A stretch of DNA of 36,904 nucleotides from an uncultured SAR86 cluster bacterium. Its GTDB lineage: Bacteria > Pseudomonadota > Gammaproteobacteria > Magnimaribacterales > AG-339-G14. The stretch spans positions 1-36,904 of the forward strand of contig CACEOL010000011.1 in assembly GCA_902561325.1 (NCBI GenBank), read 5' to 3'. The notes beneath the pieces were generated by a model, which was given only the letters and a program-made list of their open reading frames with translations, did not search any database and had not been told where the DNA came from. The stretch's first letter is position 1. Every line of letters begins with the position of its first letter. Of the stretch, positions 1-36,904 are shown piece by piece. The position numbers were made by a program, and so were the translations under genes.

Positions 1-800
1 GTTGTAAGTCCCCAAGCTAAATCGCATAAAGGGTCTCCGATGGTTGCCATCTCCCAGTCAAGTAAACTTTTTACCTGAAAATCTTCAAAAAGTACGTTTC
101 CTATCCTTGAGTCTCCCCAACAAAGTTTTTTTGGATTTGGGCTCAAAGGAAGATTTTCAGATAGCCAAAGAAGAACTTCTTCTAAAAATGCATTCGCTTC
201 TCCATCCATGCCCCATTCCATGAATGATTTGTAGTATTGAAGATCAGACTGCAGATGCGAGCTTTCATTACTTCTCTTATCAATCATACTCAATTCTAAA
301 TCCTCATAATTTATTTTATGAAAAGATGCTAAGTTTTCTAACCAACCAATCCAAACTGATCTAATTTGATCTGAAGAAGCTTTCCCCATCATACCTTCAG
401 GATCCATGTGGTATGGCGGATTATCGGAAGGTGCCTCTCCGCTGACATATTTCATGACATAAAATTCTGATCCAATGATTTCTTCATTTTGTTCAGAAAA
501 TAAAATTTCCGGTACAGGAAATTTAAGTTTTCTTAATTGATTCATGATTTCTACTTGCAACCCAAGATTATATTCAGGAAATACTTGAAAACCGGTTGGC
601 TTTATTCTCAAGACTATATCTTCATCAACGTTTTTACCTAAGATTTTGCAAGAGAAAGTTTCATTTGAAAAACCGCTCGCTTCTGATGATTCGTGCGGCT
701 GGATAGAAATATTTTGTTTCTTATAACGCTCTTTCGTTTCGAGCCAGCTTTTAAAAATTGATAATTTTTTTTGGAAATTTTTTTCTGAAGAAATAGGCAT
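1..800 (-). CDS. APH-family phosphotransferase, C-terminus cut by window edge
   Basis: Reading from the ATG at 800 towards the left edge gives 266 residues with no stop, so the gene is partial at its 3' end. The kinase-like fold is shown by GDSRIGN near residues 229-235 (the APH catalytic loop, usually HGDxxxxN, here preceded by Trp instead of His) and LLDWEMATIGDP near 246-257 (the metal-binding DFD/DxE equivalent). The N-terminal lobe carries a typical VPEILFSE hinge region near 96-103. This aminoglycoside-phosphotransferase-like subgroup is common beside acyl-CoA metabolism genes in actinobacteria and marine proteobacteria; its substrate is unknown, and antibiotic resistance should not be assumed. 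It starts 2 bases after the stop of the RDRSWGVRP protein gene, so the two are almost certainly cotranscribed. Family assignment is firm; substrate is not. Confidence 0.88.
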   Translation of the reverse strand, partial: MPISSEKNFQKKLSIFKSWLETKERYKKQNISIQPHESSEASGFSNETFSCKILGKNVDEDIVLRIKPTGFQVFPEYNLGLQVEIMNQLRKLKFPVPEILFSEQNEEIIGSEFYVMKYVSGEAPSDNPPYHMDPEGMMGKASSDQIRSVWIGWLENLASFHKINYEDLELSMIDKRSNESSHLQSDLQYYKSFMEWGMDGEANAFLEEVLLWLSENLPLSPNPKKLCWGDSRIGNVLFEDFQVKSLLDWEMATIGDPLCDLAWGLT

Positions 801-802
801 TA

Positions 803-1900
803 TTAGGGTTTATCGAAAAGATCTTTAAACCCACTAGGATCGTGAGGTCCCAAAAACAATTGTTCTAATACACCTCGACCTTGAAGCTCTTTTTCTGGAG
901 TCTTAAGCTTAACTTCACACAATGATTGAATATGAAGAAATGGCGGATCTTGTGGATCATCGTTTAAATCATAGGTGTCATAGTGAGTTTCTAATTCTCC
1001 TTTGAATTGACCATGGCCCCAATCAGGGTGCATGTACCCTAAACCACACATAAACATATTCACTTTAGGCATAATTTGAAATTCAAACAAATCTTCTTGT
1101 GAAGTTTTTAAGTTCAAAGATAACGATTCAACTCTTCTTGTTTTGGGCTTATAAGAAATAGACTTTTGATGTGAAACAAAATTGGATTGTTCCTTTCCGT
1201 CATCGAATTGAATTTTTGCGAAAGCATTATCAGCTTCTCCTTTTTCGTTATCTATGTAATAAATATGTGTAGCTAACTCATCAAAATGAACAGGAGCCCA
1301 AAGCCAAAAAAATTGGGGCATTTCAAAAGGCACCATAGGTTGACTATCTCCTGCACCAACAGGTCTAACACCCCAAGATCTATCTCTAGTTCCTATAAAC
1401 TCTTTTGGCGATATTTTGACAACTTCATCTTTTATTTTAATTTCCCCAGACCAATTTCCATGCTGAGTTAGTCTGCAGGTATCCATAATTTTTCTAGGAC
1501 CATTAAAAAGAGTCATATTTGGCTCCTGCATGGGTTCAAATCTTTTGGTGAATTCTAGCTTTGCTGTAATATCTGAATCATTTTTTGAAACTTCAACGGA
1601 AAGTTTTTCTAGAGGCTCAAGAACTTTAACTTCTATAGGACCCACTCTTGTATTTAATCTTTCTAGGCCTAAAATTCTTGAAGATCTAATATTATGTTGC
1701 TTTCCATCAAATGCTAGAGTGAAAGAAGCATCCATAATATTCAAATTGGGATACAGACAAAGTACGGCAGCAAAATAAAAATCATCTTTTTTGGAATATC
1801 CATTAAAAAAATAACGATCGTAAAAATTTCTTTCTGTACCAACTTCTGAAACAGGATGAGGTAGTTGGTGAATTGGATAGTCGTCTGCTTTAGTAATCAT
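803..1900 (-). CDS. conserved protein with RDRSWGVRP motif (DUF7064/7065-like)
   Basis: A 365-residue soluble protein without signal peptide or membrane segment. The landmark is a strongly conserved-looking block IGTRDRSWGVRPVG near residues 169-182, followed by an aromatic-rich FFWLWAPVHFD stretch and a second half rich in beta strands. I recognise this pattern from uncharacterised proteins encoded next to APH-type phosphotransferases, in DUF7064/DUF7065-type families with a CrtC/lipocalin-like beta fold; the fold statement is recalled knowledge, not derived here. The gene lies 13 bases after the CIA30-domain gene and 2 bases before the phosphotransferase start, which supports a joint role with the latter. 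Biochemical function unknown. Confidence 0.72.
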   Translation of the reverse strand: MITKADDYPIHQLPHPVSEVGTERNFYDRYFFNGYSKKDDFYFAAVLCLYPNLNIMDASFTLAFDGKQHNIRSSRILGLERLNTRVGPIEVKVLEPLEKLSVEVSKNDSDITAKLEFTKRFEPMQEPNMTLFNGPRKIMDTCRLTQHGNWSGEIKIKDEVVKISPKEFIGTRDRSWGVRPVGAGDSQPMVPFEMPQFFWLWAPVHFDELATHIYYIDNEKGEADNAFAKIQFDDGKEQSNFVSHQKSISYKPKTRRVESLSLNLKTSQEDLFEFQIMPKVNMFMCGLGYMHPDWGHGQFKGELETHYDTYDLNDDPQDPPFLHIQSLCEVKLKTPEKELQGRGVLEQLFLGPHDPSGFKDLFDKP

Positions 1901-1913
1901 CTTTTTGATTTAA

Positions 1914-2456
1914 TTATTTAGAAAAACTCATCGAAGCTATATCAATGTCCATATCAAAATCCCTTCCAGAAGCTTCAACGCCAATAAGTTTTATTTTTTT
2001 AGGGTTAAGATTCCTTTTTTTTGGGCTTTTATTACTGTAACGAATGAATTCAGTGAATTCAATTTCAAAATCTTGCCATTCACTAGTGACTTCAAATTCA
2101 CCGAGATATCTCACCCATGGAAAGATTGATCCTTTGGTTTTTATATGAATAAAATATTTTTCATTATTTCCTCGTGCCTTGAATCTAACTTTGGAAAAGT
2201 GACTTAAATTATTTGCATCAATTTCTTTCCTAAACATTAAAAACCCTCCGCCATCGGTAGAAACATTTCCTTGTGCAGAGATAAAATCAAAATTTTCGTT
2301 AGTAGATTCTTTTAATGCCATGGAACCATCAGATTTACCTCCCATGACCTGATCTTTTACAAAACGCCAAGCATCTATATCGATATTTTTTTTGGGCAGA
2401 ATTTCAAAAGAAAGCATATTAAAAGACAAAAAGATTAATAAAAAATATTTCAACAT
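1914..2456 (-). CDS. exported CIA30/NDUFAF1-domain protein
   Basis: A 180-residue protein beginning with a hydrophobic signal-like segment (MLKYFLLIFLSFNMLSF), then WRFVKDQVMGGKSDG near residues 31-45, which is the hallmark start of the CIA30 domain (complex I intermediate-associated protein 30 family). Later blocks fit the same galactose-binding-like beta sandwich: STDGGGFLMFRKEI, FKARGN, and the terminal LIGVEASGRDFDMDIDIAS. In eukaryotes the family assists complex I assembly; bacterial members are mostly uncharacterised and often secreted, so a complex I role is not implied. It sits 3 bases downstream of the peptide deformylase gene and is probably cotranscribed with it. Confidence 0.82.
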   Translation of the reverse strand: MLKYFLLIFLSFNMLSFEILPKKNIDIDAWRFVKDQVMGGKSDGSMALKESTNENFDFISAQGNVSTDGGGFLMFRKEIDANNLSHFSKVRFKARGNNEKYFIHIKTKGSIFPWVRYLGEFEVTSEWQDFEIEFTEFIRYSNKSPKKRNLNPKKIKLIGVEASGRDFDMDIDIASMSFSK

Positions 2457-2459
2457 AAT

Positions 2460-3020
2460 TTAGTCTAAAAGTTCTTCCGAGGCTATGTTAGTTAATTCTT
2501 CTTCAAAAACTAAGTCCTTTGTAGAATTAAGTCTATCCACATACAAAAATCCAAATAAATGATCAAGCTCGTGTTGAAATACGGTTGCTAAAAAATCTTC
2601 AACTACTACTTCTTTTTCATCGGCATTTTCATTTAAATAATTAATTTTAAGCTTTCGAGGCCTTTCAACGTATCCTCTTAAACCAGGAACGCTAAGACAG
2701 CCTTCCCAGAAGCCTTGTTTTTGTTCATCAATTACTTCTAATTTTGGATTAAATATGACGAATTCTTCAGAATTTTCTAAATTATCGTATCTTTCTGAGT
2801 TGCTTTCCAATTTTATGACGGCTAATTGGATAGATATTCCTATTTGAGGCGCAGCCAAGCCAATTCCGCCGGCTTTTTTCATAACATCCCACATTTTAGG
2901 AATTAATTTCTGTATTTGAGAAGATAAAATTTCTTCCTTGCTTAGTTCTTTAGCTGTCAGCCTTAAAATAGGATTACCTAATTTTAAAATTTTGAAGTCA
3001 TTTTCAGAGATTTTTGTCAT
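2460..3020 (-). CDS. def: peptide deformylase
   Basis: Removes the formyl group from the N-terminal methionine of nascent proteins. All three family motifs are present: GIGLAAPQ at residues 52-59, EGCLS at 106-110 with the metal ligand Cys108, and HELDH at 150-154 with metal ligands His150 and His154 and catalytic Glu151. Length (186 aa) is normal. The usual Asn after the HExxH motif (HLNG) is Phe (HLFG), a mild divergence. The gene leads a minus-strand run with the CIA30, RDRSWGVRP and phosphotransferase genes and is not next to fmt, the common partner, so this may be an accessory paralogue rather than the housekeeping copy. Confidence 0.93.
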   Translation of the reverse strand: MTKISENDFKILKLGNPILRLTAKELSKEEILSSQIQKLIPKMWDVMKKAGGIGLAAPQIGISIQLAVIKLESNSERYDNLENSEEFVIFNPKLEVIDEQKQGFWEGCLSVPGLRGYVERPRKLKINYLNENADEKEVVVEDFLATVFQHELDHLFGFLYVDRLNSTKDLVFEEELTNIASEELLD

Positions 3021-3062
3021 AAAAATACCTAATTATATTGTTAAATTTAGCTTTCACTAAAA

Positions 3063-3091
3063 TTGACTTAAGTTTTTAAAGGTCTTAAACT
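3063..3091 (+). promoter_or_regulatory. sigma-70-type promoter of the lipoprotein gene
   Basis: TTGACT at 3063-3068 and TAAACT at 3086-3091 are separated by exactly 17 bases and sit about 40 bases upstream of the lipoprotein ATG at 3134, which has AGGAGA at 3120-3125 as ribosome binding site. The -35 box matches 5 of 6 consensus bases and the -10 box 4 of 6. It lies in the divergent gap between def and the lipoprotein gene. Confidence 0.5.
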
Positions 3092-3133
3092 TGCCGTCGT
3101 AAAGGCATATTAAGTGTCTTAGGAGAATTATCA

Positions 3134-3625
3134 ATGATTTTAAATAATTTAAAAAACTTATTTGGTCAATTTTTAAAACTTGTAGCTTCAGTAGCTTTAT
3201 TAGTTTTAGTTGGTTGTTCAAGCACTCCTTTTATGCAGAACAATATTGTTGCAACAAAATATCTTTTGGATAATTTTGTTGAAGATGCTGGTGGAAAAGG
3301 ACAAATAAATGCTGAAACTTATCATTGGGAAGTAGATGCTACAGCATTAGGTTGTGCTGAACTTCAAGCTGAAAGAATCAGGCATTCTGCTTTAATTGAT
3401 GGTGTTGCAGAAAAAGTAATTGAAAATTCATCTAGATCTACTAGTTATGCATTATATGGACTTGAAATGCATGATCCTTCTGCAGGTACAAGTTTTATTG
3501 GTGTTAAATCTACAGGATTAAATCCTGAGGTTGCGGAGTATAGAAAATTAAAATTAGCTGTAGAAAAGTTAAAATCCGCTTCGATTGACAAATGTACTTC
3601 TGCTGAAGTAATGAGAACTCCCTAA
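3134..3625 (+). CDS. putative lipoprotein of unknown function
   Basis: A 163-residue protein with a charged N-terminus, a hydrophobic core (VASVALLVLV) and the lipobox LVGC with the lipidated Cys at residue 28, so it should be a membrane-anchored lipoprotein. SerSer follows the Cys, giving no Asp retention signal, so outer-membrane sorting is expected. The mature part contains two further Cys (in LGCAEL and DKCTSAE) that could form a disulfide. I do not recognise a domain. Codons end strongly in A or T and the gene has a good promoter and Shine-Dalgarno sequence, hinting at solid expression. It is monocistronic: divergent from def and convergent with the carboxyltransferase gene. Confidence 0.82.
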   Translation: MILNNLKNLFGQFLKLVASVALLVLVGCSSTPFMQNNIVATKYLLDNFVEDAGGKGQINAETYHWEVDATALGCAELQAERIRHSALIDGVAEKVIENSSRSTSYALYGLEMHDPSAGTSFIGVKSTGLNPEVAEYRKLKLAVEKLKSASIDKCTSAEVMRTP

Positions 3626-3638
3626 TTAAGGGAAAAAT

Positions 3639-5153
3639 TTAACCAGTTTCCAAAGCTTTTAAAATTATCGACCTAGTTTCTGCTGGGTCGATAACTGCAT
3701 CAATTTCTAATTGAGTGGCAGCCTCTAAAGCCTTTCCAGCGTCATACATTTTTTGAACGAGTTTATTGAATAATTCTTCTCTTTCCTTATCATCTTCAAT
3801 TGCCTCCAGCTCTTTCTTGTAGCCTAGTTTGACTGCGCCCTCTAAACCCATTCCACCGAACTCTCCTGTCGGCCAAGAAGCTGTGAAAATGGGTATATAA
3901 AAACTTCCTCCAACCATAGCCATCGCGCCCAATCCATAGCCTTTTCTTAAAAAGATTGCTACCAGAGGAACTGAGATGTTTGCTCCTGAATTAAAAAGGC
4001 TGCCCATTTTTCTTACAGCACCCTCTCTTTCGCTATCAACGCCAACCATAAAACCAGGAGTGTCTGCTAGAGAAACTATTGGAAGATTGTGTTCGTTACA
4101 AATTGAAATGAACTGCCCAGCTTTTTCGGCTGAGATTGCATCAACAGCTCCACCTAAGTGCTGACAATCATTTGCAATAAGAGCCACTGGCTTACCCTCT
4201 AATCTTATAAACCCAGTAATTACACTTCGACCATAAATTTTTCTTACTTCTAAAAAAGAATCTTTATCGGCAATGGTTTCAATAATATCTCTAACCGAGT
4301 AAGCCATTCTTCTATTTTCTGGAATGAGATTTCTTAAAATCGATTGGTCCTTAGTTTCCCATTTATTAAGACTTCCCTGAAAGTAAGAAAGTAATTTCTT
4401 CGCAAAACTTGTTGCATCAGCTTCATCCTCTGCAAGATAATCAATAACACCCAATTTTTCTTGTTCTTCAGCTGGACCAATATCTTTTGGATTTACCTTG
4501 CCAAGTCCTCCTCCTTCTATCATTGCAGGACCTGCCATACCCAACCAAGAGTTTTTTGTAGAAATACAAAAATCAGCAGTTCCAAATAATGCAGCATTAC
4601 CAGCGAAACAATATCCATTGTTGACAGCAATTCTTAGGCTTTTTCCTTTTAATTTGGCCCAATTACTGAAGGAAGGAATTTGCAATCCAGCAAATTGAAC
4701 ATGCACGTCAGTATCTCCTGGCCTTCCTCCGCCGCCTTCTGTATACATTACGACAGGTAAATTCTGTTTTTCAGCCGTCTCGCAAATCCTATCTAATTTT
4801 TTATGGTGATAATAACCTTGGGTTCCTGCCAAGACTGAATAGTCATTGATTATTATTGCTGAAAGAGCTTCTTTATCATCTAAGATTTCACTATTAATTT
4901 TCCCAAATCCAGTAATTATTCCATCTGCAGCCGTTTCAGTTCTTAACTCTTCAAGTTCTCTTCTACTTTTTTGTGCAGCGATAGCAAGTTGACCGTATTC
5001 TACAAATGAATCTTTATCAACTAAGTGATCAAGATTTTCTCTAGCCGTTCTGTACCCTTTTTCGTATCTCTTCTGTCTAGCAACTTCCCTTTCTTCATCT
5101 AGGGTTTTAGATAATCTATTGTGAAGTTCTATAAGCTCTGATCTTTCTGACAT
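3639..5153 (-). CDS. acyl-CoA carboxylase carboxyltransferase (beta) subunit
   Basis: A 504-residue carboxyltransferase of the acetyl/propionyl-CoA carboxylase beta family, which transfers the carboxyl group from carboxybiotin to an acyl-CoA. Visible features are the N-terminal helical segment (ARQKRYEKGYRTAREN), the first crotonase-like half with EGGGGRPGD and GNAALFGTADF, and the second half with LIANDCQHLGGAVDA, LADTPGFMVG and MAMVGGSFY. Family length is typical. The gene begins on the base after the ATP-dependent acyl-CoA ligase stop codon, implying the two act on the same CoA ester. No biotin carboxylase or biotin-carrier gene is present in the window, so the partner subunit must be encoded elsewhere. 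Which acyl-CoA it uses cannot be read from the sequence. Confidence 0.87.
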   Translation of the reverse strand: MSERSELIELHNRLSKTLDEEREVARQKRYEKGYRTARENLDHLVDKDSFVEYGQLAIAAQKSRRELEELRTETAADGIITGFGKINSEILDDKEALSAIIINDYSVLAGTQGYYHHKKLDRICETAEKQNLPVVMYTEGGGGRPGDTDVHVQFAGLQIPSFSNWAKLKGKSLRIAVNNGYCFAGNAALFGTADFCISTKNSWLGMAGPAMIEGGGLGKVNPKDIGPAEEQEKLGVIDYLAEDEADATSFAKKLLSYFQGSLNKWETKDQSILRNLIPENRRMAYSVRDIIETIADKDSFLEVRKIYGRSVITGFIRLEGKPVALIANDCQHLGGAVDAISAEKAGQFISICNEHNLPIVSLADTPGFMVGVDSEREGAVRKMGSLFNSGANISVPLVAIFLRKGYGLGAMAMVGGSFYIPIFTASWPTGEFGGMGLEGAVKLGYKKELEAIEDDKEREELFNKLVQKMYDAGKALEAATQLEIDAVIDPAETRSIILKALETG

Positions 5154-6695
5154 TTAAGATATCGCAGGGGCTGATTTTCCTAGTTTATTTTCTCGTAAAG
5201 TTCTTTTCAAAACTTTCCCTGTAGCGTTTCTTGGTAAAGCTTCGATGAACTCTACACTTTTTGGTATTTTAAATTTTGCTAAGTTTTTAAGACAATGATT
5301 AATGATATCTTCACTAGATAAATTTTCATTAGGTTTCAGAACAATAAAAGCAAGGCCAACTTCTCCCCACTTATCATCAGGTATGCCTATAATTGCAGCT
5401 TCAGAAATCTCAGGTAATTGATAAAGCACATTTTCCACTTCAGCTGGATACACATTTTCACCTCCAGAAATGTACATATCCTTTTGACGATCAACAATGT
5501 AAATAAAACCTTCATCATCCATTTGTGCGGCATCACCTGTCTTTAACCAACCATCTACAAAAGAGTTTTTAGTAGCCTCCTCATTATTCCAATATCCTGG
5601 TGTGATATTTGGACCCTTAATAAGAATTTCTCCTACTTCACCTCGATTTACTTCATTACCTTTTTCATCGACTATTTTTACCTCTGTATGTAACAGAGGT
5701 TTTCCTGCTGAGCCAATTTTTCTTGCAGCATCATCACCAGATAATCCAATTCCACCAGGGCTGGTTTCTGTCATACCCCAACCTTGCCATAGTTCTACAC
5801 CCTTGTTTTGCCAAGTCTCAATGATGATTTCAGCGCATGGTGCTCCACCTACGCCTGCTCCTTCTATTCTTGAAAAATCTGTAGTGGAAAAATTTGGATG
5901 TTGCATCATAAACTGAAAAGGTGCAGGCACAGCAAAAAAGTGCGTAATTCCAAAATCAGGATTATTAATAATTTCCAAGGCTTTTCCTGGGTCAAACTCT
6001 TTCATCAGAACAATTTGTCCGCCATTATGCAAAATTGGATTTGCATAACAGTTCATTCCACCTGTATGAAATAACGGTAAGACAACAAGCTGAATTGTTT
6101 TGTCAGTAATTCTTGCTGTTGCTCCTAAATTTACAGTATTAAAAAATTGCATTTGATGATTAATCATAGCGCCCTTAGGGTGGCCAGTTGTTCCAGAGGT
6201 ATACATCAACATAATTAAGTCATCATGGTTACTCTCTACGATTTCAAAATCATTATTTTCTAAAATAGCCGTTTCATATTCACTGCCATAATTGTTCTCT
6301 TCTATCATTAAAGAATATTTTATTTCGCAATCTCTTATTAATTCTTGAGCAATAGCTTTAAACTCAATAGTGTAAATCAAGCACATTGGGTCACTATCAT
6401 TGAGAATATATTCAAGCTCAGGCTTGGTTAGCCTCCAGTTTAGTGGTAACTCAACACCGCCAATTTTTCCACAAGCAAATTCAAGTTCAAAAACTTCGGC
6501 GCAGTTATGGGCTAAAATCGCGACTCGATCCCCTTTTTTCAACCCTTTTTTTTGCAACCACCCCGCTAATGATTTAGATCTTTGATTTAATTCATGGTAA
6601 GAGGTTTCTCGACCATTTGAAATTTCTTTGATAGCAATTTTTTTTGGCCTGAAGTTAGATTGATACTCTACCCAATCGTAATATTTTACAGTCAT
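5154..6695 (-). CDS. AMP-forming acyl-CoA synthetase
   Basis: A 513-residue ANL-superfamily ligase that activates a carboxylic acid to its CoA thioester through an acyl-adenylate. The P-loop-like A3 motif is YTSGTTGHPKG at residues 165-175; GWGMTETSP is the A5 motif, YISGGENVYPAEVE the A8 hinge region, and the C-terminal PRNATGKVLKR carries the catalytic Lys near residue 494. Length fits medium/long-chain fatty-acid or aromatic-acid CoA ligases; the substrate is not predictable. It is the first gene of a pair with the carboxyltransferase, with no bases between stop and start, so activation of an acid and carboxylation of its CoA ester may be consecutive steps. Confidence 0.9.
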   Translation of the reverse strand: MTVKYYDWVEYQSNFRPKKIAIKEISNGRETSYHELNQRSKSLAGWLQKKGLKKGDRVAILAHNCAEVFELEFACGKIGGVELPLNWRLTKPELEYILNDSDPMCLIYTIEFKAIAQELIRDCEIKYSLMIEENNYGSEYETAILENNDFEIVESNHDDLIMLMYTSGTTGHPKGAMINHQMQFFNTVNLGATARITDKTIQLVVLPLFHTGGMNCYANPILHNGGQIVLMKEFDPGKALEIINNPDFGITHFFAVPAPFQFMMQHPNFSTTDFSRIEGAGVGGAPCAEIIIETWQNKGVELWQGWGMTETSPGGIGLSGDDAARKIGSAGKPLLHTEVKIVDEKGNEVNRGEVGEILIKGPNITPGYWNNEEATKNSFVDGWLKTGDAAQMDDEGFIYIVDRQKDMYISGGENVYPAEVENVLYQLPEISEAAIIGIPDDKWGEVGLAFIVLKPNENLSSEDIINHCLKNLAKFKIPKSVEFIEALPRNATGKVLKRTLRENKLGKSAPAIS

Positions 6696-6873
6696 TATTT
6701 ATCTACATTTATGAAAATCAGTGGCTTAACTATGCTTCAAATAAATTGAGGATGCAATAATTTAGAAGAGAATTAATTTGTAATAAAAAAAAATTTTTTA
6801 ATAATTTTTATATAAAGGTATAAGCAAAAATTACGAATTGATTGTCTATTATATATATCCCCTAAGAGATGAA
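6696..6873. promoter_or_regulatory. divergent intergenic region
   Basis: This 178-base very AT-rich gap separates the minus-strand acyl-CoA ligase start from the plus-strand 35-residue ORF and must hold promoters for both directions. On the plus strand TATTAT at 6847-6852 is a fair -10 box 22 bases before the ATG, but I see no convincing -35 box for it. On the minus strand only weak boxes are visible. No RNA gene or hairpin-plus-T-run was found. Confidence 0.35.
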
Positions 6874-6981
6874 ATGATTAGTGAATATTTAAAATCAGTT
6901 TGGAATTTTTGTAGAGAATACCCTTTTTATGCAGTTGCCTTTTTCTATGGTGGCTACTTAATAGGTGTTGTCTACTTTTAG
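6874..6981 (+). CDS. 35-residue single-pass membrane miniprotein
   Basis: An ORF of 35 codons starts with ATG at 6874, five bases after AAGAG (6864-6868) as a Shine-Dalgarno-like element, and stops with TAG at 6979-6981, directly against the PhyH stop on the other strand. The product has a short amphipathic N-terminus with one Lys, one Arg and two Glu, then an uninterrupted hydrophobic stretch FYAVAFFYGGYLIGVVYF that would span a membrane, with only the stop codon after it. An overlapping ATG at 6869 gives only two codons. In a genome this compact, an intergenic ORF filling its gap exactly and encoding a clean transmembrane helix is likely to be real. Function unknown; no homologue recognised. 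Confidence 0.55.
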   Translation: MISEYLKSVWNFCREYPFYAVAFFYGGYLIGVVYF

Positions 6982-7875
6982 CTATTTTGTAGATTTTTGA
7001 ACCAGTTCTTTAGGATCTGGGATTGCAGAGTACTCGTCAAAAGCTCTATCTTTGAACATGTTTTCTGGTGAAACAGACTCATATTCTGCATTTTTATCTA
7101 ACGGGTCAGAATAAAAACCCAGTACGTAACCTCCCTTAGAATATCCTATTAAAGATCTTATTTCAGGAGAAATATCCTTTGCAATCTCAGGAGGACACGA
7201 TAGATATTGATTTTCTTCCTGGCGTAGCCAATTAAGAGCATAATGAAGAAAAACTCCGGTTCGAATATCATTTTTTGAAATATTTTCTCCTCCCCCATGC
7301 AATACAGTTCCAGTATAAAGAAGTACCGATCCGGCTTTCATTTCAGCATAAGCTACTTCATCATCATTAGGAATTCGGTCTTTTTCCCAGAGATGAGATC
7401 CAGGAACAATCTGCGTAGCTCCATTTTCCCTGGTAAAATCTGTTACTGCCCAAATGGTACTCATGAGTGGTTCAACTTTTCTAGGTAAATAACCGCCCCA
7501 AATTCCTCTATCTCTATGGAGAATTTGTTTACTTTCTCCTGGGCCAATACTTACTGCAGAAGTGAAATGTAGTTGATAGCCATCGCAGTAAGGAGATAAA
7601 TATTTTTCAGAAACTTCATTGATTAAAGGATTTAATGCTAATTCTCTACAGGCTTCAGATCTTGCAATTAATGCCCCAACTCTTTTAGTTTTGAATCCAG
7701 TAAACTCATCTCTACCAAAAACATCATTTTTTAGATACGGCTTAAGATCTTGATTGATTCTAGAAATATCGTCTGAGTGCAAGAGGTTATCAATTATCAC
7801 TCCAGCATCCTTATTTAGAACATCGATAATTTCTTCCGAAGAAGCCGAATTTGAGAGGTGAACTAAATCAGCCAT
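6982..7875 (-). CDS. phytanoyl-CoA dioxygenase (PhyH) family protein
   Basis: A 297-residue Fe(II)/2-oxoglutarate-dependent oxygenase. The facial triad is visible: His120 and Asp122 in LHRDRG, and distal His193 in VLHGGGEN; Arg205 in IRTGVFLHY is the expected 2-oxoglutarate anchor. The spacing and the PGSHLW motif fit PhyH rather than other oxygenase classes. Members hydroxylate phytanoyl-CoA, but marine bacteria carry many paralogues with unknown substrates such as ectoine, phosphonates and alkyl chains, so only the chemistry is firm. It is the last gene of a minus-strand unit with the VOC protein and the outer-membrane protein (gaps of 16 and 30 bases), and ends against the 35-residue ORF. 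Confidence 0.9.
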   Translation of the reverse strand: MADLVHLSNSASSEEIIDVLNKDAGVIIDNLLHSDDISRINQDLKPYLKNDVFGRDEFTGFKTKRVGALIARSEACRELALNPLINEVSEKYLSPYCDGYQLHFTSAVSIGPGESKQILHRDRGIWGGYLPRKVEPLMSTIWAVTDFTRENGATQIVPGSHLWEKDRIPNDDEVAYAEMKAGSVLLYTGTVLHGGGENISKNDIRTGVFLHYALNWLRQEENQYLSCPPEIAKDISPEIRSLIGYSKGGYVLGFYSDPLDKNAEYESVSPENMFKDRAFDEYSAIPDPKELVQKSTK

Positions 7876-7905
7876 CCAAGAAATATACTATTAAAAGCGA
7901 AAAAC

Positions 7906-8949
7906 TTAAAAAGATTTTTGAAAGCCAAATACTATTTTGGTTTTGTCTTTCATCTGGAGACCGTTTTTTTCATTGATTACTGGATTAATAATCTCCAAGG
8001 CAAGTCTATCTTCAGAACCAGGAAAGATTTGGGTAAGGAAATTAAAACCCAAACCTACTTCAGCTGTAAAACCGCCATAATTTGATGTTATGGAGGTCTG
8101 AACTGGAGCCTTGATATTGGAATCAAAGCCTGAAATTTCTTGCTGATGATTGAGTCTAAGTCTCGATGATAAAGAAAAATTTCTGTTAACTGAATATTGA
8201 TACCAAGAATCAAAATAAGTCTTGTCACCATAATGCCATTCCTTAGATGAAATATTTCTAAAGAACCTAATTTGATTTCCAAAAGTATGTTCATCAGATA
8301 ATGTATAAAGATTGGTAAAGCCAACAACCAAAGCAACAGAATCGTCACCTGATTGCATACCGTAAGGCAAAACCATTTCCATATTGGTATTCATGGGAGT
8401 AAGTGCTTTGCCTTTTTCGTTTTTATCTCCAACAGAGAATTTTAAGCCAATTTCTGCATGCCACCTGCTTTTATCTTGCTCATTGATGTTTACTAATGCA
8501 GAAAAAGATAAATCAGAAAGATCCGAAGAAGATGAATTGAATGAGCCAATATTATTTCTCATCATTGCGTGATAAGTATTTAAATTCATGGATTTATCCA
8601 TAAACATTGTCATGAACATCAAAGTGACGTCATCCGTAGGAGCATACATGCCTCCGAGCATTAACATTTTCATACTCATTTCGATTGGAATAACACTAAG
8701 TTTTGATGGTGAGTTTGAATGAGGGTTTTCTATAACTAAAATTTCGCTATCTGAGATTGAATTTCCATCTAAAGAATTACCTCTCATTTTCATGTGAGAA
8801 ACTCTCAAAGAAATCATATACTCGCCTTTTTTGTGCATATGATCAGCCATAACTCCAATAGGTGCGTGACCAATTGCTTGAGAACCAAATACCGAAATCG
8901 AGAAAACTAAAAGAAAAATTATTTGAATAGAGCGCATGAACTTGCGCAT
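7906..8949 (-). CDS. outer-membrane beta-barrel-like protein with Met/His-rich N-terminal region
   Basis: A 347-residue protein with a signal peptide (MRSIQIIFLLVFSISVFGSQA; cleavage expected near residue 25) and a C-terminal Phe in an alternating pattern (KTKIVFGFQKSF), the usual signature for barrel insertion. The mature start HAPIGVMADHMHKKGEYMI and repeated strands resemble the loose phenol MetA-pathway-like porin/transporter family often annotated simply as transporter. Residues 91-130 contain 12 methionines, and the first 55 residues have many His and Met, which suggests binding of a soft metal such as copper; that is inference. It lies between the VOC gene (16 bases upstream) and PhyH. 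ATG at 8947-8949 is used; a second in-frame ATG follows four codons later. Confidence 0.75.
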   Translation of the reverse strand: MRKFMRSIQIIFLLVFSISVFGSQAIGHAPIGVMADHMHKKGEYMISLRVSHMKMRGNSLDGNSISDSEILVIENPHSNSPSKLSVIPIEMSMKMLMLGGMYAPTDDVTLMFMTMFMDKSMNLNTYHAMMRNNIGSFNSSSSDLSDLSFSALVNINEQDKSRWHAEIGLKFSVGDKNEKGKALTPMNTNMEMVLPYGMQSGDDSVALVVGFTNLYTLSDEHTFGNQIRFFRNISSKEWHYGDKTYFDSWYQYSVNRNFSLSSRLRLNHQQEISGFDSNIKAPVQTSITSNYGGFTAEVGLGFNFLTQIFPGSEDRLALEIINPVINEKNGLQMKDKTKIVFGFQKSF

Positions 8950-8965
8950 TCTATCTTAATAAGAA

Positions 8966-9712
8966 CTATTGAAGAAGGAAATTTACTCCGCCTATATGAA
9001 TTAAATCATTCTTCATCAGACCAAGTTCTTTTGCTTTTTCATAAACTATTTCTTTATTTTTTACTGACAACTCAAAAGCATTAATTCCCTCACCTCTTTG
9101 ATCAAGGTCATCAACAAACTTTATTCTGGAGTCTGAGAAATTAATTTGAAGATTTTCATCTGCTTTAACCCCAAAAGCTTTTTCCCATTTTCTACAAAGA
9201 GCGGATTTATCATCGGATTGCATCACAACACCGCACAATCTCTCCGCATTATCATTTTTTGAGACACACTTCTCCCAATCAAGACCTGCCCAAAGCCAAG
9301 CTGATTCGGGTTCCATTTTATCTATTGAAACTATTGCTCCACCAATATGTTTAGGATGCAAGTGAATGGTTTTTCCAGTTACGTGGCCTTCGCTTCTCTC
9401 AGCTTCATAAACAATTCCAATATTTTCATTGGTTACTCGCTCTTTTTCTTTGGCAACGTCATCGCAATCTACAATTACCATGTAACCACCATTTCCACCT
9501 CTTCGATTAAGAAATCTTTCTGCAGTAGTGTTTTCTTTAACAGGAGTAACAATCTCTATAAAAGTATCGCCCAAAGGAATTAATGAATTTATTAGGCCAA
9601 AGTGGATAAGGCCATCATCATGGAAAGCTACTTTCAAATCAAATACATCACAAATTTGATTTGCAATTGCATCTCTTTCTTCAGCAACAATAACTAACTG
9701 TCTTAATCTCAT
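8966..9712 (-). CDS. VOC/glyoxalase-like domain protein
   Basis: A 248-residue protein of the vicinal-oxygen-chelate superfamily. The N-terminal half opens with the usual beta strand and helix (LRQLVIVAEERDAIANQICDVF), then FHDDGLIHFGLINSLIPLGDTFIEIVTP, which matches the glyoxalase-like strand pattern ending in the conserved FIEIV with its Glu. The C-terminal half seems to be a second, more divergent module (LCGVVMQSDDKSALCRKWEKAFG). Such proteins bind a divalent metal and act as dioxygenases, isomerases or lyases; the specific reaction is unknown. It is the first gene of the VOC-OMP-PhyH unit and is divergent from the crotonase gene at 9759. Confidence 0.78.
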   Translation of the reverse strand: MRLRQLVIVAEERDAIANQICDVFDLKVAFHDDGLIHFGLINSLIPLGDTFIEIVTPVKENTTAERFLNRRGGNGGYMVIVDCDDVAKEKERVTNENIGIVYEAERSEGHVTGKTIHLHPKHIGGAIVSIDKMEPESAWLWAGLDWEKCVSKNDNAERLCGVVMQSDDKSALCRKWEKAFGVKADENLQINFSDSRIKFVDDLDQRGEGINAFELSVKNKEIVYEKAKELGLMKNDLIHIGGVNFLLQ

Positions 9713-9758
9713 AATATTTGTAAAATAATACTTTAAGGATAAATAAAAGGAGAGAAAA

Positions 9759-10574
9759 ATGAAAGAAATAGATATGGGAACAGATCACCTAAAGGCTCTG
9801 AAAGGAGATGGTTTAGGAAAAATTATAATGAACAGGCCAGAAGCTAGAAATGCTATGTCAGATGAAATGAATGCAGCGATGATGGCAACGTTGGAAGACT
9901 TTGAAAATGATTCTGAAGTAAGAGCGGTTATTCTTACAGGCTCTGAAGGTGCTTTTTGTGCTGGTGGAGATGTAAAAGGTATGGCCAATAAAAAGGATGA
10001 TCCTAAACGAACAATTGATATAGCTATCCATGAGCAAAGGATTCACCAAAGAGGCACTTCGGGTAAATTATTCAAGATGCCCAAACCAACAATTGCTGCA
10101 GTGAACGGACCCGCAGCCGGAGCAGGAATGTCTTATGCTCTTTCTTGTGACCTTAGAATAATGTCCGATAGCGCTTTTTTTACTACTGCTTTTGCAAAAG
10201 TAGGCTTTTCTGGTGACTATGGAGGATCTTACTTTATGACTCAGTTAGTGGGTTTATCAAAGGCAAAAGAACTTTATTTTTTATCAGACAAAATTTCTGC
10301 TGAAGAAGCTCTAAAACTTGGTCTTACTAATTGGGTTGTAAAACACGAAGAACTTGAGCAGAAAACTTTAGAAATAGCTAAACAACTTGCTGAAGGTCCA
10401 GCAGTTGCTTTTCGATACATGAAAGAAAATCTAAATAGAGCTGTAAGCGGAGAAGTAGATGATTGTCTTGATCTAGAGGTCACGCATCATGTTCACTGCG
10501 GCCAAACAGAAGATCACAAAAATGCTACAAAAGCTTTCGTTGAAAAAAAACAACCAGTTTTCAAAGGTCGATGA
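9759..10574 (+). CDS. enoyl-CoA hydratase/isomerase (crotonase) family protein, Asp-type
   Basis: A 271-residue crotonase. GAFCAGGDVKGM near residues 64-75 forms the first half of the oxyanion hole, and NGPAAGAGMSYALSCDLR near 116-133 the second. The two Glu residues of classical enoyl-CoA hydratase are absent: the position within GGGCELAM is Ser125 and the one in PExxLG is Ala. Asp153 in GFSGDYGGSYF instead corresponds to the catalytic Asp of PaaG-like and dienoyl-CoA isomerases, so an isomerase-type reaction is more likely than hydration. A strong ribosome binding site (AAAGGAGAG) precedes the ATG. The stop codon abuts the stop codon of the convergent MDR reductase gene with no bases between. 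Confidence 0.88.
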   Translation: MKEIDMGTDHLKALKGDGLGKIIMNRPEARNAMSDEMNAAMMATLEDFENDSEVRAVILTGSEGAFCAGGDVKGMANKKDDPKRTIDIAIHEQRIHQRGTSGKLFKMPKPTIAAVNGPAAGAGMSYALSCDLRIMSDSAFFTTAFAKVGFSGDYGGSYFMTQLVGLSKAKELYFLSDKISAEEALKLGLTNWVVKHEELEQKTLEIAKQLAEGPAVAFRYMKENLNRAVSGEVDDCLDLEVTHHVHCGQTEDHKNATKAFVEKKQPVFKGR

Positions 10575-11714
10575 TTACTTATGAGGAGTAACTAAATACT
10601 TTTGTCCGGTAGCCTGTTTAGCATAGTTTTTCAAAATTTCTGGATCAAGCATTTCTTCAAGAGAAATTTCAGCTGTATAGAAGCTTGAAAAAGTGGTAGT
10701 AATTTCATTGGCTACTCTTTCTCTCATCTTTAAGAAAATTTCTGGTCCCGCTTTTCCAATAAATGGAGTTAAAAGCCATCCTCCCAAACCCCATTGCAAT
10801 CCATAGGATCTATTCAATACTGTTGGTGTTGGGTCTAGGCCACCATAAATATAAACTTGTTTGTAAGTATCTGAACCATATCTGCTATATTCAGAAGCTT
10901 TCTTATTTGCTGAAATCTCCATTGCAGATAAAATCTGTCCAGCTAATTTTCCTTCGTTGCCTCCTCCAGTAGCATCAAATCCTAAGGTTGCACCAGTAGC
11001 ATCAATTGCAGTTATTAAATCAGCCATGAAAGAATCCTCGCTCATATTGCAAACATATTCAGCACCAAGATCTTTTAAGAGAATCACGTGTTCTTCTTTT
11101 CTAACGATATTTACCAGAGGAATATCATCTGCCTTACATATTTTTACTAACATCTGACCCAAATTTGAAGCAGCAGCAGTATGGATAATAGCTGTGTGAT
11201 TTTCCATTTTCATAGTTTCTGTGAACCCAAGAGCAGTGAGAGGGTTTACAAACGAAGAGGCAGCTTCTTTAGGAGTAGTTCCATCATTCATGACAAGACA
11301 ACTATCAACAGGTACACACCTGTATTCGGAATACATTGCTCCTCCTGCTACTCCCACAGTTTTTCCAATTAGACCTTTTCCTGCTTCCCCTGCATCAACA
11401 ACAACTCCGCCTCCTTCGTTTCCGACTTTCATAGATTTATCAAATCTAGCAGTCATGGTTTTATGTAGAGCGGGTAAAATATTCATTGTTGTAACTTTGT
11501 CATCACCAGAACCTTCTGAAGATATTGAGCTAAGATCTGCTGCAAAACTTATTAGCAAGCCTAAATCAGATGGATTAATCGGAGAAGCTTCAACTTTTAA
11601 CAAAACCTCATGATCTTTAGGCGTAGGCATTTCTGCACTTTCAATTGATAGCTTTAACTGGCCATCACTAGTAACTTCAGAACGAATTTCTCTAGACTGA
11701 TTTTCCTTAGACAT
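10575..11714 (-). CDS. MDR-family zinc-free oxidoreductase (quinone/enoyl reductase-like)
   Basis: A 379-residue medium-chain dehydrogenase/reductase. The GroES-like N-terminal domain contains EVLLKVEASPINPSDLGL and a glycine-rich EGGGVVVDAGEAGKGLIGKTVGV; the Rossmann domain has IHTAAASNLGQMLVKICK in place of the usual GAAGGVG loop. Zinc-binding Cys/His motifs are missing, placing it with NADPH quinone reductase or trans-2-enoyl-CoA reductase-like members. It is the last gene of a minus-strand unit, 16 bases after the NTF2-like gene, with a clear ribosome binding site (AAGGAG). In that context it could reduce an unsaturated or quinoid intermediate. Substrate unknown. Confidence 0.85.
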   Translation of the reverse strand: MSKENQSREIRSEVTSDGQLKLSIESAEMPTPKDHEVLLKVEASPINPSDLGLLISFAADLSSISSEGSGDDKVTTMNILPALHKTMTARFDKSMKVGNEGGGVVVDAGEAGKGLIGKTVGVAGGAMYSEYRCVPVDSCLVMNDGTTPKEAASSFVNPLTALGFTETMKMENHTAIIHTAAASNLGQMLVKICKADDIPLVNIVRKEEHVILLKDLGAEYVCNMSEDSFMADLITAIDATGATLGFDATGGGNEGKLAGQILSAMEISANKKASEYSRYGSDTYKQVYIYGGLDPTPTVLNRSYGLQWGLGGWLLTPFIGKAGPEIFLKMRERVANEITTTFSSFYTAEISLEEMLDPEILKNYAKQATGQKYLVTPHK

Positions 11715-11730
11715 ATTTTCTCCTTATAAT

Positions 11731-12096
11731 TTAAGATTCAACGTGGAAAAGTTTATTATAAATAACCCAGTTATTCTTAACTTTTAAAAACGATAGTGAG
11801 TCCAAAAAACTCAAACCTATATATTTATCCCTAACTATTGCAACTGCAGTATTTCCTGCAATTTCAATAGATAGAATTTCCAAATCTTTTGGTTCTTTCT
11901 TTTCTTTAGCAGATGGCTGTTGTGAGGCAACGAAATTAGCAAAATCCTCTACTGTTTGCTCAAAAAGTTTTTCCTGCATATATCCTGTTATTTTTGCATC
12001 AGGATGAAAAACCTCTTTTACCTTTTGAGGGCTTGATTCATACATGCTGTCGAAATAGAGTTGAACTTTTTCGGTTATTTGAGCTTTGTCTTTCAC
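11731..12096 (-). CDS. NTF2-like (lumazine-binding-type) protein, GTG start
   Basis: A 121-residue cone-shaped alpha+beta NTF2-superfamily protein. The opening helix (ITEKVQLYFDSMYESSPQKVKEVFHPDAKITGY) and the ending FLDSLSFLKVKNNWVIYNKLFHVES are typical of the putative lumazine-binding NTF2-like family, whose members are small enzymes or binding proteins. The first codon is GTG at 12094-12096, three bases after the CmcJ-like stop; no better start exists nearby and the Shine-Dalgarno signal is weak, so translation is probably coupled to the upstream gene. Role in the operon unknown; it may act on or carry a pathway intermediate. Confidence 0.78.
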   Translation of the reverse strand: MKDKAQITEKVQLYFDSMYESSPQKVKEVFHPDAKITGYMQEKLFEQTVEDFANFVASQQPSAKEKKEPKDLEILSIEIAGNTAVAIVRDKYIGLSFLDSLSFLKVKNNWVIYNKLFHVES

Positions 12097-12099
12097 TTT

Positions 12100-12912
12100 T
12101 TAGTCAAAAAAACAAATAGCTCTGACTTCAATACTCTCACGAGGAGAAGCATTTTCATTAGATGTTGGGTCATCAAAAGCACTATGGAGAGTTGGCATAA
12201 ATGGTTTCTCATTTGAGTCGTAAGTCTTAAACATAACAACCTCATCTTTATTCATTTTTGGGTAAAAGTACCATCTGTGACTATCGCTGTTCATTGATTG
12301 ATAAATTTCAACGGTAAAACCATTTTCGTCTGCTAGAGTTTCGGTTTTTTCCTCCTCTTTCCCATAATTGAATAAGTCAGTAGGAATTAATTCTTTTTCA
12401 GAAACTGTTCTAGAGTCGCAGAGTGCAAAGGGGGCATCCGTCCCATCCTCATCAAAACGTCTCCACAAATTATAGACAGTGATTCTACTTGGATTTGAAC
12501 CGTTCTCATCAAGCAAGGGTTGAATAGTTTGTTTAAAATTTGGAGTGAAATCATTATGAACAAGCCTGTGAGCGCCTAACCTTTTTCCTTCTGCTGCTTC
12601 TGCCTCATTTCTTGTAATGTGACTAACAATAAAAACTTGAGTGGCGCCAGTCTTTTTCTTAACCAAATTTGCCATTTCGTTGTAATAAATTTCTGTTACT
12701 TCTTTGTCATCATAAAAATTATTTATTTCTGATTTGTGATTCAATAATATAAAACCAGACTCACTTAAGGAGTGATCTTCTTCTCTGGCATTGAAAACCT
12801 CTTTCATGAAGCCTTTGTGGTCGGGCCTATCTGGATCAGGTTCCTTGACTCCAAAAGCTGGCTTTGATTCACCTTTTTTTAGTGGTTTTCTATAGAAAAA
12901 TTCTGCTCTCAT
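12100..12912 (-). CDS. CmcJ/NvfI-like non-heme oxygenase-fold protein
   Basis: A 270-residue protein of the family containing cephamycin CmcJ, fungal NvfI and gibberellin GA4 desaturase-like enzymes. Recognisable blocks are the N-terminal FYRKPL, GFILLNHKSE, RLGAHRLVHNDFTP, RITVYNLWRRFD, RWYFYPKMNKDEVVMFKTYDS, HSAFDDP and the terminal RESIEVRAICFF, in the expected order. The His/Asp pair in HNDFT and the later His of LHSAFDDP are candidate metal ligands, and the Arg of the last block the 2-oxoglutarate anchor; this follows the Fe(II)/2OG family logic and is inference. It sits between the aminotransferase and NTF2-like genes. Family clear, reaction unknown (oxidation, desaturation or isomerisation). 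Confidence 0.83.
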   Translation of the reverse strand: MRAEFFYRKPLKKGESKPAFGVKEPDPDRPDHKGFMKEVFNAREEDHSLSESGFILLNHKSEINNFYDDKEVTEIYYNEMANLVKKKTGATQVFIVSHITRNEAEAAEGKRLGAHRLVHNDFTPNFKQTIQPLLDENGSNPSRITVYNLWRRFDEDGTDAPFALCDSRTVSEKELIPTDLFNYGKEEEKTETLADENGFTVEIYQSMNSDSHRWYFYPKMNKDEVVMFKTYDSNEKPFMPTLHSAFDDPTSNENASPRESIEVRAICFFD

Positions 12913-12933
12913 AATCTAATTTTAAACTAAAGT

Positions 12934-14322
12934 TCAGCAAACACCCATTTCTTCTTGCCATTCGTCTAGAGATTCATAAAGACGATGCATTAAATCATCT
13001 ATTTGATTTTTGTTAATAGATATCGGAGGAGAAATCATCAATGGTAATCCTCTTTTAAAAATTGGTTCTCTTCTTGCTCCATATAATGTGCTATAGAATG
13101 CTAAACCATTTTTTAAAGCTATAGATTGAAATACTCCTTCAGCGCCTTTGCTGGATTCAAAATACTCACCAGACTCTTTGCTGGCAACAACTTCCAGACA
13201 CATCATTAAACCCCAGCCTCTCACGTCTTTTATACAAGGTCTATCTAGTAATTCTTCTTTAAAACCATGTAAATAATTTCCCATTTTGTTTGAATTATCA
13301 ATTAAGTTATCTTCCTGATAAATTTCTAAAGCTTTTGTTGCTGCTGCACAGCCAAGGGGGTGTCCGCCGTTCGTAAAACCGTGAACAAAGTATGCTCCTC
13401 CAGACTTGAATGGTTCATTAACTCTATCGGATACAACTACTGCTCCCATGGGGACGTAACAACCAGTTATACCTTTGGCGACAGTCATCATGTCAGCTTC
13501 AACATCAAAATGCTCCATAGCAAACCATTTACCTGTTCTTCCAAAACCAGTTACTACCTCGTCTGCAATTAATAAAACATCATAGCGGTCACATATCTCT
13601 CTTATTCTTTGCCAATATTCTTTTGGCGCTACTGCAGCATAATCGGATCCACAACCTTGAGGCGTGGCAATGTAAGCAGAAACTGTTTTTGGTCCTTCAA
13701 AATAAATCATTTTTTCTAGACGTTCTGCACATTTTAGACCCCATTCTTCTCTACTCATGCCATCTGGCTTATCGTGATCGGAGTATTGATGAATATGAGG
13801 CCACTTAGTAAGCATTTCCCCAAAATGTCTTTGATATCCAGGATTCCCAGAAAGCCCTTGTGTCGCAAGAGTCATTCCATGATAACTGCCATAGTTTGAT
13901 ATGACTTTATGCTTTGATGGATTTCCAGAAGCTAAATGGTACTGTCGAGCGGCCTTGATAGCAGTTTCTACCGCTTCAGAACCTCCACAAACTAGGTATG
14001 AAGTATTTAAATTTTTAGGAGTAACTTCTGCAAGCTTTGAACAATAATCAGCTTGAGGTTTGTTTGAGAGCGTAGGATGGACATGAGTAAAATTTTCCAT
14101 CTGTTTGGAAATAGCTTCTTTCATCCTTTTATCGCCATGAGGAAGAGTAAATGCCATTGGGCCTCCAGAAGCATCAATATATTTATTTCCATTCACATCA
14201 TAAAAATAAATTCCTTCTGATTTAGCAACTTCGATGTCCATAGTGTGATACGAAAATACATTTGACCAAGATCCTTCTGCTTTTAGCGGACCAGGTCGAT
14301 TCATTTGAGTTTCTGTAGCCAT
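12934..14322 (-). CDS. class III PLP-dependent aminotransferase
   Basis: A 462-residue fold-type I aminotransferase. DEVVTGFGRTG at residues 254-264 provides the pyridine-ring-binding Asp254, and Lys283 in TVAKGITG is the Schiff-base lysine. VCGGSEAVETAIKAAR near 111-126 binds the phosphate, and NYGSYHGMTLATQ near 143-155 is also typical. Class III enzymes transfer amino groups from omega-amino acids, polyamines, taurine or amino alcohols to pyruvate or 2-oxoglutarate; specificity cannot be decided here. A good ribosome binding site (GGGAGAAG) precedes the ATG. Next to a hydroxy-acid oxidase it could aminate the keto product, or deaminate an amine whose aldehyde is used further on. Confidence 0.9.
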   Translation of the reverse strand: MATETQMNRPGPLKAEGSWSNVFSYHTMDIEVAKSEGIYFYDVNGNKYIDASGGPMAFTLPHGDKRMKEAISKQMENFTHVHPTLSNKPQADYCSKLAEVTPKNLNTSYLVCGGSEAVETAIKAARQYHLASGNPSKHKVISNYGSYHGMTLATQGLSGNPGYQRHFGEMLTKWPHIHQYSDHDKPDGMSREEWGLKCAERLEKMIYFEGPKTVSAYIATPQGCGSDYAAVAPKEYWQRIREICDRYDVLLIADEVVTGFGRTGKWFAMEHFDVEADMMTVAKGITGCYVPMGAVVVSDRVNEPFKSGGAYFVHGFTNGGHPLGCAAATKALEIYQEDNLIDNSNKMGNYLHGFKEELLDRPCIKDVRGWGLMMCLEVVASKESGEYFESSKGAEGVFQSIALKNGLAFYSTLYGARREPIFKRGLPLMISPPISINKNQIDDLMHRLYESLDEWQEEMGVC

Positions 14323-14371
14323 TTCTTCTCCCGATTTAAAAATATAAATTATCTTTTTTTGTAATTTATTA

Positions 14372-15526
14372 CTAGCGAAATCTGATCATTGATGGATTTA
14401 ATTCACTAATTTTTTTTACTCCCATTAGCTTCATATCTCTTTCTATTTCGTTTTTCATATTACCGAGAGCTTTTTCAACTCCTTCTTGCCCAGCAGCAGC
14501 CAAACCGAAAAGATACATTCTTCCACCAGAGCAAGCTGTAGCTCCCATCGCCATTGCCTTGAGAACATGCGTTCCTCTTTGTATACCTCCATCAAGAATA
14601 ACTTCTATTTCTCCACCAACCTCTTGAAGAATTTCATCAAGTTGATCAAACGGACTTCTTCCTCCATCTAATTGTCGGCCGCCATGATTTGAAACCATAA
14701 TCGCGTCGGCTTTCATTTCTACTGCTTTTCTAGCATCTCTAGGGCTCATAATGCCTTTAAGACAGAATTTTCTCCCCCAGTTTTCTTTGAGCTTTATAAC
14801 ATCATCCCAAGTCATACTTTGATCCAGCATGTTAGTAAAATAATCCCCGACAGATATAGAGATATTTGTTCCCTCATTAACATGACTTGATAATTGAGAA
14901 AGTTCGAACTTTTCTCTAAACAAGTAATTTAAAGCCCAGGCAGGTTTTATGCCAAATTGAAAAATACTTTTTGGTGTTAATTTTGGAGGAGTAGTGAAAC
15001 CTGTTCGCAAGTCTCTCTCTCGGTTACCTCCTGTAATAGTATCAACAGTTAAAGTTAAAATTTCAAAATTGGCTTCTTGTGCAATAGAAATCATTGAATC
15101 ATTCAAACCTCTATCCTTGTGAAAATAAAACTGAAACATCTTAGGAGTCTTAATTAATTCATCTATATCCTTAAGTTTTACCGTACCTAAAGAAGATACA
15201 CCAAATAGGGTATTGAACTTTTCAGCGGCTTTAGCAACTGCCCTTTCACCTTGGTAATGAAATAATCTCTGTAAAGCAGTTGGAGAACAAAAAACTGGCA
15301 ATCCTAACTTGTAACCCATCACTTCTACCGACATATCAATATTTTCCACTCCAGCAAGAACATTAGGAACTAAATCAACATCTTGGAATGCTTCGGTATT
15401 CCTTTGATACGTGGTTTCATCTTCTGCCGCCCCATCTATGTAATGAAAAATAGGGCCAGGCAGTCTTCTTCTAGCTAAGTCTTTTAAATCTTGAAAGTTA
15501 TTACAGTTTTTAAGTGATCTAGGCAT
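14372..15526 (-). CDS. FMN-dependent alpha-hydroxy-acid oxidase/dehydrogenase
   Basis: A 384-residue TIM-barrel flavoenzyme of the L-lactate dehydrogenase, glycolate oxidase and mandelate dehydrogenase family. The signature MVSNHGGRQLDGG contains the catalytic His and substrate-binding Arg; ILDGGIQRGTHVLKAMAMGA binds the FMN phosphate; IDGAAEDETTYQRN is the conserved N-terminal block with the substrate-contacting Tyr-containing segment FHYIDG just before it. It oxidises a 2-hydroxy acid to the 2-oxo acid, passing electrons to quinone or oxygen. Being first gene of the five-gene unit (49 bases before the aminotransferase), it probably supplies an oxo acid to it. Exact substrate not predictable; the lldD name is not certain enough to assign. 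Confidence 0.88.
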   Translation of the reverse strand: MPRSLKNCNNFQDLKDLARRRLPGPIFHYIDGAAEDETTYQRNTEAFQDVDLVPNVLAGVENIDMSVEVMGYKLGLPVFCSPTALQRLFHYQGERAVAKAAEKFNTLFGVSSLGTVKLKDIDELIKTPKMFQFYFHKDRGLNDSMISIAQEANFEILTLTVDTITGGNRERDLRTGFTTPPKLTPKSIFQFGIKPAWALNYLFREKFELSQLSSHVNEGTNISISVGDYFTNMLDQSMTWDDVIKLKENWGRKFCLKGIMSPRDARKAVEMKADAIMVSNHGGRQLDGGRSPFDQLDEILQEVGGEIEVILDGGIQRGTHVLKAMAMGATACSGGRMYLFGLAAAGQEGVEKALGNMKNEIERDMKLMGVKKISELNPSMIRFR

Positions 15527-15597
15527 GATATTTTAAAAATCTATTTTAAACGGCAATCTTCTTGTGTAATAGTAATGAATAAAAAAAAGAGGTTAAA

Positions 15598-16377
15598 ATG
15601 TCAGAATATAAAACACCAAATTTTTCCATAGATTTATCAGGTCAAATTGCCTTAGTAACTGGAGCATCTTCAGGACTAGGATACCGTTTTTCTAAAGTAT
15701 TAGCTTCCTGTGGTGCAAAGGTTGCAATATCTGCCCGAAGGAAAGAAAAACTAGAATCTTTGGCTGAAGAAATAAAGGCTACTGGGGGTGAATGCATGGT
15801 CGTGCCAATAGATATGACTGACAGAAAAAGCATCAAGTCAGCAGTAGATACTGTTTCTAAAGAAATGGGCACTATTGATACTTTAATAAATAATGCTGGC
15901 ATCCCAGATGCACAATGGGCGATTAAACAATCAGAAGAATTGATTGATAACGTAATGGAAACCAACCTCACAGGTCCTTACATTCTCTCTTGTGAAGTAG
16001 CGAGAAAATTAATTGAAGAGAAAAAACCCGGCAGAATGGTAAATATTGCCTCTGTAGCGGCTTTCAATACTACGCCACAATCAGCGGCTTCTCTTTATTC
16101 AATAACTAAAAAAGCTGTAGTGAGAATGACTGAGGCTCTAGCTGTTGAATGGTCAAAAAGTTACATAAATGTAAATGCAATTGCTCCAGGAGCATTTTCG
16201 TCAGAAATGCTAGATGGCATGATAGAAAGAGTTGGTGACTTTAGCCAGGTATTTCCAAGAAAGAGGATTTGTACTCCAGAACAAATGGATTCAACTTTAT
16301 TGTTCTTAGTATCTCCTTCTTCAGAGTGCGTAACAGGAACTTGTATAAAGATTGATGATGGACAGGGTCCAAGGTAA
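15598..16377 (+). CDS. short-chain dehydrogenase/reductase
   Basis: A 259-residue classical SDR. TGASSGLG at residues 21-28 is the coenzyme-binding glycine motif, NNAG at 98-101 stabilises the sheet, and the catalytic residues are Ser152, Tyr167 and Lys171 in the pattern ASVAAF...LYSITKK. Arg47 and Arg48 after the second strand (SARRKEK) favour NADP(H). The ending ITGT/VTGTCIKIDDGQG is the usual C-terminal block. A ribosome binding site (AGAGG) lies six bases before the ATG. It is divergent from the hydroxy-acid oxidase gene, with which it shares a 71-base promoter gap, and is convergent with the PhoD-like gene. Substrate unknown. Confidence 0.9.
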   Translation: MSEYKTPNFSIDLSGQIALVTGASSGLGYRFSKVLASCGAKVAISARRKEKLESLAEEIKATGGECMVVPIDMTDRKSIKSAVDTVSKEMGTIDTLINNAGIPDAQWAIKQSEELIDNVMETNLTGPYILSCEVARKLIEEKKPGRMVNIASVAAFNTTPQSAASLYSITKKAVVRMTEALAVEWSKSYINVNAIAPGAFSSEMLDGMIERVGDFSQVFPRKRICTPEQMDSTLLFLVSPSSECVTGTCIKIDDGQGPR

Positions 16378-16379
16378 TT

Positions 16380-17975
16380 TTATACTTTAAGATTTATTAC
16401 CTCTTTAACAGATCCATCATCTTCTTCAGACCCTTGGTGTCCTCCACAGATATGAAGATTAATATCAACTTTTTGGCTTGTTATATTTATTAAAGAGAAA
16501 CCATTTTCCTCTCTGATTTTTAATTTTTCATTTACATCAAGAAATTCTGGTTTGCTTGCAATAATTCCTCTAGCTGCAGATGGCCAAGTACCTGTAGAAC
16601 TACTGATAGGTCCTACCAAAGTTGATAAAATTGGCTTTCTGAGTAAATAATCTCCACTCTTGATGATTTGATTCGATCCTACAGCATGAATATCTCCGGA
16701 AAAAGTAAAGCTATTGTCTTTTCTATCAGAGAGACCTTTCAAAAATCTTTGATGTTGTAAAAACCAACCCTTTTGCCATAAATATTTTTCTGCTTTAGTG
16801 GTTAGCTTCCCTTTCTTCCCAGATAAGAGTTCATTCATAATTATCCCGTCCTCTTCATCAGAAGCTACTACATCTGGATACCATTCTCTCCATTTTCCTG
16901 CTGTATATCCCAAAGGGTGTGATGGAATAAATGCAAGGTGCTTTGCTGATGAATTTTTAAAACGAGATAGAATCCAATCTTCATTTTTTGAATCAATCAA
17001 AACTGCTTCTTTTCCTCCAAGCGACATATCGCCAGCACAATCTGCAAGTAGACCTTCAAAAAGATTCCCATAACGAATTCTTCCAATTTTTCTTTCAGTT
17101 GCTTCATTAGGGCAATCTAGAAGAGGAGGATAAAATAAATCAGCCATCCCCTTGAAAGCACTTTTACTAAATTCATCTGCAGGGAAAGTAACTAAATTTT
17201 CTTCAGCATCGTCATTTTCAAAATAATCGTGGTCATCGGGCAAAAAGAAGATTGGAATACTTTTGAAACGTTTTCCATATAGAGATGCTATTTGATCGTT
17301 ACCGATATTTTTTAGAACTATTTCATTATGCTCACTTAGTCCATCTTCGTTTCTCTTGAAAGAACCATATAAAAATCTAAGTAAGCTGCCTATTAAAAAT
17401 TTAATGAATGCTGATTGTTGTCTACCAAGAGGAGGTAAATCACCTCCTCTTAAATCCCAATATACGTGGTCTCCAATTGCTATTGCTATGTCAGGTTTAT
17501 TGCTAATACCCTCATCAAACATTTTTTGTCTAAAAACAAAAGGTTTAAAAAATTCTTTACCTCCAAAAGAAGTTCCATCTCCTCCACCTGCACAAGTAAA
17601 TGCCATAATCTTGAGATTATTTACTTCTTGATTTTCATTTGGCAAAGTTTTTAGTGGCCAATCTGGTTCCAATATCTCCTCTTTGGAGACTAAAGAAAGA
17701 GAGTAAGTTCTGTTCGATTTTAATTTTTCGCAAATAAACTGCCAGTGCTTTCCTTCTCTATCTATCTTTATGCCATTAAAAATCTTTTCATCAACTTTTA
17801 GAGATACTTCACTTATTCCTTTGGATAAAGATATCGTTACCGATAATTTTTCACTACTTGCAGAGCATAATATATGAAGAACTTTTGGTTTGCTGAACCA
17901 AGAAAATAAAGATTTTGCAGCTAAAAGAATTATTAATAAGCCAGATAACTTTAAAAAAGTTCTTCTTGAAATCAA
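16380..17975 (-). CDS. PhoD-like metallophosphatase, Tat-exported, TTG start
   Basis: A 531-residue phosphodiesterase/alkaline phosphatase D-like protein. Residues 3-9 are SRRTFLK, a textbook twin-arginine motif, followed by a hydrophobic segment (LSGLLIILLAAKSLF), so it is exported folded or membrane-anchored on the outer side. Metal-site motifs follow: IAIGDHVYWD, FLPDDHDYFENDD and FSGDIHAVGS, with an N-terminal Ig-like domain of about 90 residues in front. In-frame upstream codons reach a TAG at 17985-17987 without ATG, so the start must be TTG at 17975 or another non-ATG codon. It lies 15 bases after the NTF2-like gene. Phosphate scavenging from phosphodiesters or lipids is the likely role (inference). 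Confidence 0.85.
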   Translation of the reverse strand: MISRRTFLKLSGLLIILLAAKSLFSWFSKPKVLHILCSASSEKLSVTISLSKGISEVSLKVDEKIFNGIKIDREGKHWQFICEKLKSNRTYSLSLVSKEEILEPDWPLKTLPNENQEVNNLKIMAFTCAGGGDGTSFGGKEFFKPFVFRQKMFDEGISNKPDIAIAIGDHVYWDLRGGDLPPLGRQQSAFIKFLIGSLLRFLYGSFKRNEDGLSEHNEIVLKNIGNDQIASLYGKRFKSIPIFFLPDDHDYFENDDAEENLVTFPADEFSKSAFKGMADLFYPPLLDCPNEATERKIGRIRYGNLFEGLLADCAGDMSLGGKEAVLIDSKNEDWILSRFKNSSAKHLAFIPSHPLGYTAGKWREWYPDVVASDEEDGIIMNELLSGKKGKLTTKAEKYLWQKGWFLQHQRFLKGLSDRKDNSFTFSGDIHAVGSNQIIKSGDYLLRKPILSTLVGPISSSTGTWPSAARGIIASKPEFLDVNEKLKIREENGFSLINITSQKVDINLHICGGHQGSEEDDGSVKEVINLKV

Positions 17976-17990
17976 TTTACAAAACTAGCC

Positions 17991-18419
17991 TTAAGCTGTT
18001 TTCATCTTTTCAAGCATATCTTGCATTTTTTGATGCAGTTTATTGACTGCTTGAAGAGGCCTTACAATAACTTTGAATTCCGTGATTTTATTTTCTTCGT
18101 TCCAAGAGATTAAATCAATGCCATTGACATAAATTCCATCAATCTCTGATTCAAATTCTAGAACCGCTGAATTTTCACCAATGATTTCTTTAATATATCT
18201 AAATTTCGATGGACTTTTTTCATCTAAGATTTCTTTGGGTGAATCTTCCCCTCCAAAAACTCCCCCTGCTGCCATCAAATACATTTTGGTTATCTCCCTG
18301 CCTCTTTGTGGTGTGTAAACCACTGGGGAATAAAAAACGCAATCCTCAGCTAAAATTTCATCGTATTTATCTGGGTTGTCTGATTTGATTACTTCGTACC
18401 ATTTTTCTATAGCATGCAT
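17991..18419 (-). CDS. SnoaL/NTF2-like protein
   Basis: A 142-residue NTF2-superfamily protein. The N-terminal helix and loop (IEKWYEVIKSDNPDKYDEILAEDCVFYSPVVYTPQRG) and the strands LEFESEIDGIYVNGIDLISWNEENKITEFKVIVRPL are the standard SnoaL-type pattern, with a C-terminal helix rich in Met and Lys. Such proteins are often cyclases, isomerases or ligand carriers; no function can be given. AGGAG sits ahead of the ATG at 18417-18419. It is divergent from the amidase gene and leads the pair with the PhoD-like gene. Confidence 0.82.
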   Translation of the reverse strand: MHAIEKWYEVIKSDNPDKYDEILAEDCVFYSPVVYTPQRGREITKMYLMAAGGVFGGEDSPKEILDEKSPSKFRYIKEIIGENSAVLEFESEIDGIYVNGIDLISWNEENKITEFKVIVRPLQAVNKLHQKMQDMLEKMKTA

Positions 18420-18502
18420 TTTTATCTCCTAATATAAATTCAAAAAAATTTTTGAAAGTCTATGATAATCTTAATTCAAAGTTTCATTATTTGGGAGAGA
18501 AT

Positions 18503-19885
18503 ATGGACGAATTAATTAAAAAAGGTGCCGTTGAATTAGGACAGCTTATTAAAAAAGGAGAAACCTCAAGTGAAGAGGTTGTGAAAGCTCACCTTGAACG
18601 AATAAAAAAAATAAACCCTGAAATTAATGCTATTACGATTTCTCTAGAAGAATCTGCTTTGGAATTAGCTATTAAAAGTGATAACGCCTCAAAAGAAGAT
18701 AAGGCAAGGCCTCTTCATGGTGTCCCTTTTACAATCAAAGAAAACATAGATTTTTTAGATTCACCAACCACTAATGGTCTGCCGTTTTTTGCTGAAGAAT
18801 TTCCGCCAAAAAATGCGCCTATTGTTGATCGGATGTTGAGTGCTGGGGCTATTCCAATTGGTAGAACCAATTTACCTGAAATGGGTTTGCGCCTGGATAC
18901 CGACAATCCATTGAGAGGTAGAACATTCAATCCTTGGAATAAAAAATTAACTCCTGGAGGATCAAGCGGAGGAGAAGCAGCGGCGATAGCAACCGGAATG
19001 TCTCCTATTGGATTAGGAAATGATGTTGGTGGTTCTCTGAGAAATCCTGCTTATTGCTGTGGGATAAGTTCAATAAAACCAACTGTAGGAAGAGTTCCAG
19101 GCGTACATAGTGGCGCTATGGAAAATATCGGTTTAGTTGCTCCATTTTTAACTGATGGGCCGATGGCAAGAAAGGTTGAAGACATTAAAACTGGTCTTTC
19201 AATTTTGGCAGGCAGACACATTGATGATCCAAATTCGGTTGACGTTCCATTGGAAGGAAAAATGCCAGAGAAATTTAAAGCTGCCTTGGTAAAAGAAATA
19301 GATGGTATTGAACTTCCCTCGGCAACAGTCAAAGAAATTGAAGAAGCTGGAAAAATTCTTTCCGAAAATGGTTGGGTTGTTGAGGAAGTACAGGCTCCAG
19401 AATTAGATAAGGTTTATGACATATGGGGAGTAATTCTTGCTGAGGGTGGTTTGCAACTTGCCCCTAAAGAGCTTTTTAAACCTGAAACTGCTGCTTACCT
19501 AGATAGATATACTGAAACTTTCAGTCATATCAATTTATCAATGGATGAAAAGTTTGTTGAGAGGTTTAGGCTTAGAAAAGTTTGGTCAAATTTTTTGAAT
19601 GAATATCAGGTTTGTATTGGTCCAACTTGGTGTAATTTACCTTGGCAAATTGATACAGACTTAGATCCAAAATTAGGAGATGATGCACTTAAGAAAAGTT
19701 TTTACTTTATTGCGCCTGCTAACGGCTTAGGGTTACCTGCAGTGGCTTTAGCTACTGGAGTTTCAGATGGCATTCCTACAGGAATTCAAATATATGCTGA
19801 TTTATTCAGAGATGACCTGGCTTTGTTAGCAGCTGAAATAATTGAGAAAGAAAAACCTTGCCCTTCACCAATTAACCCTATGTAA
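18503..19885 (+). CDS. amidase signature family enzyme
   Basis: A 460-residue amidase hydrolysing a carboxamide. The catalytic Ser-cisSer-Lys triad is visible: Lys79 in FTIKENID, the cis-Ser in PGGSSGGEAAA near residues 151-161, and the nucleophile Ser178 in DVGGSLRNPAYCCG. I place the start at ATG 18503, because GGGAGAGA lies three bases upstream and the product then begins at MDELIKKGAVELGQLI, as other amidases do; a longer frame from 18452 has no ribosome binding site. No gatB/gatC neighbours exist, so this is a catabolic amidase rather than the GatCAB subunit. The methyltransferase gene follows after 34 bases. Substrate unknown. Confidence 0.9.
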   Translation: MDELIKKGAVELGQLIKKGETSSEEVVKAHLERIKKINPEINAITISLEESALELAIKSDNASKEDKARPLHGVPFTIKENIDFLDSPTTNGLPFFAEEFPPKNAPIVDRMLSAGAIPIGRTNLPEMGLRLDTDNPLRGRTFNPWNKKLTPGGSSGGEAAAIATGMSPIGLGNDVGGSLRNPAYCCGISSIKPTVGRVPGVHSGAMENIGLVAPFLTDGPMARKVEDIKTGLSILAGRHIDDPNSVDVPLEGKMPEKFKAALVKEIDGIELPSATVKEIEEAGKILSENGWVVEEVQAPELDKVYDIWGVILAEGGLQLAPKELFKPETAAYLDRYTETFSHINLSMDEKFVERFRLRKVWSNFLNEYQVCIGPTWCNLPWQIDTDLDPKLGDDALKKSFYFIAPANGLGLPAVALATGVSDGIPTGIQIYADLFRDDLALLAAEIIEKEKPCPSPINPM

Positions 19886-19900
19886 GTAAAGTTTTTGACA

Positions 19901-19906
19901 TATAAT
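19901..19906 (+). promoter_or_regulatory. perfect -10 box (TATAAT) just before the methyltransferase gene
   Basis: TATAAT lies only 13 bases before the ATG at 19920, so a transcript from it would begin at most about seven bases before the start codon, with no room for a Shine-Dalgarno sequence. TTGACA directly adjoins it with zero spacing and so cannot act as its -35 box. This suggests leaderless or near-leaderless translation of the methyltransferase, in addition to readthrough from the amidase gene. Confidence 0.35.
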
Positions 19907-19919
19907 CCTTTTTTTAAAA

Positions 19920-20582
19920 ATGATTGTTAACTTTCACAATATAGAACTCGAAACTTCTGAAGATTCATTTCGCCCAACTTTAATAAGTGAAGAGTGCGCT
20001 TTAAATGCTGATTTTATAAATAAAAAGGTCTTGGACATGGGATGCGGCATTGGGCCTCTAGCAATTTATTTTGCAAAAAACGGAGCTAATGAAGTTGATG
20101 CTTGCGATATTTACGATAAACATTTAGAACTGACAAAACTTAATGCAAAGCGAAACGATGTTTCAATTAATATTATTGAGTCTGACTTATTTCAAAACGT
20201 GACCAGTAAATACGATTTAATCTGTTGTGATGTTTCTGGGGTATCGAAAAATATTGCTGAAGTAACTGGCTGGTTTCCGACCGAAGTTCCCAAAGCAGAC
20301 GATACCGGATCAAATTTAATCGTAAGAGTTGTTGAAGGCAGTCCTGAACATCTCAAGGACGGAGGCTGTTTGAATATATGCACAACCTCTTTTTCAAATA
20401 TTCAAGAAATTGAAAATACCATGCAAAAATCTTTTCCAGATAAATGGGAGAAGATTTTAGAAAAAGAAGTGCCTTTCTCAAAGCGTTTGATAGCAAATAT
20501 AGATTTATTGAAAGATGAAATGTACTTAGAAAAAGATGGAAATTATTTCTGGATATTTTCTATGTATAAATTAAGTAAATAA
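19920..20582 (+). CDS. SAM-dependent methyltransferase
   Basis: A 220-residue Rossmann-fold methyltransferase. VLDMGCGIGPLAIYFAKNGA near residues 38-57 is SAM-binding motif I, VDACDIYDKH holds the acidic residue that binds the ribose, and SDLFQ is motif III. The overall plan resembles the small-domain (MTS) group of RsmC, PrmC and TrmN6 type, but the NPPY motif that these amino-nitrogen methylases need is replaced by CCDVSG at residues 102-107, so the target atom may differ. No ribosome binding site precedes the ATG. Its last 12 bases overlap the end of the convergent aldo/keto reductase gene. Substrate unknown. Confidence 0.78.
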   Translation: MIVNFHNIELETSEDSFRPTLISEECALNADFINKKVLDMGCGIGPLAIYFAKNGANEVDACDIYDKHLELTKLNAKRNDVSINIIESDLFQNVTSKYDLICCDVSGVSKNIAEVTGWFPTEVPKADDTGSNLIVRVVEGSPEHLKDGGCLNICTTSFSNIQEIENTMQKSFPDKWEKILEKEVPFSKRLIANIDLLKDEMYLEKDGNYFWIFSMYKLSK

Positions 20583-21548
20583 ATTTTTAAGTTCTTTCAA
20601 TTGTTCTTCGCTTAACTCAGTCATATTTTCAGCATCTAAGCATTCTTTTAACTCTTGAGTATTTTTTACTCCCAAAATCACTGAGCTTACTTTTTTTGTC
20701 GAAAGAGCATAACGATGTGCAAGAGAGGCTGGAGATTCGCCTCGCTTTTTTGCAAGTTCTCTAAAAGGCTCTGCTCTTTCATAGTCATCAAAGTCAGGTT
20801 GGTCTCTTCCTGATGAATGAGGTTCACGATCCATTTTTGACGTTAATGCTCCTGCTTGAACAGCTCTAATGGCCAAAATAGGAATATCTTTGTCCTGACA
20901 TTCCTTGAGAATTCTATTTGGATTAGGTTTTTTACTGATATAGCCTATAGCTCCAATAGAATTCATCACGTTCACTGCGCACTGCATGGCCTCAGGTTTT
21001 TTTTCATAGTTAATTGCAGAAATTAAAGCTTCTTCTTCGCCCAACCCTATTCCCCAAGAATCTATCTTTCCTTCAGACTTCAATCTTTCGAAAGCTGGAA
21101 TCACAGAATCATAATAACAAGACAAAGAGGTTGTAATTGAATCTCTTAAATCATTTAAAACGGGTAGTTGATAGTCATCTTTGATCAATTGAGAATGCAA
21201 AAGAAATAAGTTCACCTTGTCTATTTTCATTCTCTCAAAACTTTCTATAAGAGATTCATTGAGTTTTTCATAAACCTGATCGTGCGGAAGAGTGCCCAAC
21301 TGACATTTGGTTGTGATTTTCAATTTAGACGCATCTCTGTCTTTGAGAGCTTCTCCAACGACCAGTTCAGCCTCTCCTCTGCCGTACATTGGAGCCATGT
21401 CAAGATGATTGATACCGGAATCAATAGCATATAGAACAGTATCTACAGCCTCTCTTCTAGTTGTTTTGCCCCATACATTACCTATCCCGCCTCCTCCTAA
21501 AGTTAATGCGCTGATTGAGCCAAAAGGCTTGAAGTTTCTATATTTCAT
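20571..21548 (-). CDS. aldo/keto reductase
   Basis: A 325-residue TIM-barrel NADPH oxidoreductase. The catalytic tetrad is complete: Asp50 and Tyr55 in HLDMAPMYGRGEAE, Lys81 in TTKCQLG and His118 in LFLLHSQ. The C-terminal RYALSTKKVSSVILGVKNTQEL is the NADPH-binding block. The group resembles L-galactose dehydrogenase and L-fucose dehydrogenase-type AKRs; the exact aldehyde or sugar substrate is unclear. It is the last gene of a minus-strand unit after the FAD monooxygenase (27-base gap) and overlaps the methyltransferase gene tail to tail. Confidence 0.88.
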   Translation of the reverse strand: MKYRNFKPFGSISALTLGGGGIGNVWGKTTRREAVDTVLYAIDSGINHLDMAPMYGRGEAELVVGEALKDRDASKLKITTKCQLGTLPHDQVYEKLNESLIESFERMKIDKVNLFLLHSQLIKDDYQLPVLNDLRDSITTSLSCYYDSVIPAFERLKSEGKIDSWGIGLGEEEALISAINYEKKPEAMQCAVNVMNSIGAIGYISKKPNPNRILKECQDKDIPILAIRAVQAGALTSKMDREPHSSGRDQPDFDDYERAEPFRELAKKRGESPASLAHRYALSTKKVSSVILGVKNTQELKECLDAENMTELSEEQLKELKNLFT

Positions 21549-21575
21549 AAGTATGCCCTAGTTAAAGTTAAGATT

Positions 21576-22751
21576 TTATTTTGAGATGGCATCATATTTA
21601 TAAAAACTGTCCATAATTTTTTTTATAAAAAATTTCATTACTAAGTTTCTAAAAATAGCAAAGAAATCCGAAAGATGAAAAATTATTGCGTTCCTGGAGG
21701 CAGTTCTTTGTGCCTTTGCCGTTCTATACTTTCTTTTATTTTCATAATCATTAAGTCCTAATTCAACATTATCGAAAGAAGAAAGGCTTGATGCCAAAAC
21801 AATGCCATCCTCAATAGCCATAGCAGCTCCTTGAGCAACAAACGGCAACATTGGATGAGCAGCATCTCCAAGCAAACTAAATCTTCCTTTACTCCATTTA
21901 TTCATGGGTGCCCTATCGTGTAACCCCCATTTATATAAACTACCGGGTTTTGTACTTTCTAAAATCTCTTGAATTTCGGGATGCCAGTCAGAAAAAATAT
22001 TCTTAAGTTCAGAGATATCTCCTTTTTCAGACCAATCCTCATTCGTCCAGTCATTTTGTTCAACAAGACATACACAATTTAAAAAATTTCCGCCTTTTAC
22101 CAGATATTGTACAAAATGCTTCTTGGGTCCCAACCAAACTTTGGTATTTTGTTGTAAGAATTTTGAAGATATTTCTTCTATAGGGACTAACATTCGCCAT
22201 GCTACATTCCCTGTATACCGAGCTTGATCTTCCCCCCAAAGTTTTTTTCTTACAATTGAATGAATTCCATCTGCGCCGATCACAGCATCCGACCTAATCA
22301 CCCTTTCTTTGGTTTTAATAAAGGCGCCATTTGCTTCTTCATATAAATCTAAGATTTCAGAATTTTTTTTAATTTGAATTTCTTCTTTGTTGATAACTTT
22401 CAAAAGAGCTTTTTGTAAATCAGCTCGGTGAACATCGTAGTTTGGAGAACCATATATCTTTACTGAAGAGTTTTTTAAAGCCTGTTGAGCTAAAACTTTT
22501 CCAGTTCGATAATGAACAAATTGAAATGCTTCTGGTTCATAAACATCTGCCTGTAACTCTTCCATAACGCCAAGATGTTTGAGTACCTTGCTAGCATTTG
22601 GAGAAAGCTGAATTCCTGCCCCAAGTTCACTTAAAGATTCTGTCTTTTCGTAGATTATTGGTTTGTGTCCTCTTTTTTTCAAAGATAAAGCAGCTACCAA
22701 TCCTCCAATTCCAGCTCCAACAATTGAAATTTCTAAAGGTTTAGATTTCAT
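21576..22751 (-). CDS. FAD-dependent aromatic-ring-type monooxygenase
   Basis: A 391-residue class A flavoprotein monooxygenase. GAGIGG at residues 12-17 binds the ADP part of FAD, GADGIHSIVR at 159-168 is the DG motif shared by FAD and NADPH sites, and GDAAHP at 295-300 is the second FAD motif. The N-terminal block with AGIQLSPNASKVLKHLGV is characteristic of the salicylate, 3-hydroxybenzoate or 6-hydroxynicotinate hydroxylase group. The C-terminal 30 residues are hydrophobic and basic (FFAIFRNLVMKFFIKK), which may promote membrane association. It lies 12 bases downstream of the iota-CA-like gene. Hydroxylation of an aromatic or cyclic substrate is likely, identity unknown. Confidence 0.87.
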   Translation of the reverse strand: MKSKPLEISIVGAGIGGLVAALSLKKRGHKPIIYEKTESLSELGAGIQLSPNASKVLKHLGVMEELQADVYEPEAFQFVHYRTGKVLAQQALKNSSVKIYGSPNYDVHRADLQKALLKVINKEEIQIKKNSEILDLYEEANGAFIKTKERVIRSDAVIGADGIHSIVRKKLWGEDQARYTGNVAWRMLVPIEEISSKFLQQNTKVWLGPKKHFVQYLVKGGNFLNCVCLVEQNDWTNEDWSEKGDISELKNIFSDWHPEIQEILESTKPGSLYKWGLHDRAPMNKWSKGRFSLLGDAAHPMLPFVAQGAAMAIEDGIVLASSLSSFDNVELGLNDYENKRKYRTAKAQRTASRNAIIFHLSDFFAIFRNLVMKFFIKKIMDSFYKYDAISK

Positions 22752-22763
22752 AAAAATTAATGG

Positions 22764-23210
22764 TTAGAGAACAGGAGAAGAATGGTGAATCTTTATCTTA
22801 ATTTCTTCTTCTTCAAGACAAAAAACAAATGTGAAAGCAACTAAAGTCGTCTCACTCGATGAGACTGGTTTAAATGAGAGCGTACCCATTGCAGAGGATA
22901 AATCTTCCTCATTTAAAATATTTAATTCTTGAAGATTTATTTCTTCCCATGGCTTTAAAGCAAAACCGTTATCTTCTGAAAATTTTCCCTTAACGAAATA
23001 AGATAAAGCGTCTTCCAAGTTATTTCTAAATATTTTTGCTTTGGTAAAAGTCGGTTTAAAGAGTATCTGTTGAGTTTTAAAAGCATAGTGTTTAGATAAA
23101 AATTTCAAAGCTTCTTTTTCAAAATCCTCTTTTTTTGAATAAGCTTTTCCTATCTCAATTACTCCTTTGGTCCATGAATAAAGAAACTCTTTAATTTTAG
23201 ATTCGTTCAT
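22764..23210 (-). CDS. divergent iota-class carbonic anhydrase-like (COG4337-type) protein
   Basis: A 148-residue alpha+beta protein without signal peptide. I recognise the block order of the COG4337 family, which includes diatom LCIP63 and bacterial iota-carbonic anhydrases: HYAF...ILFKPT at residues 41-54, a FRNNLEDALSYF block at 61-72, SEDNGFALKPWEEI at 78-91, SAMGTLSF at 106-113 and terminal IKIHHSSPVL. Thr54, Tyr71 and Ser144/145 match the three residues reported as important in metal-free members, with similar spacing. The usual HHSSLP ending is HHSSPV here and the sequence is otherwise divergent. Start is ATG at 23210; the preceding TTG would add one residue. It leads a unit with the FAD monooxygenase and aldo/keto reductase. 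Family moderately sure, catalytic activity unproven. Confidence 0.66.
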   Translation of the reverse strand: MNESKIKEFLYSWTKGVIEIGKAYSKKEDFEKEALKFLSKHYAFKTQQILFKPTFTKAKIFRNNLEDALSYFVKGKFSEDNGFALKPWEEINLQELNILNEEDLSSAMGTLSFKPVSSSETTLVAFTFVFCLEEEEIKIKIHHSSPVL

Positions 23211-23262
23211 CAAATTATGATAATTAATTTATTTAGGTATTGAAACTTAGTAAGATGAATTT

Positions 23263-24087
23263 ATGAGTATCTATAAAGATAAAAAAGTCCTCATCACAGG
23301 GGCATCAACTGGAATAGGCTATGCCTTGGCTGAAGAATTAAATAAACGAGGTGCAGAAGTTATTTTAACTGCAAGATCAGAGAATAAATTGCATGCGCTT
23401 GCTGAAAAAATTAAAGCATCTGGAGGTAAAGCACATGTCTTTGTAGAAGATCTTTCTATTCAAGGGTCAGCTGAAGCCTTATATAACAAGATAAAAACGC
23501 AAAATTTATCTGTTGATATCCTAATTAATAATGCTGGATATGGCAGATGGGGAGAATTAACTAGCTTTGAAAGGGATGATTATGCAGAGATGTTGCAACT
23601 CAATGTTGTGACGCTAACAGATCTTTGCCATTTGTATTTGCCTGATATGGTCAAACAAGGTGGTGGTGGGATTATAAATGTTGGCTCAATGGCTTCATTA
23701 GCTCCCATACCATATGCAAGTATTTATTCTTCTTCAAAAGCATATGTTTTGATGTTCTCTGAAGCCATTAGGTTTGAATATCAAGATAAAAATATCAAAG
23801 TTATGGCGCTTCTTCCCGGAGGAACGGAATCAGAGTTTGCCCGAGTAGCTACAGAAAAATCTGAGGAACTAACTGAAAGATATCAAAATCGAGATAACTC
23901 AGCATCAGGAATGTCTATGCAAACTTCGCACGATGTCGCTCTGGAATGTCTAGAGGGTTATGAAAAAGATAAACAATATGTCTTATGCGGTAGAGGCAAT
24001 AGATTATTAAATTTCGTTACTGGTTTTATGAGCAGGAAGGCTGTTCTTAATTTAACTGGGAAAATGTTTAAACGAATTGCAGGTTAG
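23263..24087 (+). CDS. short-chain dehydrogenase/reductase
   Basis: A 274-residue classical SDR. GASTGIG at residues 13-19 is the coenzyme motif, NNAG at 89-92 follows, and Ser142, Tyr155 and Lys159 form the catalytic set (GSMASLAPIPYASIYSSSK). Arg38 after the second strand (TARSENK) favours NADP(H). The type, close to DltE/YqjQ-like and 3-oxoacyl or sterol-type reductases, usually has a more hydrophobic C-terminus, seen here as LLNFVTGFMSRKAVLNLTGKMFKR. It is divergent from the iota-CA-like gene across a 52-base gap and convergent with the GST operon. Substrate unknown. Confidence 0.89.
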   Translation: MSIYKDKKVLITGASTGIGYALAEELNKRGAEVILTARSENKLHALAEKIKASGGKAHVFVEDLSIQGSAEALYNKIKTQNLSVDILINNAGYGRWGELTSFERDDYAEMLQLNVVTLTDLCHLYLPDMVKQGGGGIINVGSMASLAPIPYASIYSSSKAYVLMFSEAIRFEYQDKNIKVMALLPGGTESEFARVATEKSEELTERYQNRDNSASGMSMQTSHDVALECLEGYEKDKQYVLCGRGNRLLNFVTGFMSRKAVLNLTGKMFKRIAG

Positions 24088-24111
24088 TAAGAAACCCTAA
24101 AACTTTATTAA

Positions 24112-24864
24112 TTAATTCAAGTTAGAGGCGATTTCATTCAAGTGACTGAAAGTCTCTAAGTTGGCTTTCATGATAATTTCCATTTCAGGAACTGTTTCAC
24201 TAATGTCTCCCATCTTGGTTAAAACCATGTGAACATCATCATGATAAGGGAGTTCGCTCATATCCTTCAGCCAACGGCTTAGATTTTCAAATTCGCTGTA
24301 GTCAAATAAATTAGTAAATTGCGTATTCAATTGAGCAATTTCAACATAGGCTGAAAAGTCTGCAATGGTGACGTGGTCTCCTGCAATAAAATTGTTTTTT
24401 TTAAGCCACTGAGTTTCTAGTGCTTTGAGAGCACTATTATATATTCTTTGGGACATATTGATTAGGTCTTCTGAAAGGCCTAAATCAGGTCTCAAAATTG
24501 GTGCAAAATATCCAGCAGATGCCTCTTTGATACTTCGGTGATGATAGTGAAGGTAATGATCAACCTTCCCTCTAAGTTCAGGATCTTCTGGGTACAAATC
24601 ATTCCATTTGTGTTTGTTACATAAGTAACACATTATTGCTATCGACTCAGATAATAAATATCCAGTTTCAGGATCTTCTAGGCCAGGAATGGTTCCATTG
24701 GGATATTTTTCCAAATAAGAAGGATGGCGAGTACCATTTTCTTTTGGAGAGCCTGGTGCAGTAATGATCAACTCAAAAGGTAATTTTTTATAAAGCATCA
24801 TCCATAGAACAGTCCTTACTGCCTGAGACATTGGAACACCGAAAATCTTAAGTTTACTGGTCAT
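24112..24864 (-). CDS. glutathione S-transferase, theta-like
   Basis: A 250-residue GST. The thioredoxin-like N-terminal domain begins KLKIFGVPMSQAVRTVLW, where Ser13 in the SQxxR pattern matches the catalytic Ser of theta-class enzymes. The cis-Pro is Pro60 in NGTIPGLED and the gamma-Glu-binding pair is Glu73-Ser74 in LLSESIAIMCYL. The helical domain opens with a theta-like VDHYLHYHHRSI. Theta-type enzymes conjugate or dehalogenate small electrophiles. It is the last gene of the nine-gene GST unit, two bases after the yghU-like gene. Confidence 0.87.
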   Translation of the reverse strand: MTSKLKIFGVPMSQAVRTVLWMMLYKKLPFELIITAPGSPKENGTRHPSYLEKYPNGTIPGLEDPETGYLLSESIAIMCYLCNKHKWNDLYPEDPELRGKVDHYLHYHHRSIKEASAGYFAPILRPDLGLSEDLINMSQRIYNSALKALETQWLKKNNFIAGDHVTIADFSAYVEIAQLNTQFTNLFDYSEFENLSRWLKDMSELPYHDDVHMVLTKMGDISETVPEMEIIMKANLETFSHLNEIASNLN

Positions 24865-24866
24865 TT

Positions 24867-25709
24867 TTAATCAAGGTCACTGGCATCATGCCTTTCAGGA
24901 ATTGCATTATCTTCAGGCCCACTGGGAGGTCGCCCTACTCTAGCACCTCGCTTGAAAGCCGGTCTTTCGGAAATTTCTTCTGCCCATCGAACAACGTTTT
25001 TATAGGATTTAACATCTAAAAATTCGGCAGCGTTATATGCATTTTTCAACACCAAATAACCATACCAAGGATGAATTGCCATGTCGGCAATGTTGTATTC
25101 ATCACCACAAATAAACTTTCTGTTTTCTAAATTCTTATCCAAGACGTCCAATTGACGCTTAACTTCCATTGCAAATCGATTTATAGGATATTCGAATTTT
25201 TCAGGAGCATAGGCATAAAAGTGTCCAAATCCGCCGCCCAAGTAGGGTGCGCTGCCCATTTGCCAAAAAAGCCAAGACATACATTCAGCTCTTGCTGCTG
25301 GATCTGTCGGAATAAACTCACCAAACTTCTCTGCAAGGTAAACCAAAATTGCTCCGGATTCAAAAACTCTTGTATGTGGTTCTAAACTTCTATCTAAAAG
25401 AGCAGGAATTTTAGAATTTGGATTTATTTCAACAAAACCACTTCCAAATTGATCGCCATTTCCAATGTTAATCAGGTATGCATCGTACTCAGCACCTTCA
25501 TACCCCAAAGCCAAAAGTTCTTCGAGAAGGACAGTGACCTTCACTCCATTTGGTGTTCCAAGCGAATAGAGTTGCATGGGATGTTTCCCAACAGGCAATT
25601 CTTTATCATGCGTTGCTCCAGAAATTGGTCTATTTATATTTGCAAATCTACCACCGCTTTCTTGATCCCAAGTCCATACTTTTGGGGGTGAATACGTTTT
25701 ATCTGTCAT
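24867..25709 (-). CDS. yghU: YghU-type glutathione S-transferase/disulfide-bond oxidoreductase
   Basis: A 280-residue nu-class GST that matches E. coli YghU along its length: the N-terminal extension (PPKVWTWD, NRPISGATHDKELPVGKHP), the catalytic TPNG at 52-55 (Thr and Asn contact two glutathione molecules), the GDQFGSGFVEINPNSKIPAL block, GGGFGHFYAYAPEKFEYPINRF and the terminal ERHDASD. The E. coli enzyme reduces disulfides and organic hydroperoxides using GSH. Start ATG overlaps the stop of the upstream membrane-protein gene as ATGA, indicating translational coupling. This is the most confidently identified member of the GST cluster. Confidence 0.92.
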   Translation of the reverse strand: MTDKTYSPPKVWTWDQESGGRFANINRPISGATHDKELPVGKHPMQLYSLGTPNGVKVTVLLEELLALGYEGAEYDAYLINIGNGDQFGSGFVEINPNSKIPALLDRSLEPHTRVFESGAILVYLAEKFGEFIPTDPAARAECMSWLFWQMGSAPYLGGGFGHFYAYAPEKFEYPINRFAMEVKRQLDVLDKNLENRKFICGDEYNIADMAIHPWYGYLVLKNAYNAAEFLDVKSYKNVVRWAEEISERPAFKRGARVGRPPSGPEDNAIPERHDASDLD

Positions 25710-26197
25710 CGAATCTCTCCATTTTTTTTAAGCCATATCATCTGCATGATGATACCGACAAAGTAAATCAGTAAAAAGGATAATTGAAAATTTACTAGCA
25801 AAGGAGCTTCAAAAGAATCGACAAAGGGATCACCAACAGGAATTCTTCTGAGAAAGTCTGTAATTGCAGGAATCATATGAAACAAAAAAGTACTTGTATA
25901 ACCCAGTGCTTGAAAATATTTTGAAAAACCACCAAATATTTTAAATTTCTCCATGACAATAGCGCCAACCAAAGCTATCAATGTTAAGACAGCTAAGATA
26001 TGAGCTATTCCAAATCCGCCTTGGTTGTAGATACCCAACGCAGAGCCAGCCACTATTGCAGTTAAGACAACATAAATTTGACCAATCTTATTTTCTAAAG
26101 AAATAATTTTGAATTTTGCTATGGCATAAAATCCGGTTGAAACTGCACCTATTCCTAAAATGGTATGAAACCATCCTAACATTGTCATTTCAGGCAT
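25706..26197 (-). CDS. five-helix membrane protein of unknown function
   Basis: A 163-residue integral membrane protein with about five hydrophobic helices (roughly residues 6-25, 38-56, 63-83, 93-115 and 132-155). Polar residues inside the helices include His7, His66 and His107, arranged as in small heme- or quinone-linked membrane proteins and DUF2306-like proteins, but I cannot assign a family with certainty. AGGAGAAAAA precedes the ATG. Its stop overlaps the yghU start, so it belongs to the GST unit and may couple GSH chemistry to the membrane (inference). Confidence 0.75.
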   Translation of the reverse strand: MPEMTMLGWFHTILGIGAVSTGFYAIAKFKIISLENKIGQIYVVLTAIVAGSALGIYNQGGFGIAHILAVLTLIALVGAIVMEKFKIFGGFSKYFQALGYTSTFLFHMIPAITDFLRRIPVGDPFVDSFEAPLLVNFQLSFLLIYFVGIIMQMIWLKKNGEIR

Positions 26198-26226
26198 TTT
26201 TTCTCCTTGATTTAATTAATAAAACT

Positions 26227-26859
26227 TTATCCTTCGATTTGCATACTCGGTCTTGAAGAAACATCCTCATGCCATCGATGCAAATTCTTTAAATCTTCAT
26301 TTGGTTTTAAATCTACCATTTCAGAAGCAAAGTCTATTGCCGATACTAGAGTAATATCTGCAATAGTAAAGCGTTCTCCTGCAACAAAATTGTTCAAACC
26401 AAATTCTTGATCTAGTCTCTGGTAATAAGCTCTAACATTCTTATCACTTGCAGCTTTCGCGTCAGGTATTTGGTCAAAAATACCCAAACTACCTACTATC
26501 GGACCATTAACCCAAGAGGTTCCTATTTGGGTCCAAAGTTCAAGTTCAATATGCCTGTTTCGACTTTCAATATATGCAATCTCATAAGCATCTTTACCAA
26601 ATAAGTTTGGCTCAGGCTTGATAAGTTCTAAATAACGACAAATGGCTACAGATTCAGAGATACATTCTCCATTTTCAAGCTCCAATACAGGAATCTTTCC
26701 GCTAGGATTTTTGGTTAAAAACTCAGGAGTTTTATGCTCTCTTTTTCCCATATCGCAATTTATAAGTTCCAATTCAATATCCTTCTCATGAGCAAATATT
26801 TTTACTCTTCGTGGATTTGGAGCTTTTGGAAAATCATACAATTTCATTTTTTTTGTCAT
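26227..26859 (-). CDS. glutathione S-transferase
   Basis: A 210-residue canonical GST. The N-terminal domain starts KLYDFPKAPNPRRVKIFAHEK, with APNPRR in the position of the catalytic loop. The cis-Pro is Pro57 in GKIPVLEL, and Glu69-Ser70 in CISESVAICRYLE bind the glutathione gamma-glutamyl group. The C-terminal helical domain has the N-capping FTIADITLVSAIDF motif. It starts four bases inside the end of the 369-residue GST-like gene (ATGA overlap). Electrophile unknown. Confidence 0.88.
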   Translation of the reverse strand: MTKKMKLYDFPKAPNPRRVKIFAHEKDIELELINCDMGKREHKTPEFLTKNPSGKIPVLELENGECISESVAICRYLELIKPEPNLFGKDAYEIAYIESRNRHIELELWTQIGTSWVNGPIVGSLGIFDQIPDAKAASDKNVRAYYQRLDQEFGLNNFVAGERFTIADITLVSAIDFASEMVDLKPNEDLKNLHRWHEDVSSRPSMQIEG

Positions 26860-27965
26860 TCGTTTACTCCTAGCATCTTTCTATCAGCTCTAAAGGGTAA
26901 CTCTTCTTCTTGATTATCCTTCAAAGGAAGGTTTTTATCTCTCCATAAAGGTTCCCAACATCCAAACTTTTTTAGAAGAATTTCCACTTGAGTTTTTTCC
27001 TTCTCTTCAAGTTTGTTGTAACGATCTCTCAACTCTTTTAGGCACCATACTCTGTATAGTGAGTATCTTGCTTTTTTTAGAAAAACATTTCCAAACTTGA
27101 AATCAAATTTGGTTTTATTTTGTTTTACTGCATCTACATTTGCAGATAAATAAGGCAAATAAACCTTTCCAATTTCTCTGAACAATGGTTCCAAATCTTT
27201 GGGAATCCCCTCCTCAAAATCATTATTTATTTTTGACACTCTTGCATTCCACAAATTACTTACCCAGCTCAAAACGTAAGGAGCCCTTTGGCGAATAATT
27301 TCTAATGGAACAGGGTCTAAAGCAAAATGCCTAAAGAAAGGGCCAGAAAAACCAATATCAGCTATTGAAGGGCGATTACCAAAGAGAAATTTTCTCTTTT
27401 CAAAGATATTATTGAGATTTTCCAATAATTTTAAAAAATCGCCTTCCACTGTTTTTAAGTTTTCTTTAGTAATCCCATCTCCAGTCGTATAACCATTTCT
27501 TTGTCTTCTGGTTAAAAATATTTTTTTCATCCAAATAGGCAAAGGAACAGAGCCCAATACTTCTTCTGCTAGATGTCTTGAGGCAAAATGCGCTCCTTCA
27601 GAATAATGCCAGCGATAATGCATAGCAGTTCTCCACCACCATTCATCTGCCCAATCCTCTAATAAAAGAGCAAAAAAAGCTTGGACTGAATCTTCGGGAA
27701 TGATTTTATTCTCTGGAATTTTAGATTCAAACCATTGAATCATTTTAGTGGTATCGGTCATCCATCTGCCATCAGGTAATTCAACAGCCGGCATTTGATG
27801 GATACCAACTTTTTTTTTCATGGTTCTTTCAAATCTTGGATAATCCAGAACCTTTTGCTCGTAAGAAATTTCTTTAACTCTAAAGTAGTTTTCCATCTTG
27901 CCAGTAAAATAAGAAATATTTGAGCCATAAAGCAGAATTGGCTTAGAAAGATCTAGGTCATTCAT
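26856..27965 (-). CDS. long GST-like protein
   Basis: A 369-residue protein whose first 85 residues form a GST thioredoxin-like domain: KPILLYGSNISYFTGKMENYFR, cis-Pro59 in HQMPAVEL and Asp71-Thr72 in the glutathione-binding turn. A helical domain follows, with WADEWWWRTAMHYRWHYSEG near 104-123 and the usual RPSIADIGFSGPFFRH capping box near 204-219. About 110 extra C-terminal residues, rich in Trp, Lys and Arg (YSLYRVWCLKELRDRY, FGCWEPLWRDKNLP), go beyond a normal GST and may bind a partner or a large substrate. It lies 9 bases after the CoA-transferase gene and is translationally coupled to the next GST. Confidence 0.78.
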   Translation of the reverse strand: MNDLDLSKPILLYGSNISYFTGKMENYFRVKEISYEQKVLDYPRFERTMKKKVGIHQMPAVELPDGRWMTDTTKMIQWFESKIPENKIIPEDSVQAFFALLLEDWADEWWWRTAMHYRWHYSEGAHFASRHLAEEVLGSVPLPIWMKKIFLTRRQRNGYTTGDGITKENLKTVEGDFLKLLENLNNIFEKRKFLFGNRPSIADIGFSGPFFRHFALDPVPLEIIRQRAPYVLSWVSNLWNARVSKINNDFEEGIPKDLEPLFREIGKVYLPYLSANVDAVKQNKTKFDFKFGNVFLKKARYSLYRVWCLKELRDRYNKLEEKEKTQVEILLKKFGCWEPLWRDKNLPLKDNQEEELPFRADRKMLGVNE

Positions 27966-27974
27966 GTAGTTGCT

Positions 27975-29162
27975 CTATTCTGTAACGAAAAGTTTTTTTT
28001 CTGAAACAAGAGAAGAAATTTTATCTTCTGAGTAACCAAGATTTAAAAGGATTTCTTTACTGTGTTCTCCTAACTTTGGAGCTGGTCTTGATATTTCACT
28101 TGGAGTTTTTTCAAATCTAGCAGCAGGTCTAGCTTGGCGAACTTCACCAAATTCTTCGTAGTTCAGCTTAAGTACAGATTGGTTGGCAACGATTTGTTCA
28201 TTACTTAATAATTCCATACGGTCTAACAACGGCGCACTCGGAACGCCTTCTGCTTTAAAGCGAGCAAGGATTTTTTCGCTTTGCCACTTCGAAATTTCTA
28301 CTCCTGTGATTTCTTTTCTTTCTTGAGCATTACTTACTCTTCCTGCTGGAGTAGCAAACCGCTCATCGTCTATCAAATCCTCTCTTTCCAAAGCTTTGCA
28401 CATTCCTTGCCATTCTGCGTCAGATACTGCACCTGCAGTAATGAATCTATCTTTTGCTTCATAGATTAGATCTTGTGAGCCTTGAAGTTTTCTAACGTCA
28501 ACTTCATTTTCGGCAAAAACAATTCCAGCCATTCCTTCAGGCCAAAAAAATGAAATCATTGAATCCAGCATGGACAATTCAATATGTTGGCTTATTCCTT
28601 GTTTTTCTCTTGCATAAAGAGCAGATGAAACTGCTTGAGCAGCAGTCAGGGAAGTAACTTTATCCGCAATGATAATTCGAAACATTTTTGGTCGGCCAGT
28701 GTCTCGATCTGCTTGTATGTCTGTAGCCCCAGACAAAGCTTGAATGACAGGATCATAGACTCTTGAATTTGCATAAGGTCCTTCATTACCAAAACCACTT
28801 ATGGAAAGATAAATGATATCTTGGTTAATCTTTCTTATTACTTTTTCACCAAAACCCATTCTATCGATAGCACCAGGTCGAAAATTTTGCATAAAAACAT
28901 CCGCATCTTCTGCAAGCTTAAATAGGATTTCTTTTCCCTCTTGAGACTTAAGATCCAATGCAATAGATTTTTTTCCCCTATTACAGGAAAAAAATACCGG
29001 ATTTACTCCGTTATGGGTTGCGGCCATATGCCTGACTAATTCTCCTGAGACGGGTTCAACCTTGATAACTTCAGCGCCTTGATCAGCTAAAATCATTGCG
29101 CCAACCGGACCAGATACCATGCTGGTAAGGTCCAAAACTTTTACTCCTTTTAGAGGTCCCAT
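27975..29162 (-). CDS. family III (CaiB/BaiF) CoA-transferase
   Basis: A 395-residue CoA-transferase moving CoA between carboxylic acids through an Asp-anhydride intermediate. The N-terminus PLKGVKVLDLTSMVSGPVGAMILADQGAEV is diagnostic, followed by NRGKKSIALDLK and VFMQNFRPGAIDRMGFG. The catalytic residue should be Asp167 in IIIADKVTSL. ISGFGNEGPY and the terminal APKLGEHSKEIL also fit. Its place within a run of GST genes (7 and 9 bases from its neighbours) suggests that a product of glutathione chemistry is an acid that enters CoA-linked degradation. Specific acid unknown. Confidence 0.9.
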   Translation of the reverse strand: MGPLKGVKVLDLTSMVSGPVGAMILADQGAEVIKVEPVSGELVRHMAATHNGVNPVFFSCNRGKKSIALDLKSQEGKEILFKLAEDADVFMQNFRPGAIDRMGFGEKVIRKINQDIIYLSISGFGNEGPYANSRVYDPVIQALSGATDIQADRDTGRPKMFRIIIADKVTSLTAAQAVSSALYAREKQGISQHIELSMLDSMISFFWPEGMAGIVFAENEVDVRKLQGSQDLIYEAKDRFITAGAVSDAEWQGMCKALEREDLIDDERFATPAGRVSNAQERKEITGVEISKWQSEKILARFKAEGVPSAPLLDRMELLSNEQIVANQSVLKLNYEEFGEVRQARPAARFEKTPSEISRPAPKLGEHSKEILLNLGYSEDKISSLVSEKKLFVTE

Positions 29163-29169
29163 TTTTTTA

Positions 29170-29799
29170 TTAGTTTGAATAGTTTATTTTCATCGCTCTT
29201 TGATAGGCGGTCCTTAAAGCTATTCTATCTCGATATTGTGTAACATTATCCGGTAAAGAAAACTCATAAAAAATCGCCCAATCCAAACAAGTCATCAAAA
29301 AAATATCAGCTAGCCCAAATCCATCTTTGAGAATGGTTTTTCTAGAATTTAAGTGATTCTCTACTACATGAATTTGACGCATAAAATATTCCCTACAGGC
29401 ATCCACCACAATTGGCGACTCGCCATAAATATCTTTCAAATCATAATGCCTTCTCATAACATAAAGAGAGGTTTCGTCTAATTCTCCATAAATAAAATTA
29501 CACCATTCGTCTTCCTTAGAAACATCAATCTCATCGCTTGGGATAAAAATTTTCTCAGAAGCAAAGTTTTTTTGTAAATACCTACAAATTGCAAGACTTT
29601 CTGATAGTTTCAATTCCTTGTGCTCCATAGCTGGTATTTTTTGCTTTGGATTGATTTGAGTAAATTCTTCTGTTTGAGTTTCTCCAGTTCGAGGTCCAAT
29701 TGGAATTAATTCATAATTTATTTCCAATTCTTCAGCCATCCATATTGGTCTAAGGGTTCTTGCAGTCCCTGCCCCCCAGAGTTTGATGGATTCGTTCAT
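29170..29799 (-). CDS. glutathione S-transferase
   Basis: A 209-residue GST. The N-terminal domain reads SIKLWGAGTARTLRPIWMAEELEINYELIPIGP, with Thr-Ala-Arg-Thr in the catalytic-loop position, cis-Pro56 in KIPAMEH and Glu67-Ser68 in LSESLAICRYLQ. The helical domain contains EDEWCNFIYGELDETSLYVMRRHYDL and the capping GFGLADIFLMTCLDWA. It is closely packed between the CoA-transferase and PAP2 genes (7 and 4 bases). Substrate unknown. Confidence 0.87.
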   Translation of the reverse strand: MNESIKLWGAGTARTLRPIWMAEELEINYELIPIGPRTGETQTEEFTQINPKQKIPAMEHKELKLSESLAICRYLQKNFASEKIFIPSDEIDVSKEDEWCNFIYGELDETSLYVMRRHYDLKDIYGESPIVVDACREYFMRQIHVVENHLNSRKTILKDGFGLADIFLMTCLDWAIFYEFSLPDNVTQYRDRIALRTAYQRAMKINYSN

Positions 29800-29803
29800 C
29801 TAT

Positions 29804-30661
29804 TCAGTTTGCAAGATTAAATAGTTTCCAAAATCTTGGGATAACCCAAGAAACAAAAATTGAGAAGAATAGACCCAAGGAATAACTGTATAAAATAGAT
29901 ATTAATCCGGATAACTCGACAAGCCCTTCAAGTTGAAAGAGAAATATCATTGTAAAAAAAACTGCCACAGTACTAATTAGAGACAAAACGAGCTTTACTA
30001 AATTATTTGATGTAATAACTAAGTTTGATGCTCCTAGGAGCCATCCAGTCATAGCTCCTAATAACCAATTTGATATCTCATGCTCTTCATGCGATGGATA
30101 GAGCAAATGAACAAAAAATTGAAAAGCAATAAGAATAAAAAACCAGGATAACTTATCAAATTTTTCATAAAGCTTATAAACAACAGCATAATGCCAAAGC
30201 AAAAGAATAAAACCTCCAATTAAAAGACCTGCAGCCACATCTCCCAAATCATGCACCCCTAAATACATTCTGCTAAAGGCAACTAATAAGATAAAAGTTA
30301 TAGCTCCTATAGATATGAATTTATTTTTTAGTTCGTATGCCAAAAGTCCCCAAAGAGTTACAGCAATTTGAGCATGGCCACTTGGCCAACCATAACTAGT
30401 TCCAATTCCTCCATCCAACATAAAGTCTGCTGGAGGTCTTGGATCCTGAAAGAAATCTTTTAAAAAACTATTTATCACTGCAGAAATAAACAGCAGCATA
30501 GCAACTCTAGAAAACCTTTGAGGTGACCAAAAAAAATACCCAAATGCTATAAATAAAAATAAAAAGATTGGGTATCCAGTTAAAGAAACATTGTAAAAAA
30601 ATAAATTAAAAAAAGGAGTTCTTATTCCTTCTACCCACGATAAGTCATTCCAAATAGACAT
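29804..30661 (-). CDS. PAP2-family membrane phosphatase
   Basis: A 285-residue integral membrane phosphatase. The three PAP2 motifs are intact: K-x6-RP with Lys68, Arg75 and Pro76; PSGH at 93-96; and SR-x5-H-x3-D with Ser130, Arg131, His137 and Asp141. At least six hydrophobic helices surround them. Family members dephosphorylate phosphatidate, undecaprenyl pyrophosphate or other lipid phosphates. The C-terminal third is an extra set of membrane helices (MTGWLLGASNLVI, LVLSLISTVAVFFTMIFLF) beyond the minimal PAP2 core. It lies inside the GST unit, 10 bases after the first GST-like gene and 4 bases before the next. Confidence 0.88.
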   Translation of the reverse strand: MSIWNDLSWVEGIRTPFFNLFFYNVSLTGYPIFLFLFIAFGYFFWSPQRFSRVAMLLFISAVINSFLKDFFQDPRPPADFMLDGGIGTSYGWPSGHAQIAVTLWGLLAYELKNKFISIGAITFILLVAFSRMYLGVHDLGDVAAGLLIGGFILLLWHYAVVYKLYEKFDKLSWFFILIAFQFFVHLLYPSHEEHEISNWLLGAMTGWLLGASNLVITSNNLVKLVLSLISTVAVFFTMIFLFQLEGLVELSGLISILYSYSLGLFFSIFVSWVIPRFWKLFNLAN

Positions 30662-30671
30662 CTTTTATTTT

Positions 30672-31481
30672 TTAAACAGGATCTCCACCAAGAACAGCTG
30701 GAGTTTCGCAATAAGTTTTTAGAATATAGTCTCGATGAGAAAGAATTCTGTCAGTCAAGACCTCTTTGATTTCTGGAATCTTGGAATTTGCTTCAAAGAA
30801 AAAAAGCATTCCTTCATTTTGTTTGGTCTTAGGCATAATTTCTAACGAAGCTGGAAGGATTGTCATGCTGATTGTTGACCAGTAGATATCTACTGCAGAA
30901 ATTTTGTTGCCAATTAAATATTTAGATTCTTTTTCTTCCTGTTTTTTTAGCTGACGGTCAATCAGCCTGATGATTTCTGCCATTTTGCTTGGAGCTTTAG
31001 AACTTGCATCATCACTATAACCATATTTTCTTGCAAGTGGACCATCCGACAAGATTCTCATATTCCAAACAAGTCCATCCTCGCCCAAAACTATGGCACA
31101 TAACCCAAACATATCTGCTCTTTCTTGGAAATTATCTGGAATCAAATTGATGCTATTCGAAGAGCCAATCTCTTCTGCTAAAGCAAGTTGTTCTATCCAG
31201 ACGTTTCTGGGACGCTCTTCATCATGAAACATCGTAGGCAAAGATGTTTGACTGGTAAGTTCGTAAAGCCTAGCTTGACGATCTTTTCCAGTTTTTTTAT
31301 CAACACCCATAAAAGGATGTAAAACTCTTGTTATTTTTATTTTTTTTACATAACAGATATTTTTTAATGCTTCCGCATAAATTGCCTGAATTCCTGGAAC
31401 GAATGTAATTCTTGTTCCTTCTTTCATTTTTGCAGCTTCTTCAAGAGAAATGAATTCTGGTGATGTAATTTTTTTAGTCAC
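30672..31481 (-). CDS. GST-family protein, first gene of the GST unit, GTG start
   Basis: A 269-residue divergent GST-like protein. A thioredoxin-like N-terminal part (TRITFVPGIQAIYAEALKNI, then LTSQTSLPTMFHDEERPRN with a probable cis-Pro) is followed by a helical domain with the capping motif KYLIGNKISAVDIYWSTIS. The glutathione-binding Glu-Ser pair is not evident; VWIEQLALAEEI occupies that helix, as in a recognised subgroup of marine GST-like proteins. The start is GTG at 31479-31481, preceded by GGGAGA; the overlapping ATG leads at once to TGA. It heads nine co-directional genes down to 24112. Activity less certain than for the other members. Confidence 0.72.
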   Translation of the reverse strand: MTKKITSPEFISLEEAAKMKEGTRITFVPGIQAIYAEALKNICYVKKIKITRVLHPFMGVDKKTGKDRQARLYELTSQTSLPTMFHDEERPRNVWIEQLALAEEIGSSNSINLIPDNFQERADMFGLCAIVLGEDGLVWNMRILSDGPLARKYGYSDDASSKAPSKMAEIIRLIDRQLKKQEEKESKYLIGNKISAVDIYWSTISMTILPASLEIMPKTKQNEGMLFFFEANSKIPEIKEVLTDRILSHRDYILKTYCETPAVLGGDPV

Positions 31482-31571
31482 ATGCTCTCCCTGATATGTC
31501 TAAAGTTAAATTAAACAATTTAAGTATTTTTTACAAGACAAAGACTCTTAGTTACTCATTATTTTTTTGTG

Positions 31572-31577
31572 TATAGT
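31572..31577 (+). promoter_or_regulatory. probable -10 box of the enoyl-CoA isomerase gene
   Basis: TATAGT matches five of six consensus bases and lies 32 bases before the GTG start at 31609. TTAGTT at 31548-31553, 18 bases upstream, could act as a weak -35 box. The 127-base divergent gap 31482-31608 also has to hold the promoter of the GST unit on the other strand, for which I see no convincing boxes. Confidence 0.35.
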
Positions 31578-31608
31578 ATTTTGAAAATTAACATTTTAGG
31601 AAAATATT

Positions 31609-32331
31609 GTGATTGAGTTAGAAAAAAAAGAATCTATTTATCATTTGTGTATGAACGCAGGTGAAAACCGATGGAATACTACATTCGTAAGACAGTTTGC
31701 TGAAGCATTGGATGAAATTGAAAAAGATGAGGGTCCAGGAGCATTAGTAACATCTTCTAAAGATCCTAAATTCTTTTCAAATGGGTTAGATCTTGACTGG
31801 ATGCAAAACCCAGAAGACTATCCTGAAAGTGGAGATAGAGAAGTTTTTGGTGAAGAATTCATGTACTTAATGGGAAGGATTATTACTTTACCAATCCCAA
31901 GTATTTCTGTGGTCAATGGTCATGCTTTTGGTGCAGGTTTTATGTTAGCTCTCTCACATGATATTAGATTGATGAGAGAGGATCGAGGATTCCTCTGCGC
32001 AAATGAAATGCAACTTGGATTTAAAATACCGAGACCAGAATTGGCTTTATTTAGACATAAAATTCCTGCGAATTCATTTTTTGAGACCGTTCAACTATCC
32101 AAGCGTTGGACTGGAGAAGCTGCTTTTGCTGCTGGAATTGTTCAAGGCAAGGGTTCCTTTGAAGAATTACCCAATATAGCAATAAAAAAAGCAGAAGAAT
32201 TGGCACCTCTTGCAAAAAATAGAAAACATTATGCTGCTCAAAAAGAAATGCTGTATGGAGAAAATGCAGCTATAAATTTAAACCATGGGCCAGCGCATAT
32301 GTTGAAAAATTCAAAAGAATTTGAAGTTTAA
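31609..32331 (+). CDS. delta3,delta2-enoyl-CoA isomerase-like crotonase, GTG start
   Basis: A 240-residue crotonase of the type found as plant peroxisomal enoyl-CoA isomerases. Diagnostic blocks are NAGENRWNT near residues 16-24, SKDPKFFSNGLDLDWM at 50-65 (oxyanion hole), NGHAFGAGFMLALSHDIRLMREDRGF at 103-128 and ANEMQLGFKIPRP, where Glu133 is the likely single catalytic acid/base. Such enzymes move a beta,gamma double bond to alpha,beta during oxidation of unsaturated fatty acids. The start is GTG, with AGG eight bases upstream; an internal ATG at codon 15 would remove conserved residues. It is monocistronic, between the divergent GST unit and the convergent GFA gene. Confidence 0.85.
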   Translation: MIELEKKESIYHLCMNAGENRWNTTFVRQFAEALDEIEKDEGPGALVTSSKDPKFFSNGLDLDWMQNPEDYPESGDREVFGEEFMYLMGRIITLPIPSISVVNGHAFGAGFMLALSHDIRLMREDRGFLCANEMQLGFKIPRPELALFRHKIPANSFFETVQLSKRWTGEAAFAAGIVQGKGSFEELPNIAIKKAEELAPLAKNRKHYAAQKEMLYGENAAINLNHGPAHMLKNSKEFEV

Positions 32332-32381
32332 TTATGGTGATTATGTTTCAGCAAAAAAAGCTAAACACAAAATCATGCTAA

Positions 32382-32732
32382 CTAATCGTGACTTGCGCCA
32401 TCCACTAAACCTATTTTGATATCTTCAGGCAAATCTAAATCATCTAGACAGGCAAAATTTACTGCTATTTGATCGGGATATCTTCTTCTTTTGTGGTGAG
32501 TATAAATCCCGCAAACTTTACAAAAATAATGCTCAGCAATATTTTTATTCCATTTGTATAAACCTAAATATTCATTGCCTTCTAACAAAGTAAAAAATTC
32601 CTGAGATATCGGTTTCATTACAATGGATTTCTTTTTACATAATGAGCAGTTACATTTATATATATCCTCATAAATATTCTTGGTTTCTATTTGAAAACGA
32701 ACTTTCTTACAATGACAGGATCCTTGAAACAT
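32382..32732 (-). CDS. GFA/CENP-V-type zinc protein
   Basis: A 116-residue protein of the glutathione-dependent formaldehyde-activating-like family. The zinc ligands are all visible: Cys6 and Cys8 in GSCHCKKVRF, Cys27, Cys29 and Cys32 in CNCSLC, and Cys71 and Cys74 in CKVCG. Most members are uncharacterised small zinc proteins; the formaldehyde role holds only for Gfa itself. Its ribosome binding site (GGGAG) lies inside the guaA-like repeat that ends four bases before the ATG, so its translation may have been set up by the insertion that placed the repeat there. Confidence 0.88.
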   Translation of the reverse strand: MFQGSCHCKKVRFQIETKNIYEDIYKCNCSLCKKKSIVMKPISQEFFTLLEGNEYLGLYKWNKNIAEHYFCKVCGIYTHHKRRRYPDQIAVNFACLDDLDLPEDIKIGLVDGASHD

Positions 32733-32735
32733 ATT

Positions 32736-32756
32736 TTACTCCCACTCAATGGTTGC
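32736..32756 (-). repeat. guaA 3'-end-like direct repeat, copy 1 (putative att scar)
   Basis: Read on the minus strand this encodes A-T-I-E-W-E followed by TAA, identical to the conserved C-terminus of GMP synthase (GuaA). The reading frame in front stays open for about 30 codons but is not GuaA (KGVSEAMFY just before). The plus-strand core TCCCACTCAAT at 32740-32750 recurs at 36198-36208. The 3' end of guaA is a known target of island and prophage integrases, so this is best explained as an attachment-site remnant. No integrase is nearby. Confidence 0.55.
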
Positions 32757-32766
32757 ATAAAACATC

Positions 32767-32777
32767 GCCTCTGAAAC
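32767..32777 (+). repeat. left arm of 11-bp inverted repeat around the MBL gene
   Basis: GCCTCTGAAAC here is matched by its exact reverse complement GTTTCAGAGGC at 34328-34338. The two arms enclose the whole MBL-fold gene and its promoter region, about 1.57 kb. This may be chance, a decayed terminal repeat or a recombination scar. Confidence 0.4.
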
Positions 32778-32835
32778 CCCTTTTAGAACTGGGTTTCCGA
32801 TGACCTTTTTTTGCTTTATTGACTTTATCAAAGAA

Positions 32836-32853
32836 ATATTAATCGATTAATAT
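32836..32853. promoter_or_regulatory. 18-bp perfect palindrome overlapping a TATAAT box (operator candidate)
   Basis: ATATTAATCGATTAATAT is a perfect 18-base palindrome. Its last base is the first base of a consensus -10 box TATAAT at 32853-32858, 47 bases before the MBL gene ATG at 32906. A dimeric regulator bound here would cover the promoter. No clear -35 box is present at the correct spacing, which would suit an activator-dependent or repressor-controlled promoter. Confidence 0.42.
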
Positions 32854-32905
32854 ATAATTTATGTAGTTTAACTTTCAGATATATTTATTTTCAAAAGAAT
32901 TTTTA

Positions 32906-34249
32906 ATGATTGGATTTGAAACAATTGGTAATGCTACTGTTACTGTTTTTGACAATTTTAAGCCAATAATATCTACAGATCCGTGGGTCTACGGTAATCC
33001 ATATTTTGGTAGTTGGGGCCATAAATATAATATACCCAAACAACAAATTGAAAACATACAAAATTCCGAATTTGTATGGTTTTCTCATGGTCATCCAGAT
33101 CATTTAAATGCAGACTCTTTGGACTTGGTTGGCAAGAGCAAAATTTTAATTGCAGATCATTATGGGGACAGAATTATTAACGGGTTAAAAAATAGTAACT
33201 TAAATTGTATTAAGCTGAAAAGTAATCAATGGCTTGATTTATCAGATAATGTGAGAATAAAAAGCTTTTCAGATTGGAATCAAGATTCCTGTCTATTAAT
33301 TGAAATATCAAAAAAAGATATTCTTTTTAATCTAAATGATGGAGCAGCAAAGGGATGGAATAGTACTATAAAGAATATCATCAAAAATTACCGAAATAGG
33401 TTTCTTCTTAAACTCATTAATTGGGGAGATGCAGATATGTTAAATCTTTATGACGAAAATGGACAATTCATTCAGCCTTCAAACCCAAATTCAATTCAAG
33501 TAGGATCTGAGTATTCTAAATATATGAAGTATTGGAACTGTAATTATGCATTGCCATTTTCATCTTTACATACATACGTTCGTCCAGATTCAATACACAT
33601 GAATGAATTTGTTACCCCTTTAAGTAAACACTCCTCAGGTTTTGATAGTTCTGTGGGTGATTTGTTGCCTGCATTTATTCAATGGGATACAAATAGCCAA
33701 ACTTACAAGAAAATCAAAGTTGATAAAAATAAAGAAATATTAACAAACTTATCAGACTATGGTGACAATTGGTCAGATCAGCTTGATAAGAAGGACTTTT
33801 CTTTAATTGAGAAATATTTTAATCAATTTTATCATCTAAAGAAAAATTTTGGGTTTATATGTTTTAAAGTTGGCGGCAGGGAACATTTTATTAAATTTTC
33901 AGATAAGAAAAGCGGCATTATATTTGAAACACCTCGTAAATCTTTAATGGTTGCTGTTGAAAATGAAATTTTTGACGATTTACTAATAGGTAATTTTGCA
34001 AAAACAACATTAGTAAATATTAAAGATCTTTATCCAAACTTTACTCCATATGTTGCTAAATATGGTGATAATGGGCTTGCCAGGTCAAAAGATGAATTAA
34101 GATTGTATTTTGATTTTTACAAAGCTAACTCAATGGATTTTTGGATGGATATGTTTAAATTTAATACTGAAAACATTATAAGAGAATCATTTTCAAATAA
34201 AAGTTTGGTTTTTAAATCAGCAAAAAAAATTAAAAACTGGTTTATTTGA
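32906..34249 (+). CDS. MBL-fold metallohydrolase-like protein (UlaG/CMP-sialate hydroxylase-like)
   Basis: A 447-residue protein with a metallo-beta-lactamase-fold N-terminal half. The metal motif HGHPDH is at residues 61-66 after FVWFSHGH; later, LFNLNDGAAKGW and FLLKLINWGDADM supply possible further ligands. Length and C-terminal extension resemble UlaG-like and CMP-N-acetylneuraminate hydroxylase-like proteins, often found in surface-polysaccharide islands; no Rieske cluster is present. The DNA is visibly more AT-rich than its neighbours, with Asn, Lys and Ile in excess, pointing to transfer. It is alone on the plus strand within the interval bounded by the guaA-like repeats, and has only a weak ribosome binding site (AAAAGAA). 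Activity uncertain. Confidence 0.72.
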   Translation: MIGFETIGNATVTVFDNFKPIISTDPWVYGNPYFGSWGHKYNIPKQQIENIQNSEFVWFSHGHPDHLNADSLDLVGKSKILIADHYGDRIINGLKNSNLNCIKLKSNQWLDLSDNVRIKSFSDWNQDSCLLIEISKKDILFNLNDGAAKGWNSTIKNIIKNYRNRFLLKLINWGDADMLNLYDENGQFIQPSNPNSIQVGSEYSKYMKYWNCNYALPFSSLHTYVRPDSIHMNEFVTPLSKHSSGFDSSVGDLLPAFIQWDTNSQTYKKIKVDKNKEILTNLSDYGDNWSDQLDKKDFSLIEKYFNQFYHLKKNFGFICFKVGGREHFIKFSDKKSGIIFETPRKSLMVAVENEIFDDLLIGNFAKTTLVNIKDLYPNFTPYVAKYGDNGLARSKDELRLYFDFYKANSMDFWMDMFKFNTENIIRESFSNKSLVFKSAKKIKNWFI

Positions 34250-34327
34250 TCTATTAAAAAATATGTCTAACGTTAATTCTCATTCCTACTAAGTAATAGC
34301 CTAATCCGGAAGTCTTATAGATAGGAT

Positions 34328-34338
34328 GTTTCAGAGGC
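34328..34338 (+). repeat. right arm of 11-bp inverted repeat around the MBL gene
   Basis: GTTTCAGAGGC is the reverse complement of the arm at 32767-32777. It is followed by CAT and a run of seven T, so this spot might also serve as a poor terminator for the MBL gene, but no convincing stem forms locally. Confidence 0.38.
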
Positions 34339-34352
34339 ATTTTTTTAAAGAG

Positions 34353-35357
34353 CTAAAAATTAAAATTACTTAAAATAGCAGGAATTATTTCAGATAGAAG
34401 TTGATCAGGAATCTCATGACCAACTCCTTCAAGGATTAACTTTTTTGAATCTGGAATGTTGTCAAATAAATATATTCCATGATCAACTGGTATCAGAGGA
34501 TCTTCGGTGCCGTGAATAACTAAAGTTGGTTTTTTAATAAGTTTTAAACTAGACGCTCTATTTGGGCTGGCCCCAACTGCAGCTATTTGAGCATTTGATG
34601 TATTGATTCCTTGTTCTGTCCTAATTTTTATATCGTTTATAAAAAGGTCTTCATCAAATAGAAAACGAGAACCTCTCAATGATTTTTCAGTTACTAATAA
34701 GGCTTCTTCTTCCCTACCATTCAAATTTAAAATAAAGGATTCTTTCATAGACTTCTTAAAGCGTTCGCTTGGGCCAGATAAGCCAGGAGTATCGAACCCT
34801 GGAGTTGTAAAGAAAAGTGTTAATGATTTAACTCTTTCAGGATATTCTAAGGCCAGTACCTGAGCTATCATTCCACCCATAGATGCTCCTATGATGTGAG
34901 CTTCACTAATACCCATATTATCAAGCAACATGACTCCGTCATTTGCCATATCACTTAAGTTATATTCAGCTGGAGCTGGATTTTCCATATTGAATTTACC
35001 CTCTTCATTAAAAATAAAGCCAAAAATAAATTCAACAAAATATTCTTTCAGAAAATTAGGTAATATCTTAATGAAGCTAATCAATCTAGGCTCTTCTGTA
35101 ACCCAAGTACTCTTTCCTATATCTCGATTATCAAAAATAATGACATGCAAATCATTATCAACTAACTCTTGGATGTACTTTTCAGACCAAACTTTACTGT
35201 TTGAATTTAATCCCATAATCATCAAAACTGCAGGATCTGCTGGATTTCCAAAGGAATTCCACCAAATGTCTAAACCGTTTATTTTTGAAATATTTCCTTC
35301 TTCTGATTCAAGGTTCATGCACAAGAAGGTAAGAATTAAAATTAGTGATTTCTTCAT
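34353..35357 (-). CDS. exported alpha/beta-hydrolase
   Basis: A 334-residue alpha/beta-hydrolase with N-terminal signal sequence (MKKSLILILTFLCMNLESEEG). The nucleophile is Ser159 in GASMGG (157-162), preceded by the typical IIFDNRDIGKST oxyanion-side block; the acid is in HGTEDPLIPV and the His is near 314 in VGHEIPD. A hydrophobic cap (FVEFIFGFIFNEEG) suggests a lipophilic ester substrate. I chose the ATG at 35357, not the longer frame from 35435, because it starts exactly at the signal peptide and because the longer version would run into the crotonase gene. It follows that gene by 16 bases as the second gene of a pair. Lipase/esterase activity is likely, substrate unknown. Confidence 0.83.
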   Translation of the reverse strand: MKKSLILILTFLCMNLESEEGNISKINGLDIWWNSFGNPADPAVLMIMGLNSNSKVWSEKYIQELVDNDLHVIIFDNRDIGKSTWVTEEPRLISFIKILPNFLKEYFVEFIFGFIFNEEGKFNMENPAPAEYNLSDMANDGVMLLDNMGISEAHIIGASMGGMIAQVLALEYPERVKSLTLFFTTPGFDTPGLSGPSERFKKSMKESFILNLNGREEEALLVTEKSLRGSRFLFDEDLFINDIKIRTEQGINTSNAQIAAVGASPNRASSLKLIKKPTLVIHGTEDPLIPVDHGIYLFDNIPDSKKLILEGVGHEIPDQLLSEIIPAILSNFNF

Positions 35358-35373
35358 ACTTAGTTTATTTCCG

Positions 35374-36168
35374 CTATGAGCCTTTGAACTCTGGATCTCG
35401 CTTTTCAATAAAGGATTGCATACCTTCTTTGGCATCCTCGGTGGCTAAAGTAACTCTTCTCATGTTGTCAATCTCCGCAAAGGCTGCTGCCTCTCCAAAT
35501 TCTAAATAAACCTGTGAAGCTCTCTTAATCTCCTGAAGTGCTATAGGAGCACACTGACCTATCTCCCTTGCTATCTCTTTAGCTCTTTCTAATTGTGATC
35601 CTGCAGATACTACCTCTTGGACGAACCCTAACTCCTTAGCCCGAGATGCATTGAATTCATCAGCTCTGAGAAGATGATACATGGCATTTCCCCAACCCGC
35701 TCGTTGAACGTATCGAACATGTGCACCCCCGAAAACTGCCAAGCCTCTTTTGGGTTCTAGTTGACAAAAACGACAATCATCTGCAGCGATAACAATGTCT
35801 GCAGCTAATAATATTTCAATACCAATGGTGTAAGTAATGCCTTGCACAGCAGCTACGATAGGTTTAGTACATCGACGTTTTAAGGCAAAGGCATCGGGTC
35901 GATTTTCAGAAAGTAAAGAGTCTTGGTTAGAATCAGAATTTGGGCCAAAAAAGCGAGGTAAGTCTAGTCCAGACGTAGTGTGTTCTCCTGCAAAACAAAG
36001 AATACCAACCCAAAGTTCCGAGTCCTGTTCAAGTAGCTCTAGGGCCGTAGTTATTCCTTCAAACATTTCAGGAGTAAAACCGTTCATCTTTTCTTGTCGG
36101 TCAATTTCGATAATCAAAGTACTTCCTTCTCTTTCTGTTCTTACTGTGCCATTTGAATTTTGATTCAT
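35374..36168 (-). CDS. enoyl-CoA hydratase/isomerase family protein, two-Glu type
   Basis: A 264-residue crotonase. Unlike the crotonase at 9759, both hydratase-type acids are present: Glu118 in YTIGIEILLAADIV and Glu138 in CRFCQLEPKRG. The oxyanion block is EHTTSGLDLPRFFG near 62-75 rather than the usual AGADL, and the terminal EGMQSFIEKRDPEFKG is typical. The ATG at 36166-36168 has GAGGT at good distance. It forms a pair with the alpha/beta-hydrolase gene downstream, and its start lies 25 bases from the guaA-like repeat copy 2, within the putative inserted module. Hydration of a specific enoyl-CoA is likely, identity unknown. Confidence 0.86.
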   Translation of the reverse strand: MNQNSNGTVRTEREGSTLIIEIDRQEKMNGFTPEMFEGITTALELLEQDSELWVGILCFAGEHTTSGLDLPRFFGPNSDSNQDSLLSENRPDAFALKRRCTKPIVAAVQGITYTIGIEILLAADIVIAADDCRFCQLEPKRGLAVFGGAHVRYVQRAGWGNAMYHLLRADEFNASRAKELGFVQEVVSAGSQLERAKEIAREIGQCAPIALQEIKRASQVYLEFGEAAAFAEIDNMRRVTLATEDAKEGMQSFIEKRDPEFKGS

Positions 36169-36193
36169 ATATTTACCTCATACATACTTCATT

Positions 36194-36214
36194 CTATTCC
36201 CACTCAATAGTACC
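36194..36214 (-). repeat. guaA 3'-end-like direct repeat, copy 2 (putative att scar)
   Basis: On the minus strand this encodes G-T-I-E-W-E followed by TAG, again the GuaA C-terminus. It shares the plus-strand core TCCCACTCAAT (36198-36208) with copy 1 in the same orientation, 3458 bases apart. The differences between copies in the Thr codon, the last Glu codon and the stop codon are all synonymous, as expected for guaA ends from diverged hosts. Confidence 0.55.
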
Positions 36215-36328
36215 ACTCTTAGAAAACCCTTTAATATCAGTACTTTCAGGGCGATAAAATTTACTTAGTTGAAAGTTAGTTACTGAGTTTTGTCCCTTTT
36301 CTCTTATTTTCAGCTGTTTTTGATCCAT
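36194..36328 (-). CDS. 44-residue ORF ending in GuaA-like TIEWE (probably a chimaeric remnant)
   Basis: An ORF from ATG 36328 gives 44 residues, polar and basic at the start (MDQKQLKIREKGQ) and ending DIKGFSKSGTIEWE. The last codons equal those of guaA while the rest does not resemble GMP synthase, and no Shine-Dalgarno sequence precedes the ATG. The frame stays open upstream to 36383. I regard it as inserted DNA fused to an attachment-site remnant; a real small gene cannot be excluded. Confidence 0.3.
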   Translation of the reverse strand: MDQKQLKIREKGQNSVTNFQLSKFYRPESTDIKGFSKSGTIEWE

Positions 36329-36364
36329 ATTAACTAAGCTAGTTGACCATTTTAAGGTTCTTTT

Positions 36365-36544
36365 TTATTCTGAAAGAATTTCTAATTGTCTTTTTTCATA
36401 AACCTCTTTAGAAATTAACTCTTTTTCGTAAAAGTCTTTCAAGTTTTTAAGTTTATACTCTTTAGATTCTTTAAGTTGTTCAGGATTTTCTTTCTTTACT
36501 TTTTCCTCTTTGACGATCGATTTTTTTGCTTTGTTTTCCACCAT
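36365..36544 (-). CDS. 59-residue SHOCT-like miniprotein
   Basis: A 59-codon ORF with ATG at 36542-36544 and TAA at 36365-36367. The first half is highly charged and probably disordered (MVENKAKKSIVKEEKVKKEN). The second half, LKNLKDFYEKELISKEVYE followed by KRQLEIL, closely follows the SHOCT domain consensus, a two-helix oligomerisation or interaction module in which a Gly-Leu-Ile-Thr or similar turn separates the helices (here Leu-Ile-Ser). The Shine-Dalgarno sequence is weak (GGGA close to the start). It lies 13 bases after the SRPBCC gene stop and may be cotranscribed with it. Role unknown. Confidence 0.6.
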   Translation of the reverse strand: MVENKAKKSIVKEEKVKKENPEQLKESKEYKLKNLKDFYEKELISKEVYEKRQLEILSE

Positions 36545-36557
36545 TTCCCAGCAACAT

Positions 36558-36904
36558 CTACTCGATTAGTTGATCATTTAGAGGCCTAAAATTGAGATTT
36601 ACTAGTTTCCGCCATCGCATTTGTCTATAGGAGTAAAAAATGAATGCGTAGATATAGATTGGTAATGTGAAAAGACCAGCATCGATAGAAACCTCATCTG
36701 TATATCGAGTTCCGCCTCCCTCCGATTCTAAAAAAATTAGATGATCCCAAGTTTTTGCTATAGAACCACTTCCATTATCTCTGAGAACCCAATGATCGGA
36801 TTTTTGTGGAAATTCTATACCTATAATTTGTTTTCCGATGGGTAAAAAATGAAATGCGAACATTTTTATGGAGAACTGCCTCTCAACCCATTTTGACGAA
36901 AAGG
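36558..36904 (-). CDS. SRPBCC-superfamily protein, N-terminus cut by window edge
   Basis: The frame is open from 36558 (TAG) to the right edge, giving 115 residues; the internal Met at 36863 is probably not the start, because the upstream codons also look coding (KWVERQFSIK). The C-terminal half, HWVLRDNGSGSIAKTWDHLIFLE followed by GGGTRYTDEVSIDAG, matches polyketide-cyclase/START-like ligand-binding proteins, and a final YAFIFYSYRQMRWRKLV helix closes the cavity. Such proteins bind hydrophobic ligands. Likely upstream partner of the SHOCT-like gene. The family usually has about 150 residues, so only 30-40 should be missing. Confidence 0.68.
   Translation of the reverse strand, partial: FSSKWVERQFSIKMFAFHFLPIGKQIIGIEFPQKSDHWVLRDNGSGSIAKTWDHLIFLESEGGGTRYTDEVSIDAGLFTLPIYIYAFIFYSYRQMRWRKLVNLNFRPLNDQLIE

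Follow-up and report, generated by a model that had tools for sequence, protein, structure and literature searches.

Carbonic anhydrases (CAs) of the iota class with the COG4337 domain are an already known enzyme family, in which all2909 from Anabaena and Bn86287 from Bigelowiella natans are the closest known relatives of the protein described here. According to the mutant data in the parts of PMC8132391 drawn on here, alanine at Thr106, Tyr124, His197 or Ser199 abolishes the activity of all2909. The corresponding change of Thr or Tyr in the third Bn86287 domain left no activity either, and changing His or Ser lowered it 4- or 8-fold, respectively. Those parts of the paper also describe a signal peptide as usual, without being defining, for bacterial COG4337 members. 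The SAR86 protein described here is a divergent cytosolic member of this family. We consider it likely to be an iota-class carbonic anhydrase that needs no metal and remains in the SAR86 cytoplasm.

The gene lies in a window of 36,904 nucleotides, the whole stretch of DNA that was analysed, which is carried by contig C11 of the 1.17-Mb genome G000. Its features are compiled in Table 1. The ORF list of the window agreed with the preliminary description in placing the gene on the minus strand, with an ATG start codon at 23210, a stop at 22764 and 148 codons in between. A TTG one codon 5' of this ATG was the mechanical start of the program-made call. Upstream, a short-chain dehydrogenase (SDR) gene is oriented divergently. 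When the locus was scanned for promoters and terminators, scores were near the shuffled means, and the sigma-70-like match at 23223-23194 (-) was weak and at chance level. Between 24112 and 29162, the window holds four glutathione S-transferase-like genes, interspersed with a small gene of a different type, and then a CoA-transferase family III gene. The glutathione S-transferase (GST) at 24867-25709 also lies close to the iota-CA gene in a different family of the order (L126, L127, L133, L138).

Table 1. Positions of the iota-CA gene, its catalytic codons and its neighbours in the window
Feature	Position	Strand	Basis
Iota-CA homologue CDS, cytosolic COG4337-type, 148 aa, ATG start	22764..23210	-	profile, PDB sequence, alignment, model, fold match
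Thr54 codon (= Thr106 of all2909, essential)	23049..23051	-	alignment, position map, mutants in part of PMC8132391
Tyr71 codon (= Tyr124, essential, proposed proton shuttle)	22998..23000	-	alignment, position map, part of PMC8132391
Phe83 codon (= Phe138, hydrophobic side of cavity, proposed CO2 side)	22962..22964	-	alignment, position map, part of PMC8132391
HHSS motif, residues 142-145 (His142 = His197, Ser144 = Ser199)	22776..22787	-	alignment, position map, part of PMC8132391
FAD-binding monooxygenase-like gene	21576..22751	-	PF01494, E 2.6e-29; 12 bases downstream of iota-CA gene
Aldo/keto reductase gene	20571..21548	-	PF00248, E 3.4e-53
Intergenic stretch between iota-CA and divergent SDR gene	23211..23262	.	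well conserved across six genus loci

The homology of the protein to iota-CAs is evident from profile and sequence searches. Its sole NCBIfam match was NF047901, metal-independent carbonic anhydrase, over the full length (E 9.4e-15), at 54.5 bits far below the equivalog cut-off of 350 bits. This cut-off was missed by all ten other bacterial COG4337 proteins of the first scored set (55-270 bits), which comprised three SAR86 or outside-neighbour proteins at the low end and others at 121-270 bits. It was missed as well by five of five further COG4337 proteins (108-180 bits), scored together with HisI as a sixth, control protein. The lowest scores, 55-61 bits, belonged to the SAR86 proteins and one outside neighbour. 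Among PDB sequences, phmmer at E<=10 retrieved iota-CAs only, namely the three-domain chain of B. natans with its three repeats (7c5x/7c5y, E 6.6e-35) and the Anabaena protein (7c5v/7c5w, E 1.7e-11). No Pfam family matched at E<=10, including the NTF2, SnoaL and CaMKII models. The preliminary description had proposed weighing COG4337 against NTF2-like and CaMKII profiles, and only the metal-independent carbonic anhydrase matched, below its cut-off. Several COG4337 proteins are publicly annotated as 'phosphoribosyl-AMP cyclohydrolase' (L049 3932-4447, L115 4992-5462, L122 3992-4462 and other plasmid matches). This name looks wrong: the three of them that were checked had no Pfam match and matched the carbonic anhydrase model, and the true HisI beside one of them matched PF01502.

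The catalytic residues of the family are intact. Thr54, Tyr71 and the HHSS motif align with Thr106, Tyr124 and the His-His-Ser-Ser stretch from His197 of all2909 (PDB chain numbering is offset by 27, with chain Thr79, Tyr97, Phe111 and His170 corresponding to 106, 124, 138 and 197). This alignment bears out the preliminary description, which had equated Thr54, Tyr71 and HHSS 142-145 with the important Thr, Tyr and Ser of the family. The first His of HHSS, which was not among the residues named there, is likewise important according to the mutant data of PMC8132391 and is kept here too. Thr54, Tyr71, Phe83, His142 and Ser144 are invariant in 23/23 rows of the SAR86-order alignment A1, from which a 24th locus, L010, was left out owing to an in-frame TAG, and in 21/21 rows of the wide alignment A2. 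The Leu-Pro-Tyr tail behind HHSS, present in most other rows of A2, is absent from the SAR86 proteins.

Outside this core the protein is divergent, as had been noted before. In a tree of 64 rows (23 from SAR86, retained from 33 after near-copies were dropped, 22 signal-bearing, 17 other signal-less and two PDB domains), the SAR86 rows fell on one side of a branch with a support of 84/66. Together with L054, from a 1.0-Mb gammaproteobacterium genome of another family, they were set apart at 100/99 by a branch of 1.28 changes per column. The pairing with L054 is unsure, because the tree programme warns of long-branch joins. Given the long branch and the missing Leu-Pro-Tyr tail, the catalytic properties of the SAR86 proteins could be shifted.

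The cytosolic location follows from the N-terminus. The reading frame is closed six codons 5' of the ATG, which leaves no room for a signal peptide, and the highest N-terminal hydropathy is 0.5, compared with 1.8-2.5 in seven signal-bearing relatives; the lack of a signal peptide stated in the preliminary description is thus upheld. No SAR86 row has an N-terminal extension of >8 residues before the domain. Across the tree, signal-bearing and signal-less rows were separated by eye on the N-terminal extension, with L064 counted as signal-bearing although its signal is doubtful. The signal-less forms are not one group, and the starred branches force five changes for the 11 rows labelled CYT_other. 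Cytosolic forms thus arose several times.

The gene neighbourhood bears on the alternative that survives best. The preliminary description had grouped the gene with a FAD monooxygenase and an aldo/keto reductase, and Pfam identified both. All three genes lie on one strand, with gaps of 12 bases between the iota-CA and monooxygenase genes and 27 bases between the monooxygenase and aldo/keto reductase genes. PRK06475 and the 3-hydroxybenzoate 6-monooxygenase model of NCBIfam match the monooxygenase-like protein, both under their cut-offs. In 12/12 loci of the genus (L025-L036), the monooxygenase and aldo/keto reductase genes come after the iota-CA gene. Together with the divergence of the protein beyond its catalytic core, this arrangement would fit a re-use of the iota-CA fold for another small-molecule step, carried out with the two neighbours on an organic, perhaps aromatic, substrate. 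However, a DoxX gene intervenes in two diverged members of the genus, and neither partner gene was found within five ORFs in 13 SAR86 loci outside the genus, analysed with wider flanks (L126-L138). There, the neighbours are 2OG-Fe(II) oxygenase-like and MerC-family genes, cupin and GST genes, or others. Because the neighbours differ in these 13 loci, the coupling to the monooxygenase is local and confined to the genus level, and we rejected it as the main explanation. Moreover, other families of the order retain both the protein and its catalytic residues amid different neighbours, and the residues kept are exactly those that the mutant data of PMC8132391 identify as essential for CO2 hydration. 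Re-use of the fold, the second option of the preliminary description, is thereby weakened, and we regard it as unlikely.

The predicted structure speaks to a second alternative. An AlphaFold2 model built from the 23-row alignment A1 (pLDDT 94.2, pTM 0.90) has the cone-shaped alpha+beta barrel of the COG4337 family and superposes on 7C5V/7C5X. The top five Foldseek matches were iota-CA chains (TM by query 0.92-0.93, E 8e-12 to 1.5e-9), and the next match had an E of 1.5e-4; folds other than iota-CA reached a TM of 0.59-0.66, compared with 0.93 for iota-CA. VIA-align gave a Z of 23.8 for 7c5y/7c5x (1.3 Å, 148 residues) and of 22.5 for 7c5v (1.6 Å, 147 residues), whereas the COG4875-like 3h51 scored 15.6 (1.7 Å, 120 residues) and the NTF2-like superfamily about 14. 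The structural comparison proposed in the preliminary description thus favoured iota-CAs over every other member of the NTF2-like superfamily, and a better NTF2-like or CaMKII match did not occur. The protein might instead be a metal-binding carbonic anhydrase like the COG4875-type iota-CAs of a diatom and Burkholderia, which have the same fold and HHSS motif and, in the account that PMC8132391 gives of them, are reported or supposed users of Mn or Zn. The model is, however, closer to 7C5V/7C5X than to 3H51, and the curated profile that the sequence matches is the metal-independent one. We therefore judge a metal-binding enzyme to be somewhat less probable still than a re-used fold.

An inactive remnant, or a non-catalytic bicarbonate sensor in a carbonic anhydrase fold, would be compatible with the patchy distribution of the gene. 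Homologues occur in 15/16 genomes of the genus and 24/61 relatives, and order-wide in 39/203 genomes from 8/22 genera, with 164/203 genomes lacking one. Further out, they occur in 13/369 sampled genomes of the class and in 18/398 genomes of the phylum sample, three of the latter being weak partial matches at E 3e-4 to 5e-4. One of the 24 copies, L010 in the metagenome-derived genome G003, has its in-frame TAG in the first third of the gene. Against a remnant or sensor stand the invariant catalytic residues and a median dN/dS of 0.106 (range 0.05-0.18; 55 pairs from 11 genus sequences): purifying selection on the gene is strong and clear. We regard a remnant or sensor as very improbable. Least credible is that the motif arose by coincidence in a typical NTF2-like or CaMKII-association-domain protein. 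The NTF2-like superfamily is genuinely close in structure, but we rejected this reading on the Pfam, Foldseek and VIA-align results, since iota-CAs are far ahead by sequence, TM-score and Z.

Profile, structure and active-site conservation thus all support a streamlined carbonic anhydrase, the first option of the preliminary description. The protein probably hydrates CO2, and probably does so independently of a metal. By analogy with the solved relatives in the structural part of PMC8132391, from which the mechanism is carried over, CO2 would be held against the hydrophobic side of the barrel formed by Phe83 and Trp88. The hydroxyls of Thr54 and Tyr71, aided by Ser144 and His142 in the cavity, would activate water, which would then attack CO2 to yield bicarbonate with no need for a metal, and Tyr71 may hand the proton out. 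The probable job of the enzyme would be to convert cytosolic CO2 into bicarbonate for carboxylation reactions and pH balance, with no zinc spent.

SAR86-order genomes are nearly devoid of alpha-CA and beta-CA. A profile search of the relatives found alpha-CA in 0/61 genomes. Beta-CA occurred in 1/61 relatives and 11/203 genomes of the order, all 11 in one other family. None of these 11 genomes was among the 39/203 with iota-CA, an overlap of zero with a hypergeometric chance of 0.09, so that mutual exclusion was not established. A gamma-CA-like protein is encoded in G000 (181 bits to NF050158, cut-off 250), and strong matches (E <1e-40) are present in 52/61 genomes; we therefore rejected iota-CA as the sole carbonic anhydrase of the cell. 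Because 22/24 iota-CA carriers have the gamma-CA-like gene, the cell may not depend on iota-CA. The gamma-CA-like protein is a putative carbonic anhydrase, so that the iota enzyme is unique among the candidates in being metal-free but is not the only one.

In marine cells, carbonic anhydrase ranks among the largest consumers of zinc, and a metal-free form suits metal-poor ocean water. Outside SAR86, zinc-starvation genes lay in the fetched flank of 6/17 signal-less rows, a post-hoc count from a small and uneven sample. Neither a seed search nor a reading of the flanks found such genes in the remaining 11/17, which were covered by three-kb loci, six of them with wide flanks. The zinc-cluster loci of signal-less COG4337 proteins (L123, L122, L115, L118, L116, L050, L141) are from members of the Rhodobacterales, from Sphingomonas and from one gammaproteobacterium. 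Sagittula stellata has a pair of GTP-binding protein genes, then the CA gene and a confirmed DUF1826 gene, and after these metal ABC transporter genes, a gene for a transcriptional repressor and one for a zinc-binding protein. The order is hisI, GTP-binding protein, thrS, CA and DUF1826 in Phaeobacter inhibens, thrS, CA and a confirmed hisI in Thioclava, and GTP-binding protein, CA and DUF1826 in Paracoccus seriniphilus. Sphingomonas parapaucimobilis has a gene assigned to the CobW family by Pfam, one annotated as a repressor but lacking a Pfam match, and the CA gene; in genome G405, COG0523-like, amidohydrolase and Fur-family genes are followed by the divergent CA gene. Of the signal-bearing loci from annotated plasmids, 6/9 had the genes of a two-component system (histidine kinase and response regulator) next to the CA gene, and in 1/9 (L121) a metal ABC permease was encoded no more than 4 kb away. 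In locus L061, from a gammaproteobacterium, a signal-bearing iota-CA gene has downstream of it 15 repeats (2374-3400) spaced exactly 66 bases apart, which resemble a CRISPR array. A scan for Zur-box palindromes upstream of four signal-less relatives gave nothing convincing.

In the part of PMC2770081 drawn on here, the Zur-regulon members include ThrRS, HisI, PyrC and gamma-CA paralogues; the word COG4337 is absent from that part. In zinc-depleted P. denitrificans, a COG0523 operon with the hypothetical genes pden1339 and pden1340 was up about ten-fold, according to the expression data in part of PMC5387054. By analogy with the gene order of P. seriniphilus, these two genes could encode the CA and DUF1826. 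A literature search at the level of titles found no paper on a zinc link of COG4337 or on SAR86 with carbonic anhydrase.

The zinc-cluster relatives suggest that the signal-less, cytosolic COG4337 forms are zinc-sparing enzymes. More tentatively, SAR86 may have hard-wired the same solution that lies in Zur/COG0523 clusters elsewhere: having lost beta-CA and Zur, it would use its divergent metal-free enzyme as the permanent main cytosolic CO2 hydratase in the zinc-poor surface ocean, a scenario that we consider possible but rather doubtful. Within SAR86, some genomes (G017, G040) have an unlinked COG0523-DUF1826 pair, and the COG0523 gene of G000 is 54% identical to one of Sagittula. An association of COG0523 with iota-CA was rejected, since strong matches occurred in 10/24 carriers and 10/37 non-carriers (Fisher p 0.27); without the genus, a post-hoc cut, the counts were 7/9 carriers and 10/36 non-carriers (p 0.017). 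Fur-family matches were found in 56/61 genomes, mostly one each, with a second match in two, one of these under the cut-off; G000, which is 87% complete, had none. As a rule, a genome has a single Fur-family protein, which by these matches may be Fur or Zur, and Zur control in SAR86 was rejected. The MerC-family neighbour was rejected as a sign of zinc, since MerC is present in 56/61 genomes anyway, and titles pairing MerC with Zur held nothing useful. The SAR86 lineage and the cytosolic compartment make the zinc-sparing idea worth testing. If it holds, a metal-free cytosolic carbonic anhydrase, strongly selected in almost every member of one genus within an abundant, gene-poor group of marine bacteria, would be a case of zinc saved by enzyme replacement. 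The signal-less relatives in Zur/COG0523 clusters make replacement of zinc-CA under zinc starvation testable in culturable Rhodobacterales.

Compared with known systems, the SAR86 protein has the superfamily fold and HHSS motif in common with the COG4875-type iota-CAs (diatom LCIP63, Burkholderia territorii; relative 3H51). Metal dependence has been reported or supposed for these, as treated in part of PMC8132391, and 3H51 is more distant, with a Z of 15.6 and 19% identity. Like the SAR86 protein, the zinc-cluster COG4337 proteins (L050, L066/L141, L115, L116, L122, L123) are single-domain and cytosolic by sequence, and the two that were aligned (L050, L066) keep the catalytic residues. They belong to other clades, however, and are linked to Fur-family, COG0523, DUF1826, ThrRS or HisI genes, a linkage that the SAR86 gene does not have. 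From all2909 and Bn86287, the SAR86 protein differs in its sequence (27-28% identity), in having neither a signal or targeting peptide nor the Leu-Pro-Tyr tail, and in belonging to a clade of its own, which is long-branched and made up of streamlined bacteria. With all2909 (7C5V/7C5W) and Bn86287 (7C5X/7C5Y), the enzymes of PMC8132391, it shares the full-length fold at 1.3-1.6 Å, a domain of ~150 residues, the cavity Thr, Tyr, His, Ser and Phe, and the C-terminal HHSS.

Follow-up and report, generated by a model that had tools for sequence, protein, structure and literature searches.

Why does a SAR86 contig spell the end of guaA, the GMP synthase gene, twice about 3.5 kb apart and carry the gene itself at neither place? 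SAR86 bacteria are abundant and mostly uncultured, and they have small genomes in which little mobile DNA is visible. The stretch of DNA that we analysed, here called the window, is 36,904 nucleotides long and comes from an uncultured SAR86 cluster bacterium (GCA_902561325.1, CACEOL010000011.1). It is a complete contig (C11) of a metagenome-assembled genome and ends at position 36904, inside the array described below. A preliminary description had read the two copies as marks of tandem island insertions at the end of guaA and the 3.5 kb between them as a single module.

Two copies of the guaA end

Copy 1 (ACCATTGAGTGGGAGTAA) lies at 32736..32753 and copy 2 (ACTATTGAGTGGGAATAG) at 36194..36211, both on the minus strand. 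Copy 1 reads ACC ATT GAG TGG GAG TAA and copy 2 reads ACT ATT GAG TGG GAA TAG. Both encode T-I-E-W-E-stop and have the 11-mer ATTGAGTGGGA in common, and their differences, all synonymous, are confined to the Thr, last Glu and stop codons. No guaA coding sequence stands upstream of either copy in the window. On these points a re-check of the sequence and a genome-wide search bore out the preliminary description: the two copies are the sole exact matches in the 1.17-Mb assembly, and only 1 of 100 dinucleotide-shuffled windows contained at least two near-matches. Because the contig ends at 36904 and guaA was not found above the cut-off in this 86.7%-complete assembly, the placement of guaA to the right of the window rests on relatives.

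Of the 15 congeners, 14 have an intact guaA with the pattern at its end. In three of these the 18-base pattern is found again in exact form 0.5-4.3 kb past guaA, and a shorter core pattern reveals more. Throughout the 40 genomes of the family, the exact 15-bp core WTYGAGTGGGARTRR is confined to guaA and the stretch immediately behind it, on the strand of guaA and in up to five copies; the sole exception is one site in genome G001, which could not be placed. The core at the guaA 3' end of relatives is followed in many genomes by one to four further same-strand copies just downstream, each usually ending a cassette. At least two exact core copies occur in about 72 of the 203 genomes of the order, in four families, as counted from a table in which some copies lie on separate contigs. 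The core ATTGAGTGGGA, found in both window copies and at relatives' guaA, contains the 8-bp core GAGTGGGA of GIsul2-type insertions. Congeners show what the preliminary description had predicted: guaA is intact at this position, and additional TIEWE-stop repeats lie downstream of it. Its reading of insertions at the end of the GMP synthase gene was largely right, with relatives bearing out its main predictions.

Empty sites and transfer between genera

In the regions compared, guaA is separated from a shared flank by 0 to 4 cassettes. G002, G008 and G010, all of the window's genus, form a ladder of 0, 1 and 2 cassettes with flanks 92.6-98.6% identical, and in another genus G029, G028 and G023 likewise have 0, 1 and 2 cassettes, with flanks 94.8-95.4% identical. 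At the copy-1 junction the window aligns with the cassette-free guaA junction of G002, starting at the core's first base, with 88.6% identity over 370 bp. The presence or absence of the segment among relatives, with a single repeat remaining where it is missing, had been proposed as a check, and it is seen in this genus (G002) and in another (G029).

Several cassettes are common to different genera. G010 shares a 1001-bp hydrolase cassette with G023 and G028 at 98.6-99.0% identity; it ranks second in G010 and first in the other two, and the neighbouring guaA genes of G010 and G023 are only 69.4% identical. Cassettes with SRPBCC (95.6-96.7%), HAD-like (92%) and dienelactone-hydrolase-like (94%) genes are likewise common to different genera. 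That near-identical small cassettes recur between genera at different ranks and with different flanks argues for their movement as a unit.

Cassettes in the window

Outward from guaA, the sequence of the window reads as an SRPBCC cassette, copy 2, a crotonase, decayed core A, a hydrolase, decayed core B, an MBL-like gene, copy 1 and a GFA-like gene. The SRPBCC-like gene of cassette 1 (36558..36904, minus strand) is cut by the contig end and is 96-98% identical in nucleotides to a cassette in G005, G019 and G030; its protein is restricted to these three genomes and the window's own, 4 of the 40 in the family, each time within a guaA array. Copy 2 is the right end of this cassette, and its right arm (36209..36253, minus strand) is identical to an arm of G032 at 58 of 66 positions and to the arm of the G016 integrase element at 39 of 66. 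Cassette 2 holds the crotonase, an enoyl-CoA hydratase/isomerase (35374..36168, minus strand; ECH_1, E 5.2e-38). Cassette 3 holds an exported alpha/beta hydrolase (34353..35357, minus strand; Abhydrolase_1, E 3.7e-23), a homologue of which starts directly after a core in G013 and G006.

Decayed core A (..TAGCGGAAATAA; 35365..35379, minus strand) lies between the crotonase and the hydrolase. It is the less well supported of the two, its arm being gone, and the homologous position is occupied by ACTGAGTGGGAATAA in G013 and by ATTGAGCGGGAGTAA in G006. Decayed core B (ACTTAGTAGGAATGA, three mismatches; 34280..34294, minus strand) ends the hydrolase cassette and keeps a right arm (34295..34339, minus strand); arm and core together are identical to a G033 site at 56 of 81 positions, against a random mean of 22.6 and a maximum of 44 in 200,000. 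Cassette 4 is an ORF for an MBL-like protein with an SHGHPDHL motif (32906..34249, plus strand), reversed relative to guaA, for which neither Pfam nor PHROGs gave a match at E 0.001.

Copy 1 is the last right end of the array and its junction with the resident chromosome. Its right arm (32751..32795, minus strand), with the inverted repeat GGAAACCC...GGGGTTTC, stands about 9 bp farther from the core than usual. The same arm subtype occurs in G026 (53 of 66 positions identical) and G019 (49 of 66), where random 66-mers give 18.2 +/- 3.8. The first gene past the array is GFA-like (32382..32732, minus strand) and adjoins guaA directly in G002; a further crotonase gene (31609..32331, plus strand; protein family F3) opens the conserved right flank of the island and is found in nearly all compared regions.

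We read the window as separate cassettes because the two internal boundaries appear to be decayed cores. By this reading of the sequence, the 3.5-kb segment is three fused single-gene cassettes (crotonase, hydrolase and MBL-like) with two decayed internal cores, and the single three-gene module of the preliminary description was given up once these cores were detected.

Anatomy of cassettes and arms

Core-bounded units, 38 in all, have a median length of about 1.05 kb and mostly a single gene; weak cores were put on the list manually if an arm or a core with one mismatch could be seen. The first gene points in the guaA direction in 30 of 36 cassettes (sign test 7e-5). Upstream of most non-guaA cores, in a fixed register, stands an arm of about 45 bp, and a few cores have no recognisable arm. 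Over 45 columns, the information content of 31 non-redundant arms is 16.95 bits, compared with 2.96 +/- 0.36 (maximum 4.15) for random island segments and 4.43 +/- 0.59 for shifted ones. The arm resembles GAAACCC-N11-GGGTTTC. A base-paired hairpin was considered and rejected: the sequence is conserved, and covariation does not convincingly support pairing in the inverted repeat, the observed pairing being reached in 52 of 1000 permutations.

A tyrosine recombinase family behind guaA

In each of the 16 genomes of the genus the tyrosine recombinases number only one or two and have the size of XerC/XerD, and the window cassettes encode no integrase. Scanning the family revealed dedicated tyrosine recombinases in G016 and G033; both follow guaA immediately and lie within a unit bounded by cores, and in each case the integrase gene shares four bases with a serine resolvase gene. 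A profile built from the two found one more in the 203 order genomes, in G166, directly behind guaA, and a scan of public genomes found the same family in a Methylophilaceae contig (a betaproteobacterium), again behind guaA. All four members found are at guaA. Compared with arms of cassettes from other genera, the G033 element's right arm agrees at 51 of 66 positions (random 18.2 +/- 3.8), and this ties the integrase-less cassettes to the guaA-linked enzyme. Since no integrase of this family was found in 200 of the 203 order genomes, its action on cassettes there would be in trans; most assemblies are incomplete and contigs break at arrays, so that both integrases and cassettes may be undercounted. 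The preliminary description had spoken of tandem scars without an integrase. This stands for the window and the genus, which has only XerC/D, but rare relatives do have the enzyme, and the search of neighbouring sequence that it had proposed finds a site-specific tyrosine recombinase directly behind guaA in them.

The SAR86 integrases give weak to moderate Phage_integrase matches. In G091 an N-terminal remnant of a tyrosine recombinase lies behind a core, and most cassettes show no such remnant. Two other candidates were set aside: the G025 integrase belongs to another element, with the core absent nearby, and the G027 hits look like XerC/D fragments at a contig edge. We also rejected a phage origin, as neither the integrase nor one arm subtype (exact pattern GGGTTTCAGA...core) had a match in IMG/VR, and phage and plasmid records gave only distant integrases of 23-31% identity. 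The L109 integrase sits behind guaA, and the tRNA-Lys repeat of Methylophilaceae was discarded as its site because that repeat is absent from L109. A tRNA as insertion target was likewise dropped, the window having no tRNA genes. As a separate observation, G016 encodes a small THCHCLL-motif protein, possibly an HUH nuclease, that no family library recognised.

Proposed mechanism and alternatives

We consider it very probable that the segment belongs to a series of mobile gene cassettes stacked in tandem, with the guaA 3' end as their attB. A cassette would usually consist of one gene, an arm of about 45 bp that probably binds the recombinase, and a core repeating TIEWE-stop. A tyrosine recombinase specific for guaA, which only occasional larger elements carry, often along with a serine resolvase, would join the core of a circular cassette to the core at guaA or in the array, with the crossover proposed, from the pattern of bases, in the 7-bp GAGTGGG between CTATT and AATAG. 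Circular cassettes were not seen. Each insertion would rebuild an intact guaA end, so that guaA stays functional, and would displace older cassettes away from guaA, while core-by-core recombination would excise cassettes. Those without an integrase would persist, pass between cells by some route and be mobilised when a helper enters the cell. A broader reading is an integron-like system without IntI, in which guaA is the platform, cassettes are made of gene, arm and core, transcription of the array perhaps starts at the guaA promoter, and the population as a whole is served in trans by a rare pairing of tyrosine recombinase and serine resolvase; we offer it tentatively, as somewhat short of an even chance.

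The units might instead be once autonomous elements that lost their integrase in place, and with it self-movement, in the manner of accreted CIMEs. Complete elements with a tyrosine recombinase and a resolvase do occupy the same site, the G091 remnant points the same way, and accretion is known for ICEs and IMEs (PMC5704250). Against this, units of about 1 kb with no mobility-gene remnants are 92-99% identical across genera where guaA is 69-79% identical, and their ranks and flanks differ, so we regard decay alone as unlikely; decay with accretion and cassette movement may both be at work. Homologous recombination by RecA, swapping the island between strains with the short repeats incidental, would fit flanks that look mosaic, as between G008 and G010 (98.6% identical downstream but 90.4% in guaA). 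It is hard to reconcile with shared cassettes that stop at the 15-bp core on both sides beside a guaA of only 69% identity, too divergent and too short a match for RecA, and with the fixed arms before most cores, and we judge it very improbable.

A chromosomal integron with IntI and attC sites would share the single gene per cassette, the 30 of 36 first genes along guaA and the recombination site behind each gene. Yet the genomes of the genus have XerC and XerD only, the site is a guaA-type core and not attC, the anchor is guaA and not attI, and the integrases that we found match no integron family above its cut-off, which leaves this explanation next to no weight. Less credible still is a chance match or an assembly artefact: the window is a MAG contig that ends within the array, but independent assemblies from several genera contain these cassettes and cores again, among them records whose isolate names are of single-cell style (AG-333-P02, AG-339-G14).

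Comparison with known systems

A tandem cassette array of this kind would give SAR86 one docking site at which single genes arrive and leave, which would explain genome variation in the group and would mark where recently acquired genes sit. The exact cores and arms yield testable predictions, and the guaA site is linked to an integrase that is also behind guaA in a betaproteobacterium. By analogy, trans-mobilisation at guaA, experimental for GIsul2, would be extended to many small non-resistance ocean cassettes across genera. A limited literature search found no description of SAR86 flexible islands or of guaA cassette arrays.

The GIsul2 integrase recognises GAGTGGGA at guaA and moves, in recA- E. 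coli, both its island and an integrase-less CR2-sul2 unit (PMC9376610), and ICERspD18B uses the same guaA site (PMC7775301). The SAR86 insertions resemble both in lying at the guaA 3' end with the 8-bp GAGTGGGA core, here in both att sites (PMC9376610, PMC7775301). GIsul2, for which a resG gene is listed, is also alike in its extra internal att site and in having an integrase-less internal unit moved by its integrase. Those two islands fall in a range of 15-28 kb, whereas the SAR86 units are mostly about 1 kb, single-gene and stacked up to four deep. Islands at guaA usually have a P4-type integrase with AlpA; the window cassettes have no integrase, in G016 and G033 the integrase is followed by a serine resolvase, and no AlpA-like gene was noticed on inspection.

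In layout the array is integron-like, each cassette having one gene and one recombination site, mostly in one orientation, with the integrase elsewhere. It is not an integron because IntI, attC and attI are absent: the genus has only XerC/XerD, a conserved arm and guaA core stand in the place of attC, and a housekeeping gene serves as anchor. Tycheposons, found in marine plankton, likewise carry cargo, sit at gene ends and have a tyrosine recombinase, but they use tRNA sites and span 4-200 kb (PMC10872708); the site here is guaA.

Stacking at a gene end is already known, from accretion and CIMEs (PMC5704250) and from additive flexible islands (PMC10872708). Like CIMEs and accreted ICEs and IMEs, the SAR86 units are att-flanked, lack integration and transfer genes and are stacked at one gene end (PMC5704250), and as in additive flexible genomic islands variable content has been inserted repeatedly at one site. 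In fGI-2 of 'Ca. Methylopumilus', a streamlined plankton bacterium, gene-end repeats in varying number also precede variable islands; that island is at tRNA-Lys and not guaA, and the available portion of the source does not describe cassette units, arms, an integrase or transfer between genera (PMC10872708). CIMEs are decayed large elements. What sets the SAR86 array apart from known systems is a small, single-gene, integrase-less unit with its own arm, nearly unchanged between genera.

Two units bounded by a core (the short repeat of the guaA 3' end) at each end contain no genes: one of 119 bp in G006 (contig C5, oriented 1790-1909) and one of 176 bp in G032 (contig C1, oriented 4935-5111). 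An arm, the conserved stretch of about 45 bp, flanks the 119-bp unit on either side, and this unit looks like a minimal mobile unit. On the same G032 contig, a sequence resembling the 3' part of a tRNA lies immediately ahead of a core (oriented about 3730-3775), where ARAGORN called no tRNA. The window gene at 32906-34249 (+) encodes a protein of 447 aa whose HGHPDH motif is metallo-beta-lactamase-like; for this protein Pfam and PHROGs returned no matches at E 0.001.

Behind a core in G091 (contig C1, 2847-3306) lies what resembles the N-terminal remnant of a tyrosine recombinase, 152 aa long and possibly a decayed helper. G025 carries a tyrosine recombinase element (contig C14, 9076-10462) that is distinct from the guaA-integrase element and has no guaA core in its vicinity; a 211-aa membrane-protein gene (MFGMLDYRAHKLY...) is common to it and the guaA-integrase element of G033. 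In a Methylophilaceae contig (L109, 6207-8906), the gene immediately after guaA encodes an integrase related to that of SAR86, an arrangement suggesting that betaproteobacteria use the guaA site too.
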